From Chthonomonas sp. (GTDB taxonomy: Bacteria; Armatimonadota; Fimbriimonadia; Fimbriimonadales; Fimbriimonadaceae), in assembly GCA_016788115.1 (NCBI GenBank), contig JAEURR010000007.1, positions 278,488 through 342,487 of the forward strand: DNA of 64,000 bases, read 5' to 3'. The notes under the pieces are model-generated. The model had not been told where the DNA came from. It did no database searches and saw nothing but the letters and a program-made list of their open reading frames with translations. Within the stretch, counting starts at the first letter, position 1. Each line of letters begins with the position of its first letter. Shown in pieces: positions 1 to 64,000 of the stretch. A program made the position numbers and the translations under genes.

Positions 1-2
1 CC

Positions 3-1160
3 ATGGCCAAGCGACTGAGCACCAACCCACTTGCGCCCAAGGTCTACCTGCTCCGCGAAACGGGCAAGACGGTTCCTTTGACGCTTGTGATCGTGCTCGC
101 CGTGATGCTTATCGCGGGCATTGTGAGCATGATCAATTCCATTCCGCTGAGCATCCGTACCATCTACAGCTACTCAGCACTTTACGCCGGGTTCACCCCG
201 CGGGGCGATGCCAGCCGTACCCCCGAAATCCGGCAGCGCATCGAGAAAGAGTCTCCCGTACCGCTGGGTAGAGTCATGACCGCCCGAGCCAGCGAAGCGG
301 TGGTCAAGAGCATCGTAGGAAAGTGGCCGTTCGTCATTCTCGGACTCGAGCAATCCGACATGGACTACTACCTACAGGCGATGGACACCAAGTCCATCGA
401 CGGTCGGAAGCCGCGCCCCGGTACGCCAGAGGCCCTCATCAGCGAGCCGCTTGCCAGGAACCTCGGGCTCAAGCTCGGATCCACATTGCTCGGTCCGACC
501 ATCGACGAGAGTTTCTCGCCCATGCCCGTCAAGGTGGTCGGTATCGCGCAGACCAACAAGTGGGTCGCGATGGTCCCGATCGAGTACCACCGGCTGTACC
601 ACTTCCCTCCCATCGACGTCCTCGCGGTCTTCACGAAGGACCCCGCGCAGCAGCCTGAGTTCGACTCGTGGGCACTCGAAGCCTTCAAGGGTGAGCGGAC
701 GCGCGTTTTTGTCTACGAGGATCTCGACAAGGACACAACCGAGATGTTCAACATCCTGTATCGGATTCTCAACGTGGTTATCGGCGCGCTGGTGCTCGTG
801 ATCACTTTCATGATGGGCATGCTCATGAACATCTACCAGTCGCAGAGGTTGCAAGAGTTTGGTCTGCTCCAGGCGCTGGGATACACACGATCGGCACTTC
901 TACGTCGCGTCTTGGGTGAAGCAGCAATGGTCGTGATCGGCGGATGGCTCCTCGGTGTCCTCACGGCTTTCGGACTCCTCAATCTCGTGAAGCGCATCCT
1001 AATGGACCCGCAGGCGTTCGCACTCGACCCGCTAGATCGCACCGCCTACTTGTATTCCATTCCGGTCCCCATCGCGATCTTGGTAGTGGCGGGGCTCACG
1101 GTGATGATCCGCTTCCGCAGGTTTGACCCGGTGGGCGTAGTCGAGAGGAGGCTTGTATGA
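3..1160 (+). CDS. ABC transporter permease, FtsX/MacB-type
   Basis: Integral membrane subunit of an ABC exporter of the FtsX/LolE/MacB class; with the next gene it would move a lipid, lipoprotein or peptide across or out of the inner membrane. The 385-residue product has one N-terminal membrane helix (about residues 24-44), a roughly 200-residue extracytoplasmic domain, and three C-terminal helices (about 252-275, 308-330, 350-370), which is the FtsX layout. The start is two bases from the window edge, so no ribosome site can be seen and a longer upstream form is not excluded. Its stop overlaps the start of the ATPase gene by ATGA, so the two are translationally coupled. The substrate cannot be read from the sequence. 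Confidence 0.85.
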   Translation: MAKRLSTNPLAPKVYLLRETGKTVPLTLVIVLAVMLIAGIVSMINSIPLSIRTIYSYSALYAGFTPRGDASRTPEIRQRIEKESPVPLGRVMTARASEAVVKSIVGKWPFVILGLEQSDMDYYLQAMDTKSIDGRKPRPGTPEALISEPLARNLGLKLGSTLLGPTIDESFSPMPVKVVGIAQTNKWVAMVPIEYHRLYHFPPIDVLAVFTKDPAQQPEFDSWALEAFKGERTRVFVYEDLDKDTTEMFNILYRILNVVIGALVLVITFMMGMLMNIYQSQRLQEFGLLQALGYTRSALLRRVLGEAAMVVIGGWLLGVLTAFGLLNLVKRILMDPQAFALDPLDRTAYLYSIPVPIAILVVAGLTVMIRFRRFDPVGVVERRLV

Positions 1161-1804
1161 TCCGCGCTTCCGATGCATCCTTGGTGTACTCCGATCACGG
1201 CAAAGAAGTCTTCGCGTGCAAGGCGGTCGGCCTGGAACTCCACGAGGGTGAGTTCGTGGGCATCCTCGGCCCCTCTGGGTCGGGCAAGAGTTCGCTACTT
1301 TTCTTACTTTCAGGACTGAAAACTCCTACTAGCGGGCAAATATCGCTCGATAATCAAGACATCAATCAACTTTCCGACGCCGCGCGCAGTGCCCTACGGC
1401 TGAAATCGTTCGGCTTCGTTTTCCAGTACCCGTACCTGCTCGGGTACCTCAGCGCGCTCGAGAATGTACTGCTCGCTCGTCCCGGCGAGGACCGCCGGGA
1501 CGAGGCCCTAGAGTTGCTTGAGGAGCTGGGGATCGGCCAAAAGTCCCATCGGAAGCCGCATGAACTCTCCGGCGGTGAGCGTCAACGCGTGTGCGTTGCC
1601 AGGGCACTCTTGGGTTCACCGCGAGCCATCTTTGCGGACGAGCCCACTGCGGCGCTCGATCACAAGAATGGAACTCAGGTAGTCGAGCTTTTGAACCAGC
1701 ATCGGGGCTCGGGCACGCTCATCATGGTCACCCACGACCCCTCCATGCTGGCCCAAGCCGACCGAATCATCCAGATCTCCGATGGCGAAATTGTCCACCA
1801 CTGA
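1157..1804 (+). CDS. ABC transporter ATP-binding protein, LolD/MacB-type
   Basis: Cytoplasmic ATPase that powers the preceding permease. The 215-residue protein has a complete nucleotide-binding domain: Walker A GPSGSGKSS at residues 38-46, Q-loop in VFQYP near 93, signature LSGGERQRV near 138, Walker B FADEPTAALD near 157 and the switch His in VTHDP near 191. Length and motifs fit the LolD/MacB/FtsE branch. Start ATG overlaps the permease stop. A lipoprotein-sorting role would fit the diderm envelope and the LolA-like protein at 28.8 kb, but this is inference. Confidence 0.9.
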   Translation: MIRASDASLVYSDHGKEVFACKAVGLELHEGEFVGILGPSGSGKSSLLFLLSGLKTPTSGQISLDNQDINQLSDAARSALRLKSFGFVFQYPYLLGYLSALENVLLARPGEDRRDEALELLEELGIGQKSHRKPHELSGGERQRVCVARALLGSPRAIFADEPTAALDHKNGTQVVELLNQHRGSGTLIMVTHDPSMLAQADRIIQISDGEIVHH

Positions 1805-1846
1805 CACCGTTTCGATACCGGTTCTGCGAGTTTTCCCCAACTATTT

Positions 1847-1875
1847 TTGACTTCCGGCCTAACCTTTGGTACAAT
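1847..1875 (+). promoter_or_regulatory. sigma70-type promoter for the speD leader
   Basis: TTGACT at 1847-1852 and TACAAT at 1870-1875 are separated by exactly 17 nt, the best -35/-10 pair I found in the window. The predicted transcript begins near 1882, leaving a 5' leader of about 266 nt before the speD start. Confidence 0.75.
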
Positions 1876-2147
1876 GGACCTCTGCGGGACCCCCCACGGG
1901 AACAATTCGATCCTTTGGCCCGCCGAATCTCGGGAGCGAACATGCGCTAGCAGAATGAATCTCACGTCGATCTTGTACGGTGACGGTGCCAAGCACCGGG
2001 GTGTTGAGCAAAATGCTCAGAACTTCTACCAAGGAGATCGGTCGCTGGGATTCGTCACTCCCACACTCCACTCGTCGTCTGGTCGGGTTTCTCCCGGTGG
2101 CCCTTGCGGCTGTCGGTCCGGCGTCACATCTTCTAAGGGAAACTTGA
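1876..2147 (+). promoter_or_regulatory. long structured 5' leader of speD, class unknown
   Basis: The stretch 1805-2147 has no convincing gene but shows several small hairpins in series: CGGTGC/GCACCG at 1984-1998 with a 3-nt loop, TGAGCA/TGCTCA at 2005-2019 with loop AAA, TGGGA/TCCCA at 2046-2063 and CGGG/CCCG at 2084-2096. A 72-codon frame (ATG 1955 to stop 2173) runs through them and overlaps the speD start by 26 nt, so it might be a leader peptide. I do not recognise a SAM riboswitch, 6S RNA, tmRNA or RNase P RNA here. A regulatory leader for polyamine or SAM control is inference. Confidence 0.4.
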
Positions 2148-2750
2148 TTGGAAAATATCTTCCATACGTTTAGTGTCGTTGCCGCTTTTGCGGCTGTCGT
2201 GCCCATGGTGCATTCGCGCAGGGCAAGCTGGCTCAGCCGCTTCTTAAAGCGCTTCGAGAAAGCAGTCGCATCCCCACCTCGCGTACGCAATGAGGGCGGA
2301 TGGACGCTTATCCAGTGTGACGACGTCGATGAGTTTCGCTCTTGGCTTGAGCGCGACGAGGTCGGACTGCCGTTCAAGGACGGCGAACCATCTTCGCTGG
2401 GATCGCACCTTCTGGTCGAGCTTTTCGACTGCGACAAGGACTCACTCAAGCTTGAAACCACGGTCGGTCAGGCCATGCACGAAGCTGCGGCAGAGAGCCA
2501 GGCGACGGTCGTGACAGAGTCGTTCCATGAGTTCAAGCCGTATGGCGTATCCGGCGCGGTGATCATTCAAGAGTCGCACTACACGATTCACACTTGGCCC
2601 GAGCACGGTTACGCAGCGGTCGACCTTTTCTACTGCGGTGGCACGGTGCACGTGCACAAAGCTATGGACGTCCTGAAGGATCGATTTAAGCCAGGCCGTA
2701 TGAAGTTCCTCGTCGTGCGACGAGGAGTTGAGAACGAAGTCACCGGTTAG
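2148..2750 (+). CDS. speD: S-adenosylmethionine decarboxylase proenzyme with N-terminal extension
   Basis: Makes decarboxylated SAM, the aminopropyl donor for spermidine. The prokaryotic core starts near residue 84 (GSHLLVELFDCD) and contains the self-cleavage site in ESHYTIHTWPE, where Ser143 would become the pyruvoyl group; His148 and Cys163 are also in place. The protein is 200 residues, about 60-80 longer than usual bacterial SpeD. The extra N-terminus has a short hydrophobic stretch (VVAAFAAVV) followed by a basic segment. Start is TTG with AAGGGA 7 nt upstream; an in-frame ATG lies at 2205. No speE is visible in the window. Confidence 0.88.
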   Translation: MENIFHTFSVVAAFAAVVPMVHSRRASWLSRFLKRFEKAVASPPRVRNEGGWTLIQCDDVDEFRSWLERDEVGLPFKDGEPSSLGSHLLVELFDCDKDSLKLETTVGQAMHEAAAESQATVVTESFHEFKPYGVSGAVIIQESHYTIHTWPEHGYAAVDLFYCGGTVHVHKAMDVLKDRFKPGRMKFLVVRRGVENEVTG

Positions 2751-2771
2751 TAAGGCACAAAGAAACCACCT

Positions 2772-2807
2772 CGGGCGCAATTCCTGTGAATTGCGCCCGC
2801 TTATTTT
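2772..2807 (+). terminator. rho-independent terminator after speD
   Basis: An 11-bp perfect stem (2772-2782 with 2789-2799, loop CCTGTG) is followed by a T-rich tail CTTATTTTG. It separates speD from the next gene. Confidence 0.85.
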
Positions 2808-2900
2808 GTCGAAAGTCACAAAGACGTACGATTGTTTTGGTGTCTTTGGTCATTTTTCGCGCTGCTTCTGCCTCAGCCATGGCCTCCGACTGACATCAGT

Positions 2901-2906
2901 CAAAAT
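2901..2906 (+). promoter_or_regulatory. -10-like hexamer directly upstream of a start codon
   Basis: CAAAAT lies exactly 6 nt before ATG 2913, placing the predicted first transcribed base on the A of the start codon. The same hexamer and spacing occur before ATG 10507 on the other strand. Confidence 0.4.
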
Positions 2907-2912
2907 GGAGAT

Positions 2913-4058
2913 ATGGAGTTCGCAAGCAAGCCGATCCGCGTAGGACAAAAGCCAGAGTCGGCTTTCAAGTCCGTCATCTTCCCCATCTACCAATCCTCGA
3001 CCTTTGCTTGGGACGACCTGGAATCGACTCCAGATCTTGAGTACACACGCGTTCAGAACCCTACTCGGCGCGCACTGGAATCGGTCATCGCCGCACTCGA
3101 AAATGCAGAGTTCTGTACCTGCTTCAGCTCTGGTATGGCCGCTGTCATGGCGACTTTTTCACTCCTGAAGCAAGGTGATCACCTCTTGATTGCCTCCGAC
3201 ATCTACGGCGGTACGCACCGACTCGGCGTCGCACACCTCCCAAACCTCGGAATCGACGTGAGCTTCTACGATGCGAGCAACCCGGACTCCATGAGAGAGG
3301 CCGCCACCGACCGAACGCGCATGGTGATCTTCGAATCGCCAACCAATCCGACCATGCAGGTCATGGACATTGCCGCGAACGTTCTTGTGGCCAAGAGCCT
3401 GGGACTGCTCGTCGTGTTCGACAACACGTTTGCCAGCCCGGCGCTTCAAACTCCCCTCGAGTTTGAGGTCGATCTCGTTCTGCATTCCACCACGAAGTAC
3501 ATCGGTGGCCACAGTGACGTGGTGGGTGGAGCAGTTGCGACCAAGGACCCACAACTGGCCGAGCAGATCTTTGAGTTCAACAAGAACGTCGGTTGCAACC
3601 CGAGCCCATTCGACTGCTGGCTGACCCTTCGCGGAGTCAAGACCTTGGCACTTCGTATGGAACGGCACTGCAAGAACGCCGCCGAAATCGCCCGCTACTT
3701 GGAAGCCCACCCTCGTATCAGGCAGGTTTACTACCCGGGTCTGGAGTCCAACCCCGGCCATACCCTCGCCAAGGTCCAAATGAACGGCTTTGGCGGCATG
3801 TTGAGCTTTGACCTGGACGGCTCAGAGGAGCAGGCTCGTGCACTGGCAAAGGATCTCTCCTTCTTCATCCTCGCCGAGAGCCTGGGCGGCGTCGAGTCCC
3901 TCATCGGCTACCCCAAACTCATGTCGCACGCGGGCATGACGGAGGAAGAGCGGCTCGCCCGCCGCATCACTCCAACCCTGCTCCGACTCAGTGTCGGGAT
4001 CGAGGATTCTCGCGATCTTATTGCAGATCTCGAACAAGCCCTAAAAAAGCTGGGGTGA
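2913..4058 (+). CDS. PLP-dependent trans-sulfuration enzyme (cystathionine gamma-synthase/lyase family)
   Basis: Cytosolic Cys/Met metabolism enzyme of fold type I. The 381-residue protein carries the PLP-binding Asp170 in FDNTF and the Schiff-base lysine, Lys195, in HSTTKYIGGHSD, plus the C-terminal RLSVGIED segment typical of MetB/MetC/MegL. Length is normal. Sequence alone does not separate cystathionine gamma-synthase, gamma-lyase and O-acylhomoserine sulfhydrylase. A longer frame exists upstream, but family homology begins just after this ATG and a -10-like hexamer sits 6 nt before it. It stands alone between a terminator and small genes. Confidence 0.9.
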   Translation: MEFASKPIRVGQKPESAFKSVIFPIYQSSTFAWDDLESTPDLEYTRVQNPTRRALESVIAALENAEFCTCFSSGMAAVMATFSLLKQGDHLLIASDIYGGTHRLGVAHLPNLGIDVSFYDASNPDSMREAATDRTRMVIFESPTNPTMQVMDIAANVLVAKSLGLLVVFDNTFASPALQTPLEFEVDLVLHSTTKYIGGHSDVVGGAVATKDPQLAEQIFEFNKNVGCNPSPFDCWLTLRGVKTLALRMERHCKNAAEIARYLEAHPRIRQVYYPGLESNPGHTLAKVQMNGFGGMLSFDLDGSEEQARALAKDLSFFILAESLGGVESLIGYPKLMSHAGMTEEERLARRITPTLLRLSVGIEDSRDLIADLEQALKKLG

Positions 4059-4073
4059 ACAGACTAGAATAGA

Positions 4074-4445
4074 GTGATCTTGGAACTGGTTCTCGGAATC
4101 CTCGCCTTAACGTTTGCGCTCATCGCAATGGTCCTCGGGGCCATGGCGTTTCAGCAGCTACGTGCATTGAACCGCAACCTCGGATCGCTCTCCAAGCAAC
4201 TTGATCGCATGGACTCCAAACTTGCGAGTCAGGAGAAAAAGCTGAAGGCGCTGGAGGATCAGTCACACTCGCTTCCCGCACTGCCCGGCAAGCTGGGCGC
4301 TCTCGTGCCCCTGCTTCTGGGCGGAAAAAACCGAGGCGCGGGACAAACTGCGGCGTTGGTGGCGTTGAATGTGTTGCAAGGGTTCTTGTCTGCTCGAAAA
4401 CAGCGGACAAAGGCTCTTGTATCCAAAAACCAAGATTTGGAGTAA
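4074..4445 (+). CDS. small membrane-anchored coiled-coil protein
   Basis: Unrecognised 123-residue protein. One N-terminal membrane helix (residues 2-24) is followed by a heptad-like segment (about 28-66, LRALNRNLGSLSKQLDRMDSK) and a Lys/Arg-rich tail. It starts with GTG 15 nt after the preceding gene and is followed by a YtxH-like gene, so it probably belongs to a small envelope-associated group with the next two genes. The start is uncertain because no good ribosome site is visible. Confidence 0.6.
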   Translation: MILELVLGILALTFALIAMVLGAMAFQQLRALNRNLGSLSKQLDRMDSKLASQEKKLKALEDQSHSLPALPGKLGALVPLLLGGKNRGAGQTAALVALNVLQGFLSARKQRTKALVSKNQDLE

Positions 4446-4466
4446 AACGAACTAGGAGGAACCTAA

Positions 4467-4697
4467 ATGAGCGAATCAGATGATAAGAATGCTTTAGTTT
4501 ATCTACTTGCCGGATTTGGACTCGGCGCGATTGTTGGAGCAGCTGCAGGCGTGCTTTTCGCACCGAAGGCAGGCACGGAAGTCCGCGAGGATCTCGGCCA
4601 CAAGCTGACCGACCTGAAGGGTCGCACAAAGGAATGGGTTGAGGAGCAAAAGGCCAAGCGAGTAAGCAAGCTTGAGCCGGAAGAGCTCGGAGCCTAA
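4467..4697 (+). CDS. YtxH domain small membrane protein
   Basis: 76-residue protein with the YtxH signature: a Gly/Ala-rich membrane helix (residues 10-30) followed by LFAPKAGTEVRE and an amphipathic helix. Such proteins are often general-stress or envelope associated; the biochemical role is unknown. A strong AGGAGG lies 8 nt before ATG. It is followed immediately by the AI-2E-type permease, whose GTG directly follows this stop codon, so they are co-translated. Confidence 0.75.
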   Translation: MSESDDKNALVYLLAGFGLGAIVGAAAGVLFAPKAGTEVREDLGHKLTDLKGRTKEWVEEQKAKRVSKLEPEELGA

Positions 4698-5921
4698 GTG
4701 CAGCGGGCCGGCCTCAGTTGGCCAAAGATTATGCTGTGGGCGGCGATCATGGTCGCCGCCCTCGGTTTTCTCTACCTTGTCCGCAGCATCCTGATGCCGT
4801 TCGTGCTGGCGTTCATTATCAGCGTCCTGCTCGAACCAACCATCCAGAAACTTCGAAGACGCGGCGTGAGTCAGGGCATGGCCATCGCCCTTGTCTTCAT
4901 TCTCTTCTTTGGGAGCCTTACCGTCGTGGGCGCGCTCGTCACGCCGATGGCGACGACCCAGCTTCGCAACTTCAGCTCCAACCTTCAGACGCTAACCAAT
5001 CAGCTCGCTGAATCGGAATCGCAGAGCGTCTTCGAACGTTGGAACCCGGTTGAGCGGGCGACCCAAACGGCCACCGTCAACCCTATCGACCGGATGCTGG
5101 AGCAATTCCGCGAGCCGCTCGGTCGTGTGGGAGTCCCTGCAAACCGCCGCGCGCTCGTTCAGCAGTACATCGAACCGCACCGCGAGCGCATTGCAAACGG
5201 CGTCAAGACGTTTTTCAACAGCTTCTTCTCCATCCTGCTCAGCGCGGGTTCGCAGTTCTTCATGCTGCTGTTCACGCCCGTATTCGTTTTCCTCATGCTC
5301 AGAGACTTCGAGCAGATGAGGATACGCTCGGCAACTTACATCCCAACTTCGATCCGCGCCGAAACACTCGCCCTCATCCGTGAGATCGGGCAAGTCTTCA
5401 TCAGCTACCTGCGCGGAGTCACGATCTCAGTCTCGGTCTACACCGCCATCGTCACAGTCACCCTGAGCATCATGGGTGTTCCGTACGCGATCTTGCTCGC
5501 CCTGCTCGCTGGGGCGCTCTACATGATCCCGTGGTTAGGCTTCTTCATCGCCTTGGGATCTGTATTCCTGGTCACCGGGTTGACCGGTGCGACCGGCAAC
5601 TGGTTCATGCACATGGCCGATCCGTGGATGTTTGCCGCGGTCTGCGCAGGCGTATACACGGCCGTCTTCTTCGTCTACGATAACTTCGTCAATCCGAGGC
5701 TGATCGGCCGCTCCGTCGGGCTCAGCATCCTGGTGAGCATGTTCGTGGTCTTCAGCGGCGCGGCGCTCTTTGGCATCGCTGGCATGATTCTGGCGTTCCC
5801 CGTCGCGGGTTCCATCAAGGTCATCCTCAATCGCGTGCTGAAGTTCACCTCCAGCACCTCGACTTCAGACCTGCGGCTCCCGGTCACGCCACTTCGACAT
5901 CGCACCAGCGGCGAAATCTAG
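4698..5921 (+). CDS. AI-2E family transporter (PerM/YtvI-like)
   Basis: Inner membrane protein of the AI-2E/PerM superfamily, 407 residues with about eight helices: two near the N-terminus (13-45), one at 62-84, and a C-terminal group from about 175 to 375. The family includes permeases and Na+/H+ antiporters, so the substrate is open. Start GTG abuts the YtxH stop. The gene ends at a large hairpin shared with the convergent gene at 5980. Confidence 0.85.
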   Translation: MQRAGLSWPKIMLWAAIMVAALGFLYLVRSILMPFVLAFIISVLLEPTIQKLRRRGVSQGMAIALVFILFFGSLTVVGALVTPMATTQLRNFSSNLQTLTNQLAESESQSVFERWNPVERATQTATVNPIDRMLEQFREPLGRVGVPANRRALVQQYIEPHRERIANGVKTFFNSFFSILLSAGSQFFMLLFTPVFVFLMLRDFEQMRIRSATYIPTSIRAETLALIREIGQVFISYLRGVTISVSVYTAIVTVTLSIMGVPYAILLALLAGALYMIPWLGFFIALGSVFLVTGLTGATGNWFMHMADPWMFAAVCAGVYTAVFFVYDNFVNPRLIGRSVGLSILVSMFVVFSGAALFGIAGMILAFPVAGSIKVILNRVLKFTSSTSTSDLRLPVTPLRHRTSGEI

Positions 5922-5926
5922 ACAGC

Positions 5927-5963
5927 AATTGGCCCGTCACTCCGATGAAGTGACGGGCCAATT
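5927..5963. terminator. large hairpin between convergent genes
   Basis: A 15-bp perfect stem (5927-5941 with 5949-5963, 7-nt loop) lies between two convergent genes. There is little T-tract on either strand, so it could act as a bidirectional terminator or as a 3'-end stabiliser. Confidence 0.65.
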
Positions 5964-5979
5964 CGTTCTGAGACCGCGC

Positions 5980-6249
5980 TTACTTGCCGATCTCGCCGTC
6001 GCCGTCCAGATCCCGCTTGAGGAGTTCCTCGGCCTTGTCCTGAATGGTGTCGGCAACGCCGCCTGCCTTCTCCATCATGCCTGCGGCCAACTTGCCCAGA
6101 CCATCGACGCCACCCGACATGGCTTCCTTAGCCTGCTCCAGCATGCCTGCTGCGCCTTCGGTAGCAGCACCGGCTGCGCCCTCACCATCGGTAGCGGCCT
6201 GACCCGTCAGGTTTTCTAATGCCTCTTTAGCCTTGTTCATAATATCCAA
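5980..6249 (-). CDS. small acidic helical protein with C-terminal EF-hand-like loop
   Basis: Unrecognised 89-residue protein, rich in Ala, Gly, Glu and Lys, predicted to be mostly amphipathic helix (KAKEALENL, MLEQAKEAM, DTIQDKAEELL). It ends in DLDGDGEIG, which matches the DxDxDG calcium-binding loop. TTG is chosen because GGAGG sits 8-9 nt upstream; the in-frame ATG at 6240 is too far from it. It lies downstream of the foldase gene but behind a terminator. Confidence 0.65.
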   Translation of the reverse strand: MDIMNKAKEALENLTGQAATDGEGAAGAATEGAAGMLEQAKEAMSGGVDGLGKLAAGMMEKAGGVADTIQDKAEELLKRDLDGDGEIGK

Positions 6250-6263
6250 CGTACTTACCTCCA

Positions 6264-6299
6264 GAAAAGAAGTGTGCCGCCTGATGACGGCGCACTTCT
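6264..6299 (-). terminator. rho-independent terminator after the foldase gene
   Basis: A 12-bp stem with one G-T pair (6268-6279 with 6288-6299) is followed on the minus strand by TTTT. It lies between the foldase gene and the small EF-hand gene. Confidence 0.75.
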
Positions 6300-6349
6300 A
6301 TTTAGTGTCTGATTGCCCTGACAAAGTTCCCAGTACGGTGTACTGTTTT

Positions 6350-7348
6350 CTAACGACCAAGCTTGTAGCGATCGATCAGCTTTTGCAGCTCTGACTTGAA
6401 CTGCGTGTCCACCATCTGAATCACGACCTTCTTTCGCGTCTCGGAGAGCATCTTGGCGAGGTCGTTCTTGACGTTGCCGCGGTCGATCATCAGCCCGCGG
6501 CGGATGTCCGCCTTCAGCGTGTCATCCAAAGGAAGCACGCGTTCGGGGGTCACGCCCTCTTTGTTGAACTTGATCCACTTGTTGTCGCCCTTGATCCAAT
6601 CCGTCTGCTGACCGATCTTCACGCTGTCCAGCGCCTTCTGCACTGGCTCTGCGAATTCTTCGACGGGGACGTCACCAAGCGCTCCGCCTTTAGCGCGCGT
6701 AAGGTCTTCGCTGTACGCCTTCACCACGTCGGCAAACGCCTTCCCGGCGGCCAGGTCAGCAGTCGCCTTGGGCTTATTCTCATCGGAGACCACAAGCACG
6801 CTGAGTTTCATGGTCCTCGGGACGGTGTAGCTGCTGATGTAAGTCTTGTAGTGCCGCTCGACCTCTTGGTCGGTGACGTTGATCCCCTTGGTTACTAACT
6901 TGAACTGCGCCACTTCTAGCTGCGCTTGATACTTCAAATCGGCTTCGGTCAAACCCATGGCGAGCCACTTCTTCAGGTACTCAGGGTTGCGTCCAACCTT
7001 GCGTTGGTACTGCGCATCAATCTCGGCCGCACTCGGGGTCACGCCATTCTCCTTGGCGCAAAGCATGATCACGCGCTCCTCGATCAGGAGCTGGAGCGTA
7101 AGCACTCCCGGGGGGCTCTCTTCCCAGGTCTTGCCATCGGGCAGCATGCGACCGACGCCCGGTAGATACTCCATTCGGCTAAAGTACTCGGCTGCCTTGA
7201 TGGGCTCGCCGTTTACAGTGACGAGGACCCGATTGGGGTCGATCTGAGCGAACGCGAACGAACTCGCGAGGGCGCACAGCACGCCCGTCAGTTTTGCCAG
7301 TTTCATCATCATCTTATTGTGCGCTAACGCGTACAGTCCTAAACGCAT
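6350..7348 (-). CDS. SurA/PrsA-like peptidylprolyl isomerase (foldase)
   Basis: Exported folding factor for envelope proteins. An N-terminal signal peptide (MMMKLAKLTGVLCALASSFAFA) is followed by a SurA-N/trigger-like helical region (about 40-170) and a parvulin-type domain (about 175-270, with FADVVKAYSEDLTRAKGGALG). The 332-residue length fits PrsA-like proteins with one parvulin domain. Two start regions compete: ATG 7348, preceded at 6 nt by TAGAGT, and the triple ATG at 7312-7304. The leaderless signal favours 7348; either leaves the signal peptide intact. Confidence 0.85.
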   Translation of the reverse strand: MRLGLYALAHNKMMMKLAKLTGVLCALASSFAFAQIDPNRVLVTVNGEPIKAAEYFSRMEYLPGVGRMLPDGKTWEESPPGVLTLQLLIEERVIMLCAKENGVTPSAAEIDAQYQRKVGRNPEYLKKWLAMGLTEADLKYQAQLEVAQFKLVTKGINVTDQEVERHYKTYISSYTVPRTMKLSVLVVSDENKPKATADLAAGKAFADVVKAYSEDLTRAKGGALGDVPVEEFAEPVQKALDSVKIGQQTDWIKGDNKWIKFNKEGVTPERVLPLDDTLKADIRRGLMIDRGNVKNDLAKMLSETRKKVVIQMVDTQFKSELQKLIDRYKLGR

Positions 7349-7354
7349 GAGGCC

Positions 7355-7360
7355 ACTCTA
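7355..7360 (-). promoter_or_regulatory. -10-like hexamer 6 nt before the foldase start
   Basis: TAGAGT on the minus strand ends exactly 6 nt before ATG 7348. The predicted transcript would start on the A of ATG, giving a leaderless mRNA. Confidence 0.45.
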
Positions 7361-7379
7361 AATTTCACAGGATGCGGCG

Positions 7380-7417
7380 CAAAGAAAGGCCCCCGGAGCG
7401 AGGGGAGCTCGGGGGCT
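7380..7417 (-). terminator. rho-independent terminator after the amidohydrolase operon
   Basis: GC-rich hairpin (7388-7399 with 7407-7417, one bulged G) followed on the minus strand by CTTTCTTT. It ends the operon running from 10507 to 7537. The rest of 7361-7536 shows no other feature. Confidence 0.75.
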
Positions 7418-7536
7418 GGGTCTTGGTTATTGTTGTTGGAGGAGAGATTTGCTTGATTGGCTTACCGCTGTCTTTTTCTGCAGCGCTTACTGATCTGAAC
7501 GCATTCACCCCCTAAAGAGTTCGCCAAACTAGAAAA

Positions 7537-8982
7537 CTAGGACACATTCTCGCGAGGATGGGTCGAAAGTCGCATAGGATCCGCGGTTGAGCCGACCACC
7601 AGCTGGCCCCAGCCTGCGTCGCCATTCGCCCGTGCGGCCTCCGAGGTGATGGCGGCAAGCGCAACATCAAAGCCCACGTTCTCTCCAGGATCGAAGGGTG
7701 CCGGACGGTGCGTTGCACAGCGCAGCAACGCCATCGGGTCGCCGCTGACGATCGGGCGGTCGGACGAAAAACTGACGGGTATCCCGCGGTCCATGAGGGT
7801 CCGCCACTGCTTGAGCCGCGCGCTGCGCTCCGGCCCTAGCTGGCGCGCATAAGAGTGTCCAAAGCGCACCAAGAACTCGGGTTGCATAGTCACGAAACAA
7901 CCCAGCTCCGCGAGCTGATCGATTTGCGCTTCCGAAAGCAGCATCGCGTGCTCCAGGCGATGACGGGCGGGGTCCTCCGTTTTCGCAAAGGAGTCCATGA
8001 CTAGCTGGGTCGAATGATCTCCAATGCTGTGCACGGCCACCGAGTACCCCGCGTCTGCGGCGGTACGCACCATGTGGGTGAGCTTCTCGGGACTGTAGAT
8101 CAGCTTGCCCGTGCCACCAGTCAGGTACGGCTCGGACATGGCTGCGGTCGCCGAGCCGATCGCCCCATCCGCAAAAATCTTGATCCCCGCCACGCGGCAA
8201 CGATCAGGATCCATGGCGTCGGTCGCAGCACGCAAGTGCTCCGGATCCAACGCCCGTGGTCCAAAGACCGTGCTCCACTGGACGTACAATCGGAATCGCA
8301 CCGGTGAGCCGCGCTCCGTCGCGATCCGATAGGCGTGCAGTTCGTCGAGCAAGTCGTAGCGGCCCGTCATCATGTCCGACGCGGTGCGGATTCCGTAGCT
8401 CGCCATCGATTCTGCAGCGCGCAAGATGGCGTTCACCATCTCTTCCCGCGACGGGTTTGGAACCGTGCTCCAAACGTGCTCACTCGCATGCTCCAAGATC
8501 TCGCCCGTGAACTCGCCTGCCGCATCGCGGACGAACGTGCCTCCCGCTGGGTCCGGGGCGTCGCGATGGATGCCCGCCCTCTCCAGCGCTGCCGAGTTCA
8601 CGAAGCTGGCGTGGCCATTCACATGACGAAGTAAGATTGGCTTCTCTTGCGAAATCTTGTCTAGGTCGAGGCGATGTAGCGCGGATCCGGGCGCGAAGCG
8701 CATCGGGTCCAAGCTGATCCCTAGCACCCAGTCCGGCATGGTGGGCTCTGCATCGTGAACCCGCGCCAAAACCTCCTCGGGACTGGCGACTCCACCCAGA
8801 TCCAAATAGCCCATGTGCATCCCGGAGGGAAGAATATGGCAATGATTGTCTATAAAACCTGGCACAAGCCAGCCGTGATCTCCCTCGCCAGCGATCGGGT
8901 CAATCGACACGATCGTGCCCGCATGGCTGAGAACCCGAACCAGTTCGCCGGTATCCCACCGTCGCCCGATGAGCTCGCTCAA
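7537..8982 (-). CDS. amidohydrolase family 3 (YtcJ-like)
   Basis: Metal-dependent hydrolase, probably cytosolic, acting on an amide, imide or formyl substrate that cannot be deduced. With TTG 8982 the protein has 481 residues: a short beta-sandwich N-terminus, GFIDNHCHI with metal ligands His47 and His49, DGAIGSATAAMSEPY in mid-protein, HSIGDHST and RLEHAMLL histidines, and SFSSDRPIVSGDP near the C-terminus. The TTG overlaps the stop of the amine oxidase as TTGA and has AGAGG upstream. The family homology does not extend into the longer upstream reading frame. Confidence 0.87.
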   Translation of the reverse strand: MSELIGRRWDTGELVRVLSHAGTIVSIDPIAGEGDHGWLVPGFIDNHCHILPSGMHMGYLDLGGVASPEEVLARVHDAEPTMPDWVLGISLDPMRFAPGSALHRLDLDKISQEKPILLRHVNGHASFVNSAALERAGIHRDAPDPAGGTFVRDAAGEFTGEILEHASEHVWSTVPNPSREEMVNAILRAAESMASYGIRTASDMMTGRYDLLDELHAYRIATERGSPVRFRLYVQWSTVFGPRALDPEHLRAATDAMDPDRCRVAGIKIFADGAIGSATAAMSEPYLTGGTGKLIYSPEKLTHMVRTAADAGYSVAVHSIGDHSTQLVMDSFAKTEDPARHRLEHAMLLSEAQIDQLAELGCFVTMQPEFLVRFGHSYARQLGPERSARLKQWRTLMDRGIPVSFSSDRPIVSGDPMALLRCATHRPAPFDPGENVGFDVALAAITSEAARANGDAGWGQLVVGSTADPMRLSTHPRENVS

Positions 8983-10262
8983 GCGTCCAGAACCTCTTTC
9001 GCCACCCTTTCTGCGCTCTCCAGCGCGCCTTCGATGAACCCTATCCAAGTCCCCGTGTGCTCGCCAGCAAAGTGGATGCGACCATCGGCCGTACCCATCC
9101 ATTCCATCCCGCCAAGCACATACTCCGGAGCAAGGTGAGAAAAGGCCCCTTGCGCCCAAGGATCGCCGACCCAATCGTGCAGCTCACCCGAGAGCCATTG
9201 GGCCCGTAGGCCTGGGCACAGGGCATCTAGCTCCCCAAGGACAGTGCCTACGGGGTCCACTGAGGTCCGCAATGTATCGGCACGATCACCGCAGATGTAG
9301 CAGTTCAGCACGGGTGGAGATCCATCGCGACTGGCGTCCCAAACCTGCTGGAACGTCTTGTCGGCAAGCATTCGTCGCGGCCAGCCGGGTAGCGACAGAG
9401 CCGCCTCATTGAAGATCAAGCTCACTTTGACGGCGCGACTCATGCCGCAAAGGTCGAGCGCGGCCTCTTTGAGTTCGTGCAACGCGGGCTCAAAAACAAG
9501 TTCCTTGATCGCAGGCGGCGGCAGCGTAAGGATCACGTGGTCGTAGGTGCCGGCGTAGTCGTCGAACACGAGCTCGACTTGGTCGCCATCGCGCAGCACT
9601 CGGCGAAGCGCCTCTCCCATCCGGGGCTTGATGTCGACCCGGGCGAGCATCTGTTCGCAGAGAGTCTGCGCGCCGCCTCCGATCCGGTATGCGCTCATGT
9701 CCCCTTCCCCGCGCTCTTCGTACTTCAGGCGTCCGCAGAGCCAGCCTAGCAACCCTATGCGCGCCGAATCATCCCCTTCGTCGCTGCGGATGGTCGCTTC
9801 GAGCCACCACCTGCCACGCGGAGTTGCGGCCACGCGGTCGAGGAATCCTGAGAGAGACTGCGCGTCCAGGTCCATGCTCAGTACATTTTCATAAGCGGGC
9901 TCAACCAGATCGAGACAAAGCGTATCCGCCGCTAGATCGGCTCCGTCCAGTGAAGCAACGCAGTCGGGCCAAGGTTGGTCCTCCGGGCACCGCTCTCCGG
10001 CATACTCAACCACTCCCGGCCAAAGGTCGCTGCGCTCGATCTCGATCCCCAGTTCTTCGCAGAGTTCCAGCACCCTCGGATTGTCCGCATCGATCCACTC
10101 GCCACCCGCCTCATAGAAACCGACACCCGCCCGCACGGTGTGGAGCCTCCCCCCGACGCGGTCTCGGGCCTCGAAGAGGTGCAGTTCGATTCCGGGCTGA
10201 TTCAGGAGCATGGCTGCACGGCAACCCGCCGCACCGAGCCCCACAATCGCCACGTGCTTCAT
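8979..10262 (-). CDS. FAD-dependent amine oxidase (monoamine oxidase-like)
   Basis: Flavoprotein of the amine oxidase/phytoene desaturase superfamily. The 427-residue protein opens with the dinucleotide-binding motif VGLGAAGCRAA and EARDRVGGR and closes with the FAD-binding segment HFAGEHTGTWIGFIEGALESAERVA. The substrate is likely an amine, but aromatic and polyamine substrates cannot be separated. It overlaps its upstream neighbour by ATGA and the downstream amidohydrolase by TTGA, so the three are one translationally coupled operon, perhaps for catabolism of a nitrogen compound. Confidence 0.9.
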   Translation of the reverse strand: MKHVAIVGLGAAGCRAAMLLNQPGIELHLFEARDRVGGRLHTVRAGVGFYEAGGEWIDADNPRVLELCEELGIEIERSDLWPGVVEYAGERCPEDQPWPDCVASLDGADLAADTLCLDLVEPAYENVLSMDLDAQSLSGFLDRVAATPRGRWWLEATIRSDEGDDSARIGLLGWLCGRLKYEERGEGDMSAYRIGGGAQTLCEQMLARVDIKPRMGEALRRVLRDGDQVELVFDDYAGTYDHVILTLPPPAIKELVFEPALHELKEAALDLCGMSRAVKVSLIFNEAALSLPGWPRRMLADKTFQQVWDASRDGSPPVLNCYICGDRADTLRTSVDPVGTVLGELDALCPGLRAQWLSGELHDWVGDPWAQGAFSHLAPEYVLGGMEWMGTADGRIHFAGEHTGTWIGFIEGALESAERVAKEVLDA

Positions 10263-10507
10263 GAGCGAGCCCTGCGGATCATGATGTCACCGACCAAACA
10301 CAGCGCCATGACAAGGAACCCGATCGAAATGACCGGCGGAGGCATCTCCATGCCCATGAAGAGCGCGGAAATCCCTAAGCCACCGCAGGCACCGGCCATG
10401 GTGTACGCGCGCGGTCCTTTCGACCGCGCACGGAGAATCCACGTGACGGCGAGGATCGCGGCGGCAATGGCAATGGCAAAGAAGTAGGTTGCGACGCCTG
10501 GCGGCAT
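10259..10507 (-). CDS. small membrane protein, three helices
   Basis: Unrecognised 82-residue protein with three predicted membrane helices (about 5-24, 34-52, 57-74) and basic ends. It heads the operon with the amine oxidase and amidohydrolase and overlaps the former by ATGA. No Shine-Dalgarno is present; CAAAAT lies exactly 6 nt before ATG, which points to a leaderless mRNA. Confidence 0.65.
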   Translation of the reverse strand: MPPGVATYFFAIAIAAAILAVTWILRARSKGPRAYTMAGACGGLGISALFMGMEMPPPVISIGFLVMALCLVGDIMIRRARS

Positions 10508-10513
10508 GCACCC

Positions 10514-10519
10514 ATTTTG
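10514..10519 (-). promoter_or_regulatory. -10-like hexamer 6 nt before ATG 10507
   Basis: CAAAAT on the minus strand, followed by GGGTGC and ATG. Spacing puts the transcription start at the start codon. Confidence 0.42.
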
Positions 10520-10522
10520 AAC

Positions 10523-10550
10523 TAAAAAAGCCGGGGCTTTCGCCCCGGCT
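10523..10550 (-). terminator. rho-independent terminator after the aquaporin gene
   Basis: AGCCGGGGC/GCCCCGGCT stem (10529-10537 with 10542-10550, loop of 4) followed on the minus strand by a run of T. Confidence 0.9.
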
Positions 10551-10585
10551 AACCCAGTGAGAGGAGAGGATAGAAAAAGCCGTTC

Positions 10586-11263
10586 TTAGGCAGGGACCTC
10601 CGGGTCGCCTGCGAGCACATAGCGATACAATACTGCACCGACGAGGGCTCCGAGGATGGGTCCAGTCAGAAAAACTGCAATCTGACTAAAATCCCCGCCC
10701 GTGACCGCGGGACCGAGATACCGAGCCGGGTTCATGCATGCACCGGTGAGTGGACCCGCCATCAGAATATCGGCGGTCACGACCGAGCCGATCATCAGGC
10801 CCGCGAGTCCTTTCGGAGCGCGACCATCGACCGCCGCGCCGTAAACCACGAGCATCAGGAACATCGTGAGGATCATTTCGATGACGATCCCCTGAGTCGT
10901 TCCGAGTCCTGCCCCAAGAGAGGGAATCCCATGTTTGATGTTCGTCATCGCCGCGGAACCATGGGCGTAAGCCACCGCCGCCGTACCTGCGATTCCACCC
11001 AAGACCTGCGCGACAATGTAAGTCACCGCGTCGCTGGACTTCACCTTTCCGGTTGCCAGCAGTGCAAGGGTGACCGCCGGGTTGAAGTGAACAGGGCCAA
11101 CGGCAGCGAGCGCCGTGATCATGACGGTGAGGGCCAAGCCGTGGGCGAGCGCAGGACCGACGACGTCGGCACCGCTACCAACCGACACCGCGACCGCGCC
11201 GATCCCCAAGAAACAAAGCGCGAATACCCCTATGAACTCGACGACTGCCCCTCGTACGTTCAT
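10586..11263 (-). CDS. MIP family aquaporin
   Basis: Inner membrane water or small-solute channel. The 225-residue protein has six helices and both half-helix motifs: FNPAVTLAL (about residue 61) and MNPARYLGP (about 178). The Arg after the second NPA is present and the short loops fit an aquaporin better than a glycerol facilitator. It is divergent from the beta-CASP gene. No clear ribosome site is seen. Confidence 0.9.
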   Translation of the reverse strand: MNVRGAVVEFIGVFALCFLGIGAVAVSVGSGADVVGPALAHGLALTVMITALAAVGPVHFNPAVTLALLATGKVKSSDAVTYIVAQVLGGIAGTAAVAYAHGSAAMTNIKHGIPSLGAGLGTTQGIVIEMILTMFLMLVVYGAAVDGRAPKGLAGLMIGSVVTADILMAGPLTGACMNPARYLGPAVTGGDFSQIAVFLTGPILGALVGAVLYRYVLAGDPEVPA

Positions 11264-11327
11264 AACCTAGGAGACGGGGACTTTTCTGCGGATGCACCGA
11301 GAATTCGCACAAAAATTCTGGGCATGT

Positions 11328-11333
11328 TAGAAT
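11328..11333 (+). promoter_or_regulatory. extended -10 for a leaderless gene
   Basis: TAGAAT preceded by TGT (extended -10), then six bases and ATG 11340. Predicted +1 equals the A of ATG. Confidence 0.6.
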
Positions 11334-11339
11334 TCGGCT

Positions 11340-12722
11340 ATGCGATCAAGCATTACGTTCCACGGCGCGGCCCGCACAGTCACGGGCTCAAAGCACCTGC
11401 TCGAATCAAACGGTGCACGCGTCCTGATCGACTGCGGCATGTTCCAAGGCCCGAAGGCGATTCGCGAGCGTAACCTTCAGCCGCTCGCCTTTGACCCACG
11501 CGAAGTGGACTGCATTGTTCTTACTCACGCCCACATGGACCACATCGGGTACATCCCGCGCTTGGTCAAGATGGGATTCAAGGGACCCATCTACTGCACC
11601 AAGGCGACCAAGGGGCTCGCACAGATTTCACTCCCCGACAGCGGCCGAATTCAAGAAGAAGACGCCTACCACGCCCGCAAACGCGGCATCACCGAGCGCG
11701 CGGAACCGCTGTACACCGAGCAAGACACCTACGAAGCGCTCAAGCTCTTCCGAACCGTTCCGTACCACGAGTTCCACGAGCTACCGGGGAAAATGCAGTT
11801 CCGGTACATGTTCGCTGGGCACATCCTCGGGTCGGCTTACGCCGACGTGTATCTGGGTTCTGGCCAACGCCTCCTCTTCAGCGGAGACCTGGGCCGGTGG
11901 GATACACCCATCATTAAAGATCCCGAGATGATCGACGCCGCGGATGTGCTCGTGATCGAAAGCACGTACGGTGACCGCGACCACAGCGATGAGAGCCCTG
12001 AAGACCACTTGGCGACCATCATCAACCGCGCGATCTCCGAAGGCCGGGTCGTCATCGTCCCGAGTTTCGCGATTGGTCGGACACAGGAGCTTCTGTACTA
12101 CCTCAATAAGCTTGAACTCGAGGGGCGCATTGGCCGCATGCCCGTCTTCGTCGACAGCCCGATGGCCACGAGCACGTCTCAGTTGTATGGTCGGAGCCAA
12201 GAAGAGTGGGACGACGAAATGCGGGTGTCGCTGCAAGCCGACGACACCCCTATTGAGCCCGATCACCTCACGTATGTACGCGATCGAAATCAGTCCAAGG
12301 AGCTGAACTCCCGATCCGGCCCAATGCTGATCATCGCTGGTAGCGGCATGGCCAATGGAGGGCGAGTGGTCCACCACCTCATGCAGCGACTGGGCGATCC
12401 GCGTACCGACGTCGTCTTCACCGGTTACCAGGCAGTCGAGACCCTCGGTCGAGACCTGCTGGACGGCGCGCCCGAAGTGCACATCTTTGGCAAGCCGGTC
12501 GCAGTGCGGGCAAACGTCGAGAAGCTCTCGGCGCTCTCCGCCCACGCGGGTCAAAGTGAACTCTTCCGGTTCCTTCGTGGGTTCAAGCAACAACCCAAGC
12601 AGGCCTTCATCGTCCACGGCGAACCGGATGTACAAGACATCTTCAAGGCCAAAATTGAGGCCGACTTGGGCTGGTCGGGGGTCCACATCCCCGACCAAGG
12701 ACAGCAATTCGCGATAGAATGA
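11340..12722 (+). CDS. MBL-fold beta-CASP metallo-RNase
   Basis: Cytosolic zinc nuclease of the CPSF73/YsH1-like beta-CASP group, probably acting on RNA. The 460 residues include THAHMDHIG (HxHxDH, about residue 61), the GDLG Asp (about 186), ESTYGDR, the beta-CASP insert (about 230-400) and the C-terminal motifs SAHAGQSE and FIVHGE. Length is typical. There is no Shine-Dalgarno; an extended -10 sits 6 nt before ATG. hrcA starts 6 nt after its stop but has its own -10-like hexamer overlapping this stop codon. Confidence 0.9.
   Translation: MRSSITFHGAARTVTGSKHLLESNGARVLIDCGMFQGPKAIRERNLQPLAFDPREVDCIVLTHAHMDHIGYIPRLVKMGFKGPIYCTKATKGLAQISLPDSGRIQEEDAYHARKRGITERAEPLYTEQDTYEALKLFRTVPYHEFHELPGKMQFRYMFAGHILGSAYADVYLGSGQRLLFSGDLGRWDTPIIKDPEMIDAADVLVIESTYGDRDHSDESPEDHLATIINRAISEGRVVIVPSFAIGRTQELLYYLNKLELEGRIGRMPVFVDSPMATSTSQLYGRSQEEWDDEMRVSLQADDTPIEPDHLTYVRDRNQSKELNSRSGPMLIIAGSGMANGGRVVHHLMQRLGDPRTDVVFTGYQAVETLGRDLLDGAPEVHIFGKPVAVRANVEKLSALSAHAGQSELFRFLRGFKQQPKQAFIVHGEPDVQDIFKAKIEADLGWSGVHIPDQGQQFAIE
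12715..12720 (+). promoter_or_regulatory. -10-like hexamer before hrcA
   Basis: TAGAAT overlaps the stop region of the previous gene and ends 8 nt before ATG 12729. I saw no CIRCE inverted repeat around it. Confidence 0.4.
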
Positions 12723-12728
12723 GGGCGA

Positions 12729-13757
12729 ATGTCTGAGCTAAGCGAACGGAAGCAGCTCATCCTGCAGTCGGTGGTCGTGGAGTACGTCGCGGGTGCAGAA
12801 CCCGTCGGCAGTGAACTTCTGACCCAGAAGTACGACCTGGGAGTGCGATCTGCCACAGTGCGCAACGAGCTGGCAGAACTATCCGAGCTGGGATACCTGG
12901 CCCAACCTCACACAAGTGCCGGGCGCGTGCCGAGCGACCAAGGCTATCGGTACTTCGTAGACCACATCGTGCTCTTCCAAGACCCGACTTCGGAAGACAA
13001 GTCGCTGGTCCACAGCGTCACGAAAGAAAAGCTCGTCCTCCACACGATGCTTCAGAACACCGCCGCGATGCTAAGCCGGATGACCCGGCTGATGACGGCA
13101 GCGACGACGCTCAGCCACCCCGCGCTCACCGTGCGGAGCGTGCTGCTCAGCGCCCTCAGCAGCGAAAGAGCGCTCATCGTCGTCGTCCTCAGCAACGGTC
13201 ATGTTGAGAACCGCTTGGTCGAAGTACCAGCCGGGGTCACTCTCGGCGACGTGGGGATCGCCAATGAGAAGCTCGGTGCCGCCACCGCCAACGAATCACT
13301 CGCCGCGATCTCCCGGCTCAAGCCCGAGCCAACTGGAAGCCATGCGCTTGACCGCTTGATCGCCACAGTCAGTGCAGCGCTACGCGGCATCTCGCACGAT
13401 CTCTCCAAGGGGAAGGTCCTGATCGAGGGCGAGGAGTACCTGTTCGGGCAGCCTGAATTTCAACGCGAAACCGAGCCAGTGCAAAGCCTCCTGAACGAGC
13501 TCCACAGTACCGAGGGCCCGGTGTCCAGCATGCTTGCGGCAGCCGCTCCCAAACCCGCAGCCACGATCGGCAGCGAGAACCCAACCGAGGCGCTGCGAAA
13601 CTTCACAATGATTCGCCATACGTTTACCGTGCATGGCGATCCAGCTGGGACTATCGCGCTGATCGGCCCCACGCGCATGAAGTACGATGCCGCGATCCCG
13701 ATGCTGCAATACACAGCCGAGGCGCTAAGCCAGACGCTAGACCAGATCCTGCCCTAA
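12729..13757 (+). CDS. hrcA: heat-inducible transcription repressor HrcA
   Basis: Repressor that binds CIRCE elements of groE/dnaK operons and is folded by GroEL. The 342-residue protein has the N-terminal winged helix (SERKQLILQSVVVEYV to TSAGRVPSDQGYRYFVD, residues 4-80) and the HrcA GAF-like core to the C-terminus, ending ALIGPTRMKYDAAIPML. Length is normal. No chaperone gene lies next to it and I found no CIRCE in the window, so its targets are elsewhere. Its stop overlaps the convergent ppa stop by 4 nt. Confidence 0.95.
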   Translation: MSELSERKQLILQSVVVEYVAGAEPVGSELLTQKYDLGVRSATVRNELAELSELGYLAQPHTSAGRVPSDQGYRYFVDHIVLFQDPTSEDKSLVHSVTKEKLVLHTMLQNTAAMLSRMTRLMTAATTLSHPALTVRSVLLSALSSERALIVVVLSNGHVENRLVEVPAGVTLGDVGIANEKLGAATANESLAAISRLKPEPTGSHALDRLIATVSAALRGISHDLSKGKVLIEGEEYLFGQPEFQRETEPVQSLLNELHSTEGPVSSMLAAAAPKPAATIGSENPTEALRNFTMIRHTFTVHGDPAGTIALIGPTRMKYDAAIPMLQYTAEALSQTLDQILP

Positions 13758-14275
13758 GCGATCGGCGCAGGCGTTCGGTCGGTGCGGTATCGCTCGATGA
13801 GATCCACCGCCAATTCGCGACCATGCCAGCCGACGACGGTGACGCTCTTGTCCTCAAGGTCCTTGTACACCTCGAAGAAGTGCATCACTTCCTTCAGCGT
13901 ATGCGGGGAGATTTCATCGATACTTTGCCGATAGCCGAACCGCGGGTCATTCTTTGCAACGCATAGGATCTTTTCGTCCGGCCCTTTCTCGTCGCGCATC
14001 TCCAGAACGCCGATGGGCTTGGCTTCGATGAGACAGCCAGGGAATGTTGGATGCCAAATCATGACCAGCACGTCCAAAGGGTCACCGTCAAGATAGTGCG
14101 TCTGCGGAATGAAGCCGTAATCGAACGGATAAAACAGCGGCGAAAAGAGCACTCGGTCGAGTTTGAACAGGCCCGATTCAGGATCCCATTCGTACTTGTT
14201 CGTGCTCCCGCGCGGGATCTCCACGACAGTGTTGACAATCTCGGGGGCGTTCGGTCCGATGCTGAGTGTGTGCAT
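13754..14275 (-). CDS. ppa: inorganic pyrophosphatase, family I
   Basis: Hydrolyses pyrophosphate in the cytosol and pulls biosynthetic reactions forward. The 173 residues show the family I signature: EIPRGSTNKYEWD with the substrate-binding Lys, YPFDYGFIPQT, and the metal-binding DGDPLDVLV acidic cluster (about 65-73), then KNDPRFG. Length is typical of bacterial PPases. Stop codon overlaps the hrcA stop on the other strand (CTAA). Confidence 0.96.
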   Translation of the reverse strand: MHTLSIGPNAPEIVNTVVEIPRGSTNKYEWDPESGLFKLDRVLFSPLFYPFDYGFIPQTHYLDGDPLDVLVMIWHPTFPGCLIEAKPIGVLEMRDEKGPDEKILCVAKNDPRFGYRQSIDEISPHTLKEVMHFFEVYKDLEDKSVTVVGWHGRELAVDLIERYRTDRTPAPIA

Positions 14276-14308
14276 TCTGATTTCTTAAGGGTACCGGAAC
14301 GGCGGACA

Positions 14309-14342
14309 AAGAAAAGCCCCGGCCCTCTCGCGAGGGCCGGGG
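14309..14342 (-). terminator. rho-independent terminator
   Basis: An 11-bp perfect stem CCCCGGCCCTC/GAGGGCCGGGG (14317-14327 with 14332-14342, loop TCGC), followed on the minus strand by CTTTTCTTT. It ends the gene at 14364. Confidence 0.9.
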
Positions 14343-14363
14343 ACGATTGTTAGGGTGAGGGAG

Positions 14364-14915
14364 TTACTTCGCGATCTCAGCAATAGCTGCGTTCAGCGTG
14401 GTGAGACCCTTGGAGTCTGCGTTGAAGTCGACCATCTTGTTGGTGACCTTCCAGTTCTTGTACACGAACACCGTGTTCTTCGCCTTCAGGTTGATCTTAT
14501 AGTCCGTGACCGCGCTGTGGTTGTTGGCCAAAACAGCGACGGCGATGCGGTTGAGGTTCTTGCCTTCCATGGCCTTCATGACCATGCTCTTGGTGGCGTC
14601 TACCTTTGCCGGATCTGAGAGGAAAACAACCATAGCCTTGAACTCGGTCTTCGAGTACTTCTCGATGGCGTTGTCCAGGTCCTTAGCAATCGCGAGGATG
14701 TTGTTGTGCTGGTCGCCGTTCACCCAAACTTGAACCTGCGGTCGCTGCTTGAAAGTGCAGGGGAAGCAGCTGGTCGAGTTTGCGAGCGGGCCGCTGATGT
14801 GCTGCGGGTGGAAAGCCGAGATGCTGTCACCTTTGTCAAGACCGCTCTTCACAGCCGCAACTGCAATGACGGCCATAACGGCGATGGTTGCTCCAATCGT
14901 AATAAGCTTTTTCAT
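14364..14915 (-). CDS. exported thioredoxin-like protein with a CFPC motif
   Basis: 183-residue protein of unknown function. Residues 1-22 form a signal anchor or signal peptide (MKKLITIGATIAVMAVIAV). Shortly after comes SCFPCTF, a CxxC pair like a thioredoxin active site, and the rest alternates beta and helix in a thioredoxin-like order, with a sequence VVFLSDPAKVDATKSMVMKA. A redox role at the envelope is inference. ATG 14915 is chosen because GGAG lies 9 nt upstream; a longer frame reaches 14960. Confidence 0.7.
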   Translation of the reverse strand: MKKLITIGATIAVMAVIAVAAVKSGLDKGDSISAFHPQHISGPLANSTSCFPCTFKQRPQVQVWVNGDQHNNILAIAKDLDNAIEKYSKTEFKAMVVFLSDPAKVDATKSMVMKAMEGKNLNRIAVAVLANNHSAVTDYKINLKAKNTVFVYKNWKVTNKMVDFNADSKGLTTLNAAIAEIAK

Positions 14916-15040
14916 AGTTTGTTCTCCGGAAAAGTTGATTAAGGGGCGAGCCCCCGTCACCTACCTCCTTAGTAATGCGAGGTCGCATTGGGAAGTTCCT
15001 TCAATTCCTACGAAGATTGAGGCACAAACGTTTACCAGGG

Positions 15041-16429
15041 TCAGACGATCTCGCCTGACAATCCCCAAAGATGAGCCGAGGTCGCCCGAACTTGGACCAG
15101 CTCGCCTACCTGACCCGGTTCCCCGGCGAAGTGCATCATCCGGAAACACCGCGTGTAACCCTGCAAGCGTCCCGCGTTCTTTCGCGAAACGCCCTCGATG
15201 AGGACTTCAAACGTCATGCCCACGCAGGCAGTGTTGTTCTCGATCGTGATCTGATTCTGCAACTCGACCAGCCTGCGCAGCCGGTCCTTCTTGATCGCCA
15301 GCGGGATTTGTTCCATCTCCGCCGCAGGTGTATCAGGGCGCGGCGAATAGATGAACATGTACGCTCCGTCGAACCGGACTCGTCGAACCATATCGAGCGT
15401 CGCTTCGAATTGCGTTTCTGTCTCGCCTGGGAACCCGACGATGATGTCCGTGGTCATCCCCACGTCCGGCATCGCCTCGCGCAAAGCGTTGGTGATCGCC
15501 AGGAAACTCTCCCGCGTGTAAAGCCGCCGCATCGCTTTCAAGACGTCGTCATCGCCGCTCTGCAGGGGCATGTGCACATGCTCCATCACCTGGGGACAAT
15601 CGCGGATCGTCTCAATCAGATCGGCTCGGAAATCGCGAGGATAAGGCGACGTGTACCGAATCCGTTCCAACCCTTGGACGCCGCCCAGGAGCCAGAGCAG
15701 CTTGGCGAACGGGACATTCCCCTCGGCCAAGTTCTTGCCGTAGCTGTTAACCGTCTGCCCGAGTAGCGTGACTTCCTTGGTGCCCAGTTCCGCCAGTCGC
15801 GTGACTTCGGTGACGATGTCGTGGGTCGGTCGGCTTCGCTCGCGACCTCGCGTGGTCGGCACGATGCAGAAGGTGCAGAACTTATCGCATCCGTACTGAA
15901 TCGGTACGAACGCCTTCAGCTTGGTCTTGCGGTCTACGTTGCGCTGCGGAATGTCGGTGACCACCGCCCCCTTGCGCTCCGGGAGATCGAGCCGCAGTTC
16001 AAACTTTCGCTTCTGCAGCGCCTCTTCGACGAGGCCTGGGATTTGCGCCACCTGCGCAGTGCCGACCACGAAGTCCACATGGGGTGCCCGCATGCGAATC
16101 TCTTTGGCCCGCAGTTGCGCCATACATCCGCACACTCCGATCACCACGTCGGGGCGCGCGTTCTTGAGAAGCGCGAGCTCACCCAGCATGCTGAACGCCT
16201 TGTCTTCCGGCTTCTTTCGCACCGAGCAAGTATTGAGGAGGATCACATGGGCGGAAGCGATGTCAGTCGCCTTTTCGAACCCGATCTCTCGCAGGTAGAG
16301 CTCCATCTGCTCACTATCCTCTTCGTTCATTTGGCAACCCCAGGTCTGGACAAAGTAGGTGCCGCGACGCTGCCCGCGGGGCGGCGTCATGGTGAGCGAA
16401 TCGGGTCGAAGGAGTGAGGAACCGGCCAT
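15041..16429 (-). CDS. miaB: tRNA-2-methylthio-N6-dimethylallyladenosine synthase MiaB
   Basis: Radical SAM methylthiotransferase that modifies A37 of tRNAs reading U-starting codons. The 462 residues have the UPF0004 domain with its cluster cysteines (FVQTWGCQMNEEDSE, NTCSVRKK, GVCGCMAQ), the radical SAM CxxxCxxC in YGCDKFCTFCIVP, and a C-terminal TRAM domain (from about residue 385). The ATG has GAGGA 7 nt upstream, which fixes the start. It lies 27 nt downstream of the desaturase and may be cotranscribed. Confidence 0.96.
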   Translation of the reverse strand: MAGSSLLRPDSLTMTPPRGQRRGTYFVQTWGCQMNEEDSEQMELYLREIGFEKATDIASAHVILLNTCSVRKKPEDKAFSMLGELALLKNARPDVVIGVCGCMAQLRAKEIRMRAPHVDFVVGTAQVAQIPGLVEEALQKRKFELRLDLPERKGAVVTDIPQRNVDRKTKLKAFVPIQYGCDKFCTFCIVPTTRGRERSRPTHDIVTEVTRLAELGTKEVTLLGQTVNSYGKNLAEGNVPFAKLLWLLGGVQGLERIRYTSPYPRDFRADLIETIRDCPQVMEHVHMPLQSGDDDVLKAMRRLYTRESFLAITNALREAMPDVGMTTDIIVGFPGETETQFEATLDMVRRVRFDGAYMFIYSPRPDTPAAEMEQIPLAIKKDRLRRLVELQNQITIENNTACVGMTFEVLIEGVSRKNAGRLQGYTRCFRMMHFAGEPGQVGELVQVRATSAHLWGLSGEIV

Positions 16430-16456
16430 GGCAGGTTCCTCAGAGGATACCCAGCG

Positions 16457-17533
16457 TTACCGCTTGATCTTCTCTTCCATACCGTGGCCGAGCGTCGGCT
16501 CTTTGATCTCGCGGACCGGATCCAGCAAGACCGTCTTATTGTCGTACACCCACGGCGTATTCCACAGCATCTTCAGCGCTGTGAACAGCCCCATCGAGAA
16601 GTACCGATCAGGGAACATCTTGGCTGCCTCGTCCTCGATCTTCCGGACGTAACGCGGAGAAGCCTGCGGGAAGAGGTGGTGCGCCACGTGTGCGCCGAAG
16701 TGCGAGTGCATGGCATCCAGCCAACCGAAGCCCTTGGGCAACGTGACCGTCAGCGACGAACCCAGCACGTCGGACTCATCGGCGAGCGGATTCAAAAAGT
16801 GGTTGGTCGCGATGTAGCTGATGACAATGGCGTTGGCGATCAGCAAGGGGATCAGATAACCAAATGCGAACACCTGGACACCGAACATGAGCGAGACGCC
16901 GATCCATGCGCAAGTCATCACCGCGAACTGCGCGAACATAACGAGTTTCTCGTAGCTCGAAACCTTTTTGCTCAGCCAGTACGTGAAGTACATGCGCATG
17001 GTTTGCTGGTTCATGCGATAAGTGAACGAGCCGAAAATGACCAAATTACGGAGCAACGGATTGAGTCGGTAGAGCCACTGCAAGATGGGGCTCCTCTCGT
17101 AATGCTCCATCGTGAACAGGTGGTCGGGATCGATCCCTTCAACCTGCGTGTGACCGTGGTGCTCGGCATTGTGCCAACGTCGCCACAGTTTTGGGCTGAT
17201 CCAGAACGGGCTGAACCCGATCCCGGCCAGCAGGTCACGAGCAGCCAGATTCTTGACCGCTCCGCCATGACAAATGTCGTGCGCGACAAAGCCCATGCAA
17301 CCGAAGCTGTGGCCAATCGCGATCGAGACGAGTGGCGCAAGCCACCACGAGAAGTGAGTCGCCAACAGCCACCAGCCCCCCGCGATGATCGCGGCGTGGA
17401 AAGGCAGCCACAGAAGTGCGGTGAAATCCGCCTTGAAGTAGTGATCGGGAAGGACCTTGCGGAGTTGCTGCCGGTAGTTCGGAATCGATCGTTCTGCTTT
17501 GGATGAAGACTGCTCGGGAGCGAGAGTTGCCAT
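16457..17533 (-). CDS. fatty acid desaturase
   Basis: Membrane di-iron desaturase that introduces double bonds into acyl chains and adjusts membrane fluidity. All three histidine boxes are present: HDICHGG, HNAEHHGHT and HVAHHLF, with two pairs of membrane helices. With ATG 17533 the protein is 358 residues; ATGs at 17545 and 17584 are alternatives. CATAAT on the minus strand at 17544-17549 lies 10 nt before ATG 17533, which would exclude the longer forms. Divergent from the terminase gene. Confidence 0.88.
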   Translation of the reverse strand: MATLAPEQSSSKAERSIPNYRQQLRKVLPDHYFKADFTALLWLPFHAAIIAGGWWLLATHFSWWLAPLVSIAIGHSFGCMGFVAHDICHGGAVKNLAARDLLAGIGFSPFWISPKLWRRWHNAEHHGHTQVEGIDPDHLFTMEHYERSPILQWLYRLNPLLRNLVIFGSFTYRMNQQTMRMYFTYWLSKKVSSYEKLVMFAQFAVMTCAWIGVSLMFGVQVFAFGYLIPLLIANAIVISYIATNHFLNPLADESDVLGSSLTVTLPKGFGWLDAMHSHFGAHVAHHLFPQASPRYVRKIEDEAAKMFPDRYFSMGLFTALKMLWNTPWVYDNKTVLLDPVREIKEPTLGHGMEEKIKR

Positions 17534-17628
17534 GCGTAGACTCATTATGCGCGTCTGGCTGGTCCGAATGCGACCATTGGCCAAATTCGCAGAGGTTGAC
17601 GGCGCGGCGCCGTCGAGCCGGATGGATC

Positions 17629-18906
17629 GTGCATTCGACCTTGGCTCTGCTTGAACCGATCTGGCGCCCCCACCCAGGCCAGCTCCAGTTTTTGACCGAG
17701 ACCGCCAAGTTCCGCGTGCTCGCCTGCGGGCGGCGATGGGGCAAGTCGGACGCCTGCGCAGTACAACTTTTGGACGGGCTCTTGGGCTCGAAACCGATGC
17801 GCGCGTTGCTGCTCGCCCCGACCGCGGCCCAGGCCTCTTTGATCTTTGATCGCCTCGTCGATCTGACCGAGCAAGTTGGGCTCGGCAATCCCAAGGCCAA
17901 ACGAACTCCTTATCCCCGACTCACGCTCGGCGCACACAAAGTCATCGCACGATCGGGCAAGACCGGAAACTACCTCCGAGGGCTCGAAGCCACCGATATC
18001 ATCATCGACGAAGCCGCCTTCGTGGCCGAAGAGACCATCACTCAGGTCGCGCTGCCAATGCTGGCGACCACCGGCGGTCGGCTCACGCTCGTAAGCACCC
18101 CGCAAGGAATGAACCACTTCTGGCGGTTCTATGAACAAGGGCGTGCTGGGCAGCACGGCATTTCCTGTCAGCACGGACCAACCTCGCAAAATCCGCTCGT
18201 CAGTCCGGAATTTCTTGAGATCCAGCGGGGCCTCGTCAGCGAACGGGTCTACCGCGTGGAGTACGAGGCGGAGTTCATTGACTCGAACGGGAGGATCTTC
18301 CGAGCCGAGATGCTCGATCGATGTGTGGTCCCGAGGATCGACCGACGAGCTGACGACCCGGTCGTCATCGGCGTGGATTGGGCCAAATACTCCGACTCGA
18401 CCGCCGTCGTCGTGTGCGCTGGTTCGCGCGAGGCTTGCCGCATCCTGGAAGCCTCGGCTTGGAACCTGCTCTCGTGGCACGAGCAGTTGCAGCGAGTCCA
18501 TGACATCGTCGAGCGCTATCCCGGCGCACGCGTGATCTGCGACGCCACTGGAGTAGGCGATCCGCTACTGGAGACACTCCAAACGAAGTGCGAGCGGCAC
18601 GCTCCAGAGGGGGTCGTCTTTACGGCTCCGGAGAAGCAGCGGATGATCGAATCCCTGGCCTGGATGGTTGAGCAAGGGCACCTCAAGACTGAGCCGCACC
18701 CCGAGCTCATGAAGCAGCTTCTCCACTTCGAAGGCAAGGTGACCCGCGCCGGAAACGTCCGACTCGGCGCGGCCTCGGGTTACCACGACGACCTCGTGAT
18801 CGCCCTTGCTCTCGCCACCTCGCGTATGCCCCAGCCATACAACCTGCGCGTTCAGATGGGTTCTGAACGCAAATTTTCACGCAACCCCCAAGGAGAATCC
18901 GCATGA
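17629..18906 (+). CDS. phage terminase large subunit-like protein
   Basis: Homologue of the packaging motor of tailed phages. It has an ATPase domain with Walker A ACGRRWGKSD, Walker B DIIIDEAAF and coupling motif LVSTPQG, then an RNase H-like nuclease domain starting VIGVDWAKYSDSTAVVV with later acidic residues (VICDATGVGDP, GYHDDLVIAL). At about 425 residues it appears full length and intact. GTG 17629 is my preferred start because homology begins shortly after; the open frame reaches 17503, overlapping the divergent gene. It overlaps the portal gene by ATGA. No small terminase, protease or capsid genes are nearby. Confidence 0.85.
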   Translation: MHSTLALLEPIWRPHPGQLQFLTETAKFRVLACGRRWGKSDACAVQLLDGLLGSKPMRALLLAPTAAQASLIFDRLVDLTEQVGLGNPKAKRTPYPRLTLGAHKVIARSGKTGNYLRGLEATDIIIDEAAFVAEETITQVALPMLATTGGRLTLVSTPQGMNHFWRFYEQGRAGQHGISCQHGPTSQNPLVSPEFLEIQRGLVSERVYRVEYEAEFIDSNGRIFRAEMLDRCVVPRIDRRADDPVVIGVDWAKYSDSTAVVVCAGSREACRILEASAWNLLSWHEQLQRVHDIVERYPGARVICDATGVGDPLLETLQTKCERHAPEGVVFTAPEKQRMIESLAWMVEQGHLKTEPHPELMKQLLHFEGKVTRAGNVRLGAASGYHDDLVIALALATSRMPQPYNLRVQMGSERKFSRNPQGESA

Positions 18907-19985
18907 AGAAACTGTTCAGCAAACGATCGCGCCGCGTCGAACGAGAGTCCGCGCCGACGCTGACGACCTACCAACGGCAAGCCCTCGCCGCCCAAGGCTT
19001 GCCTCCCGGCGAGATTTCGTACGAGACGTACGCGGCCATGGAGCGCGACTCCATGGTCCAGACCGCTTTGACGATCAAACGGCTCGCCGTTGTGGCCGCC
19101 GATTACACCATTGAGTCGGCAAACTCAAGCCCCGAGGCATCCCGCAATGCCGAGTTCGTGGCGGAGTCGTTCGAGCTCATGGACGGTTCTCCACTCACAA
19201 TCCTCAACCAAGCTATGGGCGCATTTGCCAGCGGAGCCAGCATCCAAGAACTCGTGTTTGAGCCTACGCGAACCCACGCCAAGCTCGTGGCTGTCCGACC
19301 CAAGGACCCTAGCCTGTTCGGGTTCGAATTCGACGAGTTCGGTCGCCTGGAGCATCTGAGCTTGCGGTTGCCCGGAACCAACGAACGCCGGATCCCGCGG
19401 TCCAAGTTCGCGATCTACTTCAACCGCGCCAGCTATCGACATCCGAAGGGGCAAAGCGATCTCGACGCGGCTCATCGCCACTGGCTCGCCAAGCAGGCGT
19501 TGCTGAACGCATGGAAACTCCACCTAGAGCGGTACGCGTCCCCAACCGTACTCGCCAAGTACCAGCGCGGACTGCCGCAAGCCGAGCAATCGTCCATCCT
19601 GAGCGCGCTCGAAACGCTGCACCAAAACACGGCCATCGTCTTCCCTAATGAAATCGAACTCTCGACGCTCGGCGGCCAAAGGGACGCCATCAGCGGGTTC
19701 CTGGATGCGATGGAGTTCCATAATCGCGAGATGGCCCGCTCAATTCTGGGTCAAACCCTGACCACGGACGAGGGGCGTCGCGTGGGCTCTCTTGCGCTTG
19801 GCAAGGTCCACCTGCAGGTCATGCTGCTGCAGATCGCGGCGATACGCAAGGAGCTTGCCGACGCGGTCATGACCGAGCAGATCATCCGTCCAATGATCGA
19901 GCTGAATTTCGGGCCGGGGAACATCCCTCGATTCCGCTTCGAGGCGACTCGCCCCGAGGCGTTCATCACCGGAATCGTCGACTAG
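18903..19985 (+). CDS. Mu-type phage portal protein (DUF935, gp29-like)
   Basis: 360-residue homologue of the Mu gp29 portal family, the ring through which DNA enters the capsid. Recognisable features are the N-terminal YETYAAMERDSMVQTALTIKRLAVVAADYTIE, a central ALLNAWKLHLERYASPTVLAKY and the segment EFHNREMARSILGQTLTTDEGRRVGS. The frame is intact. It follows the terminase with an ATGA overlap and its TAG is formed by the same CTAG palindrome that gives the stop of the convergent lipoprotein gene. No other structural phage gene is present. Confidence 0.82.
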   Translation: MKKLFSKRSRRVERESAPTLTTYQRQALAAQGLPPGEISYETYAAMERDSMVQTALTIKRLAVVAADYTIESANSSPEASRNAEFVAESFELMDGSPLTILNQAMGAFASGASIQELVFEPTRTHAKLVAVRPKDPSLFGFEFDEFGRLEHLSLRLPGTNERRIPRSKFAIYFNRASYRHPKGQSDLDAAHRHWLAKQALLNAWKLHLERYASPTVLAKYQRGLPQAEQSSILSALETLHQNTAIVFPNEIELSTLGGQRDAISGFLDAMEFHNREMARSILGQTLTTDEGRRVGSLALGKVHLQVMLLQIAAIRKELADAVMTEQIIRPMIELNFGPGNIPRFRFEATRPEAFITGIVD

Positions 19986-20773
19986 CGCGTGGTGAGTTCG
20001 ACGAAGTCAATCTGGGCGCGGCGGGCTGGGTCAGCTGCGTCCTCTTGGCCCGACACGATGGCGAGATAGATTTTTCCGGCTACAAATGTGAACGTCTTGG
20101 ATGCCACCACGACCACCGAATCGGAATCGGAGTCGCGAGCTTGCATGAGGCGTGTGCCTGCATCGATGTCCAACACAGAGTTGCCTTCGAACTTGCCGAA
20201 GTTGATGTTATTCGTTTGGAACAGCGGCTTCAGGGAAGAGAGCGGATCCGCAGGGTTTGCCGTCTGGAAGTTGATCTGACGTGGATCGCGGCCCACCGAC
20301 GGGATGTAGCCGTTCAGGATGAGCAAGCGTGCCTTGCCCGCGACCGGTCGGCGGCTGATGGGAATGCGCAGAATCTGGAGCGCCTTCTCGTCTTCGTCGC
20401 CATAGTTTTGCTTGCCGAACATTACGATCAGACTATCGCTGTCGTTCAGGAACTCGTCGTTGATGCGGTCCAGTTCGGCAGCCGTGGCGACATCGTTCAC
20501 CGAGATATCGGTTGCGCCATCGGTCTCAAACGTATCATTGATCGATTGGAAGTCGGCTGTGCCACCGCGAAAGGCAATGTTGCTCGCGATGACGCTGTCG
20601 TCCACCGCCACACTCAGCCCCGCAGTGTTGTCCGGAACGAGGTTGAATATCCGAATGGTTGGAGCTGGCAAGCGATCGTAGGCGCTCCCGCTGGAAGTTC
20701 CGCCGCCGCCGCATCCCACAAGGCTCATGCTTGTGGCACAAACCGCGCTCGCCAAAATCAACCATTTCTTCAT
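19982..20773 (-). CDS. DUF4397 lipoprotein
   Basis: Predicted lipoprotein of 263 residues: signal peptide with lipobox SLVGC (Cys21), a Gly/Ser linker, then a DUF4397-type beta-rich region (IRIFNLVPDNTAGLSVAVDD) and further beta strands. Probably surface or periplasmic; function unknown. It follows the McsA-like gene by 28 nt and so may be the last gene of the ilvE operon. Confidence 0.75.
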   Translation of the reverse strand: MKKWLILASAVCATSMSLVGCGGGGTSSGSAYDRLPAPTIRIFNLVPDNTAGLSVAVDDSVIASNIAFRGGTADFQSINDTFETDGATDISVNDVATAAELDRINDEFLNDSDSLIVMFGKQNYGDEDEKALQILRIPISRRPVAGKARLLILNGYIPSVGRDPRQINFQTANPADPLSSLKPLFQTNNINFGKFEGNSVLDIDAGTRLMQARDSDSDSVVVVASKTFTFVAGKIYLAIVSGQEDAADPARRAQIDFVELTTR

Positions 20774-20801
20774 CTGCACGTTCCGTCTAAGATACCGGAT
20801 T

Positions 20802-21014
20802 CTAGGACGCTTCAGGAGCGTTCGCGGATTCACTCTTTCCCGCGATTCCGAACACTTCGTAACACAGGGGACAGCCGAGCAGGTGCGTCTGCCGATACTT
20901 CGTATGCGTCCAACCGCACGCCGGGCATCGTTCGCGACTCACGACCGACCCAACCAGGTTGTCCGAGACCTGTTGGACAAGCTCATCGACACGGTGTACA
21001 GATCGTGTCTTCAA
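20802..21014 (-). CDS. McsA-like single zinc finger protein
   Basis: 70-residue protein whose middle, CPACGWTHTKYRQTH then LGCPLCYEVF, matches the CPxCG...GCxxCY zinc fingers of McsA (activator of the McsB arginine kinase) and related UvrB/UvrC-motif proteins. It has only one finger and no UVR motif. Start is TTG, overlapping the ilvE stop as TTGA, so it is translationally coupled to ilvE. A metal- or stress-sensing adaptor role is inference. Confidence 0.65.
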   Translation of the reverse strand: MKTRSVHRVDELVQQVSDNLVGSVVSRERCPACGWTHTKYRQTHLLGCPLCYEVFGIAGKSESANAPEAS

Positions 21015-21886
21015 TCGAATGGCACGCCGGTCGACGTGTGCGCATGGAACAGGTCGGTCAGTTGCAGCGTGATAGGGCCGGGCTTGCCGGTGCCGATCTT
21101 CTGGGTGTCAAGCGTCACCATTCCGATGATCTCAGCTGCCGTTCCGGTCAAGAATGCTTCCTCAGCTGCATACAAATCGAACGGGGTCAATCGCTCCTCA
21201 ACCACCTCATACCCTGCTTGTCGCGCAAGCATGATCGCGGTGTCCCGCGTGATCCCCTGCAGGATCCCCGAGCTCGGGTGCGGCGTTCGGATGACGCCCT
21301 TGGTGACAATGAAAACATTGTCGCCGGTGCATTCGGCCACCTCGCCCTGGCGGTTGAGCATCAGCCCTTCGCCCGCTCCAGCGCGGTTCGCCTCGGCTTT
21401 AGCGAGAATGTTCGTGGCATAGCCGCCGATGCACTTCAGGCGCGGATCCAGTGAATCCGGCGAGATCTTCCGGTAACTCGTGGTGATGACGTCGAGACCG
21501 TGCTCATAGTCTTCGGCCTTGTACAGCGCCAGCGCGTTCACCATCACCATGACGTTTGGTTCGCGATTAATGTTCTTCGGATCCAGGCCTAAGCCTGTAC
21601 CGCGTGTGACGTTCAAGCGGATATATCCATCCGTCAAGTCGGCCTGCTTACATGTATCGAGGATAATCTTCCGCATCTCGGGCTGCGAGATCGACATCTC
21701 GTACTGGAGGTAGCGGCACCCGTGGTACAGCCGCTCCAAGTGCTCGTCCAGCTTGAAAATCCGGCGATTGTAGATCCGGATCCCCTCGAACAAACCGTCC
21801 CCGTAGAGGTGAGCATGGTCAGCGACCGAGGTGACTGCGCTCTCCAAAGGCATCACCGTACCGTTGAGCCAGACAAGTTTGGGCAT
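21011..21886 (-). CDS. ilvE: branched-chain amino acid aminotransferase
   Basis: PLP enzyme of fold type IV that makes or degrades Val, Leu and Ile. About 291 residues, with YGDGLFEGIRIY, IRLNVTRG, the lysine in PRLKCIGGYATNILAKAEA, GEVAECTGDNVFIV and EAFLTGTAAEI. D-amino acid aminotransferase and aminodeoxychorismate lyase are relatives, but length and motifs favour IlvE. ATG 21886 is preferred to GTG 21892 because TACACT on the minus strand lies 7 nt upstream and no ribosome site is seen. Heads an operon with the McsA-like and DUF4397 genes. Confidence 0.9.
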   Translation of the reverse strand: MPKLVWLNGTVMPLESAVTSVADHAHLYGDGLFEGIRIYNRRIFKLDEHLERLYHGCRYLQYEMSISQPEMRKIILDTCKQADLTDGYIRLNVTRGTGLGLDPKNINREPNVMVMVNALALYKAEDYEHGLDVITTSYRKISPDSLDPRLKCIGGYATNILAKAEANRAGAGEGLMLNRQGEVAECTGDNVFIVTKGVIRTPHPSSGILQGITRDTAIMLARQAGYEVVEERLTPFDLYAAEEAFLTGTAAEIIGMVTLDTQKIGTGKPGPITLQLTDLFHAHTSTGVPFD

Positions 21887-21893
21887 GAGCACC

Positions 21894-21899
21894 AGTGTA
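21894..21899 (-). promoter_or_regulatory. -10-like hexamer before ilvE
   Basis: TACACT on the minus strand, 7 nt before ATG 21886. Predicted leader is 0-1 nt. Confidence 0.4.
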
Positions 21900-21935
21900 C
21901 CGCCCCCGCCTGCGGCCCACCAGAAATGGCTACAT

Positions 21936-21961
21936 GGGTTCAGGCTCGAACCCGATATAAT
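21936..21961 (+). promoter_or_regulatory. inverted repeat overlapping a consensus -10
   Basis: GGGTTC and GAACCC (21936-21941, 21948-21953) form a 6+6+6 inverted repeat that ends 2 nt before TATAAT (21956-21961). It covers the spacer and -35 region of the vanW promoter, as expected for an operator. The transcript would have a leader of about 65 nt. Confidence 0.5.
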
Positions 21962-22032
21962 GTACGGGAATCGACAGATTGACCGGGAACCCGCTCAAGC
22001 ACTTTTGGTTCTAACGCACTGGCATCGTATCC

Positions 22033-23415
22033 ATGAAAAAGTTCGCAATGATCTCCTTGAGTGTCCTGGCGGGTGCAACTGCACTGCTTGGGATCGTCGC
22101 TGCGCAACACGTGCCGGTCCTGCCAGAGAACTCGAAGGTCGGCGAGGTCGCTGTAGGCGGACTCAATTACGAAGACGCCATCACCAAGGTCAAAGCCTGG
22201 TGGGGTGCGCGGCAAATGGACCCGATCACGCTGAACGCCAAGGGGCTCAGGTCAACTCTGCAGCCGCGCAAACCGTTCGAGTTTGGACTCAAGCTTGACG
22301 CCGAAGCTTCGGTCCGCAAGATCCCTCTCGCGACGTTCACGGAAGAGTTGTCCACCAAAGTTGGGCTCTCGGACGCCGATGCGAAGACCGAGTTTGTCTG
22401 GCTCCTCGACGAGGCACGCGTGACCGCGCTCGCCAAGTTCGTCGAGCAGAATCGGGAGCCTGCTACTCCGGCCAAGGTGACCTTTGCAAACGGCGCGATC
22501 AAACTCAAACCGGAAGTTTCGACCATCGAGCTGGATCGGGACGCCCTACTTGAGAACCTCGTAAAGGCGACGATGACGGGAGAGGAGTCCACGCTGCCGG
22601 TCAAAGAAGCACCGAAGACTATTCCGGACGATGAACTGAAGAAGATCCAGCATGTCATGGCGAGCTTCACCACGAAGTTTTCCGCAAGCAACCGACCGCG
22701 GTCCAGCAACATTCGCCTCGCAAGTTCAAAGATCGACGGGACGATCATCATGCCGGGCGAGAGCTTTAGCTACAACGAGACCGTCGGGCAACGAACGATC
22801 AAGAACGGATTCCAGGAAGCGGGCGTCTTCGTCAACGGCCGGCACGATACCGGTGTCGGCGGTGGCATCTGCCAAGTGAGCACGACGCTATACAACGCCT
22901 CGCTGCTGGCAAACATGCCGATTCTGCAGCGACGCAGTCACTCGCTTCCAGTGCCATACGTGCCCGTCGGTCGCGACGCCACCGTGGACTGGGGAAGCGC
23001 CGATTTCAAGTTCAAAAACGATAAAGACTTCCCGATTGCAGTCTCCACATTCTACAAGCCGGGCGAGCTCACTGTCCGACTGCTGGGTGTCAAGGACCCA
23101 ACCCTCAAGATCGAGTTCGCGACCGGCGCCCGTAAGTACTGGGCCAACGGCGTCCGGCAAGTTCGGGACGCCTCTCTCCCGCTCGGCAAGACCGTCATCG
23201 AAGAGAAAGGCTCTGGCGGCCAAAGCGTCACTGTGTACCGGCTCGTGTACCAAAATGGCAAGCTGGTCAAGCGTGAGTCGCTCGGCCAGAGCATTTACGG
23301 TGGCTCACCGCGCGTTATTCGCGTCGGGACAAGAAAGGTCGCTGCTCGTGTCGCACCCGCCGTTCCGGCTGCCCCCCCTGCTTCAGCTCCCGCTACGGGC
23401 GCCGCAGACGAATAA
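22033..23415 (+). CDS. VanW family protein, exported
   Basis: 460-residue protein with an N-terminal signal anchor (MKKFAMISLSVLAGATALLGIVAA), a peptidoglycan-binding-like region (about 30-200), the VanW domain (about 205-350, with MPGESFSYNETVGQR, GGGICQVSTTLYNASLLA and HSLPVPYVPVGRDATVDWG) and a G5-like C-terminal segment. VanW domains are linked to cell wall metabolism, but the reaction is unknown. A Pro/Ala-rich tail overlaps the convergent gene by 23 nt. Confidence 0.88.
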   Translation: MKKFAMISLSVLAGATALLGIVAAQHVPVLPENSKVGEVAVGGLNYEDAITKVKAWWGARQMDPITLNAKGLRSTLQPRKPFEFGLKLDAEASVRKIPLATFTEELSTKVGLSDADAKTEFVWLLDEARVTALAKFVEQNREPATPAKVTFANGAIKLKPEVSTIELDRDALLENLVKATMTGEESTLPVKEAPKTIPDDELKKIQHVMASFTTKFSASNRPRSSNIRLASSKIDGTIIMPGESFSYNETVGQRTIKNGFQEAGVFVNGRHDTGVGGGICQVSTTLYNASLLANMPILQRRSHSLPVPYVPVGRDATVDWGSADFKFKNDKDFPIAVSTFYKPGELTVRLLGVKDPTLKIEFATGARKYWANGVRQVRDASLPLGKTVIEEKGSGGQSVTVYRLVYQNGKLVKRESLGQSIYGGSPRVIRVGTRKVAARVAPAVPAAPPASAPATGAADE

Positions 23416-25216
23416 GTTCAAACGTCGGTCCGGACACCTCGATCTCACCCAACGACCGCAAGTCTGCCACGCCCGGGTACGCCTCGGGAGTCGGCGCAAC
23501 CAAGTAGTCTGCCCCCGCCTCTTCGATGAGCGCACGCCGCTCGTCCAAACTGGCAGGCCCCAAAAAGACTTGAGTGATCAGGTTCCGACGACGACCGTAA
23601 TCCGGGGTCTCGCTCCAGTGACCCGCGTATGTGTACGCTCCCGTGAGGCCGCTCAGCAGCGGGTTCAAGTCAGGCATCGCGGGCTGACCAAAGGAGTCCA
23701 CTTCCCCTTCGATGGCGGCGGGGATCCCGGGTGGGGCGAGCACGACAAGGCGTTCATGGCGACCCTTCAACGCACGGACGATGCGCACGACGTCGTCGTT
23801 GTACCGGACCGGGTGGACGGTCGTGTTCGAGACATTGGTGCGGAATAGGAGTTGCTCCCGCGCCAGCCAGCGGACGCTTGAGCCGCCCATCAGCAGGATC
23901 AGTACCAGAGTCGCCATGTTGCGCTTGAGCTGGTCCCGGTGCTGAACCATCGCCTCGATCCCCAGTGCCGCCAGAATCCCAAGCGGGATCATCCACCCCA
24001 TGGCGAGCTTCCTTTGGAACAGTGCCGGGAAGTACGGCGCAACCATTCCGACCAACGCCCAGGACACCACCAGATTCCAGCCAAGTCGATCGGTGGCGAG
24101 CAGAGTCGCCGCCACCACTGAACAGCCAAACACCGTGACCCAAGCCACCATTCCCATCCAGTACCCCTGGTCACCGCCGGTCGGAGTGCTGAGTCCAAAG
24201 AGCAGGAGCGGTCCGAGCGTCACGATCCCCAGCCCGATCCACCGCGCGAGACTCATCGCTTGACCACGCCCCATGCCGATCACCGCGCAGATCCACACCG
24301 GTAGGACTCCCGCGAACAATGCCCGAAAGTCGGGGGCATACGTCGGGGTCGCAGCGCGCGCCTGAAAAACTGTATCGTTCGCCAGGACGTGCAGGAACCA
24401 CAGGGCACTCGGGATCGCCCCCGCACCCATGATCGCTGCCCGGCCGGTCCAAGCCCAGGTGAATGTCCGACTCGCAATCGCGGTTCCGACGAACGCCACT
24501 GCGGCCAAGGTCAGCAGAAGCACATCGTAGCTGTGGATGTTCATCAGCGCGAGCATCGCCAACGCCCCGGGAATCACCGGTTTCCATGAGTGCTGCGACT
24601 GCAACAGTGCACTCAGGAAGACCAGCATCAGACACAAGCTCACCACAAACAGTGAGTTTGTGAGGACCGACGGGAAGACGAAGATCTCCGGTTGCCAGAC
24701 GTCGACCGGCAACCGAGAGCGCATGAGCTCGGCGATTGGCTGCGCCGTCGGCCGCGTCATCACGATGCCAAAGTTGTGCCATACCAAGAAGCCGATGCCG
24801 CCGCCGAAGCAGGCAATGCTGAGCGCAAGTTTGGCGGCATAGTCCGACTGCGTGATGCCAGCAATGAACTTCGCCAATAGCCGCACCAGCACATAAGTGA
24901 GCACTACACGCGCGAGCCACATCGCCAGCGGAATCCCCGTCAGCTTGGCAATCCAACCCAGAATCAAGAAGTACGCGTGGAACGTGAGGCCCGGCTGGGT
25001 ATCGACGGCAAAACGGTTGTCGAAGAGAACTCTCCCTTCGGCCGCCTGGCGCATCCAAGCGGCATACACCATGTGGTCATCGAAGTTGTACTGGATCCCC
25101 AGGTAGTGTCCGCCATTCAGGAGGAAACCGATGAGCGTTGGCAATCCGGCAACGATGGCGAGCGCGAGCGCGAACCGCTTCGAGAACCGCCAAAAGGTGT
25201 CGAGCTGAGGTTCCAT
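23393..25216 (-). CDS. multi-pass membrane protein, glycosyltransferase-like (GT-C style)
   Basis: 607 residues with about eleven to twelve helices and a soluble C-terminal domain (from about 490). An early loop after helix 1 has YNFDDHMVYAAWMRQAAEGRVLFDNRF, with the acidic pair typical of GT-C lipid-linked sugar transferases, but I do not recognise the family. If it is GT-C, it would transfer a sugar from a polyprenyl carrier outside the inner membrane. It precedes the small exported gene 25231 in the reverse orientation, with 14 nt between them, so they may be cotranscribed. Confidence 0.6.
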   Translation of the reverse strand: MEPQLDTFWRFSKRFALALAIVAGLPTLIGFLLNGGHYLGIQYNFDDHMVYAAWMRQAAEGRVLFDNRFAVDTQPGLTFHAYFLILGWIAKLTGIPLAMWLARVVLTYVLVRLLAKFIAGITQSDYAAKLALSIACFGGGIGFLVWHNFGIVMTRPTAQPIAELMRSRLPVDVWQPEIFVFPSVLTNSLFVVSLCLMLVFLSALLQSQHSWKPVIPGALAMLALMNIHSYDVLLLTLAAVAFVGTAIASRTFTWAWTGRAAIMGAGAIPSALWFLHVLANDTVFQARAATPTYAPDFRALFAGVLPVWICAVIGMGRGQAMSLARWIGLGIVTLGPLLLFGLSTPTGGDQGYWMGMVAWVTVFGCSVVAATLLATDRLGWNLVVSWALVGMVAPYFPALFQRKLAMGWMIPLGILAALGIEAMVQHRDQLKRNMATLVLILLMGGSSVRWLAREQLLFRTNVSNTTVHPVRYNDDVVRIVRALKGRHERLVVLAPPGIPAAIEGEVDSFGQPAMPDLNPLLSGLTGAYTYAGHWSETPDYGRRRNLITQVFLGPASLDERRALIEEAGADYLVAPTPEAYPGVADLRSLGEIEVSGPTFELIRLRRP

Positions 25217-25230
25217 GGATCAGCCAAGCG

Positions 25231-25611
25231 TCACTTGGGGATCGGGCGACCCATCTGCTTGTAAATCGACTCGATCAGCTTGATGTTGTTCGCCGCTTCT
25301 TTGTTCTTGGGGTCGACCTTGAGCGCCTCGCGGTATAGGCGCAACGATTTCGGATACTTCTCTCGCGGGCTCAGCAGCGGCGAATTCATAGTCGTCGTAC
25401 CGAAGTGAACCGTCGCATCGACGTACTTCTTCTTCGCAGTCGCGTCTTTCGGGTTTTTAGTGTATTTAGCCTTGGTGTCCTTATACGACTTCTCTGCCTG
25501 GCTCAGGGCAGCGCGAAGCTTCTTGGCGGCGGCAGGATCGGTCGTGTTCTGCGCGGCGGCCGAACCCAGTAGGGCGAGCATCATGATGGATACCGGAAGT
25601 GCTCGATTCAT
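25231..25611 (-). CDS. small exported TPR-like protein
   Basis: 126-residue protein with a signal peptide (MNRALPVSIMMLALLGSAAA) and a C-terminal half resembling a tetratricopeptide repeat (YPKSLRLYREALKVDPKNKEAANNIKLIESIYKQ). The middle is Lys-rich. Function unknown; probably an interaction module in the envelope. It lies 15 nt after the DUF4350 gene. Confidence 0.65.
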   Translation of the reverse strand: MNRALPVSIMMLALLGSAAAQNTTDPAAAKKLRAALSQAEKSYKDTKAKYTKNPKDATAKKKYVDATVHFGTTTMNSPLLSPREKYPKSLRLYREALKVDPKNKEAANNIKLIESIYKQMGRPIPK

Positions 25612-25626
25612 GGTCCGAACTATATC

Positions 25627-26820
25627 CTAAACGACCGTGCGCCGACCGGTTTTCATGGAGGCTTCCAAAGACTCAACTGCGGCAAGTGCGTTCTTCGCCA
25701 GAACCCGTGCATCGTTCAATGACCAGCGCTGCGAGACGCCCCGCTCGAGCGCAGCCAGTGGCTCCAGTACTTCGGCCGGAACCCGCATATCGCGCTGATC
25801 GCGCGATGCCTGGAGCGACACGTTCAGAGCGCGGCGCACTCGCAGGTCCAGGTTCTCCGCCAGGTACCCAAGCGCCATGTCCGTCTTCCGTGCACGCCAC
25901 ATCAGGTTCCCTACCGCATCGACTAGCTCGCGTCCACCCGCTGCAATCCGTTTGTATTCAATGGGCGGGCCGAAGCGTCGCCCCAACGAGTAGACAACGA
26001 CCCCTATGAAGAGGATTGACTGCCAATAGAACACCGGACCCCAACTTCCGACGTCCGCCCAGAAATTGTCTCGGGACCCTACGTCCGTATTCTCCACAAA
26101 CCAGATCGTCGCGCCTGGGCGGGTGAACTTGCGCACCAGCTCGTAACCGAGCTGGGCATTGTCGACGCGGTCGATGTACCGATTCAGCAATGGGTCGCCT
26201 AGGTCCGAAACCACGACGACACCAGGAAGGCTGAGATCGACGAACACAGGCGCATCGAGATACTCCCGATGCAAGGGATAGACGACTTCAAAGCTATAGC
26301 TCCGGCTCTCGTCTGATAGCGCTGTCCAGGGGGTGGTACTACTTCCTTGGTCCCATGGCGTCACCACAAACTCCCGGTCCTGGCCAACCAGGCCTGCTCT
26401 CTGCCCGAGATCGTCTGAACGATCGAGGGTCAACTCGTACGAGAACGAAACCGCCATCACGTTCACGCCGCGCAACCGCATGGCACGGACTCGCGCGACA
26501 AAGTCTCCGCTATCGACGTCTCCCCGCAACTGAGGACTTTGTTCTGTCCGTTCCAGCGGCACGATCACGAGATCTCCCGAATTCGGTGCGAGGGCCCGGG
26601 GCTTAACGCTCACAACCTTCCAACCCGCTTGTCGGAGTAACTCACCGTAGGCGGCGAGACCGCCAGGAGCGGTGCTCGCGATGCTCGCGTGAATCCTGCT
26701 GTCAGTGCGCCCCGACCACATGAAGATCGCCGCTAGCCCCAGGACGCCAATCATGCTGTAAAGGAAGGCTGGCAAGCCACGCTTCACCACTGAGTTCGGT
26801 TTCACGGCTTCAGAGTGCAT
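25627..26820 (-). CDS. DUF4350 domain membrane protein
   Basis: About 397 residues: membrane helix near 20-38, a DUF4350 domain (about 45-250, with GLAAYGELLRQAGWKV), a second helix near 260-280 and a cytosolic C-terminal helical part. Proteins of this type usually accompany DUF4129 proteins, MoxR AAA ATPases and DUF58 proteins. ATG 26820 has AAGGAGG upstream at slightly long spacing (12-13 nt). It overlaps the DUF4129 gene by 19 nt. No MoxR or DUF58 gene is present here. Confidence 0.75.
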   Translation of the reverse strand: MHSEAVKPNSVVKRGLPAFLYSMIGVLGLAAIFMWSGRTDSRIHASIASTAPGGLAAYGELLRQAGWKVVSVKPRALAPNSGDLVIVPLERTEQSPQLRGDVDSGDFVARVRAMRLRGVNVMAVSFSYELTLDRSDDLGQRAGLVGQDREFVVTPWDQGSSTTPWTALSDESRSYSFEVVYPLHREYLDAPVFVDLSLPGVVVVSDLGDPLLNRYIDRVDNAQLGYELVRKFTRPGATIWFVENTDVGSRDNFWADVGSWGPVFYWQSILFIGVVVYSLGRRFGPPIEYKRIAAGGRELVDAVGNLMWRARKTDMALGYLAENLDLRVRRALNVSLQASRDQRDMRVPAEVLEPLAALERGVSQRWSLNDARVLAKNALAAVESLEASMKTGRRTVV

Positions 26821-27740
26821 ACGCGAGCGTACACCTCCTTGAAAAACTGCAGATCCTCGATGCCCCGAACCCAATTCCCGTACCAGATCTGATCGAACCG
26901 TTGCGTCGCGCCAAGGAATTCAAAGTCCGCGGGCCGACGCGGGTTGTCCATCAGTCGTCGGTAATGCTCCCAGTTCGTCTCGCTGCGGATCAGCTTCACG
27001 AGCTCTGCTTCGTCGAGCTTGACAAGGCACGCCAAATACAGGCTGCGAACCGCCTCCCGGTACTTGCCCTGTGCGGCCAAAGCATCGGCATTCAGAATCC
27101 ACTCGTCCGCAGTCCGATCGGGCTCGTCAATTTCCATGACCCCATTCGACGAGCCCAGACGTGACTTGCGCATTTTCGCGACTCTGATCTGCCTTGCCGC
27201 GAAAATGAGCCCCCCAGCGACAGCAAGGAACAGCAGGGCGTACATCGCGTTGGCGATGATGTCTCCTAGCCCCCCCATGTTTGGGCGCGCGCCCTGCGTC
27301 GTACGATCCGGCTGAGGGATCCGATTCATCAACTCAGCGACATTCCTGGCTGCTTTGGCAATCCAGTTGGACCTTCTCTCCTCAGCCGGGTCCAGATAGC
27401 GACCAGAATGCTTGATTCTTCGCGCCTGCGCGTTGGCAGAAAACGTCGAGGGTTTTCTCTCGGATTCCAGCGCGACGATTCGACGCACAATCCTCGTGAG
27501 CTCGGTCTTATCCTTCTCGGTTGGCTTTGCAACCAATCTCCTTGCCGAAGGCTGATTGACCACCGGGTCCAATCGATCATCGCGACGGACCTGCCGAATT
27601 ACCTCGGCCGCATCCTTGGGCGTCGAAGCGGCCTCCAAGTCTCGCAGCAGGTCGGCATAACGAATGTTTGCCCAGCCCCCGACCGCCAGGACAAGCAGGC
27701 TAAAACTCGAAACGAACTTTGCGACCCGCGTCCTGCGCAT
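26802..27740 (-). CDS. DUF4129 domain membrane protein
   Basis: About 312 residues. An N-terminal signal-type helix, a basic extracytoplasmic region, a membrane helix near 155-175 and a cytosolic C-terminal DUF4129-like domain (AVRSLYLACLVKLDEAELVKL, then ETNWEHYRRL and RFDQIWYGN). Family members act in MoxR-linked envelope or protein-maturation systems. It overlaps both neighbours, so the three genes 28725-25627 form one operon. Confidence 0.75.
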   Translation of the reverse strand: MRRTRVAKFVSSFSLLVLAVGGWANIRYADLLRDLEAASTPKDAAEVIRQVRRDDRLDPVVNQPSARRLVAKPTEKDKTELTRIVRRIVALESERKPSTFSANAQARRIKHSGRYLDPAEERRSNWIAKAARNVAELMNRIPQPDRTTQGARPNMGGLGDIIANAMYALLFLAVAGGLIFAARQIRVAKMRKSRLGSSNGVMEIDEPDRTADEWILNADALAAQGKYREAVRSLYLACLVKLDEAELVKLIRSETNWEHYRRLMDNPRRPADFEFLGATQRFDQIWYGNWVRGIEDLQFFKEVYARVCTLKP

Positions 27741-28725
27741 CGTTTGAAAGCACCTCAATATCGAACCCTTCGAGTCGGATCCTGCGATCCAGATAGACGA
27801 TCGCGCAGGTTGCACCCCATACGGGGAGGATCAACCATAGCGCCACGAACATGGGAATCTGGGACACTGCCTCGCCCAGCGCGGTGGCGATGGTCGGGTC
27901 GGTTATGAGGCCTTTCGTCAGTTCCTGATCGCCCAGCAACGAGAAGATGATCTCACCGGTCACCGAGAGGATCATCGCGGTTAAGACCACAAAGGCCCAG
28001 GCATGTAGAAAAGTCGCGTAGCCCGCCGGGTGGAACTCGGACTTTTGGAGCAAAGCCCTTGCTCGGTTGACGGCCCCCTTGCCGCGAAGCCTTTCCAAGA
28101 CGCAGACGCATGGCAGCAAAGCGTACCGGGTCGATTCAAAGGGCACGATCAAAATTCCCCCTGTGATCGCGACGATTGCGATGATGGCAACGAACCCTGC
28201 CCAAAGCCCTTCGCTCGGCAGTGTCGAGCTCCAGAACAGCAGCAACGCAGAAACACAAAGCAAGGCGACGATCGGAAGGAACGCCCGGAGGTACCCGAGC
28301 CCGAGATTCCAAAGTCCCTCGCGCGCCGCCGTCTCGGCCTCCCACAGGTCCAGTTTTCGGCCTAGCAAGTAAGAGAACGCAGCGTGGCATGTGGCTCCCG
28401 CAGAGTACGCAAGCGAAATGAAGAGCGCGGGCAGTCCCACTAGCGCGATCATGACGAGCGCAGTGACCACCTCGAATGCCTGCTGAGAAGGGTCCACGCT
28501 CCGTGTCGTACCCAGATTCGGCAACAAAAATTGAAGCATGAAGACGATCACCAAGTGGCAGAGCAGCGCTGGGACGAAGCTCAATTTCAGCAACTCTACG
28601 CCGATGGCGCGGTACAAAGCGAGGGAAAGGTCCATCAGCTGGCCCGACTCAAGCGGCCGCATCGCCATGCGACGACGCGCCCGTGCCAAGCGCCGTTGCA
28701 GCGCCTCAAAATTGGACTCCTTCAT
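27700..28725 (-). CDS. polytopic membrane protein of the DUF4350/DUF4129 operon
   Basis: 341 residues, six predicted helices, Arg-rich N-terminus. I do not recognise a named domain; the repeated layout of long helices with an internal VCVLERLRGKGAVNRARALLQKS segment resembles membrane domains found beside DUF4129 proteins. It is first in the operon and overlaps the DUF4129 gene by 41 nt. The start at 28725 is the first Met with the normal helical N-terminus; longer frames lack support. Confidence 0.65.
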   Translation of the reverse strand: MKESNFEALQRRLARARRRMAMRPLESGQLMDLSLALYRAIGVELLKLSFVPALLCHLVIVFMLQFLLPNLGTTRSVDPSQQAFEVVTALVMIALVGLPALFISLAYSAGATCHAAFSYLLGRKLDLWEAETAAREGLWNLGLGYLRAFLPIVALLCVSALLLFWSSTLPSEGLWAGFVAIIAIVAITGGILIVPFESTRYALLPCVCVLERLRGKGAVNRARALLQKSEFHPAGYATFLHAWAFVVLTAMILSVTGEIIFSLLGDQELTKGLITDPTIATALGEAVSQIPMFVALWLILPVWGATCAIVYLDRRIRLEGFDIEVLSNDAQDAGRKVRFEF

Positions 28726-28799
28726 CCCAGTTCCGAAGTTACCCGCTTGACACCCGTTCGACATGGGCCGTAACACTTCGTTGCTCCCAGGCGTTCAGG

Positions 28800-28805
28800 A
28801 ATACT
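28800..28805 (+). promoter_or_regulatory. -10-like hexamer 6 nt before ATG 28812
   Basis: AATACT followed by six bases and ATG; predicted +1 is the start codon. A perfect TTGACA at 28747-28752 is too far upstream to pair with it. Confidence 0.42.
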
Positions 28806-28811
28806 AGAACC

Positions 28812-29528
28812 ATGTTGATCACCTCCCTCACGGCAGCGCTTCTCCTGACTCAGACCCCCAGGTCCATCAGCGAACTGCTCCCAACCAACTTTAAGACTGC
28901 GACCTTTGTCACCAAAAAGGTCAGCGCGAACCAAAAGGAACTCGCAACCATCAACAAGGACTTTGGGATGTCCTACCGATTTGACTCGATGACCGTGAGC
29001 GTCAAAGAGCCGCACAAACTCCGGCTTGAAGCCAAAGTGCAGGACTCCTCGTTCCTATTCATCGTGAACGGGACCACCAAGCTTGTCCGCGCCCCGCGCG
29101 CCAAGATCAGCATCAAAGACGACGTGAGCACCGAACCCGGCAAGCGCCAAACCGTGTTCGATTTCGGCATTCTCACCCCTGCGCTCATGCAGGATCTCTT
29201 CACCGCCTCGTTCGTCCGCATGGACCGCGAAACCGGTGACGCAGTCTACGATCTCTTCTACAAATCGAACATGAAGGACGCGACGCGCCACCGCGTTTGG
29301 ATCAGCCCATCCAAGAAAGTCATCACCAAGCGCGAGTGGTACTCGCAATTCGGCGACAAGCGGTTGATGGCGACGATGATCTACGGCAACTTCACTCAGA
29401 AGGGCGGCGGCTACTTCCCCACCGTCTACACGGTCAAGAGTGCTTCGGGCAAGGTCGCGGGTGTCCTTGAGTTCGAGCGAGTGACGGTCAACGAGCCTCT
29501 TGCGGACTCCCTGTTCTCTGTGAACTGA
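28812..29528 (+). CDS. exported LolA-like protein
   Basis: 238-residue protein with a signal peptide (MLITSLTAALLLTQTP) and a LolA/outer-membrane-sorting-like beta fold, based on the pattern SMTVSVKEPHKLRLEAKVQDSSFLFIVNG, then RHRVWISPSKKVITKREWYSQFG and a final FERVTVNEPLADSLFSV. This arrangement is typical of LolA/LolB-like and DUF4292-like proteins that bind acyl chains. The specific role is not known. Monocistronic, with a likely leaderless start. Confidence 0.65.
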   Translation: MLITSLTAALLLTQTPRSISELLPTNFKTATFVTKKVSANQKELATINKDFGMSYRFDSMTVSVKEPHKLRLEAKVQDSSFLFIVNGTTKLVRAPRAKISIKDDVSTEPGKRQTVFDFGILTPALMQDLFTASFVRMDRETGDAVYDLFYKSNMKDATRHRVWISPSKKVITKREWYSQFGDKRLMATMIYGNFTQKGGGYFPTVYTVKSASGKVAGVLEFERVTVNEPLADSLFSVN

Positions 29529-29589
29529 CCACCTTCAGATTCGAGCAAGTTCCTCCGACGATATAAGCAAAAGTCGGAGGATTTATCGC

Positions 29590-30177
29590 GTGTCAGCACC
29601 TGAAGCAGAGGCTCCAAAGAAAAAGGGGAAACTCCCCATCATCATCGCGCTTGTCGCCATTCTCGGCGGCGGCGGTTTCTTCATGACCAAGGGCAAGAAG
29701 AAGGATGAAGGTCCACCTGAGCTCAAGTTGGCAAAGACCTCCAGCATGATTGAGCTCAAAGACGAGTTCCTCGTGAACTTGGCGGGCGGGGATACCTACC
29801 TGCGCTGCAAGATCAGCCTCCTTCCAACGGACACCGCGAAGAAGGAAGAGATAGAGCACGCGGCCGCCGCGATCACCGACTCGATCTACGCTCGATTCCG
29901 ACAGACCAGCATCGAGGAGATCAACAAGGATGACGGGCTCGTCCGACTTCGACGCCAGATCGCGTCCGATGTCAACTGGACCCTTGAAAAGCTAGAGGGC
30001 AGCGACGCCGCCCACGGCGACAAGAAGAAGAAAAAGAAGAAGGACGAAGAGGCGGTGCAGATGACCGCGCCCACTTTGAAGGGACCCATAGACCCTGAAG
30101 AATTAGAGTATCCCGAATGGGATTCCGACGAAGGCCCCATCCTTAAAGTCTTCTTTACAAGCTTCGCGACACAATGA
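29590..30177 (+). CDS. fliL: flagellar basal body-associated protein FliL
   Basis: 195-residue protein with a cytosolic N-terminus, one membrane helix (about 15-34) and a periplasmic FliL domain (about 50-135) with MIELKDEFLVNLAGGDTYLRCKISL and a terminal ILKVFFTSFATQ. A Lys-rich insertion (about 144-153) interrupts the end of the domain. FliL supports stator function in flagellar motors. No other flagellar gene is adjacent. Start GTG has GGAGG about 10 nt upstream. Confidence 0.8.
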   Translation: MSAPEAEAPKKKGKLPIIIALVAILGGGGFFMTKGKKKDEGPPELKLAKTSSMIELKDEFLVNLAGGDTYLRCKISLLPTDTAKKEEIEHAAAAITDSIYARFRQTSIEEINKDDGLVRLRRQIASDVNWTLEKLEGSDAAHGDKKKKKKKDEEAVQMTAPTLKGPIDPEELEYPEWDSDEGPILKVFFTSFATQ

Positions 30178-30215
30178 TCTTGGCGAGAAATCAGGATGGA
30201 GTCATCCAGAGTTTT

Positions 30216-30244
30216 GGGTTCCTGAAAGGGGACCCTCTTTTTTT
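30216..30244 (+). terminator. rho-independent terminator after fliL
   Basis: GGGTTCC/GGGACCC stem with one G-T pair (30216-30222 with 30229-30235) followed by TCTTTTTTT. Confidence 0.85.
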
Positions 30245-30272
30245 GTCGCGGTCGTGAACGGATCAAATCACG

Positions 30273-30278
30273 TATCTT
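30273..30278 (+). promoter_or_regulatory. -10-like hexamer 6 nt before ubiX
   Basis: TATCTT, six bases, then ATG 30285. This supports ATG 30285 over GTG 30282. Confidence 0.5.
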
Positions 30279-30284
30279 CAAGTG

Positions 30285-30887
30285 ATGTCCACCGACAACC
30301 TCGTCGTCGCGGTCACTGGAGCAAGCGGCGCAATCTACGCACAGCGCTTCCTGCGTCACGTCACCAGCGTGTACAACAAGGTGTACTTGATGCTCAGCGA
30401 CCAGGCGATCGACGTCGCGCACACGGAACTCGGCGTGGCCCCAATCCGCCGCCCATTCGATGCCACCGGCTGGCTCGGCTCGCAACCCGAGAACCTGATC
30501 CTGCTTGACCACAAGAACTACTATTCACCCCCAGCCTCCGGCTCTTTCCAACACGACGGCATGGTCATCATCCCGTGCAGCATGGGCACGGCGGGGCGCA
30601 TCGCCAATGGCATCAGCGACGACCTCGTCACCCGTTCTGCCGATGTGTGCCTGAAAGAGAAGCGGCCCCTCATCGTCGTCCCTCGCGAGATGCCGTGGAA
30701 CTCAATCATGCTCCGGAATCTCACCACCCTGTCTGAGGCCGGTGCAACCGTCCTCCCGGCCAGCCCGGCTTGGTACACCCGACCGAAAACGCTCGAAGAG
30801 CTGGCCGATACCGTCGTCGCACGGGTGCTCCAGCAGCTCGGTGTACCGCAGACGCTCATGAAACCTTGGATGGTGGATCCAGAGTGA
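30285..30887 (+). CDS. ubiX: flavin prenyltransferase UbiX
   Basis: Makes prenylated FMN, the cofactor of UbiD-type decarboxylases. The 200-residue protein has the N-terminal VAVTGASGAIYAQRF phosphate/flavin loop, the central IIPCSMGTAGRIANGISDDLVTRSADVCLKEKRPLIVVPRE and PASPAWYTRPKTLEEL, all UbiX hallmarks. No ubiD lies in the window. Its stop overlaps the next start as GTGA. Start ATG is supported by a -10-like hexamer 6 nt upstream. Confidence 0.93.
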   Translation: MSTDNLVVAVTGASGAIYAQRFLRHVTSVYNKVYLMLSDQAIDVAHTELGVAPIRRPFDATGWLGSQPENLILLDHKNYYSPPASGSFQHDGMVIIPCSMGTAGRIANGISDDLVTRSADVCLKEKRPLIVVPREMPWNSIMLRNLTTLSEAGATVLPASPAWYTRPKTLEELADTVVARVLQQLGVPQTLMKPWMVDPE

Positions 30888-31792
30888 GCCGACTGATCTT
30901 AGCCGGCGGGAGCGGATTTATCGGGCGAGCAATAGCTTCATCGCTCCGGGGCCAAGGGTGGCAGGTGCAGATTCTGACCCGCACACCTCGATCCGAAGGT
31001 GACCTTCAGTGGGATGCACAACACTTGGGTGCCTGGGCCAGCGAGTTGGACGGTGCGGATGGGATTTTTAACTTGGTGGGCGAACCAGTTTCGCAGCGGT
31101 GGACCGCTGACGTGCGTCGTAAGATCGTGGCCAGCCGCGTCGAATCCACGAAGGTGCTGGGGGAAGCCTGCAGCCGTTGCCACGCACCACCGCACGTGTG
31201 GGTGAACGCGAGCGCGGTTGGGTTCTACGGTGACACCGGGAGCAGAACCGTCGATGAGCTGGCCCCGCACGGCCCGTCCGACGACTTCTTAGTAGAGACT
31301 TGTCAGCAATGGGAAGCCGCCGCGCGCACCACGGTTCCCGCCCCGACTACTCTGCGATTCGTTCGGATCGGGTTTGTGCTCGGCAAAGGCGGAGGCGCAT
31401 ATCCGGCGTTGCAAAGGCTGACGAAGCTCTTCCTCGGTGGCCACGTCGGTTCCGGTACAAACTACGTCAGTTGGATCCACTTGGACGACCTGGTCCGACA
31501 GTTTGAGTTCGCATTGGGCCCAAGCGCGCCGCCAATCATGAACGGCACAGCTCCAACGCCAGTGACGATGTCCGAGCTGATGTTCGCGATGCGGCACGCG
31601 GCCAATCGCCCATGGTCTCCTCCCGCGCCCGTCTTCGCGCTCGCGCTTGCCAGTCGCTTACTCGGCACTCCCGACCCGGGGCTCGTCACCATCAGCCAGC
31701 GAATCTCGCCCAAGGCCGCACTGGACGCAGGCTTCGAATTCAACTTCGCCGACCTCGCAAAGGCCCTGGACAATCTCCACACCAGCCCATAG
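30884..31792 (+). CDS. TIGR01777 family NAD-dependent epimerase (SDR39U1-like)
   Basis: Extended-SDR protein of 302 residues: N-terminal Rossmann motif LAGGSGFIGRAIA, central GIFNLVGEPVSQRWTADVRRKIVASRVESTKVL and GFYGDTGSRTVDE, and a C-terminal DUF1731-like domain (TPDPGLVTISQRISPKAALDAGFEF). The substrate is unknown for this family. Start GTG overlaps the ubiX stop, so the two are coupled. Longer frames upstream are shadows of ubiX. Confidence 0.9.
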   Translation: MSRLILAGGSGFIGRAIASSLRGQGWQVQILTRTPRSEGDLQWDAQHLGAWASELDGADGIFNLVGEPVSQRWTADVRRKIVASRVESTKVLGEACSRCHAPPHVWVNASAVGFYGDTGSRTVDELAPHGPSDDFLVETCQQWEAAARTTVPAPTTLRFVRIGFVLGKGGGAYPALQRLTKLFLGGHVGSGTNYVSWIHLDDLVRQFEFALGPSAPPIMNGTAPTPVTMSELMFAMRHAANRPWSPPAPVFALALASRLLGTPDPGLVTISQRISPKAALDAGFEFNFADLAKALDNLHTSP

Positions 31793-31806
31793 AAACTGTA
31801 CTTATA

Positions 31807-31836
31807 TTGAAACTTTCGCAACTTTCATGGAATACT
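31807..31836 (+). promoter_or_regulatory. promoter of the manganese riboswitch transcript
   Basis: TTGAAA at 31807-31812 and an extended -10 TGGAATACT ending at 31836, with 18 nt between hexamers. Transcription would start around 31843, shortly before the riboswitch. Confidence 0.55.
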
Positions 31837-31858
31837 CTGCGTTGAATAGAGAGAACCC

Positions 31859-31944
31859 TGAAGGGGAGTAGCACCCACTACGGTGGGGGTTGGATCGTCA
31901 AGACGCGCGAAAGCGCCGGTCCAATCTGAAAAGCAAGACCTTCA
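31859..31944 (+). ncRNA. yybP-ykoY manganese riboswitch aptamer
   Basis: Matches the yybP-ykoY family element by element: GGGGAGTAGC (31863-31872), the hairpin CCCAC/GTGGG (31874-31887), TTGGA paired with TCCAA (31890-31894, 31920-31924), TCGTCAAGACG (31895-31905), a GCGC-GAAA-GCGC tetraloop hairpin (31905-31916) and AGCAAGACCTTC (31932-31943). The closing helix is TGAAGG (31859-31864) with CCTTCA (31939-31944). The family senses Mn2+, and its known targets include TerC-type membrane proteins; a terC gene follows two genes downstream. Confidence 0.9.
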
Positions 31945-31974
31945 TCGCAATCGATTGCGGTGAAGGTCTTTTTT
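31935..31974 (+). terminator. riboswitch expression platform terminator
   Basis: A 16-bp stem (31935-31950 with 31955-31970, loop TCGA) followed by TTTTTT. Its left arm contains the 3' strand of the aptamer closing helix, so aptamer folding and terminator are mutually exclusive. Mn2+ binding should therefore turn the operon on. Confidence 0.88.
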
Positions 31975-32009
31975 GTTGCGAAACAGTCCAGGGTCACGGA
32001 AATCGGAAC

Positions 32010-32855
32010 ATGAACAATCTGAAAGTCGGAATTTTGATGGCGGGTATTACCGCACTCTTCGTGCTGTGTGGCAATGCGCTGGGCGGTTCGGCGGGCATCA
32101 TCATCGCCGTCGTGCTTGCGCTGGTCATGAACATCGGCACGTACTGGTTCAGCGACAAACTCGTGCTGAAGATGACGCGTGCGATCCCCATTGACCCGCA
32201 GCAGGCTCCCGAGTTGCACGAGATGGTGCAGTCTCTGAGCCGGCGGGCGGGGATCCCCACGCCACGGCTTTACCTGGTGCCGGACGCTTCGCCCAACGCG
32301 TTTGCCACGGGTCGCAACCCGGCAAACGGCGTGGTCGCGGTCAACCAGGGTTTGCTGGACATCCTCAATCGCGAGGAGGTCGAGGGCGTCATTGCTCACG
32401 AGATCGCGCACATCAAGCACCGCGATACGCTGACCAGTGCAATCGTCGCCACCATGGCGGGAGCGATCTCATCGATCGCGAACATGGCCATGTTCGCCAG
32501 CATGTTTGGCGGAGGCAATAACGACGAGGAAGGGGGGAACCCGCTCGTTGGGCTATTGCTCATGATCGTCGCCCCGCTGTCGGCCATGCTCATCCAGCTC
32601 GGAATCTCCCGAGCCCGCGAGTATGAGGCCGACAAGACGGCCGCTCAGCTCGTAGGAAGCGGTCGGGGGCTACAGAACGCATTGATCAAGCTACACAAGG
32701 GTGTCAACGCAATGCCGGGCCATATGAGCCCGACTGCTGCCCACATGTGCATCGTCAACCCATTCGGCTCGCTCACGCGCGGTATGGCGTCGCTCTTCAG
32801 CACGCACCCGCCGATGGAAGAGCGTGTGCGCCGACTCGAAGCTTTGCGTGGCTAA
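32010..32855 (+). CDS. htpX: membrane zinc metalloprotease HtpX (M48)
   Basis: Inner membrane protease that degrades damaged or misfolded membrane proteins. The 281-residue protein has two N-terminal helices (about 7-45), the zinc motif VIAHEIAHIKHRD with His130, Glu131 and His134, further hydrophobic segments (about 145-200) and the downstream EYEADKTAA with the third ligand. ATG 32010 follows the riboswitch terminator by 35 nt. It is the first gene read through the manganese riboswitch, which is an unusual control for HtpX. Confidence 0.93.
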   Translation: MNNLKVGILMAGITALFVLCGNALGGSAGIIIAVVLALVMNIGTYWFSDKLVLKMTRAIPIDPQQAPELHEMVQSLSRRAGIPTPRLYLVPDASPNAFATGRNPANGVVAVNQGLLDILNREEVEGVIAHEIAHIKHRDTLTSAIVATMAGAISSIANMAMFASMFGGGNNDEEGGNPLVGLLLMIVAPLSAMLIQLGISRAREYEADKTAAQLVGSGRGLQNALIKLHKGVNAMPGHMSPTAAHMCIVNPFGSLTRGMASLFSTHPPMEERVRRLEALRG

Positions 32856-32872
32856 CACGTCAGGAGACCACC

Positions 32873-33181
32873 ATGAATTGCCCCAAGAACTGTAACACCC
32901 CGCTCCAGATGTCCGAACGGCACGGCGTCGAAATCGACTACTGCCCGCAGTGCCGTGGCGTCTGGCTCGACCGCGGAGAGCTCGACAAAATCATTGACCG
33001 TGCAATGGAGATGGAGAGCGGCCCCAAGACGGTCGCTCCGCCCATCCCCGATCCGCGCGCGGTCGACGACGATCGCTACGATCGAGATCGTTACGAGAAG
33101 GATCGCTACGATCGGGACAGTGACTACTACAAGAAGCGCCGAAAGAAAAGCTTCCTCGGCGAGATTTTCGACTTTGACTGA
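32873..33181 (+). CDS. zf-TFIIB zinc ribbon protein
   Basis: 102-residue protein with a zinc ribbon of the TFIIB-like bacterial family: the first Cys pair is CPKNC and the second is CPQCRGVWLDRGELDKI. The C-terminal half is a repetitive Asp/Arg/Tyr stretch (DDRYDRDRYEKDRYDRD) ending in KKRRKKSFLGEIFDFD, as in related proteins. Function unknown. GGAG lies upstream of ATG; it follows htpX by 17 nt and is in the riboswitch operon. Confidence 0.82.
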   Translation: MNCPKNCNTPLQMSERHGVEIDYCPQCRGVWLDRGELDKIIDRAMEMESGPKTVAPPIPDPRAVDDDRYDRDRYEKDRYDRDSDYYKKRRKKSFLGEIFDFD

Positions 33182-33208
33182 GAACACCTGACCTTCCCTA
33201 CAACACTC

Positions 33209-33239
33209 GGGGTGCCGCGAGAACAATCGCAGGCACCCC
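33209..33239 (+). other. stable intergenic hairpin between zf-TFIIB and terC genes
   Basis: A 12-bp GC-rich stem with one bulged A (33209-33220 with 33227-33239, loop GAACAA). It is followed by only three T, so it may be a weak terminator, a processing site or a stability element that lowers terC output relative to htpX. Confidence 0.5.
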
Positions 33240-33264
33240 ACTTTCGGAACACAACTAACATTCA

Positions 33265-34284
33265 ATGGAACTGGCTGGAATTCATATAGGTATCTGGGGA
33301 GCTTTCCTCACATTTGTCGTCGCGATGCTAGCGCTTGACCTCGGGGTCTTCCACAAAGAAGCCCATGAGGTGAAGATGAAGGAGGCGCTCACGTGGAGCG
33401 CCGTCTGGATCGCTTTGGCACTCGTTTTCAACGCGGGAATCTTCCTCTTCTGGGACAAGATCGGCGCCGCGTCAAACTACTCGGCCTCGGAAGCCGGGCA
33501 AGCGTTCTTGGCGGGCTATCTCGTTGAGAAGGCTCTCAGTGTGGACAACATCTTTGTCTTCCTGATGGTCTTCGCGTACTTCCAAGTCCCCGCACGTTAC
33601 CAACACCGAGTGCTTTTCTACGGAATCCTCGGCGCGCTCATCTTCCGTTCAATCTTCATCGCCGCTGGCGCGACCCTGCTCCAGAACTTCCACTGGATGC
33701 TGTTCGTCTTCGGTGCGTTCTTGATCATCACCGGTGTGAAGATGGTGATCCTGAAGGACAAGAAGATCGATCCCGACAAGAACCCGATCATCAAGGGCTT
33801 CAAGAAGCTCATGCCCGTAACCAAGGAGTACGTGGGGCAAAACTTCTTCACGCGCATCAATGGCAAGCTTTGGGCCACCCCGCTCTTCATTGCGCTGCTC
33901 TTCATCGAACTCACCGACATCATCTTTGCGGTCGACTCGATCCCGGCCATCTTCGCGATCACCAAGGATCCGTTCATCGTCTTCACCTCGAACGTCTTTG
34001 CCATCCTCGGTCTTCGCGCCCTCTTCTTTGCACTGGCCGGGTTGATGAACATGTTCCATTACCTGGGTTACGGCCTGGCCGCGATCCTGGTCTTCGTGGG
34101 AGGCAAGATGGTGGGCAACGGTTTCCACTACAAGTTCCCCATCGCTCTCTCGCTGCTGATCATCATCGGAATTCTCGCGATTTCGGTCATCGCCAGCCTG
34201 ATGTTCCCGCCCAAGAACCCTGCCCATGGGCTGCCAGTGGAACCCAAGCCAGAGCTCGACGAGCAGCCGAGCCCGGTCGCCTAA
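33265..34284 (+). CDS. TerC family membrane protein (Alx/YkoY-like)
   Basis: Inner membrane protein of 339 residues with about eight to nine helices and the TerC acidic motifs in helices: FLAGYLVEKALSVDNIFVFLM near the start and LLFIELTDIIFAVDSIPAIFAIT in the second half. TerC proteins such as Alx and YkoY are linked to Mn2+ export or metalation of exported enzymes and are the classic targets of yybP-ykoY RNAs, which agrees with the riboswitch upstream. A stable hairpin lies between it and the previous gene. Confidence 0.92.
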   Translation: MELAGIHIGIWGAFLTFVVAMLALDLGVFHKEAHEVKMKEALTWSAVWIALALVFNAGIFLFWDKIGAASNYSASEAGQAFLAGYLVEKALSVDNIFVFLMVFAYFQVPARYQHRVLFYGILGALIFRSIFIAAGATLLQNFHWMLFVFGAFLIITGVKMVILKDKKIDPDKNPIIKGFKKLMPVTKEYVGQNFFTRINGKLWATPLFIALLFIELTDIIFAVDSIPAIFAITKDPFIVFTSNVFAILGLRALFFALAGLMNMFHYLGYGLAAILVFVGGKMVGNGFHYKFPIALSLLIIIGILAISVIASLMFPPKNPAHGLPVEPKPELDEQPSPVA

Positions 34285-34300
34285 CTCCCTCCGAGCACCC

Positions 34301-34328
34301 GCCCCCGGCGTCTGTGCCGGGGGCTTTT
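34301..34328 (+). terminator. rho-independent terminator after terC
   Basis: GCCCCCGGC/GCCGGGGGC stem (34301-34309 with 34316-34324) followed by TTTT. Confidence 0.88.
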
Positions 34329-34342
34329 GACGTTTATCAGGG

Positions 34343-34348
34343 TACAAT
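34343..34348 (+). promoter_or_regulatory. -10 element before the trigger factor gene
   Basis: GGTACAAT, the same octamer found at 1868-1875 and 45441-45447. No good -35 at 17 nt. The leader would be about 31 nt. Confidence 0.45.
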
Positions 34349-34385
34349 CGAACCCACATTTCGACTCGAAATCTGAGTTTTTCTT

Positions 34386-35804
34386 ATGCCAACCGCCGCC
34401 AAACCCGTGACCAAGATGACCATCAAGCGCGAGGAACTGAACCCTTGCACGATCAAGCTCGACGTAGTTTGCACGTCAGAGCAAGTCCAATCGGGCTTCG
34501 CTCGTGCCTACAAGGGCTTCAGCAAGCAGATCCGCATCCCCGGGTTTCGACCGGGTCACGCCCCCAAGAGCGTCGTGCAGAAGTACGTACCGCAAGAGGA
34601 TGTGAACGGCGCAGCCGCAGAATTCATCGTCAAAGCCGCCATCGGTGAGGCCCTCACCGCCGAGGAAATCCAACCGCACGATGCGCCGGCCGTCACACTG
34701 ACCGCGCTCGATGAGGCCGAGAGCAAGTGCGAGTTTTTCGCCAAGGTTCCGCTCAAGCCGGTGGTTGAGTTGGGCGATTACAAGGGTCTCCCCGCTGAGC
34801 GCACGACCATCGAGGTCACCGACGCGGAAGTGGACCAACGCATGGAAGAACTGCGACAACGCAGCGCCAAGCGCGAAGTCGTCCGTGATCGCGGAGCGAT
34901 GGACGGAGACATGGCCGTCGTCAACATCAAGAAGGATGGCGACGAGGGCGAGGGACGCAACATCCTCAGCGTCATCGGGCAGAACTTTGACGCCCTCGAC
35001 AAGGCGCTCCACGGCATGGCCGGTGAAGAGATGAAGGTCGAGACCCTCACCTTCCCCGCGGATTTCCAGGACAAGGACCTCGCAGGCAAGAAGGCCAAGG
35101 TCCGAATCACGCTGAAGACGCTCGCGAGCGTTGCCCTGCCCGAGCTGGACGATGCCTTTGCCCAAAACCTGAAGGAGCTGAAAGCTGAGAACCTCAACGA
35201 ACTCAAGGCGAAGCTGAAGGAGCGCCTGATCGCTGCGCGCGAGCAGGCCAGCCAGGAGATGGTGAACGAAGCGCTCCACGAGGAGATCCTCCGCCGAAGC
35301 ACCGTCCACGTGCCGGACACCATGTGGGAGAGCGTCGCCAACCAGCGACTGGGAGAACTTGACCAGGAGGCTCGACGCAACGGCAAGACCATCGAGGAAT
35401 ACGCCAAGGAAAATGGCATGACGCTCGAAGAGATGGTCCAGAATTGGCAGCACGAAGCCAAGACCCAGGTCCAGCGCGCCGTCGTCGCCCAAGAGATCTT
35501 CGCCAAGGAGAAGATGCAGCTGACGAACGAGGATCTGAACACGGCACTCGTCCAAATGGCGTACGAGTATCAAGTTCCGCCTGCACAGATCGCCGAGATC
35601 ATGCAGAAGAACAAGAACTTCACCGAGTTGCAAATCCGAGCGGTCTTCAACCGTGTTGTCGGCTTCTTGAACGACAACGCCGAGATTAAGGAAGTCGGCA
35701 GCACCGGTGGTGCCAAGAAGGCCAAGGCCGCCGCGAAGCCCAAGGATGACGCGCCTGCGGTAAAAGCTCCCGCCAAGAGCACGGCTGCCAAGAAGAAGAG
35801 CTAA
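34386..35804 (+). CDS. tig: trigger factor
   Basis: Ribosome-bound chaperone with peptidylprolyl isomerase activity. The 472 residues show the ribosome-binding domain with the signature QIRIPGFRPGHAPKSVV (about 49-64, canonical GFRxGxxP), the FKBP-like domain (about 155-240, MDGDMAVVNI to KAKVRITLKTLA) and the long C-terminal helical domain. A Lys/Ala-rich tail of about 35 residues extends the protein slightly beyond the usual length. No clpP/clpX follows, unlike in many genomes; a terminator ends the gene. Confidence 0.95.
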   Translation: MPTAAKPVTKMTIKREELNPCTIKLDVVCTSEQVQSGFARAYKGFSKQIRIPGFRPGHAPKSVVQKYVPQEDVNGAAAEFIVKAAIGEALTAEEIQPHDAPAVTLTALDEAESKCEFFAKVPLKPVVELGDYKGLPAERTTIEVTDAEVDQRMEELRQRSAKREVVRDRGAMDGDMAVVNIKKDGDEGEGRNILSVIGQNFDALDKALHGMAGEEMKVETLTFPADFQDKDLAGKKAKVRITLKTLASVALPELDDAFAQNLKELKAENLNELKAKLKERLIAAREQASQEMVNEALHEEILRRSTVHVPDTMWESVANQRLGELDQEARRNGKTIEEYAKENGMTLEEMVQNWQHEAKTQVQRAVVAQEIFAKEKMQLTNEDLNTALVQMAYEYQVPPAQIAEIMQKNKNFTELQIRAVFNRVVGFLNDNAEIKEVGSTGGAKKAKAAAKPKDDAPAVKAPAKSTAAKKKS

Positions 35805-35812
35805 CTAGAAGC

Positions 35813-35849
35813 AAAATTGCCCTGGCCCAAACCGGACCAGGGCAATTTT
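35813..35849. terminator. bidirectional terminator between tig and the response regulator
   Basis: A 13-bp stem starting AAAATTGCCC (35813-35825 with 35837-35849); A-run on one arm and T-run on the other give a U-tract in both directions. Confidence 0.88.
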
Positions 35850-35859
35850 ATGTATGCGG

Positions 35860-37038
35860 CTAGGCTGCCTGCACATTCTTCGGCAGGTACTTGGCCTCAA
35901 CATACTGCACACCCTTGGGCGTCAGCACGACTGCGCGCTCAATCACATTGCTGAGCTCGCGGACATTTCCTGGCCATGGATAGTGGCGCAGCGCCTTCTC
36001 GGCATCAGCGGTGAAGCCCTCGAAGGCATGACCGTTCTCGGTGCCGTAGTGGGCAAGGAAGTGCGATGCCAGCGGCATCAGGTCCTCCTGACGCTCGCGA
36101 AGAGGCGGCAAATTGATCTCGATCACCTGCAATCGATACAGCAGATCGAGCCGGAAGTTGCCAGCATCGACTTCACGCTGGAGATTTCGGTTTGTCGCAG
36201 TGATCAGCCGCACATCGACGCGCGTTGGCTTGTTGCTGCCGAGTCGCTCAAATTCTCGTTCCTGCAAGACGCGCAGCAGCTTGGCCTGAATGGAGAGCGG
36301 GACTTCACCGATCTCATCCAGGAACAGCGTCCCTTCATTTGCGGCCTCAAATCGGCCCATCTTGCTGCCGTTTGCGCCGGTAAATGCGCCTTTCTCGTAC
36401 CCAAACAGCTCCGACTCTAGGAGCGTCTCGGGCAGAGCCGCGCAAGAGGTGGCAATAAAAGGTCCCGCTGCGCGAGAGCTCATTTCGTGCAGCAGCTTCG
36501 AAATCACTTCTTTTCCGGTTCCGCTCTCGCCCAGGACGAGCACGGTCGCCTTCGACTCCGCAACCTGCTCGATTGTCTCCAGCACCTGCTTCATCGCGGG
36601 CGATTCCGCTACAAAGTGGATAGCAGTTTTGCCCTTCTTGGCAGTTTTGCTTCGTGTTTTTGGCGCAGAGCCGGATTCAAGCGCGCTCTTTACGATCTTC
36701 TTCAAGTTTTCAAGATCAAAGGGCTTGGTCACGAACTCAAAGGCGCCGTTTCGGATCGCCGCCACGGCCTCCTGAATGGTGCCGTAGGCTGTACAGATGA
36801 TGACCGGCAATTCTGGCCATCGGGCCTGGATCTGATCTTGGAGTTTGTATCCGTTCATCCCCGGCATGGTGACGTCGGTGATGACTACGTCCATGGCCTG
36901 GGATTCCAGAACCTCTAGTGCCGCTTGCGCGTTGGGAGCAGTACTCGCCTGATAGCCACCCTTTTCAAAGGCAACTTCCAGGATGCGTCGGATATTCGGC
37001 TCGTCGTCTACGATCAGGATTCGCGGCTTCTGGCTCAT
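35860..37038 (-). CDS. sigma54-dependent response regulator without DNA-binding domain
   Basis: NtrC-type activator of 392 residues. Receiver domain (1-120) has Asp11-Asp12, the phospho-acceptor Asp55, Thr83 and Lys105. The AAA+ domain has Walker A GESGTGKE (170-177), the sigma54 contact GAFTGA (217-222) and Walker B GTLFLDEIGE (236-245), plus the RELSNVIERAV end. The protein stops about ten residues after this domain (YLPKNVQAA), where a Fis-type helix-turn-helix normally follows, so it cannot bind an enhancer in the usual way. It overlaps its kinase gene by ATGA. Confidence 0.92.
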   Translation of the reverse strand: MSQKPRILIVDDEPNIRRILEVAFEKGGYQASTAPNAQAALEVLESQAMDVVITDVTMPGMNGYKLQDQIQARWPELPVIICTAYGTIQEAVAAIRNGAFEFVTKPFDLENLKKIVKSALESGSAPKTRSKTAKKGKTAIHFVAESPAMKQVLETIEQVAESKATVLVLGESGTGKEVISKLLHEMSSRAAGPFIATSCAALPETLLESELFGYEKGAFTGANGSKMGRFEAANEGTLFLDEIGEVPLSIQAKLLRVLQEREFERLGSNKPTRVDVRLITATNRNLQREVDAGNFRLDLLYRLQVIEINLPPLRERQEDLMPLASHFLAHYGTENGHAFEGFTADAEKALRHYPWPGNVRELSNVIERAVVLTPKGVQYVEAKYLPKNVQAA

Positions 37039-38567
37039 GCCGCCTCCGAGACGTTGAAGTCGAGTGCAAAGGTGCTTCCCTTACCTTCGGTGGTCTCCAC
37101 GCTCAGCCGCGCCTTGTGCGCTTCTACGATCTTGCGGGCCACACTCAGGCCTAGACCAGTGCCGTTGGGCTTGGTCGTGAAGAACGGCGTGAAGAGACGA
37201 TCTTGAGTCTCCTTGTCCATCCCTTGACCCTCGTCGACGACTCTGAGGACACCGTGCGCCGTGACCTGGAGGGTCACCGTGCTGCCCGGCTCACTTGCCT
37301 GCAGCGCGTTGAGGATGAGGTTCCGCACGACTTGCTCGATCCGCAGTGGATCGGCGTACAGCACCGGTTCATCCGGTGAGATCTGCAGTTTGACGCTGAC
37401 TTGCGCCGCCTCAAACTGCTCCACGTGGCGCTGGCAGACTTGCCGTGCGATGTCTCCCAATTGCATCGGCTCGAATTCCAGGCTGATCGGTTTGGCAAAA
37501 TCAAGGAATTCGCTACAAAGCAGGTTCAGTTTTGTGGCTTCACCCTCGATCATGCGGGCAAATTCTGTGGCCAGCTGCGGATCTTCCAGGATCATGGTCG
37601 CCGCACTCTGGATGCCCGCAAGCGGGTTGCGAATCTCGTGAGCGATGCTCGCCGTGAGCTGGCCGATCTCCGCCAGACGGTGGATCCGCTCGACCGTTTC
37701 GCGTGCCTTCTCATGCTCGGTGATGTCGTTCAACGCGATAATGACGCCGCCGCCCTGCAGTGGGCTCACGACGACCGCAAACGCACGGGTCTGCTCGTCA
37801 ACCGCCACTCGGAAGCGATAGCTCAGTCCCTTCTTGGCGCGCTCCATGGCGTGCCGGAACGGGACTTGGAAATTGGCCTGGATGCGCGAGAAGTACTCGG
37901 TCCAGTTCGGGTAGTCAGAGGGTTCGGCACCAAGAATCGACCCCACTTCGGCGGTGTAGTCGGCAAACGAGCCGTCCGCATGGATCATCATCAGGCCAAA
38001 TCCGACGCTCTCAATGGCGTTCTGTAAGCTGAGTCGTCGCGAGTTCGCGTCGACGATTGCGCGGGCATTGTTCACCGCGAGCGCAATCTGGCGACCAAGG
38101 CTCTCGGCCGCTTCCAGATCGTTCTCAGTAAAGGTCGGAGCGTCCGCCGCTCGGGCCACGTTCAGGACTCCAATGCACCCCTGGTTGCGCGTGATCAGCG
38201 GGACGATCAGGGAACTGCCGATCGTATCGCGGCGCTGGATATTCTGTTGATTGAGGTCCGACTCTTGCCGCGGATCCACCAAAAGCCGGGTGCGCGCATC
38301 CTGAATCGCCAGGCCCGCAATGCCCATTCCACGGACAATCGTCGCGTCCTTCGGAACCGTACTCAGTAGGCCTGCCGCAGCAGCCAGCAAGTACCGATCC
38401 GTCTCGCCCTCACGCAAGAAGACGGAGATGCCGGACGCACCGAACCACTCCTCACTCTTCTTGAGCACCCGCACAAGGTACGCATCCAAGTTCACGTTCC
38501 CCTCGGCGTATGCCACATCTAGCAGATCGTAGATGTCGTTGACCTTAATTTCTCGAATTGCGCCCAT
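37035..38567 (-). CDS. sensor histidine kinase with GAF and PAS domains (NtrB-like)
   Basis: Soluble kinase of 510 residues, partner of the sigma54 activator downstream. Order: short N-terminus, GAF domain (about 20-175), PAS domain (about 190-285), HisKA with SIAHEIRNPLAGIQSA (phospho-His near residue 310) and HATPase_c with NLILNALQAS, DEGQGMDKETQDRLFTPFFTTKPNGTGLGLS. No membrane helix, so the signal is cytosolic. ATG 38567 is chosen at the start of homology, with AGAGAG close upstream. Longer frames upstream overlap the divergent gene. Confidence 0.92.
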   Translation of the reverse strand: MGAIREIKVNDIYDLLDVAYAEGNVNLDAYLVRVLKKSEEWFGASGISVFLREGETDRYLLAAAAGLLSTVPKDATIVRGMGIAGLAIQDARTRLLVDPRQESDLNQQNIQRRDTIGSSLIVPLITRNQGCIGVLNVARAADAPTFTENDLEAAESLGRQIALAVNNARAIVDANSRRLSLQNAIESVGFGLMMIHADGSFADYTAEVGSILGAEPSDYPNWTEYFSRIQANFQVPFRHAMERAKKGLSYRFRVAVDEQTRAFAVVVSPLQGGGVIIALNDITEHEKARETVERIHRLAEIGQLTASIAHEIRNPLAGIQSAATMILEDPQLATEFARMIEGEATKLNLLCSEFLDFAKPISLEFEPMQLGDIARQVCQRHVEQFEAAQVSVKLQISPDEPVLYADPLRIEQVVRNLILNALQASEPGSTVTLQVTAHGVLRVVDEGQGMDKETQDRLFTPFFTTKPNGTGLGLSVARKIVEAHKARLSVETTEGKGSTFALDFNVSEAA

Positions 38568-38639
38568 ACTCTCTTTCCATCTCGGCACAAATGCGGGACG
38601 ACCGCAGGAGAATATCTGCAAAGAAACTTCAACAACCCT

Positions 38640-40586
38640 ATGAAGAATCAGCTGGCTTCCGCATCCTCGCCGTATTTGCGTCAACACGCCTCGAATCCGA
38701 TCCATTGGGTGGAGTGGTCCGAGGACGCCTTCGCACGCGCGCGAGAAGAACATAAGCTTGTTTTCCTATCCATTGGGTACAGCGCCTGCCACTGGTGCCA
38801 CGTCATGGCGCACGAGTCCTTTGAAGACCCGGCGGTCGCCGAGGTGTTGACCCAGCACTTTGTTAGCATCAAAGTCGACCGCGAAGAGCGCCCAGACATT
38901 GACGAAATCTACATGACTGCGGTGCAGCTTTCCACCGGACGCGGCGGCTGGCCCATGACGCTCTTTCTCACGCCGGACAAGCAACCGTTCTTCGCCGGGA
39001 CGTACTTCCCGCGTGAGGGCCGAGGCGGTCACCCTGGATTCCTGGACCTGTGCCGACAGATCGTGAGCATCAGCGAGAACTCGCCCGAGGGCATCCAACA
39101 GGCTGCGGACGAGTTCGGTAAATCGCTCCGCGAAGTCTTGGACCGCCCTGCGCCGCCGAGCGAACCACTCCCCTTGGAACCCTTGCAGATGCTCCTGGCC
39201 GACCTGAGCGAGTCATTCGACCCCGAAGACGGTGGGTTCGGTGGCGCTCCCAAGTTCCCACCGCACTCCTCGATCCTGGCGTTGCAGCGACTTGGAGCCG
39301 GGGAGCACCCAATGGTGGAGACCACCTTACGATGCATCGCTGCTGGGGGGATTCACGACCACGTCGCTGGCGGGTTCCACCGATACAGCACGGACGGCTA
39401 CTGGCTACTCCCCCATTTCGAGAAGATGCTGAGCGACAATGCTCTTTTCTTGATGCAATACAGTTCGTGTACCGAATCGTATGGTTCCCGTTGTGTTGAT
39501 GGCATTTTGAACTGGGTTCGGAGCGAGATGACTTCACCGGAGGGCCTGTTCTACACCGCAGTTGACGCCGACACCGAGGGCGAAGAGGGGCTGACCTACC
39601 TGTGGAGCTGCGACGAGATTCGGAAGCTCCTTGGCGACAGGGCGGAGTCATTCATCGCCACTTACGGAATGGAGGAGCTGGGCAATTACTTCGACGAAGC
39701 GACCCGCCAGAAGACCGGGCTCAATGTCCTTCACCTCACCGACGTCACCGCAGACCCGCTCTCGGACTGCCTGGCGATCCTGCTTCAGGCCCGTGCGATA
39801 CGCCCTCAGCCCATGGTCGACACGAAGTGCGTGGCGAACGCGAACGGGCTGATGATCGAGGCGATGATCCGCGCCGGCGCGGGTCAGGATGCTCTCCAAG
39901 CACTCCGCACATGGCGGCAGTTTGAGCGGTTTCCGCACCAGATCGTCGATGGCAAGCCAGAGGGAACCCCGTTCCTGGACGACCTTCTTTTCATGCACTC
40001 AGCAGCGCAGCTCGCCTCTTCGCAGCTCTCCGATGATCAAGAGGAGAACCGCGCGTTCGCCGACCGCTTGGAGTCCCAGGCGCACAGCGACTTTCTGGAT
40101 GCCGATGGTCGCTCCTTCCGCAAATGGACCTCGGCGCACGGCGATCTGTTCGGTCGAGCGCGTGACCTGCTGGACCAGGCAGTTCCGAGTGCCGCCGCTT
40201 GGTACGCACTTGCCCGCCCTGAGCATGCGCCGAGGCTCATCGATGGCGCAAGCGCCTGGATGGCGCGGGTGCCAGGCTCTACCGCCACCTGGCACGCGGC
40301 GCTAGGCCTCTTGCCGCGTACGCCCGCAACGGTTCGTCGAGAGAACGGCCGCTCGATTGTGACCGTTCCAATCCCTCCGGGCTATCACATGCAAATCAAC
40401 AAAGGAGATGCATCAGCGATGCTCTTTGACGACGGGACCGCAACACAATGCACACACTGGGAGCAGAACAGCAACAAGCTGTTCCTGCATTTCGATGGAC
40501 TAGGCGATCGCCTGCACATCGAGTGGTGCACGGAGACCGAGTGCCTTGCTCCCCAAATCGTGCCACTGGTCGAAAGTGACAGGTAG
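38640..40586 (+). CDS. DUF255 thioredoxin-domain protein (YyaL/SSP411 family)
   Basis: 648-residue protein: thioredoxin-like domain at the N-terminus with SPYLRQHASNPIHWVEW and the family-defining SACHWCHVMAHESF (Cys50, Cys53), GGWPMTLFLTPD, and an (alpha/alpha)6 barrel resembling N-acylglucosamine 2-epimerases, with ARDGGFGGAPKFP-like and GGIHDHVAGGFHRYSTD segments. Biochemical role unsettled. Cytosolic. Divergent from the kinase. A second, cysteine-less paralogue lies at 50403. Confidence 0.92.
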   Translation: MKNQLASASSPYLRQHASNPIHWVEWSEDAFARAREEHKLVFLSIGYSACHWCHVMAHESFEDPAVAEVLTQHFVSIKVDREERPDIDEIYMTAVQLSTGRGGWPMTLFLTPDKQPFFAGTYFPREGRGGHPGFLDLCRQIVSISENSPEGIQQAADEFGKSLREVLDRPAPPSEPLPLEPLQMLLADLSESFDPEDGGFGGAPKFPPHSSILALQRLGAGEHPMVETTLRCIAAGGIHDHVAGGFHRYSTDGYWLLPHFEKMLSDNALFLMQYSSCTESYGSRCVDGILNWVRSEMTSPEGLFYTAVDADTEGEEGLTYLWSCDEIRKLLGDRAESFIATYGMEELGNYFDEATRQKTGLNVLHLTDVTADPLSDCLAILLQARAIRPQPMVDTKCVANANGLMIEAMIRAGAGQDALQALRTWRQFERFPHQIVDGKPEGTPFLDDLLFMHSAAQLASSQLSDDQEENRAFADRLESQAHSDFLDADGRSFRKWTSAHGDLFGRARDLLDQAVPSAAAWYALARPEHAPRLIDGASAWMARVPGSTATWHAALGLLPRTPATVRRENGRSIVTVPIPPGYHMQINKGDASAMLFDDGTATQCTHWEQNSNKLFLHFDGLGDRLHIEWCTETECLAPQIVPLVESDR

Positions 40587-40602
40587 CATCTCACCCAGAG
40601 CT

Positions 40603-41331
40603 ATGCACTGCGACGTCATGATCATCGGCGGGACCGGCATTGGGGACCGATTGCCTGCGTTGGGCCTTCAAGCGGTTCACGTACCCACCCAGTTTGGGCT
40701 CCTGCGTGGCTATGCGGGCAAAATCGGTCGCGCGAACCTCTTCTGTGTGCAGCGCCACTCAGCAGGACACAAGACGCCGCCGCACCTCATCAACTACCGT
40801 GCCATCGCCGACGGGGCGCGCCGCCTCGGCGTGAGAGCGTGCTTCGCCACCGCCGCTGTCGGATGCCTCCGCCCCGAGTGGCAGCCAGGAACGCTGGTCG
40901 CGTGCAAAGATTTTATCGACCACACCGATCGTCAGGTTACGATGTACGACCAACAGGTTCGACATATTGATTTCTCGACTCCGATGAGCGCGCGCAGCCA
41001 CATCCTCGCTGTTGCGCACGGCCAAGGCATCAACGTGATCGACGACGGCGTCTACATGGGCCTCGACGGCCCGCGCTACGAGACGCCGTCCGAGGTGCTA
41101 CTTGTGGCCAAGCTCGGAGGCGATGTGGTCGGCATGACCGCAAGTACCGAAGCTGAAGTGATGGTCGAAGCGGGCATCCCATACGCCTGCCTTGCCATCG
41201 TGACAAACCTCGCCGCAGGCATCGCTGACCACGTTCTGGACCACTCGGAAGTCGTAGACGTGATGAAAACTCGGGGAGACGACGTACTGCGATTGCTCAC
41301 AGCAGCGGCCGATCACGTGGTCGATGCGTAG
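40603..41331 (+). CDS. MTA/purine nucleoside phosphorylase family 2
   Basis: Cytosolic enzyme that splits a purine nucleoside with phosphate. The 242 residues show IIGGTGIGD, the RHSAGHKTPPHLINYRA substrate loop, YMGLDGPRYETPSEV and GMTASTEAEVMVEAGIPYACLAIVTNLAAGI, typical of MTAP/PNP. Substrate (methylthioadenosine, methylthioinosine, inosine) is not fixed by these motifs. Together with speD at 2.1 kb, an MTA salvage role is plausible. The first Met matching the family is 40603; the upstream frame is a shadow. Confidence 0.88.
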   Translation: MHCDVMIIGGTGIGDRLPALGLQAVHVPTQFGLLRGYAGKIGRANLFCVQRHSAGHKTPPHLINYRAIADGARRLGVRACFATAAVGCLRPEWQPGTLVACKDFIDHTDRQVTMYDQQVRHIDFSTPMSARSHILAVAHGQGINVIDDGVYMGLDGPRYETPSEVLLVAKLGGDVVGMTASTEAEVMVEAGIPYACLAIVTNLAAGIADHVLDHSEVVDVMKTRGDDVLRLLTAAADHVVDA

Positions 41332-42208
41332 CAGCTCCGACGCTTCCAGCCGTCAGCTCACCTTGGCGCTTGCGCTCCTCCAAGGCGTCGGCGGCAAGAC
41401 CCTCTCCCGGATTGTCACCCGCAACGTCTTGCTCGGTCGGGAGCCCAAAGAGTTTCTCGCCCTTTCCCGCGAGGTTCTCATCGAAGACTACGGTCTGCCG
41501 CCCAAGCTCGCCGATCTTTGGGTGAGCACCCGAACCGAGGCGATGGACACCGCCGCGCGGGTCCTAGACCACCTTCGAACCGCCGGAATCAGCTTCGCCA
41601 CTACCGTCGATGCGCACTACCCCGCACGCATCGAGGAGTTCACCGCCGAGACCCCCGGCATCCTGTTCTTTTACGGCAACACAAAGCTGATCGAATCGGC
41701 CACGTTTGCCGTGATGAGCTCCCGCAAATCGCCTACTGCATTCCTCGATCAGATCGAACGGGCCGCCGAAGAGGGTGTGCTCCGAGGAGAAGTGCTCGTC
41801 GCCGGGCACGACACTCCGGAGTACCAGCGTAGCGCTATCGTCCCGCTTCGCTGGGGCGCACCTCGCATCATCGTCTTGGACCGCGGCTTCTTCCAAGCCC
41901 TGGGCAAGGACCTGACCGACGAGCCGTTCCGCGCCGCCCGGCTGTGGCGGTTCCAGTTCGACCCGAAGACGGACCTCGCGCTTTCGGCAGTCAATCCGCT
42001 CCGAGACTACCACCGCAATGCGAATCGAGACCGTGACCGACTCGTCGCCGCGCTTTCATTGCGCGTGGACTTCGCCCAAGTCTCGCCCGAAGGCAACATG
42101 GCGCAACTCGTCCGGGCAACGCTGGCTGCTGGACGCCCGGTTCGCATTAGCGACCTGAACCCCGAGGCCCGTGAATACTACCGATCTGGCGCACAACCGC
42201 TTACCTAG
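41324..42208 (+). CDS. degenerate DprA/SMF-like Rossmann-fold protein
   Basis: 294 residues resembling DprA: N-terminal helical part (LTLALALLQGVGGKTLSRIV), a DUF-like YPARIEEFTAETPGILFFYGN corresponding to YPxxL...PxxLYxxG, and FAVMSSRKSP where DprA has VGxR. Later DprA motifs (GxAxGID, PxG) are missing or replaced, and the C-terminal half differs. It is therefore a divergent paralogue, perhaps a nucleotide- or DNA-binding protein, rather than the competence protein. Overlaps the phosphorylase stop by 8 nt. Confidence 0.65.
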   Translation: MRSSSDASSRQLTLALALLQGVGGKTLSRIVTRNVLLGREPKEFLALSREVLIEDYGLPPKLADLWVSTRTEAMDTAARVLDHLRTAGISFATTVDAHYPARIEEFTAETPGILFFYGNTKLIESATFAVMSSRKSPTAFLDQIERAAEEGVLRGEVLVAGHDTPEYQRSAIVPLRWGAPRIIVLDRGFFQALGKDLTDEPFRAARLWRFQFDPKTDLALSAVNPLRDYHRNANRDRDRLVAALSLRVDFAQVSPEGNMAQLVRATLAAGRPVRISDLNPEAREYYRSGAQPLT

Positions 42209-42314
42209 ATCAAGCGTTATCGCCAAGTTTGACCCGGTGGTCGGCTAAAAATCGCAACCTTACCGGGACACGCGCGCTCCCCACTAAGGAATCAAAGAAT
42301 CGTGAGGTAAGACG

Positions 42315-42530
42315 ATGAACGTCATGGCATTCAACCGGGCGGTCGCATCGAACTTGATCTCGATGTATCGCATAGAGAGGACACTGCAGCGGAGCCGTGT
42401 GAGCGAGGAAGCTGCCCAGATAAGCGAGGACCGAAGACGGAAGCTCGCAGAAATAGAACAACAGAATGCACGAGCAATCCGGGTCGCTCAGTCGGCCATC
42501 ATGAGCTCGAGCCTTGACGTCCTAGCGTAA
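42315..42530 (+). CDS. small helical protein
   Basis: 71 residues, unrecognised. Two helical segments, the second a charged coiled-coil-like stretch (SEEAAQISEDRRRKLAEIEQQNARAIRVAQ). GAGG about 9 nt before ATG supports translation. It stands between the DprA-like and MarR genes and is not overlapped by another gene. Confidence 0.5.
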   Translation: MNVMAFNRAVASNLISMYRIERTLQRSRVSEEAAQISEDRRRKLAEIEQQNARAIRVAQSAIMSSSLDVLA

Positions 42531-42579
42531 TTCGCCCTGCGGAGTCGTTCGCGGGGCGACTTTCATTATGGGACAACCG

Positions 42580-42592
42580 TTAGGTAACCTAA
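42580..42592 (+). promoter_or_regulatory. palindromic operator candidate before marR
   Basis: TTAGGT-A-ACCTAA, a perfect 6+1+6 palindrome, ends 4 nt before ATG 42597. Position and symmetry suggest autoregulation by the MarR dimer. Confidence 0.55.
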
Positions 42593-42596
42593 AGGC

Positions 42597-43025
42597 ATGG
42601 CTTCGCTCGATTTGACGCCTCGGATTGCCGCGCTGTACGACCTTCAAGCTGCGTTCATGGAGCCCAAGCTGAAGAAGCTCGGTATCGGCTGGTCCACATT
42701 CCAGCTGTTGAGTGCGGTTCGCGGGGCAGGTGACGAGGCCAGCCAGGCCGATGTCGCGCGCCGTCTCGGAGTCACTCCTGCGACGCTCAGCGAAGCGGTT
42801 ACTGCCCATACCAAGCGCGGCCTGCTGGAGCAGGTCCCGAGCGGTCGCGACCGTCGGGTGAAGCTGCTCGCGCTGACCGGACGGGCCAAGAAGATCTTGA
42901 ACGCAGTCCTGGAAGAAGCCAGTGTCGTCGAGGAGAAGATGGTCGCAGACCTCTCCAAGAAGGACCTTGCCGGACTCCTCAAGCTGCTCGATCAGTGCAT
43001 CGACTCGGTCGAACCGACCGCCTAA
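42597..43025 (+). CDS. MarR family transcriptional regulator
   Basis: 142-residue dimeric winged-helix regulator: N-terminal helices, HTH in EASQADVARRLGVTPATLSEAVTAHTKRGLLEQ (about 47-80), wing with DRRVKLLALTGRAKKIL. Ligand unknown. A palindrome just upstream is its likely operator. Its stop overlaps the convergent HD-GYP stop by 4 nt. Confidence 0.88.
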   Translation: MASLDLTPRIAALYDLQAAFMEPKLKKLGIGWSTFQLLSAVRGAGDEASQADVARRLGVTPATLSEAVTAHTKRGLLEQVPSGRDRRVKLLALTGRAKKILNAVLEEASVVEEKMVADLSKKDLAGLLKLLDQCIDSVEPTA

Positions 43026-43954
43026 GCCGCTTCGCGCATCGCCTGCATCAGCTCGGCTCGCGTCACTTCGGGCAAAACCTCGAGGTCGGGACGATCGTCC
43101 TCAGTCGACTTCGCGGCGATGAGCTTGAGCTTCGGTAACGCACGCTCGAACGCTTCGACCACGCCTGGGTCGAAGTGCGTACCCGACTCGATCGCGATCC
43201 GCGCAGCCGCGTCGTCCATGCTCCAAGAGCTCTTGTAAGGCCGTGCGCTGCACAGTGCATCGAAGACGTCGGCGACCGCCACAATCCGGCCCTCGATCGG
43301 GATCTCTTCACCTCGCAGTTGGTTGGGATAGCCACTGCCGTCCCATCGCTCGTGGTGCGACCAGATCACGTCCTCGCACATCTTCATCAGGTTCGTCCCG
43401 CCGCCACTCAGCAGTCGCCCACCGATCTCCACGTGGGTTTGCATGGTCTGACGCTCCTCTGTGCTGAGCGCTCCGGGCTTCAGCAAGACCGCATCGGGGA
43501 TTCCGACCTTTCCGATATCGTGCAGCTGAGCCGCTAGATAGAGCAGCTTGCCTCGCGCCGGGTCAATGCCTAGTTCGGCCGCTATCAGCTGGCAGTAGTG
43601 CCCAACACGCAGTGTGTGCGCCCGAGTCGAGCCATCGCGGAATTCTGAGGCGATGGTCAATCGATTGAGGATCTCCATCTGCGACTCAATGATGTCCTCA
43701 TGGAGCGAAAACACCTCTTGCGCAACGCCCTTGGCAAGATGGTACAGACCCATGCTCGAGGCAGCGATGATCGAAAGCGCGGCCCATGAGCTCGAGATGA
43801 GGCCCACGAGCGAGACCTTCTCGGTAGCACCCATCGCCCACTGGACAGACAGGACCAGCAACACTCCAAACAGGACGTACACCCGCGTGATGAGCATTCC
43901 AATGCCCGCAGGTGTCCGTGATCGCAGCAGACCCAAAATTATCGTCGACTTCAT
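43022..43954 (-). CDS. HD-GYP domain protein with N-terminal membrane region
   Basis: 310 residues with two N-terminal membrane helices (about 15-60) and a cytosolic HD-GYP domain containing HTLRVGHYCQLIA, QLHDIGKVGIPD, HVEIGG and HHERWDGSGYPNQLRGEEIP. HD-GYP proteins usually hydrolyse cyclic-di-GMP; here the GYP is conserved. ATG 43954 is chosen over ATG 43993, because the extra residues are Cys-rich and not helix-like. No other signalling gene is adjacent. Confidence 0.85.
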   Translation of the reverse strand: MKSTIILGLLRSRTPAGIGMLITRVYVLFGVLLVLSVQWAMGATEKVSLVGLISSSWAALSIIAASSMGLYHLAKGVAQEVFSLHEDIIESQMEILNRLTIASEFRDGSTRAHTLRVGHYCQLIAAELGIDPARGKLLYLAAQLHDIGKVGIPDAVLLKPGALSTEERQTMQTHVEIGGRLLSGGGTNLMKMCEDVIWSHHERWDGSGYPNQLRGEEIPIEGRIVAVADVFDALCSARPYKSSWSMDDAAARIAIESGTHFDPGVVEAFERALPKLKLIAAKSTEDDRPDLEVLPEVTRAELMQAMREAA

Positions 43955-44054
43955 ACCGTGCCCAGTAGAAATGTCGGCTTCGCAACAACACATAGTTAGT
44001 CCCCATAATCGTGCTCAGCCAGCGTCATCGCCGGGTATCTTGAGAGTCCCTCTC

Positions 44055-45449
44055 ATGGCACGATGGAGCATCCCCGGGCTGTGTATCTGCGCAAGCGCGA
44101 CGGTCGCGTTGATCGTGCTTGGGCAAGGCTGTTTATCCTCCAATGCCGTCGCCGTCTCACGCGAGTTCGTGGACATTGATGTCACGGCAATGTCTGCAGA
44201 CACAATTGGCACCCAGCTCGCCAAGCACGAGCCGAAAGAGGGGTGCATTCTGGGGGCGTATATCGATCTCGATCCGACGATCAAAGATATCTTCCGCGAC
44301 GAGGTCGGACGCACCCGAAAGCTCCCACGGGCCTTCGAACAAACTGTCGGGCGCAAGCACGGGATGTACTTCTTCTATCTGGGGTACGGGTACGAGCCAC
44401 CGCGCGACTGGATCCGCAGACTCGCCGAGGAAGACCGATTCGTCCACATCGCGCTCGAACCGAACGATGGCCTGGACATGGTCCAAGACGATGCGTACTT
44501 AGAAAACCTTGCGGACAAGCTGAACGCCACCGGTGCGCGTATCTTTCTGCGTTTTGCGAGCGAGATGAATGGTCCTTGGGTCCGCTATCATGGCAGCCCC
44601 AAACAGTACATCGAGAAGTTTCGGATGGTGACGGAAGTCTTCCGCCGCCGTGCGCCCAAAGTCGCCATGGTCTGGTGTCCATACACGACGCCTCGCCGAC
44701 CCATCAAAGACTACTATCCTGGCGATAATTGGGTCGATTGGGTTGGCGTGAACATGTACAACGTCACCTATTTTGATCAGAACCCCAAGAAGCCCGCGAA
44801 GCACGTGACCCCGCAAGTCATGCTGAAGTACGTGTACGAGAACTTCTCAGAGCGCAAGCCCATCATGATCGGGGAGTACGCCACGACCCACTATTCTCCG
44901 CTGGAAGACAAGGCGTATCCGGAGTGGGCGGCACAGAACATCTCCTCGCTCTACCGTTCCATCCGCACTGACTATCCGCGCGTCAAGGCGATCAATTATT
45001 TCAACTGCAACAACCTGCTGCTTTCGCACCGAAGGAACAATAACTATCTCGTGCAAGAGTTGCCCACCGTCCTCGATGCCTACCGCGAAGCGATCAAGTC
45101 GCCGTACTTCATCGCCAACGCGTCGGACGTTCCCGTGCGACCGAGCATCGACGCCGACATCCGCGTGACGAAGGGGATGCTCTTTGAAAGCCCCGCGTTC
45201 GTCACCGCGCGGCTTCCGGTGGGCACCGACACGCGCCGTATCCGATTCCTGCTGGACGGAGACGTCATCCACACGGCAAGTGCCCGCGCCGTCGCTTCCG
45301 TTACCCTCGAACCTGGCAGCTTCCAACCCGGGCGGCGAGTCCTTCGCGTCGAGGCGCTGGACGGGTCAAATCGCCTAGTCGGGGCCAAGGACATCTCCGT
45401 GCGGATCGCCCCGCCACAAGCTTCTCAGACCGTCGATCCGGTACAATAG
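44055..45449 (+). CDS. glycoside hydrolase family 26 protein, exported
   Basis: 464-residue beta-mannanase-like enzyme. N-terminal signal or lipoprotein signal (ALIVLGQGC, Cys26), then a TIM barrel with acid/base Glu170 in LRFASEMNGPW and nucleophile Glu274 in PIMIGEYATTH, both in the GH26 pattern, and a C-terminal beta-sandwich (about 345-455). Probably cleaves beta-mannan or a related glycan outside the cell. The last codons GTA CAA TAG also form the -10-like hexamer of the next gene. Confidence 0.82.
   Translation: MARWSIPGLCICASATVALIVLGQGCLSSNAVAVSREFVDIDVTAMSADTIGTQLAKHEPKEGCILGAYIDLDPTIKDIFRDEVGRTRKLPRAFEQTVGRKHGMYFFYLGYGYEPPRDWIRRLAEEDRFVHIALEPNDGLDMVQDDAYLENLADKLNATGARIFLRFASEMNGPWVRYHGSPKQYIEKFRMVTEVFRRRAPKVAMVWCPYTTPRRPIKDYYPGDNWVDWVGVNMYNVTYFDQNPKKPAKHVTPQVMLKYVYENFSERKPIMIGEYATTHYSPLEDKAYPEWAAQNISSLYRSIRTDYPRVKAINYFNCNNLLLSHRRNNNYLVQELPTVLDAYREAIKSPYFIANASDVPVRPSIDADIRVTKGMLFESPAFVTARLPVGTDTRRIRFLLDGDVIHTASARAVASVTLEPGSFQPGRRVLRVEALDGSNRLVGAKDISVRIAPPQASQTVDPVQ
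45442..45447 (+). promoter_or_regulatory. -10-like hexamer overlapping the GH26 stop
   Basis: TACAAT in GGTACAATAG ends 8 nt before GTG 45456. Confidence 0.35.
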
Positions 45450-45455
45450 CGAACT

Positions 45456-45776
45456 GTGTCAGCCCAGAAACCTCTCGCCAAGCCTGCGGCATGGAAGAAC
45501 ACCTACTTTTGGATCGCCGGCATCCTGCTGGTGGTAGGCGTGATCGGGTTGATATCCGGCGAAAAGGCGATTCGTGATCCCGGCCAGAAGGACGAATCCG
45601 GATTGGTTTGGATCTACTGGCTGGGAGCCGCTCTCATGGCGGTCAATGGCTGGCTGAGTCACCGACAGACCGTGCACCACTACACAGAGGCGCTGGAGTA
45701 CGACGATGAGCACTCCGAGCCGTCGAAAGTCAATGAGCCCAGCGTAGAAGAAGAGCGGCCGAAAACCGAGGAGTAA
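45456..45776 (+). CDS. small two-helix membrane protein
   Basis: Unrecognised 106-residue protein with membrane helices near 17-34 and 48-66 and a long acidic cytosolic tail (EEERPKTEE). GTG start follows the GH26 stop by 6 nt and lacks a Shine-Dalgarno. The next small gene starts 9 nt later, so they are probably cotranscribed. Confidence 0.6.
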   Translation: MSAQKPLAKPAAWKNTYFWIAGILLVVGVIGLISGEKAIRDPGQKDESGLVWIYWLGAALMAVNGWLSHRQTVHHYTEALEYDDEHSEPSKVNEPSVEEERPKTEE

Positions 45777-45784
45777 GAATTTAG

Positions 45785-45994
45785 ATGGTCAACTGTTCGT
45801 GCGGAAAGACGATTGAGCGTGTCCCTAACTGGCTTCAGACAGTGAATGTCGAGTTCGTTTGCAACAATTGCCCGAACCGCCAGATCAAGCCAATTTCCCA
45901 GCTAGCGCAGGAAGAGAGTCAGGCTGCCCGCGCGGCAGCAGCGAACCTGGGCAAAATGGACGCGCTTGAAGAAGATCCCGACGACGAAGAATGA
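45785..45994 (+). CDS. small zinc-ribbon-like protein
   Basis: 69 residues. Cysteines are arranged as CSC (4, 6) and CNNC (26, 29), as in a small zinc ribbon, followed by a helical, strongly acidic tail (DALEEDPDDEE). No known name. Short gap to the previous gene suggests one operon. Confidence 0.6.
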   Translation: MVNCSCGKTIERVPNWLQTVNVEFVCNNCPNRQIKPISQLAQEESQAARAAAANLGKMDALEEDPDDEE

Positions 45995-46221
45995 GCTTCG
46001 GCGTCCACTGTCCCCATGAGCGTTATCTTTCGTGGGGTCTGATGCAGACCAAGGCCTTCCAGACACTGTAGCTGGAGGGCTTTTCCATTCAGGTGACCGT
46101 CAGCGGCAACGGCGACGCACGCCACAAGCTCATCCTCGTGCCACCAGACCGAAGCGTCCATCACATCTGCGATGCCGAGAAGGTACCGTTCCGTGCGCTT
46201 TGGGTCGATTGAGCGGGGCAT
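45919..46221 (-). CDS. possible small protein resembling the C-terminal subdomain of acyl-CoA synthetases
   Basis: About 100 residues. The first 70 (KRTERYLLGIADVMDASVWW to CLEGLGLHQTPRKITLMG) have the order of an AMP-binding enzyme C-terminal subdomain (valley-A-hydrophobic-CLxxxxxPRKI). The rest is a Ser-rich tail read antisense to the preceding zinc-ribbon gene, so a true gene would overlap it by 76 nt, which is unusual. AAGG sits upstream of ATG 46221. It may be a real mini-protein or a remnant. Confidence 0.35.
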   Translation of the reverse strand: MPRSIDPKRTERYLLGIADVMDASVWWHEDELVACVAVAADGHLNGKALQLQCLEGLGLHQTPRKITLMGTVDAEAHSSSSGSSSSASILPRFAAAARAA

Positions 46222-46288
46222 GAGTGGCATACCTTAATCGTTGGCATGCCGCCCCCACTTCTTAAGCAGATTTCTCGGGGTTCTCTGG

Positions 46289-47017
46289 TCAGAGCCAGCC
46301 GTATGTCCGAGCAAGTTGATACTGCTCCGCGTTGTCGATATCCGTGCCGATCGATGCGTACTCGGTGATGACTCCGCGCACCGGCCCGCCCAGCATCTTT
46401 GACACGTTCTGCTCAAGCTTTCGGATGGACAACGAGGACGGAACAAACCGCCCCCAAAGCAGGGCGAAAAGCGTCTTCGCCCCCACCTGACTCGCGAGCT
46501 TCAGCGGGCTCTTGCGGTTGGCATAGGCGAGCTCTAGATTCGGCAACAGCCTTCGCATCTTCTGCGTGTTGACGACCGCGACATTGCCGCCCGTGAAAAC
46601 CCCCTCCGCCAGACGCAGAGTCGTCCGCTTCATCCCTGGAAACTCCGATTCGCACCGCGCGACCGGAATGATCGGATAGTTGAGTGCTGCTGTCGGATCC
46701 GAGCGTCGCACAAAGTCGTCCACAGCCGCCCGGCCCAGGAACGGCAAATCGGCGGTGACCATCATAAACTGATCGGTCTGCACAGCCTCTAGGCCATTGG
46801 CCAGGCTCAGGATGAAGCTATTCCCCGCCGGGACATGGCGCACCCCTGCCAACTGAGCCTCACCCACCAGGATCGGCTCGCCCAGATGCTGCACCGCATC
46901 GGCCACGAGCTCCACCATCGTTTTGCCTTTCGCCGGCAGGCTCGCGCGAAACTTGATTCCGTACTGGATTTGCAGCGCGTGTTCGGCCTCGCCTCCCGCC
47001 AAAATTACGACATCCAT
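46289..47017 (-). CDS. MobA-like nucleotidyltransferase
   Basis: 242-residue NTP transferase fold protein: N-terminal DVVILAGGEAEHA (a variant of the LAGGxGxR loop, lacking the basic residue), MMVTADLPFLGRAAVDDFV with the metal-binding Asp, and a C-terminal helical domain. Substrate unknown. ATG 47017 has GGAGGAG just upstream. It overlaps ispE by 13 nt, so the two are cotranscribed. Confidence 0.8.
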   Translation of the reverse strand: MDVVILAGGEAEHALQIQYGIKFRASLPAKGKTMVELVADAVQHLGEPILVGEAQLAGVRHVPAGNSFILSLANGLEAVQTDQFMMVTADLPFLGRAAVDDFVRRSDPTAALNYPIIPVARCESEFPGMKRTTLRLAEGVFTGGNVAVVNTQKMRRLLPNLELAYANRKSPLKLASQVGAKTLFALLWGRFVPSSLSIRKLEQNVSKMLGGPVRGVITEYASIGTDIDNAEQYQLARTYGWL

Positions 47018-47817
47018 AAGCTCTCCTCCCGGCTCAGCGTCGGAGCTACGAACACGTTCCCCGCGCCCGCCATGTGCATCGCGACCTTCCGCGCTTCCTC
47101 TTCCGTCGCGAATCTGCCGAAGACCGCCGACCCGCTCCCGCTCAGCAACGCGCCATCTGCCCCCAACCCGAGCATCCTGTCCACGATCTCCAGGCATGCG
47201 CACGGCGCGACCCGCTCAAAGTCGTTGTAAAGCTCGCGATCATCCACTGGAAACGCACGCCACTCTCGCGGCTTTGCATCGAGCTGTCCATAGGCTTGGG
47301 CGCTCGAGACCCCGACGTCGGGTTTGACGATCACCAGCCACTCTCGCGGCACATTCTCCAGCGCGGTCAACTTCTCGCCGTACCCCTCGGCTCGGGCTCG
47401 CCCTCCGACCAGGAAGAACGGCACATCCGCCCCGACCGCTTCGGCGACCATTGTGGCGTGCCCCCACGGCAACTCGCCCACAAACTGAGGAAGCGCGCGT
47501 AGCAATCCTGCCGCATCCGAACTGCCGCCGCCCAAGCCGCTTTCGACGGGGATCCCTTTGCGTAGCTCGATGCGCAGTGGCGGCACATCGACGAGCTCAC
47601 GCACAAGCTGCAGCGTCTTCGACAGCGTATTTCGCTCGGGCAGGCCCCGCCAGTCACAGAGTATCTCCGTTTGTGCGACGCCACTCGTGATCGTCAAGGT
47701 GTCGTAGAGTCCTACTGCCTGAAAGATCGACCGAATCGGATGGTAGCCGCTTGCATCGGGTTGTCCAACCGACAAAAAGGTATTGACCTTGGCGGGGCAC
47801 CGAAGATTACGTATCAA
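47005..47817 (-). CDS. ispE: 4-diphosphocytidyl-2-C-methyl-D-erythritol kinase
   Basis: GHMP kinase of the MEP isoprenoid pathway. The 270-residue protein has the N-terminal CPAKVNTFLSVG, the ATP-binding GLGGGSSDAAG (about 101-111) and the C-terminal GALLSGSGSAVFG. Supplies isoprenoid precursors, including undecaprenyl phosphate used by the wec/uppP genes at 56-59 kb. Flanked by overlapping genes on both sides. Confidence 0.93.
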   Translation of the reverse strand: MIRNLRCPAKVNTFLSVGQPDASGYHPIRSIFQAVGLYDTLTITSGVAQTEILCDWRGLPERNTLSKTLQLVRELVDVPPLRIELRKGIPVESGLGGGSSDAAGLLRALPQFVGELPWGHATMVAEAVGADVPFFLVGGRARAEGYGEKLTALENVPREWLVIVKPDVGVSSAQAYGQLDAKPREWRAFPVDDRELYNDFERVAPCACLEIVDRMLGLGADGALLSGSGSAVFGRFATEEEARKVAMHMAGAGNVFVAPTLSREESLWMS

Positions 47818-48646
47818 GGTGCTCCTCCTCAGTCGCGGGCGGGCTGGTCAACGCCGCAAAAGGGTTCATATCGAGTTCGTCGAGGGCCTTGTCGATAGTA
47901 TCGAGTTGGGCTCTGGCCTCGCCCATCGCCGACAAAAAGTCGCCGTTGACCATGCCCGGTTCTCGACCCACCAGTCGGTGCCCCAGCATCTTGATTCTCA
48001 GGCCATCCAGAGTCGTGATGAACACGTTCGCCTGCGCCTCGGTGCGGGTGACCATCGCCAGGACCGCACTGTACTGTTGCCGGTACTCCGCCAAGTTCCG
48101 GTCCGCGATCTGGAAGAGCTGATCTGTTTGCGCGTCGTGCGACGATGGCAGGGCCGTTCGGCCCGGTACGGGCTGCATCTTCCCTTCGCTGTCGCCGATC
48201 TCCTTGAGGACAATGTCCGCGCGTCGCAACGCAAGGTACAACGCCGACGCCACCCGCTCGACGGTGCCAGGCATCTCCTGCAGATCCGCGATCTGACTCT
48301 TGCGCAGGCTCTCCGCTCCGTCCTGTACTGATTTCAGCCGCTCCTCGCAAGTGCGCCACAAATGACCTAGGCTCGGATGAATGAACGCGTCCCGCTTCGC
48401 CATCAGCTTGGCGCGATGATGCAAGACAAACCCCAGCGCCGGCGCGAATGTGACCGCAGACAACACCCAAGCAAACTGGATTCCTGCTGAGAGCAGCAAG
48501 CCTCCCATGACCGCCGAGCACGCCACGTACGCGATGCCGGGGCGGAGCCAATTATCGGCTCCGAAGAGGTGCTTTCGGTACAGGAGCCGATCTCTTGCTT
48601 CGACCTCGTTCAAGCGATCACCCCAGTTGTGGCCGGGCTCCCGCAT
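47807..48646 (-). CDS. membrane-anchored helical protein, unknown
   Basis: 279 residues with two membrane helices near 37-75 and a long helical cytosolic part (about 85-270) that may form a coiled coil. I do not recognise a domain. It overlaps gatA at its 5' end by 29 nt and ispE at its 3' end by 11 nt, which places it in the gatC-gatA-ispE operon. Start at 48646 is the second Met of the frame; ATG 48670 is possible. Confidence 0.6.
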   Translation of the reverse strand: MREPGHNWGDRLNEVEARDRLLYRKHLFGADNWLRPGIAYVACSAVMGGLLLSAGIQFAWVLSAVTFAPALGFVLHHRAKLMAKRDAFIHPSLGHLWRTCEERLKSVQDGAESLRKSQIADLQEMPGTVERVASALYLALRRADIVLKEIGDSEGKMQPVPGRTALPSSHDAQTDQLFQIADRNLAEYRQQYSAVLAMVTRTEAQANVFITTLDGLRIKMLGHRLVGREPGMVNGDFLSAMGEARAQLDTIDKALDELDMNPFAALTSPPATEEEHLDT

Positions 48647-50066
48647 GCGGAAGGGCCCGCTCACACGCATAGGCGATCTGAAGCAACTTCTCGTCGGCCA
48701 TCACAGGCGTCATGATTTGCAGGCCAACCGGCAGGCCATCTGAAAAACCACAATTGAGCGACAAGCCGGGGAATCCGCCCATGTTGGCGGGGATCGTACA
48801 CGTGTCGAGCAGCTTCAGCGCCATGGGGTCCGCCATCAACTCGCCAAGCTTAAATGCCACCACCGGGCTGCACGGAGACATGATCGCGTCGAACTGCTGG
48901 AAAGTCGCTTCAAACTCGGACGCCATCATCGCGCGCACTTGCTGAGCTCGTAGATAGTAGGCATCGTAGTACCCAGCGGACAGGGCATAGGTACCCATCA
49001 TGATGCGCGCCTTGACTTCGTGACCAAACAGCTTGCCGCGAGTCGAGGCTACCGCTCCAATGTGCCCGGCACCGTCTACATGGTTGCCGTACCGTACGCC
49101 GTCGAATCGCGCCAGGTTGGACGACGCTTCGCTCGGGGCGATGATGTAGTAGGTCGTCACTCCAAGCTGGATACTGGGCATCTTGACGCGAGTGAACTCC
49201 ACTCCTTCCTTCGCCAAAGTCTCGATCGCTTCGTTCACTGCCGCGAGGACGCCCGGCTGGCTGTCATCGCTGAACATCTCATCTGGCAGCGCCACGCGCA
49301 ACCCCTTCAGGCTGCCGTGCTTCAACCCATCGACTCGAATCTGCGAATCCGGGAGCGAGGTACTGTCGAGCGGATCGTTGCCGGAAATCGCTTGCGCGAG
49401 TAGAGCGCAATCTTCGACCGTCCGGCCGAATGGACCGATCTGGTCCAGCGAAGAGGCGAACGCCACAAGCCCGTACCGCGACACGCGTCCGTAAGTCGGT
49501 TTGTAACCCACTAGGCCGCACAGAGACGCGGGCATTCGAATCGAGCCCCCGGTATCCGAACCGAGGCTGATGGGAGCGAGGTTTGCCGCGACTGCCGCCG
49601 CCGAGCCGCCAGATGACCCTCCGGGCGACCGAGTGGGATCCCAGGGATTCTTGGACGGGCCGAACGCGGAGTTCTCGCACGAGGTCCCCATGGCAAACTC
49701 GTCCAAGTTCGTCTTGCCTAGCCCGACGCATCCGTGGGCCTTCAGCCGCTGCACGACCGTCGCGTCATAAGGCGGAATGTAGTTCTCCAGAACCTTGGAT
49801 GCACACGTCGTCCGTACTCCCAAGGTCGAGATGTTGTCCTTGAGCGCGATGGGAACTCCCGCCAGCGGACCGCCCTCGCCAGCATCTATCAAGCTCTGAG
49901 CCGCTTCGGCTTCCGCGAGCGTCTTATCACGGTCCACAGTCAGGTACGCGAAGTACTTGGAATCTTCTGATTCGATACGCTGAAGATACGACTCGGCCAC
50001 TTCGCGGACGGAAACCTCTTTCGCACGGAGTTTGGCCGCAAGTTCCGCGGCGGTCAGGTTGGTCAT
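48618..50066 (-). CDS. gatA: Asp-tRNA(Asn)/Glu-tRNA(Gln) amidotransferase subunit A
   Basis: Amidase that supplies ammonia from glutamine to convert mischarged tRNAs. The 482-residue protein carries the amidase signature with the Ser-cisSer-Lys triad: KDN in GVPIALKDNIST (Lys near 77) and GGSSGGSAAAVAANLAPISLGSDTGGSIRMPASLCG. Length is normal. gatC lies upstream with 10 nt between; gatB is not in the window. ATG 50066 is the start of family homology; an extended frame to 50102 lacks support. Confidence 0.95.
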   Translation of the reverse strand: MTNLTAAELAAKLRAKEVSVREVAESYLQRIESEDSKYFAYLTVDRDKTLAEAEAAQSLIDAGEGGPLAGVPIALKDNISTLGVRTTCASKVLENYIPPYDATVVQRLKAHGCVGLGKTNLDEFAMGTSCENSAFGPSKNPWDPTRSPGGSSGGSAAAVAANLAPISLGSDTGGSIRMPASLCGLVGYKPTYGRVSRYGLVAFASSLDQIGPFGRTVEDCALLAQAISGNDPLDSTSLPDSQIRVDGLKHGSLKGLRVALPDEMFSDDSQPGVLAAVNEAIETLAKEGVEFTRVKMPSIQLGVTTYYIIAPSEASSNLARFDGVRYGNHVDGAGHIGAVASTRGKLFGHEVKARIMMGTYALSAGYYDAYYLRAQQVRAMMASEFEATFQQFDAIMSPCSPVVAFKLGELMADPMALKLLDTCTIPANMGGFPGLSLNCGFSDGLPVGLQIMTPVMADEKLLQIAYACERALPHAGARPQLG

Positions 50067-50076
50067 GCGTTCGTGG

Positions 50077-50367
50077 TCAATCCTCGATGATGGCGGGCAC
50101 AACGAAGAGGCCTGCTCGGCTCTTGGGTGCGTTGGCCAGCGCTGCCTCTCGGCTCAGGCCGTGGCGAGGCTCGTCGTCTGAGAGCACGTTGTACAAAGCC
50201 ACCGCATGGGGTTTCGGCTCAAAAGCGCTCACGTCTACCGCAGCAATGTCTTGGGCATGGCCGAGTAGAGCGTTCAGTTCAACTTGAAAACTCTTTAACT
50301 CTTCTTCGGTCAAATCCAGGCGTGCGAGACGCGCAACGTGCTGGACCTCATCAAACGAGATCGGCAT
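50077..50367 (-). CDS. gatC: Asp-tRNA(Asn)/Glu-tRNA(Gln) amidotransferase subunit C
   Basis: 96-residue structural subunit that holds GatA and GatB together. Begins DEVQHVARLARLDLTEEE and ends RAGLFVVPAIIED, both family hallmarks. No Shine-Dalgarno; TATACT on the minus strand lies 7 nt before ATG, indicating a nearly leaderless mRNA. Confidence 0.93.
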   Translation of the reverse strand: MPISFDEVQHVARLARLDLTEEELKSFQVELNALLGHAQDIAAVDVSAFEPKPHAVALYNVLSDDEPRHGLSREAALANAPKSRAGLFVVPAIIED

Positions 50368-50374
50368 ACGCCGC

Positions 50375-50395
50375 AGTATATCCGAAGCGCATAAT
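50375..50395. promoter_or_regulatory. back-to-back -10 elements of gatC and the divergent gene
   Basis: TATACT on the minus strand (50375-50380) is 7 nt before gatC ATG, and CATAAT on the plus strand (50390-50395) is 7 nt before ATG 50403. The divergent start codons are only 35 nt apart, so the two promoters must share or overlap -35 regions. Confidence 0.55.
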
Positions 50396-50402
50396 ACGAA
50401 CT

Positions 50403-52466
50403 ATGCCGACTACGGGTCCACGTGCGTCGTACCCAGCGGTCGCCGCAGTCGTCACTGTGGTGACGCTCATGGGTCTGGCCGCACGTGAGTTCAAGCCCCT
50501 GATCCCCCCAGTCGTGACCGACGGCGTGGAAGTACTTGACCCCACCCAACCAGGACTGCGCCTTTCGGATGAACGCATCCGCTGGAGGGAATTCGGCCCT
50601 CAAGCCATCGCCGAAGCGCGCCGCACGAATCGCCTCATGATGATCCTCATCGGAGATCGCGCCAGCGCGGCCTACCGATTCGCCGATCGTTACTGGTTCA
50701 CTGACCGCGATCTTATCGACACGATGAATGCTGAATTCATCGCGATTCGCATCGACCCGGACCAGTATCCAGCGATGACGACTTCATTCATGCCCTTTAG
50801 GCGTACCAGCCGCGGCCTCGACCCGCTGTTTCAAGTCTGGTTTGTAGACCCCGCGGGCTCACTTCTGGACGGCATGTTCATCGCCAACGCTTTTCGGATT
50901 CCCGAAGCGAATTGGGCGGTCACGACTCTCAATAACCTGCGCGTCCGATGGAACAAGCTCAAGGCCGATCAGACCCCGTTCGATCTGCAGGCCAGTGACA
51001 TCGAAATGCTGAACCGCCCGCCGGTCATGCTCGATTTCGACGGTCACGCCAAGTTCATCGAATCGATGCGCGATCCGAAATTCGGCGGGATCGTCCGCGA
51101 CGACCGCCAACTCCTCCGCCCCATGTCGTGGCGGTACCTCGCGCTCACAGGCTACACCGAAGAGTTGCTCGCAAGCATGCGCCCCTGCATTGCCTCACCG
51201 ATGACCGACTGGCTCGACGGCGGGTTTTTCCGCGAGTGCAATGATAGGTCTTGGCGGCAGGTCGAGGTCGATAAGTCTACGCAACAGAACGCCGCGATGA
51301 TGCTCACCGTCGCCATCGCCGGCCAAGTCCTGGGCAAGCCAGAGTACATCGAAGTCGCGAAACTAACGTTCGATTGGCTGATGAACGAAATGCACGAGGG
51401 CGACAGCTTCGTCGGGTTCCGCGTGGGCGATGGCACGCGCGTGGGTCGCTCGAAGCTCTCCTCGTTTCCCGTGCGTGTGCTGCGGGAGAACTTCAGCGGC
51501 GAAGAGCGCGAGTGGCTGCGCACCCACTTCGGTCTGCGCGTCGAAGACAATCCGCAAATGCTGGTGTATCTCCCGCACCCAGAGGAAGTCTTCAGTGCGG
51601 AATTCAGGCGGTTCCGCGATCGACTTCGCGACCTGCGTGATCGGTCGAGCCCCATGCTCACTTCGAAGGGTCGCCTCGACGTCACTGGCTCCGCCCTCGC
51701 CCGAATGATCGAGACCGCCGCGCTCGTCAATGACAAAGAGCGGCTCAATGCAGCGCTGCGCCTCACCGTCTCACTCGATGCGTTCAAGAGCGGTGTAAAC
51801 GATGTCCTGCACCGCTTGCCCGAGAATGGCAGCGGCGATTCGTGCCTGGCCGACTACTTGGCCTACGCCGATGCACGGTGGCAGGAGTATGCGGTGACGG
51901 GTCGCATCGACGCCTTATCCGATGGCCTGAGCGTGCTGCGCCGAGCAATTAATCTGTTCCTGGACAAGCAGAGCGGTGTCCTCAAGGATGGGCTCTGGAC
52001 CTTTGGCGAGCCGTCTATCCCAAACGTCCCTTCGGTTGCGCTGCACGACTCCATGGGCGAATCGAGCATTGCCGCCGCAGTTCGGCTCTGCGGACTGTAC
52101 GGTCGGGCGGAGCGCTGCATGAAGATCCCTTCGCCGACCGAGCCCGTCAACCTCGTGGCGACCGCCAATGCGCTGGTCGACCGCTTCGCTCCCATCGCCG
52201 CGGAACTGCAGAATCGCGTTTCCGGGTTCTTTGGCTCCGCTCTGGTGGACGAGCAGCCCTCCTGGGTGGCAGTGGTCCAACCGAACGATACCGCCGCGAT
52301 TGCCGCCGCGCATCGTGCTCACCCTACGCAGTACGTCATCCCCATCTATTCGGCGGGCGAGGCTGCCCCCAAGTTGCAAAAGCCGGGCGTCTATCAGGTG
52401 GAGTTCGATCCCAACGGGGTCCGGGTGAAGTCATTCACCCCCACTCGCGCCACGCCCGCACTTTGA
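50403..52466 (+). CDS. DUF255 (YyaL-like) paralogue lacking the CxxC cysteines, membrane-anchored
   Basis: 687-residue protein with an N-terminal signal anchor (about 9-28), a thioredoxin-like region (about 60-150) and the helical barrel (DWLDGGFFRECNDRSW, MGESSIAAAVRL). It aligns with the DUF255 protein at 38640 over the active site without gaps: IGYSACHWCHVMAHESF corresponds to IGDRASAAYRFADRYWF, so both cysteines are lost (Ser88 and Tyr91). It is probably non-redox and extracytoplasmic. Divergent from gatC. Confidence 0.78.
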   Translation: MPTTGPRASYPAVAAVVTVVTLMGLAAREFKPLIPPVVTDGVEVLDPTQPGLRLSDERIRWREFGPQAIAEARRTNRLMMILIGDRASAAYRFADRYWFTDRDLIDTMNAEFIAIRIDPDQYPAMTTSFMPFRRTSRGLDPLFQVWFVDPAGSLLDGMFIANAFRIPEANWAVTTLNNLRVRWNKLKADQTPFDLQASDIEMLNRPPVMLDFDGHAKFIESMRDPKFGGIVRDDRQLLRPMSWRYLALTGYTEELLASMRPCIASPMTDWLDGGFFRECNDRSWRQVEVDKSTQQNAAMMLTVAIAGQVLGKPEYIEVAKLTFDWLMNEMHEGDSFVGFRVGDGTRVGRSKLSSFPVRVLRENFSGEEREWLRTHFGLRVEDNPQMLVYLPHPEEVFSAEFRRFRDRLRDLRDRSSPMLTSKGRLDVTGSALARMIETAALVNDKERLNAALRLTVSLDAFKSGVNDVLHRLPENGSGDSCLADYLAYADARWQEYAVTGRIDALSDGLSVLRRAINLFLDKQSGVLKDGLWTFGEPSIPNVPSVALHDSMGESSIAAAVRLCGLYGRAERCMKIPSPTEPVNLVATANALVDRFAPIAAELQNRVSGFFGSALVDEQPSWVAVVQPNDTAAIAAAHRAHPTQYVIPIYSAGEAAPKLQKPGVYQVEFDPNGVRVKSFTPTRATPAL

Positions 52467-52468
52467 GG

Positions 52469-52474
52469 CATAAT
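52469..52474 (+). promoter_or_regulatory. -10 element of tRNA-Ser
   Basis: CATAAT ends 7 nt before the tRNA 5' end, placing the start one base upstream of the mature tRNA. No clear -35. Confidence 0.4.
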
Positions 52475-52481
52475 CTCCGGC

Positions 52482-52569
<88 letters not shown>

Positions 52570-52583
52570 CTCCGACCCCGAGC

Positions 52584-53132
52584 TCACCCGCCGTGCAGTT
52601 CGCGGAACTTCTCTGCAGTCAGCACCGCCAGCACGTGATCGCGGTATGCCCCGCGTTTCCAGAGCTCTTGCGGGATCCGACCCGTGATCTCAAAGCCCTG
52701 CTTGGCAAGCATCCGCGGAGTCCTGGCATTCCCTTCCAGATAACCGCTGATGAGCATCCGCAGGTCGAGCACGTCGAACGCGTATCGCGCCCGCAGCAGG
52801 GACGCCTCGGTACCGAACCCCTTGCCCCAAAAGGCTTTGTCGAGGAGCGTGCCGCATTGGGCGGTCCGATTCTGCTTGCTCACTTGATGGAGCGCGGACT
52901 GGCCAATGTGGGTACCGTCCAGAAGTTCGACCCCGAAGATGATGTCACGCCCGTCGCTCGCGAGCATCCGGTCAAACCACTCCGATTCGGCCTCGTGCGA
53001 GGTCGGCTCGTCGCTGATGAGCAGCCACTCGGTGACGTCCAGATCGTTCACCCAACGAAGGCAGTTCTCGAAGTGACGCTCGCGACTGAGCGGCACCAGC
53101 CTAATTCTCTCACCCTCCAACCCGTCGGCCAT
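52584..53132 (-). CDS. GNAT acetyltransferase (RimJ/RimL-like)
   Basis: 182-residue N-acetyltransferase: RIRLVPLSRERHFENCLRWVNDLDVTEWL at the N-terminus and the acetyl-CoA loop region DKAFWGKGFGTEASLLRARYAFD, then LEGNARTPRMLAKQGFEITGR. Typical of RimJ/RimL and Spermidine-type relatives; acceptor unknown. Minus-strand TAGAAC lies 5 nt before ATG. Convergent with tRNA-Ser. Confidence 0.9.
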   Translation of the reverse strand: MADGLEGERIRLVPLSRERHFENCLRWVNDLDVTEWLLISDEPTSHEAESEWFDRMLASDGRDIIFGVELLDGTHIGQSALHQVSKQNRTAQCGTLLDKAFWGKGFGTEASLLRARYAFDVLDLRMLISGYLEGNARTPRMLAKQGFEITGRIPQELWKRGAYRDHVLAVLTAEKFRELHGG

Positions 53133-53137
53133 GCCGC

Positions 53138-53143
53138 GTTCTA
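53138..53143 (-). promoter_or_regulatory. -10-like hexamer before the GNAT gene
   Basis: TAGAAC on the minus strand, 5 nt before ATG 53132. It lies just downstream of the protease gene end. Confidence 0.35.
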
Positions 53144-53154
53144 CCCCACGGCGG

Positions 53155-54309
53155 CTACTTGATCTTCAGCGATTTGGAGATGGTATCGAGTTGTTGCATC
53201 CCCGCCCGCGAATCGACCTGAGTGGTGGCGACGACCAGCCAGAGCTTTGTCCCCTTGCGGATCACCGTGGCGCATTCGATCTCGACATCGCGGCCCATGC
53301 GGCTCGTCGTGATGACGCTCTGCGCCTCGTCGGCCCCAGGCACTTCGACCGCCACGAGCGCTGGATTCTCCACCACCGAGCCGTCCAGTTGCATGGCACC
53401 CGCCTTGCGGTCCAATTGGATCTCGGCTGCGATGTCGTGCACCGTCGGGCATTGTCCCTTCTTGAACCCAAAAAACGTGATCGCAAGGGAGAGCTCGTCG
53501 GTCTTGATGCGCGAGCTGCGGTATGACGTCGCAATGACCTCGAGGTCTTTGTCCAGCGTGGTATCCACGACTCCAAGTGGTCTCGGCAAGCTCAAGGTCA
53601 GCCCCGTATCGGCAAAGTCCGTCGGCTTCCACTTCTCTGTAGCACTGACCGTTTGGGCGGCGTGCTTGAGCGGGAGCTTGGCGATTGCCCCCAGGCGGTT
53701 GAGTTGCGAAACGTACGTCGTCGGGACGGCGAAATTCAGGTTCTGCCCGTCCGTCCGCTGGTAGCTCACGACCCCCACCGCTTCGCCTGCGCTGTTGATC
53801 AGCGGCGAACCACTGTTGCCCGGCGAGACCGGCGCACTGAATTGGATCGTCTGCATGCCGTCTTCGCGCCGCACCTGATTCACGATCCCCGACGTGATGG
53901 AGAACTCCAGCCCCTTGGGTGCTCCGATCACGAACGCCTCAGCCCCCACCGATGGCAGAGCATCGCGCAGTGTCAAGAAAGAAAATCGTGAGCCCGTGAC
54001 CTTCAGCAGCGCAAGATCGCGCGTCTCGTCGGTGTCAATCACTCCCTGGACCGTCGCGACCGTGCCGTCCTCAAACCGCGCTTGAATGGATGCCGCATCG
54101 CGGATGACGTGATAGGCCGTCAAGGCCAGTCCGTCACTGGAGATGAAGAAGCCTGTGCCGTTGCCGACGCGTTGACCTTTGACATCATTCACGATCAGGG
54201 TCATGACTGAGCCGCTGGACTTGCGGTAGATCTCTTCGGCATTGAGGGCCTGAGCCGACGCGACGGTAATGAACAGCAGACTTGCGGATAGCAGGGCTCG
54301 GTGGATCAT
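53155..54309 (-). CDS. exported trypsin-like serine protease (S1/HtrA-like without PDZ)
   Basis: 384 residues. Signal peptide (MIHRALLSASLLFITVASAQA), then a trypsin domain with catalytic His in LALTAYHVI, Asp in DETRDLALLKV and Ser in VSPGNSGSPLIN. The C-terminal 150 residues form a separate beta/alpha domain rather than a PDZ. Periplasmic quality control or processing is likely. ATG 54309 has AGGAGAG 7 nt upstream. Confidence 0.87.
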   Translation of the reverse strand: MIHRALLSASLLFITVASAQALNAEEIYRKSSGSVMTLIVNDVKGQRVGNGTGFFISSDGLALTAYHVIRDAASIQARFEDGTVATVQGVIDTDETRDLALLKVTGSRFSFLTLRDALPSVGAEAFVIGAPKGLEFSITSGIVNQVRREDGMQTIQFSAPVSPGNSGSPLINSAGEAVGVVSYQRTDGQNLNFAVPTTYVSQLNRLGAIAKLPLKHAAQTVSATEKWKPTDFADTGLTLSLPRPLGVVDTTLDKDLEVIATSYRSSRIKTDELSLAITFFGFKKGQCPTVHDIAAEIQLDRKAGAMQLDGSVVENPALVAVEVPGADEAQSVITTSRMGRDVEIECATVIRKGTKLWLVVATTQVDSRAGMQQLDTISKSLKIK

Positions 54310-54414
54310 GGGGTCTCTCCTGAGCTCGCACCAGCAAAGGGTGCGGCATAGCACTATCCTTTACAGCGGCATCCATGCCAGTTTCCCCATGCCAGAATTG
54401 CCAGAATTGCACCG

Positions 54415-54600
54415 CTAAACGCGAATGTCGAGAACCTGGCCTCTTCCCTCGGTCTGTCGAAGAAGCTCTGCAGCTTGGTCCTTCTGCATGTCCAAAGACT
54501 TCTTCAAGACCGCGGCCTGGAGCCGCTGACGGAGCTCTTCCGAGCTACCCGTCTGACTCAGCGCCTGGATCGCTGCCTGATTCGCGCCATCGATTCTCAT
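54415..54600 (-). CDS. YjfB-like putative motility protein
   Basis: 61 residues. The core AAVLKKSLDMQKDQAAELLRQ matches the short YjfB family, associated with motility regulons. ATG 54600 is preferred to GTG 54627, which lies in the T-run of an upstream terminator. With FliL at 29.6 kb it is a second hint of flagellar motility. Confidence 0.65.
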   Translation of the reverse strand: MRIDGANQAAIQALSQTGSSEELRQRLQAAVLKKSLDMQKDQAAELLRQTEGRGQVLDIRV

Positions 54601-54627
54601 CCATCTTTGAATGTCGGTACCTGACAC

Positions 54628-54660
54628 AAAAAATGGAGGTCCAGATGGGGCTGAACCTCC
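54628..54660 (-). terminator. rho-independent terminator after the ECF sigma gene
   Basis: A 10-bp stem with one mismatch (54635-54644 with 54651-54660) followed on the minus strand by six T. It separates the sigma gene from the YjfB-like gene. Confidence 0.8.
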
Positions 54661-54713
54661 GAGTGCTTGGTCTTCTGTCTATCGTTGCTGCTGCGACTGA
54701 GTCGCTAGGTGTG

Positions 54714-55310
54714 TTATGGAATTTGTATGCCGCGCTTCAGGACTGCCGTGCGAAGCAGCTTGCGGCCGCGGTGGATGCGCGAACGGACGGTACCGATCGT
54801 GGTGCGCTGGCGTTCGGCGATCTCGCCGTAGCTCAGCTCTTCCAGATCGCACATCGTGATTGCATCGCGATACACATCGGGCAAATCGGCCAGTGCGCGA
54901 TGCAGTTCGGCCCGGAACTCCTGAAGAATGTAGTCTTGGTCAGGAGTCGCCGAATCGTCGGCAACGATGATCTCCTGCACGTCGCCGTCGACTGGGCTCA
55001 CCATGGAGTTCAACGACTCGGCTCGGCGAATCGGATTTTCGCGTCGGCGCAGGTCCAGGAAAGCTCGCTGCATGATGCGGAGCAGCCAGTTCAGGAACGG
55101 TCGGCCATCGGCGTACGAGTCGAAGGCGCGCCAAGCCTTCACGTACGTGTCCTGCACCAGGTCCTCCGCTTCGACGTGGTTTCGCGTGAGTTGGAGGGCC
55201 ATGCTGAAAGCTCGGCGACGCGTACGTTCGTACAACGATTCGAATCGGCGAAATTCCGATTCAGATCGAATAACGATTCCAGACTGGTCGAGGCTTGCAG
55301 AGTTGGTCAT
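54714..55310 (-). CDS. ECF-type RNA polymerase sigma factor
   Basis: 198 residues. Region 2 (about 25-95, LYERTRRRAFSMALQLTRNHVEAEDLVQDTYVKAW) and region 4 (about 140-190, LPDVYRDAITMCDLEELSYGEIAERQRTTIGTVRSRIHRGRKLL) are both complete. No anti-sigma gene follows; a terminator does. GAAAGAGGG before ATG is a ribosome site; TATATT farther upstream is a possible -10. Confidence 0.9.
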   Translation of the reverse strand: MTNSASLDQSGIVIRSESEFRRFESLYERTRRRAFSMALQLTRNHVEAEDLVQDTYVKAWRAFDSYADGRPFLNWLLRIMQRAFLDLRRRENPIRRAESLNSMVSPVDGDVQEIIVADDSATPDQDYILQEFRAELHRALADLPDVYRDAITMCDLEELSYGEIAERQRTTIGTVRSRIHRGRKLLRTAVLKRGIQIP

Positions 55311-55475
55311 CAGTGTCCCTCTTTCTCTAATATATCAAGAATCAGTGATTAAATGCAAAAATTTATGATGATACGATGATATTTATCGATGACTAGTATT
55401 TTTACCTGGCGCGCGATTGCCTTCGATGAGGGTACACGTCTGCTGTTCCCGCAAGGGGGCATCAGGGAGGATCCG

Positions 55476-55841
55476 TTGAAGCTCGTATTCATCACCGACG
55501 ACAATGAAGTCATCAAGACCACCAAGGACGCATACCGTTTGGGTGAGGAGGTGGTCATTCACGCAGATTGGCACGCCGGTTTGGACGCGTGCGACGGTGC
55601 CGACATGATCTTCGTTGACCTCGTGACGACCTTGGCCGATCCCCACAAGATTGCGGGCTACGAGCAGTTCGCAGCCGCCAAAATGGCCCACCCGGTTGCG
55701 AGCAAGGTTCCCCTAGTGCTCATCGCGCCCGAGCCCGAATACGAGTTGGACTTCATGGCGGGCTGGCCCGATTTCGTCTTCACCCACATCCGCAAGCCGG
55801 TCAATGAAAAGATCTTTCGGCGAGTCGTCACGTATATCTGA
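55476..55841 (+). CDS. stand-alone receiver domain protein (degenerate CheY-like)
   Basis: 121 residues, exactly one receiver domain: Asp8-Asp9 in FITDDNEV, phospho-acceptor Asp48 in FVDLV and Lys107 in RKPVN. The switch Thr/Ser at the end of strand 4 appears to be Ala84. TTG 55476 is chosen because GGGAGG lies 5 nt upstream and it gives the standard length; ATG 55389 would add 29 residues outside the fold. No kinase is adjacent. It precedes the dCMP deaminase by 32 nt. Confidence 0.75.
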   Translation: MKLVFITDDNEVIKTTKDAYRLGEEVVIHADWHAGLDACDGADMIFVDLVTTLADPHKIAGYEQFAAAKMAHPVASKVPLVLIAPEPEYELDFMAGWPDFVFTHIRKPVNEKIFRRVVTYI

Positions 55842-55861
55842 CAGGCGACACCCAGGTTCGC

Positions 55862-55867
55862 CATAAT
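55862..55867 (+). promoter_or_regulatory. -10-like hexamer before the dCMP deaminase gene
   Basis: CATAAT, then six bases and GTG 55874. The alternative GTG 55868 would lie upstream of the predicted +1. Confidence 0.5.
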
Positions 55868-55873
55868 GTGAGC

Positions 55874-56350
55874 GTGCTCGTGGACCGGCCATCCTGGGAC
55901 TCCTACTTTATGCAGATCGCGCATCTGGTCGCGACCCGAGCGACCTGCCAGCGCCGATCGGTCGGTGCGGTAATCGTCCGCGAGAAACGCATCCTCGCCA
56001 CCGGCTACAACGGCGCACCACGAGGCCTCGGTCACTGCCCTTCCGAAGGACCCCTGCACGACTGGCCCCTGGGCTGCATGCGCGCCGGACACTGCATCCG
56101 TTCGCTCCACGCCGAGCAGAACGCCCTGCTCCAAGCTGCCATGATCGGGATCGCTTGCGAAGGCGCTTCCATGTACGTCACCTGCCAACCGTGCAACACC
56201 TGCGCAAAAATGATCATTAACGCGGGCATCACAAAGGTCATCTACGAAGGCGAGTACCCCGATGAGTTCTCTATCGAGCTCTTCCGCGATGCGAACCTTG
56301 AGCTCTATCAATTCGGCGACGACACGCTAACCAAGGTGGCGCTCTCGTGA
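55874..56350 (+). CDS. dCMP deaminase (ComEB-like)
   Basis: Zinc enzyme that deaminates dCMP to dUMP for dTTP synthesis. About 158 residues with the zinc motifs HAEQNALLQAA and CQPCNTCAKMIINAGI and the SVGAVIVREKRILATGYNGAPRG strand-helix segment, typical of ComEB. Start GTG 55874 is preferred on the -10 spacing. Stop overlaps wecA as GTGA. Its location at the head of an envelope-glycan operon is incidental as far as known. Confidence 0.92.
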   Translation: MLVDRPSWDSYFMQIAHLVATRATCQRRSVGAVIVREKRILATGYNGAPRGLGHCPSEGPLHDWPLGCMRAGHCIRSLHAEQNALLQAAMIGIACEGASMYVTCQPCNTCAKMIINAGITKVIYEGEYPDEFSIELFRDANLELYQFGDDTLTKVALS

Positions 56351-57387
56351 GTTCCCTCGTCCAACTCCTGGCTGCTGCCACACCCCGCGACCGGTTTCTC
56401 GACGGCTTTCGCTATCCGTTCCTGGCTCTGGTTATCGCGGCTACCGTCGCCTGGTTCCTGACGCCGCTCGTGCGCAAAGTCGCCATTGACCGCGGAGTCA
56501 TTGATGACCCCAAGGCTGACGACCGCCGGGTCCACACCGAGCCGATCCCTCGCTGGGGTGGCATCGCTATCTACGCGGGCATCCTCGCGTCGCTCGCCGC
56601 GGTGCTCCCGTTTGCCTATCCCCACAAACCGTTCCCCGTCTATCTCGTGGGCATCCTAGTGTGCGGCGCGGTCATCGTGGTCATGGGAGCGCTCGATGAC
56701 CTATACAAATACTCAGCCAAGGTCCAACTGCTCTACATCATTGGCCTCGCCGTCGCCGTCCAGTTCTTCATTGGGCCTGCGGGTCAGGTTCAAATCCACG
56801 GGTTCCAACCGTTCTGGGGCAAGGATTTGCCGTGGGTCGATTTCGCTTGGGCCACCGTCCCGCTGACCGCCATCTACATCTTCTTGATCACCAAGACGAT
56901 GGACACCATCGACGGGATCGACGGCCTGGCAGCGGGCATCGCTGCGATCTCAAGCTCGACTCTGGCGATCATCGCCGTCTTTAGCGAACAACCGCGGGTC
57001 GCGCTGGTCTGCGCCGCCACCGGCGGGGCCGCACTCGGTTTTCTGCGCCACAACTACAATCCCGCACGCATCTTCATGGGCACAGGCGGCGCGCAACTGC
57101 TCGGGTTCATGCTCGCCTCGCTCACGATTGTCGGCGCGATCAAGACCGCCGCGGCGGTCGCACTCATCATTCCTGTCCTGGTCTTCGGAGTCCCCGTCTT
57201 CGATGCCGCATTTGTGGTCTTCCGCCGCATCCTGCACCGCCAGCCGATCACGCAGGCCGACAAACGGCACCTGCACCATACGCTGATGAGCCGCGGGCTG
57301 AACCAGCGCCAAACAGTGTGGATTCTGTACTCACTCGCCATGCTGCTGTGCGCGATCCTGCTCGTCACGGTGAGAACTCTTGGCTAA
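56347..57387 (+). CDS. wecA: undecaprenyl-phosphate GlcNAc-1-phosphate transferase (WecA/TagO-like)
   Basis: First membrane step in O-antigen, enterobacterial common antigen or teichoic-type glycans. 346 residues, about eleven helices, with DDPKADDRRVHTEPIPRWGGIAIY, GALDDLYKYSA, TMDTIDGIDGLAAG and the His-rich loop DKRHLHHTLMSRGLN, the conserved motifs of the WecA/MraY family. GTG start overlaps the previous gene; its stop overlaps wecB by 8 nt. Confidence 0.9.
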   Translation: MSSLVQLLAAATPRDRFLDGFRYPFLALVIAATVAWFLTPLVRKVAIDRGVIDDPKADDRRVHTEPIPRWGGIAIYAGILASLAAVLPFAYPHKPFPVYLVGILVCGAVIVVMGALDDLYKYSAKVQLLYIIGLAVAVQFFIGPAGQVQIHGFQPFWGKDLPWVDFAWATVPLTAIYIFLITKTMDTIDGIDGLAAGIAAISSSTLAIIAVFSEQPRVALVCAATGGAALGFLRHNYNPARIFMGTGGAQLLGFMLASLTIVGAIKTAAAVALIIPVLVFGVPVFDAAFVVFRRILHRQPITQADKRHLHHTLMSRGLNQRQTVWILYSLAMLLCAILLVTVRTLG

Positions 57388-58534
57388 GCCACGCATTGTC
57401 TGCGTCGTGGGCACCCGCCCGGACACGATCAAGTCTGCGCCGGTCATCCAAGAGCTTCGGCGCTACCAGCACGTTTGCGAGACCGTCGTCATCGCCACCG
57501 GCCAGCACCGAGAGATGCTCGCCCAAGCGCTAGAAACCTTCGACATCGTCCCGAACGTGGACTTCGCGGTTATGACACCGGGCCAGACGCTCGCCGACAT
57601 TACCACCCGAACGCTCTCGCAGCTGGATCGCTACCTCGCCGAGCACGAAGCCCAGATCGTGCTTGCTCAGGGCGACACCACCACCACCTTCGTCGCCGGC
57701 CTCGCAGCGTTTTACCGCCAGATACCGTTCGGCCATATCGAGGCGGGTCTTCGCACGCCAACCATCTGGAGCCCGTTCCCCGAGGAGTTCAACCGCCGCG
57801 CAGTGGGGATGTTCGCTGCCCTCCACTTCGCTCCCACCACCGAATCCGCGGACAATTTGCGCAAAGAGGGCATCACTGCCGGACTGCACGTCACCGGGAA
57901 CACGGGGATTGATGCCGTACGCCAGGTCGCGGAGCGCTCCACCGCGCAGTGGGCCGACGACCACCCAGGCCGGGTCATCCTGCTCACCACCCATCGTCGC
58001 GAAAACTGGGGTGCGCCCCAACGGGCCATCGCGCGCGCTGCGCGCGCGCTCCTCGATGCTTTCCCCGACACGCTCCTGATCGCCGCCATGCACCGCAACC
58101 CCGCCGTGCGTGAGATTCTGCGCGACGAGCTAGGAGCCCACCCGCGCGCCCAGCTCATCGAGCCGCCCGAGTACGCCGACTTTGTGAAGCTCATGCAGCG
58201 CGCCCACCTGATCCTCACCGACTCCGGCGGAGTTCAAGAGGAGGCACCCGCGTTCGGTCGACCAGTACTGGTGCTGCGCGAAACGACCGAGCGGCCCGAG
58301 GGTGTCGATGCTGGAGTCGCCAAACTCGTGGGCGCAGACTACGACACCATTGTTCGGAGCGGCTCGGAACTCCTGTCCGATCCTACCGCTTACGCCGCCA
58401 TGTCCCAGGCCCAGAGCCCCTATGGCGATGGGCGTGCCGCACAACGAATTCGGTATCTTGTCCTTCGGTTCCTGGGAATCGACGCGGAACCGGAGGCCAT
58501 GTGGGATTCTTCCAAGCCATCGTCTACGGCATAG
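57380..58534 (+). CDS. wecB: UDP-N-acetylglucosamine 2-epimerase (non-hydrolysing)
   Basis: Converts UDP-GlcNAc to UDP-ManNAc. 384 residues with VGTRPDTIKSAPVIQEL, HIEAGLRT, LTTHRRENWG and the C-terminal LTDSGGVQEEAPAFGRPVLVLRETTERPEG, all WecB signatures. TTG start overlaps the wecA stop. Product goes with wecA toward ManNAc-containing glycans. Confidence 0.94.
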   Translation: MAKPRIVCVVGTRPDTIKSAPVIQELRRYQHVCETVVIATGQHREMLAQALETFDIVPNVDFAVMTPGQTLADITTRTLSQLDRYLAEHEAQIVLAQGDTTTTFVAGLAAFYRQIPFGHIEAGLRTPTIWSPFPEEFNRRAVGMFAALHFAPTTESADNLRKEGITAGLHVTGNTGIDAVRQVAERSTAQWADDHPGRVILLTTHRRENWGAPQRAIARAARALLDAFPDTLLIAAMHRNPAVREILRDELGAHPRAQLIEPPEYADFVKLMQRAHLILTDSGGVQEEAPAFGRPVLVLRETTERPEGVDAGVAKLVGADYDTIVRSGSELLSDPTAYAAMSQAQSPYGDGRAAQRIRYLVLRFLGIDAEPEAMWDSSKPSSTA

Positions 58535-59367
58535 TTCAGGGCATCGCCGAATGGCTGCCGATCAGCAGCACCGCGCACTTGCGCGTCGTGCCTGCCCTGC
58601 TTGGTTGGCCCGATCCTGGTGCTGCGTTCACGGCTGTCATCCAGTTGGGCACGCTCCTGGCGGTGCTGATCTACTTCAGAAACGATCTGGGCAAGGCACT
58701 CATGGCCTGGGTCCGATCCATCGGCGACCCGGCTCAGCGCCGCACCGTCGAAGGAAAGATGGGATGGGCCATCTTCTTTGGCACCCTGCCGATTGTCATC
58801 TGCGGACTCCTCTTCCAGCACGATATCAAGGGTTCGCTACGCTCCTTGAACGTAGTTGCCGTCATGCTAATCGTCGTGGGCATCGTCATGCTTATCGCCG
58901 AGCGGTTCGGCAAGCAGCGGCGCGGCATCGAGGACGTCACCGTCAAGGACGGCATCATCGTCGGGTTGTGGCAAGCCGTCGCGTTGATCCCAGGTGCGAG
59001 CCGCAGCGGTAGCACCATCAGCGGAAGCCTCTTCAGCGGATTTGACCGCGGCACCGCGGCCCGTTTCTCGTTCCTACTGAGCGTTCCCAGCATCTTCGCC
59101 GCCGGGCTAAAGGAGCTGTGGGAGATCCGCCACGACATCGCGGGTCCGATGCTCGGCCCGATCGTCGTCGCCACCATCGTCTCGTTCATCGTCGGTTACG
59201 CCAGCATAGCGTGGCTCATCGGTTACCTGCAACGGCGCTCCACCGGCATCTTCGTGGCCTATCGCATCGCGCTCGGCATCTTGCTCCTCGCGCTCATCAG
59301 CGCTGGAAAGCTCGACCCGAACGCCGGAATCGCCCCAGAGGTCCCTAGTGTTTCGACGACGCGTTAA
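58501..59367 (+). CDS. uppP: undecaprenyl-diphosphatase
   Basis: Membrane phosphatase that regenerates undecaprenyl phosphate. 288 residues with the BacA motifs FFQAIVYGIVQGIAEWLPISSTAHL and PGASRSGSTISGSLFSGFDRGTAARFSFLLSVPS. GTG with GGAGG 5 nt upstream; it overlaps wecB by 34 nt. With wecA and wecB it keeps the carrier lipid cycling. Confidence 0.94.
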   Translation: MGFFQAIVYGIVQGIAEWLPISSTAHLRVVPALLGWPDPGAAFTAVIQLGTLLAVLIYFRNDLGKALMAWVRSIGDPAQRRTVEGKMGWAIFFGTLPIVICGLLFQHDIKGSLRSLNVVAVMLIVVGIVMLIAERFGKQRRGIEDVTVKDGIIVGLWQAVALIPGASRSGSTISGSLFSGFDRGTAARFSFLLSVPSIFAAGLKELWEIRHDIAGPMLGPIVVATIVSFIVGYASIAWLIGYLQRRSTGIFVAYRIALGILLLALISAGKLDPNAGIAPEVPSVSTTR

Positions 59368-59953
59368 GGAGCCTGCCGCGCAGCCCGAGTGGCTGATCGT
59401 CGGACTGGGCAACCCTGGACCGCAGTACAGCGGCACCCGTCACAACGTAGGATTCGAGGCGATCGACCAGCTCGCCGAGCGCGCCAAAATCCGGATCGCC
59501 GACCGTAGATTTCAAGCGGTTTTTGGCGTCGGTAACGTTGGTGGCAGCCCGATCATGCTCGCCAAGCCGATGACTTATATGAACCTCAGTGGCCAGGCAG
59601 TTGCCGCGCTGCTGCGCCACACCAATCTAACCCCCGACCGTCTGGTGGTTATCACCGACGACCTTGACCTTGACCCAGGCCGTGTTCGAATGAAGCCACA
59701 CGGAGGCGCGGGCGGCCACAACGGCCACCGCAGCATCATCAGCAGCCTGGGGACGGATCGATACGCACGCATCAAAGTCGGTATCGGCAAAGGTGATCAC
59801 TCGGGCCGGGACCACGTGCTGAGCACTTTCACCCCGGACGAACGTGCGCTGCTGCGCGAGGCGATGCAAACCCTCTGCGAAGGGATCGAAATCCTTGTCC
59901 AGCAAGGCATGAATCATGCTCTGACGAAGGTCAATACTGCTTCAAACCACTAG
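59348..59953 (+). CDS. pth: peptidyl-tRNA hydrolase
   Basis: Recycles peptidyl-tRNAs released by stalled ribosomes. 201 residues with IVGLGNPGPQYSGTRHNVGFE (catalytic His in RHNVGF), KPMTYMNLSG and GGAGGHNGHRSIISSLG. GTG start with GAGG 6 nt upstream, overlapping uppP by 20 nt. Last gene of the operon. Confidence 0.96.
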   Translation: MFRRRVKEPAAQPEWLIVGLGNPGPQYSGTRHNVGFEAIDQLAERAKIRIADRRFQAVFGVGNVGGSPIMLAKPMTYMNLSGQAVAALLRHTNLTPDRLVVITDDLDLDPGRVRMKPHGGAGGHNGHRSIISSLGTDRYARIKVGIGKGDHSGRDHVLSTFTPDERALLREAMQTLCEGIEILVQQGMNHALTKVNTASNH

Positions 59954-60304
59954 CGGTTCGCGCTGCCGTTCGCAGTAGCTGTGCTGCACGTGCAAGACAT
60001 GCACGGCCCGGCACTCGGGACCCCAGATCCGCTGACACTGACCCGCAAAGGCGATGTACATGAGTTGTCCATCGCGGGACTGTCGCCAGCCCGAACGCCC
60101 CGCGCCAGACTTGAGCATCACGAACTGGCTGGGACCGATGTGGACATCGTCGTTGAAGAGGTGGCTCCCCGCCTGACCCTCGTAGGCCAACTCGCTGAGC
60201 ACGAGATGCCCTCGCAAGTGCTGCCGCATGGCACCCTGGTTCTGCAAGAGAACAAACTCGCCCTCTACTTGATCGCTCCGCTGTACGCCTACGATTCGAA
60301 TCAT
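59942..60304 (-). CDS. small lamin-tail-like domain protein
   Basis: 120 residues. The start IVGVQRSDQVEGEFVLLQNQG...LRGHLVLSE...HLFNDDVHIGPSQFVML resembles a lamin-tail (LTD) beta-sandwich found in bacterial exported proteins; no signal peptide is seen. It ends inside the 3' end of pth on the other strand (12 nt overlap). Function unknown; a wrong call is possible. Confidence 0.5.
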   Translation of the reverse strand: MIRIVGVQRSDQVEGEFVLLQNQGAMRQHLRGHLVLSELAYEGQAGSHLFNDDVHIGPSQFVMLKSGAGRSGWRQSRDGQLMYIAFAGQCQRIWGPECRAVHVLHVQHSYCERQREPLVV

Positions 60305-60473
60305 GTCCCCGGTATCCCTAACAGGACGGACGGGACGATGCGCAGAAGTGATTCAGAAATTTCGGGTTCAAAGGAAGCTGGTCAACCGGAGGGACAGAGC
60401 AATGCGGCGGGGGAAGATGGAACGGTTCGGGAATGAAGTGTCATGCGCCTAGCCGAGGTTCACCAGGACCAAA

Positions 60474-61067
60474 ATGAAACCGATGCGCTCCCTCTTCGAT
60501 GACCCGCTCCCGGCTGAAGGGCTGGACCTCGTTCCGAACTTCGTGCAGCATCAGACCGAGTTGTTGCATACCATTGACACGCAATCGTGGATCACCGATC
60601 TGACGCGCCGGGTGCAACACTACGGCTGGCGATACGACTATCGATCGCGGGCGGTCGACCAGCATGCTTACCTCGGCCCCCTGCCCGAATTCCTTCAGGT
60701 TCTCGCCGTCCGTTTGCACGACGAAGGGCGGATGGCGTCCATCCCGGACCAAGCCATCGTCAACGAGTACCTGCCCGGTCAAGGCATCGCGGCCCATATC
60801 GACTGCGAGCCGTGCTTCGGACCGCAGCTTGCAACGCTGTCGCTCGGCGACGACTATCCGATGCGCTTCACCCACGTCGCATCGGGGGACGCCTTCGAGA
60901 TCTGGCTTCCGCAACGCTCAGTGTGCATCATGTCCGGACCAGCCCGATACGAATGGCGGCACGAGATCGCCAAGCGCAAATCCGATGCCTTGAGCGGAGC
61001 ACGCAAGCAGCGGAAGCGAAGAGTCTCCGTCACGTTCCGAACCGTGACCAGGGTTCGTGGCACGTAG
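60474..61067 (+). CDS. AlkB-like 2-oxoglutarate/Fe(II) dioxygenase
   Basis: 197 residues with the double-stranded beta-helix motifs of AlkB/ALKBH8: VNEYLPGQGIAAHIDCEPCFGP (His and Asp iron ligands), SGPARYEWRHEIAKRKSD (distal His) and RRVSVTFRTV (2-oxoglutarate Arg). Likely demethylates nucleic acid or hydroxylates a tRNA base. AGGA lies 5 nt before ATG. Confidence 0.88.
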   Translation: MKPMRSLFDDPLPAEGLDLVPNFVQHQTELLHTIDTQSWITDLTRRVQHYGWRYDYRSRAVDQHAYLGPLPEFLQVLAVRLHDEGRMASIPDQAIVNEYLPGQGIAAHIDCEPCFGPQLATLSLGDDYPMRFTHVASGDAFEIWLPQRSVCIMSGPARYEWRHEIAKRKSDALSGARKQRKRRVSVTFRTVTRVRGT

Positions 61068-61224
61068 CCGTTCCTTGAGTACCGTCGTGGAGATTCCGGC
61101 AGCGGCCGCTTCGATAGGGTGGTCAAGGCGAGTGGCCAGCGAGGGGGCGATGGCGTTGGATACTCACCGCAGATTACGAAACTGTATTCGCCTTGCCCCA
61201 GCGATCCCCCTGCCCTCCGTCTCG

Positions 61225-61230
61225 TAGAGT
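61225..61230 (+). promoter_or_regulatory. -10-like hexamer before the beta-barrel gene
   Basis: TAGAGT, 5 nt before ATG 61236; the same hexamer precedes the foldase gene. Confidence 0.38.
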
Positions 61231-61235
61231 GCTTC

Positions 61236-61961
61236 ATGCACCGCGTTCTCGCCATAGCCACCCTGGTCGCGATTCCCGCGTGGGCCGCCGCCGAGCCCGA
61301 CCGTTGGACCCTGGATCTGGAAGGGGGTTGGGTATCCACTCGCTACAACACCGCCCAGGTGCCCAAGGCCACCGGCTCAAAAATTGACCTCGGACGATTA
61401 CTCGGGCGCAAGGCGCAGCCCACCTACCGAGTCGCGCTGTCCTACCGAGACCATCATGATGGCGAATGGAAACTGATGCTCGCACCTCTGCGTCGTGCCA
61501 CCTCGGGGACGCTCACCGGCCCAGCTAAGTTCGCGGGTCAGTCGTTCGCTGCAGGAAATGTAAACGGGCTCTATCAGTTCAATAGCTACCGCCTGACTTA
61601 CCGCAAGCCGTGGAGATCGGGCTGGTCCGTGGGTGGCACTCTCAAGGTCCGCGATGCCGAGATCCGGCTGAGCCAAGGTGCGACCGGGGCGAGCGAGAAG
61701 AACGTTGGATTCGTCCCGCTGCTCCACGTGCACAAGACGGGCACGCTGGCGCGCGGACTGAACTACGAATTGGAAGTGGATGGCCTCGCGGGAGGTCCCG
61801 GCCGGGCCGTTGATGCGACCTTCCGACTCACCCGCCCCCTGAACGCAAAGTCCGAGGCGTTTGTGGGAGTGCGCATTCTCGAAGGAGGCGCGGACGTACC
61901 GAAAGTCCGAAACTTCGCGTGGCTGAACTATGTCACCGCCGGGGTCACCTTGCGGTTCTAA
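61236..61961 (+). CDS. outer membrane beta-barrel-like protein
   Basis: 241 residues: signal peptide (MHRVLAIATLVAIPAWAAA), then alternating beta strands (YRVALSYRDHHDGEWKLMLAPL, YRLTYRKPW, GWSVGGTLKVRDAEIRL) and a terminal Phe in WLNYVTAGVTLRF, the BAM-recognition signature. A small outer membrane barrel; substrate unknown. Confidence 0.75.
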   Translation: MHRVLAIATLVAIPAWAAAEPDRWTLDLEGGWVSTRYNTAQVPKATGSKIDLGRLLGRKAQPTYRVALSYRDHHDGEWKLMLAPLRRATSGTLTGPAKFAGQSFAAGNVNGLYQFNSYRLTYRKPWRSGWSVGGTLKVRDAEIRLSQGATGASEKNVGFVPLLHVHKTGTLARGLNYELEVDGLAGGPGRAVDATFRLTRPLNAKSEAFVGVRILEGGADVPKVRNFAWLNYVTAGVTLRF

Positions 61962-62039
61962 GACGACCTTGGAGGCGGGCTAGCATCGCCCCGCCCAACG
62001 GTGGTATCCTAACCGCTCGCGGGTAACCGCACCAACCGT

Positions 62040-62114
62040 GGGGGCATAGCTCAATGGGAGAGCACCTGCTTTGCAAGCAGGGGGTTAGGGGTTCGAGTCC
62101 CCTTGCCTCCACCA
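62040..62114 (+). tRNA. tRNA-Ala(TGC)
   Basis: Acceptor GGGGGCA with TGCCTCC (one G-T), anticodon stem CCTGC/GCAGG with loop TTTGCAA (anticodon TGC), T-loop TTCGAGT, discriminator A and encoded CCA. A tRNA 3' end followed by altered DNA is a common integration boundary. Confidence 0.97.
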
Positions 62115-62322
62115 TAGAATTGCCCCTTTTGAACCTGCAATAGTACTCAGATTCCAGATTCAGGTTCGTGAAAATCCGAATCATAAGCACCCAAAAAGGC
62201 ACCTATTCCCCAGACGCTCGCCGCGCTACATCTGCCCTAGCGTCGGGCTGGTACCGGGCGCAGACTTCGACAAGCATCTTTCACAAGTAGCCAACGCTCA
62301 ACGCTGCGAGTACTGTTTCTGT
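62115..62322. other. gene-free stretch after tRNA-Ala
   Basis: No supported gene or clear terminator. A spurious minus-strand frame crosses the tRNA. TACTGT lies 6 nt before ATG 62323 and may be its promoter hexamer. Confidence 0.4.
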
Positions 62323-62685
62323 ATGGATAAGGCGACTCCCATCATTCTCCGCTCAGATTCAGTATCGCTCACTATTCTTCCTTTAGAGTTACAACCTGAT
62401 GATGTAGGTGCAATTTCATGCCGGGTGGATTTTGAGGCTACTGGCATCGGGGTCATTCACTCATCGGCAAGCATCGCGATAGACAACCTAAATCGATTTG
62501 CGCATGAAGTGGACCAGCTGCGAACGACTCTGTCCGGGAAGGTTTCACTCTATTCGGTTGAAGAAGACTTTGAGTGCTTGATCGATTGTGTTGCCGGAAA
62601 GGTCGAGATCATCAGCATCGTGCCATTGCCCTGTGATTTGGGCCGTCTCCATTTGCGCTTTGACACTGATCAAAGCTTCTTGTAA
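62323..62685 (+). CDS. possible WapI/DUF6228-type immunity protein
   Basis: 120 residues, alternating beta strands with one helix (IDNLNRFAHEVDQLRTTLSG) and an end HLRFDTDQSFL that resembles WapI/DUF6228 immunity proteins. No toxin gene is present beside it, so it would be an orphan. The family call rests on a faint pattern. Confidence 0.45.
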   Translation: MDKATPIILRSDSVSLTILPLELQPDDVGAISCRVDFEATGIGVIHSSASIAIDNLNRFAHEVDQLRTTLSGKVSLYSVEEDFECLIDCVAGKVEIISIVPLPCDLGRLHLRFDTDQSFL

Positions 62686-62861
62686 GTCCTCAATGCTCCC
62701 AGAGCACCCAGTTCGACACTTCGAGCGATGAGACCTTGGTCGCGATAGGACGCCTCTCGATTTTGGACGCGCAACACTTGGACATGGGAGAACTCCCCCC
62801 TGCCTGACTTCAGAAGCCTCGGGCGTTCAACTCTCCAGCGAACACTTGAAGTGCCGTCCCC

Positions 62862-62880
62862 TGTTCACGCAGAGTGAACA
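62862..62880. repeat. 7-bp inverted repeat
   Basis: TGTTCAC-GCAGA-GTGAACA, a perfect 7-bp palindrome with 5-nt centre in the gene-free stretch 62686-62909. No other feature is visible there; role unknown. Confidence 0.4.
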
Positions 62881-62909
62881 GATGACGGAAAGCTCGGCTC
62901 TGCTCGAAT

Positions 62910-63413
62910 TTATTGCCGTGCGTCAACGGGTTCGCTTTCCAGGGCTAAAACTCCAAAAACACATTCATGAACCTCTATAAGTGAGTCGCGATTCACAAAG
63001 CGACTAAGTCCTTCCAGCCCTGGAACAAACTCCCGGCTTGCCAGCGAGCGCTTGCGGGTTAGGCTTCGTTTCCGCAGTCGGGAAGAATTCTCGGGCCGCA
63101 TATAGTCGGGGCCATAAATGATCCGCAAATACTCCGTACCCCTGCATTTGATCGCTGGCTGAACCAGGCGTCCTTTGTGAAACTCGAGGAAGTTCTTTGG
63201 CTTAACGACCATCCCATCGCCTCCACCCTTCGTAAGATCTTCCCACCAAGCGATGGCCGAGGCACAGGCTGCTTCATCGGTTAGATCAACTTCGCGGTAT
63301 GGCGTCCGAATCAAGATTCTCGGATCTTCATCGGCGATTCGGCCTAGCGTTTCTATATGCCATAGGTGGTCCTTTGAGGAATGGACTTCCAGTCGGGCTA
63401 CGCCCTCCCTTCA
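62910..63413 (-). pseudogene. 3' fragment of bacterial polynucleotide kinase-phosphatase (Pnkp)
   Basis: The frame encodes WWEDLTKGGGDGMVVKP, AIKCRGTEYLRIIYGPDYMRPEN, RKRSLASREF and VHECVFGVLALESEPVDAR, the conserved C-terminus of bacterial Pnkp, the RNA-repair kinase-phosphatase-ligase. Reading upstream adds the homologous VARLEVHSSKDHLWHIETLGRIADEDPRILIRTPY until an in-frame TGA at 63411-63413. Beyond it no homology is seen, so about 80 percent of the roughly 850-residue gene, including the kinase and phosphatase domains, is gone. No hen1 partner is nearby. Confidence 0.78.
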
Positions 63414-63515
63414 TACCAAACTTGAGGTAGAACCCCGTTCGTCAACCCCGGAGGTCTCAGCCTAGACTGTCTTCAACAATGGGGGCAGACCACTTTCATT
63501 TTGGCAAAACCGATG

Positions 63516-63980
63516 CTACCTACGCAGTTTAGGCAAGAAATATCTCCTCGCAACAGTAAGCTTGGTGACTTTAAACACCCACCCAATAGCTCCGACTAAA
63601 CCGAGTTGGAGTAGTCCTTGGGGAGCGGTCCCGATGAACGATTCACCGAAGCGGGACAGATTAATGGGCCACCCCTCCAAGTCCTTGCCTACTGCCGATG
63701 CGAGAGTTATAACCAGTAGGTGAACCGCCGCCGCCGCTATCCAGAAAACAGCTCCTGCTCTGCTATTCTGCCGAACCCAAATAAAGACCTCTCCAACAAC
63801 AAGAAGGCGAGCCACCCACTGCACTCCAACAGGCATCGACATCGGCCACGCATAACCTAATGCATTTCCTTGATGAAATAAAGTTGGAAGGTCGTAAAAG
63901 GCAATGGTTAAAGTAACACCAAGGAGTGTACCAAGTCCGATAGCCCGCCCAATCATTGCCTCATTGATCCCCCTCTCCAT
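63516..63980 (-). CDS. four-helix membrane protein, unknown
   Basis: 154 residues with four predicted helices (about 10-28, 50-68, 75-95, 120-140). No recognised family. Base composition is more AT-rich than most of the window. ATG 63980 lies near the window edge; the Met at 63956, with AGAGGGGG upstream, is an alternative start. Confidence 0.5.
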   Translation of the reverse strand: MERGINEAMIGRAIGLGTLLGVTLTIAFYDLPTLFHQGNALGYAWPMSMPVGVQWVARLLVVGEVFIWVRQNSRAGAVFWIAAAAVHLLVITLASAVGKDLEGWPINLSRFGESFIGTAPQGLLQLGLVGAIGWVFKVTKLTVARRYFLPKLRR

Positions 63981-64000
63981 GAGATAGGCGTTCTCAATGT

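Follow-up and report, generated by a model that had tools for sequence, protein, structure and literature searches.

The window analysed here is a 64,000-nucleotide stretch of a Chthonomonas sp. genome (G000, at C7:278488-342487; Armatimonadota, order Fimbriimonadales, in agreement with its named HtpX relatives), in which htpX, a small zinc-ribbon gene and terC follow one another on the forward strand behind a structured leader. Their coordinates, with those of the leader elements, are given in Table 1. The HEIAH motif of HtpX lies at residues 130-134, and the H, E and H of this HEXXH motif are invariant in our HtpX alignment (A2); against NF002826 the protein scores 358.6 bits, slightly below the equivalog cut-off of 369. 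The third gene encodes a full member of TIGR03718 (R_switched_Alx, 416 bits); unlike the typical riboswitch-controlled TerC of this family, it is placed behind htpX and a zinc-ribbon gene. Between the zinc-ribbon gene and terC, at about 33209-33239, stands a GC-rich hairpin, GGGGTGCC...GGCACCCC, whose U-tail is poor; because of it, terC may be less expressed than htpX. At the other end of the operon, the candidate promoter matches at 9 of 12 positions, a weak signal taken alone since 0.9 such sites are expected per shuffle of the region, and its placement is compatible with a transcript start near 31843.

Table 1. Leader elements and genes of the htpX operon (positions in the window).
Feature	Position	Strand	Evidence or remark
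Candidate sigma-70-type promoter: TTGAAA, 18-nt spacer, AATACT, TG before second hexamer	31807..31836	+	
Predicted yybP-ykoY-type Mn2+ riboswitch aptamer, P1 + P2 + P3/P4	31855..31943	+	R1/R2 scores, fold, covariation
P1 switch helix, 5' strand GAAGG (partner 31939-31943)	31860..31864	+	A1 pairs 6-116 to 10-112
L1 signature GGGGAGUAGC	31863..31872	+	No variation in 30 order relatives
L3 signature CGUCAAGACG, invariant adenosines 31900 and 31903	31896..31905	+	
CCGG closing P3/P4 arm	31916..31919	+	Invariant or near-invariant in A1 and A3
Intrinsic terminator, 16-bp stem 31935-31970, then U-run	31935..31976	+	Expression platform
P1 3' strand CCUUC, also part of terminator 5' arm	31939..31943	+	
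htpX, M48 membrane metalloprotease, HEIAH motif	32010..32855	+	PF01435 139.7 bits
Small Zn_ribbon_TFIIB protein	32873..33181	+	PF13453 69.6 bits; recurrent in these operons
terC, Alx subfamily	33265..34284	+	PF03741; TIGR03718 'R_switched_Alx' 416.2 bits, cut-off 246.4

The predicted aptamer is compact (89 nt). Folded alone and without any constraint, positions 31850-31947 form P1, P2 and the P3/P4 arm at -35.6 kcal/mol, and the fold of the leader (31840-31980) has a z score of -6.05 relative to shuffled sequences, none of 200 shuffles being as good. Alignment A1 gathers 30 elements from Fimbriimonadales, in which the L1 and L3 signatures are invariant, two L3 positions varying among the relatives (AG, UU, GU, CU). 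P3 pairs are kept in 113 of 150 cases, against a mean of 70 and a maximum of 91 with shuffled partners, and P4 pairs in 77 of 90, against a mean of 50 and a maximum of 60 (2000 shuffles each); in P1 (pairs 6-116 to 10-112), both sides have changed at two pairs. A second alignment, A3, spans a diverse set of 21 elements, with alx and mntP of E. coli among them. The L1 core GGGGAGUA is constant in all 21 rows, and so are C45, A46 and A49 of L3 (first-row numbering). In dozens of genomes the element is found again ahead of an htpX or terC orthologue, and its P3/P4 pairing is far above that of shuffles, so that a product of chance can be dismissed. With the yybP-ykoY riboswitches (RF00080; alx and mntP of E. 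coli, yoaB of L. lactis) it shares L1 GGGGAGUA, L3 UCA..A, CCGG and GCRAGACC, the placement of the P1 3' strand within the expression platform, and TerC and P-type ATPase families as neighbours. It differs from the reference members by its compact form, invisible to RF00080, and by a first gene, htpX, that is not a transporter.

The 3' end of the aptamer, GCAAGACCUUC (31933-31943), is where aptamer and terminator meet. The terminator alone is worth -24.2 kcal/mol. In the full leader, the CCUUC strand (31939-31943) is taken up by the terminator, at -62.1 kcal/mol; forcing P1 brings the energy to -47.6 kcal/mol, the two folds being mutually exclusive. This re-use of the P1 3' strand by the terminator is found in 29 of the 30 order relatives. 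In L. lactis, helix P1.1 is stabilised by Mn2+ binding, and its 3' segment becomes part of the terminator when Mn2+ is not bound; the A41U mutation abolishes binding (PMC11087558). Both invariant L3 adenosines are present in the window. As the layout in the window is that of L. lactis, Mn2+-dependent read-through is the best reading. We estimate at close to 87% the probability of a reading in which 31855-31976 belongs to the yybP-ykoY (Mn2+) riboswitches and acts on transcription as an ON switch for htpX, the zinc-ribbon gene and terC; the ligand and the direction of switching are those of the riboswitch class, from which we infer them. At low Mn2+, CCUUC would be captured by the 16-bp terminator and transcription would end before htpX. 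At high Mn2+, an ion docked between L1 and L3 would keep P1 closed and withhold CCUUC from the terminator, so that the polymerase would proceed into htpX, the zinc-ribbon gene and terC. An earlier note on this DNA had described a complete yybP-ykoY element whose 3' closing strand is common to aptamer and strong terminator, ahead of htpX, a zf-TFIIB protein gene and, third, terC, and had predicted an ON switch. The element has all its parts and an unconstrained fold, the shared strand lies in the terminator 5' arm in the window as in the relatives, and the three genes match PF01435, PF13453 and PF03741/TIGR03718 in that order; the switch prediction now has as its basis the sequence, the covariation, the conserved platform and a recurrence in five phyla.

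The same note had proposed a search with the Rfam model RF00080 (177 positions, cut-off 45). No match to the window was obtained, either at the gathering score or at E<=10. Alx and mntP of E. coli are experimentally supported Mn2+ riboswitches, and a calibration was made on E. coli K-12: mntP (L072:3462-3558) reached 41.6 bits, under the cut-off, and alx (L071:4372-4499) was not listed. Since the model misses one validated riboswitch and places the other below its own threshold, its silence in the window is uninformative, and we dropped it as a refutation of the riboswitch.

We used instead two models of our own. R1, built from the 30 elements of A1, gives the window, itself a training row, 84.2 bits. 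It recovers the two best RF00080 loci in the relatives (L001 and L002, at 57.8 and 72.6 bits), and in the two E. coli loci it matches, at E<=1, nothing but the alx and mntP leaders, exactly in place albeit weakly (13.8 and 13.2 bits), so that R1 and RF00080 converge. In 79 kb of htpX/terC loci without the motif, R1 had no match at E<=1. Because R1 was weak on E. coli, the broader model R2 was built from 21 elements including the window (75.1 bits, again as a training row), alx, mntP and htpX leaders. Over 435 kb, R2 produced 12 strong matches, every one directly before htpX, the next score being 12.7 bits. A 20-bit R1 match inside the trigger-factor gene (34939-35048) is absent with R2 and was taken as noise, and sub-threshold Rfam matches of the window to the rnk leader and to microRNAs were taken as chance. 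One further sub-threshold match, at 31870-31975, spans aptamer and terminator: RF02617, SSRC10, annotated as Streptococcus sRNA 10 (30.3 bits, cut-off 56). Its consensus carries the yybP-ykoY signatures (GGGAGuagC, CGUC, CCGg, AGCgaGaCcu) and a terminator sharing the strand. We did not retain SSRC10 as the identity of the leader, and regard the family as a mis-filed relative, probably the attenuation product of a Mn riboswitch annotated as an sRNA.

Most of the genomes compared in this analysis are metagenome assemblies. Within Fimbriimonadales, R1 matches were found in 49 of 101 genomes, with one in G000. Among 52 classified elements, the first gene is htpX in 19 and terC, or a zinc ribbon followed by terC, in 23; of the remaining elements, 2 lead a zinc ribbon with no terC in view, 3 a P-type cation ATPase and 5 other genes. 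Nine of the htpX cases are htpX-terC operons (G000, G001, G002, G007, G013, G063, G080, G096, G098), and in ten, htpX follows the element without an adjacent terC (G010, G014, G016, G032, G061, G062, G064, G071, G090, G099). Moreover, G014, G016, G061 and G071 possess two separate elements, one before htpX and one before terC. From the ten genomes without adjacent terC and the four with separate elements, we conclude that htpX is targeted independently of terC. This survey of element order, which the earlier note had suggested, supports its reading of htpX as a gene led by the element. As a counter-case, htpX adjoins terC at one locus, G009:C1:174094-176290, with no detectable element upstream. 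Genes for a TolC-like protein and ABC type I secretion, or an ABC gene, stand behind R1 elements at G056:C4, G033:C1 and G072:C4.

The pairing of element and htpX is seen in at least five phyla: Armatimonadota, Nitrospirota, Gemmatimonadota, Acidobacteriota and the phylum of the Syntrophomonadia class. In a collection-wide scan, 12 of 80 HtpX loci had an R2 element directly upstream, 8 of them in the Fimbriimonadales group. The other four belong to Nitrospirae (L144), Gemmatimonadetes (L161), Acidobacteria (L139) and Syntrophomonas (L149); all four are in the R2 training set and none was used to train R1, which nevertheless ranks them next after the Fimbriimonadales loci. RF00080 itself matches the Syntrophomonas locus at E 2e-5. 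At L139 and L161, htpX is followed by terC, and at L144 by a zinc ribbon. Wider scans found the element in 72 of 200 genomes of the Nitrospirota class, with 32 of 85 elements lying 52-181 nt before htpX and a zinc ribbon often coming next. For the Gemmatimonadota class, the figures are 20 of 149 genomes and at least 8 of 27 elements with htpX first, often with terC next; for the Syntrophomonadia class, 20 of 63 genomes, with htpX behind several elements (L149, L202, L272, L277, L278) and a P-type ATPase, a YjbE-type TerC or DedA behind others. In the HtpX tree, rows with an element fall for the most part among others of the same phylum, and the element state must change 7 times or more (in a quick tree where gain and loss are not separable), which argues against a single recent mobile cassette.

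What HtpX does in such operons is a matter of hypothesis. TerC/Alx would lower or redistribute Mn2+, and HtpX would be co-made to remove those proteins, in the membrane or exported, that the excess has damaged or mis-metalated or that the exporters themselves have harmed. In B. subtilis, HtpX and FtsH co-purify by co-immunoprecipitation with the TerC protein MeeF (PMC10550928), a result in favour of joint action by TerC and HtpX. There, the link between the two protein families is physical co-purification; here, at the DNA level and in other phyla, it is a shared predicted Mn2+-riboswitch control. Tentatively, and with some reserve, we suggest that in several phyla Mn2+ riboswitches drive exporters plus a membrane quality-control arm made of HtpX, small zinc ribbons of the TFIIB type and, depending on the lineage, HflK-like SPFH proteins, TerC and HtpX being possible partners of which the first would supply or export Mn2+ at the membrane and the second remove mis-metalated proteins. 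The active site of E. coli HtpX probably faces the cytosol, and a need of HtpX itself for TerC-supported metalation, as the earlier note had suggested, is for this reason less likely.

The same riboswitch might also induce HtpX against membrane stress caused by the induction of TerC or P-type ATPase exporters, rather than against Mn2+ damage. The co-purification just mentioned would fit such a role, and a study of E. coli mntP describes the regulation of this gene as evading manganese and membrane toxicities (PMC11647493). The solo htpX units, which have no neighbouring exporter, speak against it, even though separate units could still be co-induced; we find this explanation rather unlikely.

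A lower chance still is given to a metal riboswitch of the same architecture tuned to another divalent ion, which would be the inducer of htpX. Some common yybP variants may indeed sense other divalent ions (Breaker and colleagues, PMC7266159), two L3 positions vary as described above, and HtpX is a zinc protease. However, every core position common to alx and mntP is retained, the alx L3 sequence UCAUUAC is found unchanged in relatives, and in the same order this type of element leads Alx-type terC and P-type cation ATPases, which are classic manganese targets. That the switch serves terC, with htpX a mere passenger in the transcript, has very little left in its favour: no gene of the window operon besides terC is a recognised Mn gene, but the solo htpX units of Fimbriimonadales, the second elements before terC and the 32 Nitrospirota elements directly before htpX largely rule it out. 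A ligand-free constitutive terminator with its leader, acting as attenuator or small-RNA gene, is hardly credible, for in spite of the strength of the terminator and the SSRC10 match, invariant loops, covarying P3/P4 and a P1/terminator overlap in 29 of 30 relatives are unexpected for a plain terminator, and the SSRC10 consensus itself shows the yybP-ykoY signatures.

The aptamer class itself has been described before; as one of its targets in several phyla, HtpX appears to be unreported. The earlier note knew of no description of HtpX as a riboswitch target, and our literature search agrees within its scope: full-text searches, with key subscription papers and supplements outside their reach, found no work naming HtpX as a Mn-riboswitch target, the matches for HtpX with yybP-ykoY or manganese riboswitch being only the TerC paper and unrelated works. 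The main text of a regulon study on 232 yybP-ykoY elements has no mention of htpX (PMC3766115). Given the recurrence of the pairing in at least five phyla, the manganese response of bacteria seems to include HtpX on a regular basis, an involvement for which our searches found no report. To our knowledge, HtpX has few known triggers or substrates. The recurring link to Mn2+ riboswitches offers a specific and testable signal for HtpX. It also favours a functional connection between TerC and HtpX, which co-purification alone had suggested so far. Furthermore, compact Mn riboswitches escape RF00080, which leaves them, and with them the Mn regulon of many phyla, under-annotated.

Other genes behind the element are further candidate members of the regulon; they encode zinc ribbons, beta-carbonic anhydrase, SPFH and DedA proteins. 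In predicted Mn-riboswitch operons of Armatimonadota and Nitrospirota, small Zn_ribbon_TFIIB (PF13453) proteins are found repeatedly, and their genes stand ahead of terC or of a P-type ATPase gene, or follow htpX (the window, L144, L206, L208, L209, L219, L223, L229). A beta-carbonic anhydrase gene is found behind the element in the Nitrospirota class (L211, L215, L216, L220, L224, L225, L228) and in one Fimbriimonadales genome (G034:C11); PF00484 was confirmed for L216, and an HflK-like SPFH protein comes next in L216 and L220. SPFH/Band_7 is also the first gene behind element-like sites of three genomes of the Gemmatimonadota class (L254, L255 and L257, in G457, G427 and G401), each with three such sites, some of which may be false matches. 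SPFH/Band_7 genes would extend the predicted Mn regulon by another membrane quality-control gene. Finally, DedA-family (VTT domain) genes lie behind the element at L205, L265, L271 and L273 (Syntrophomonadia class), once with htpX as the second gene.
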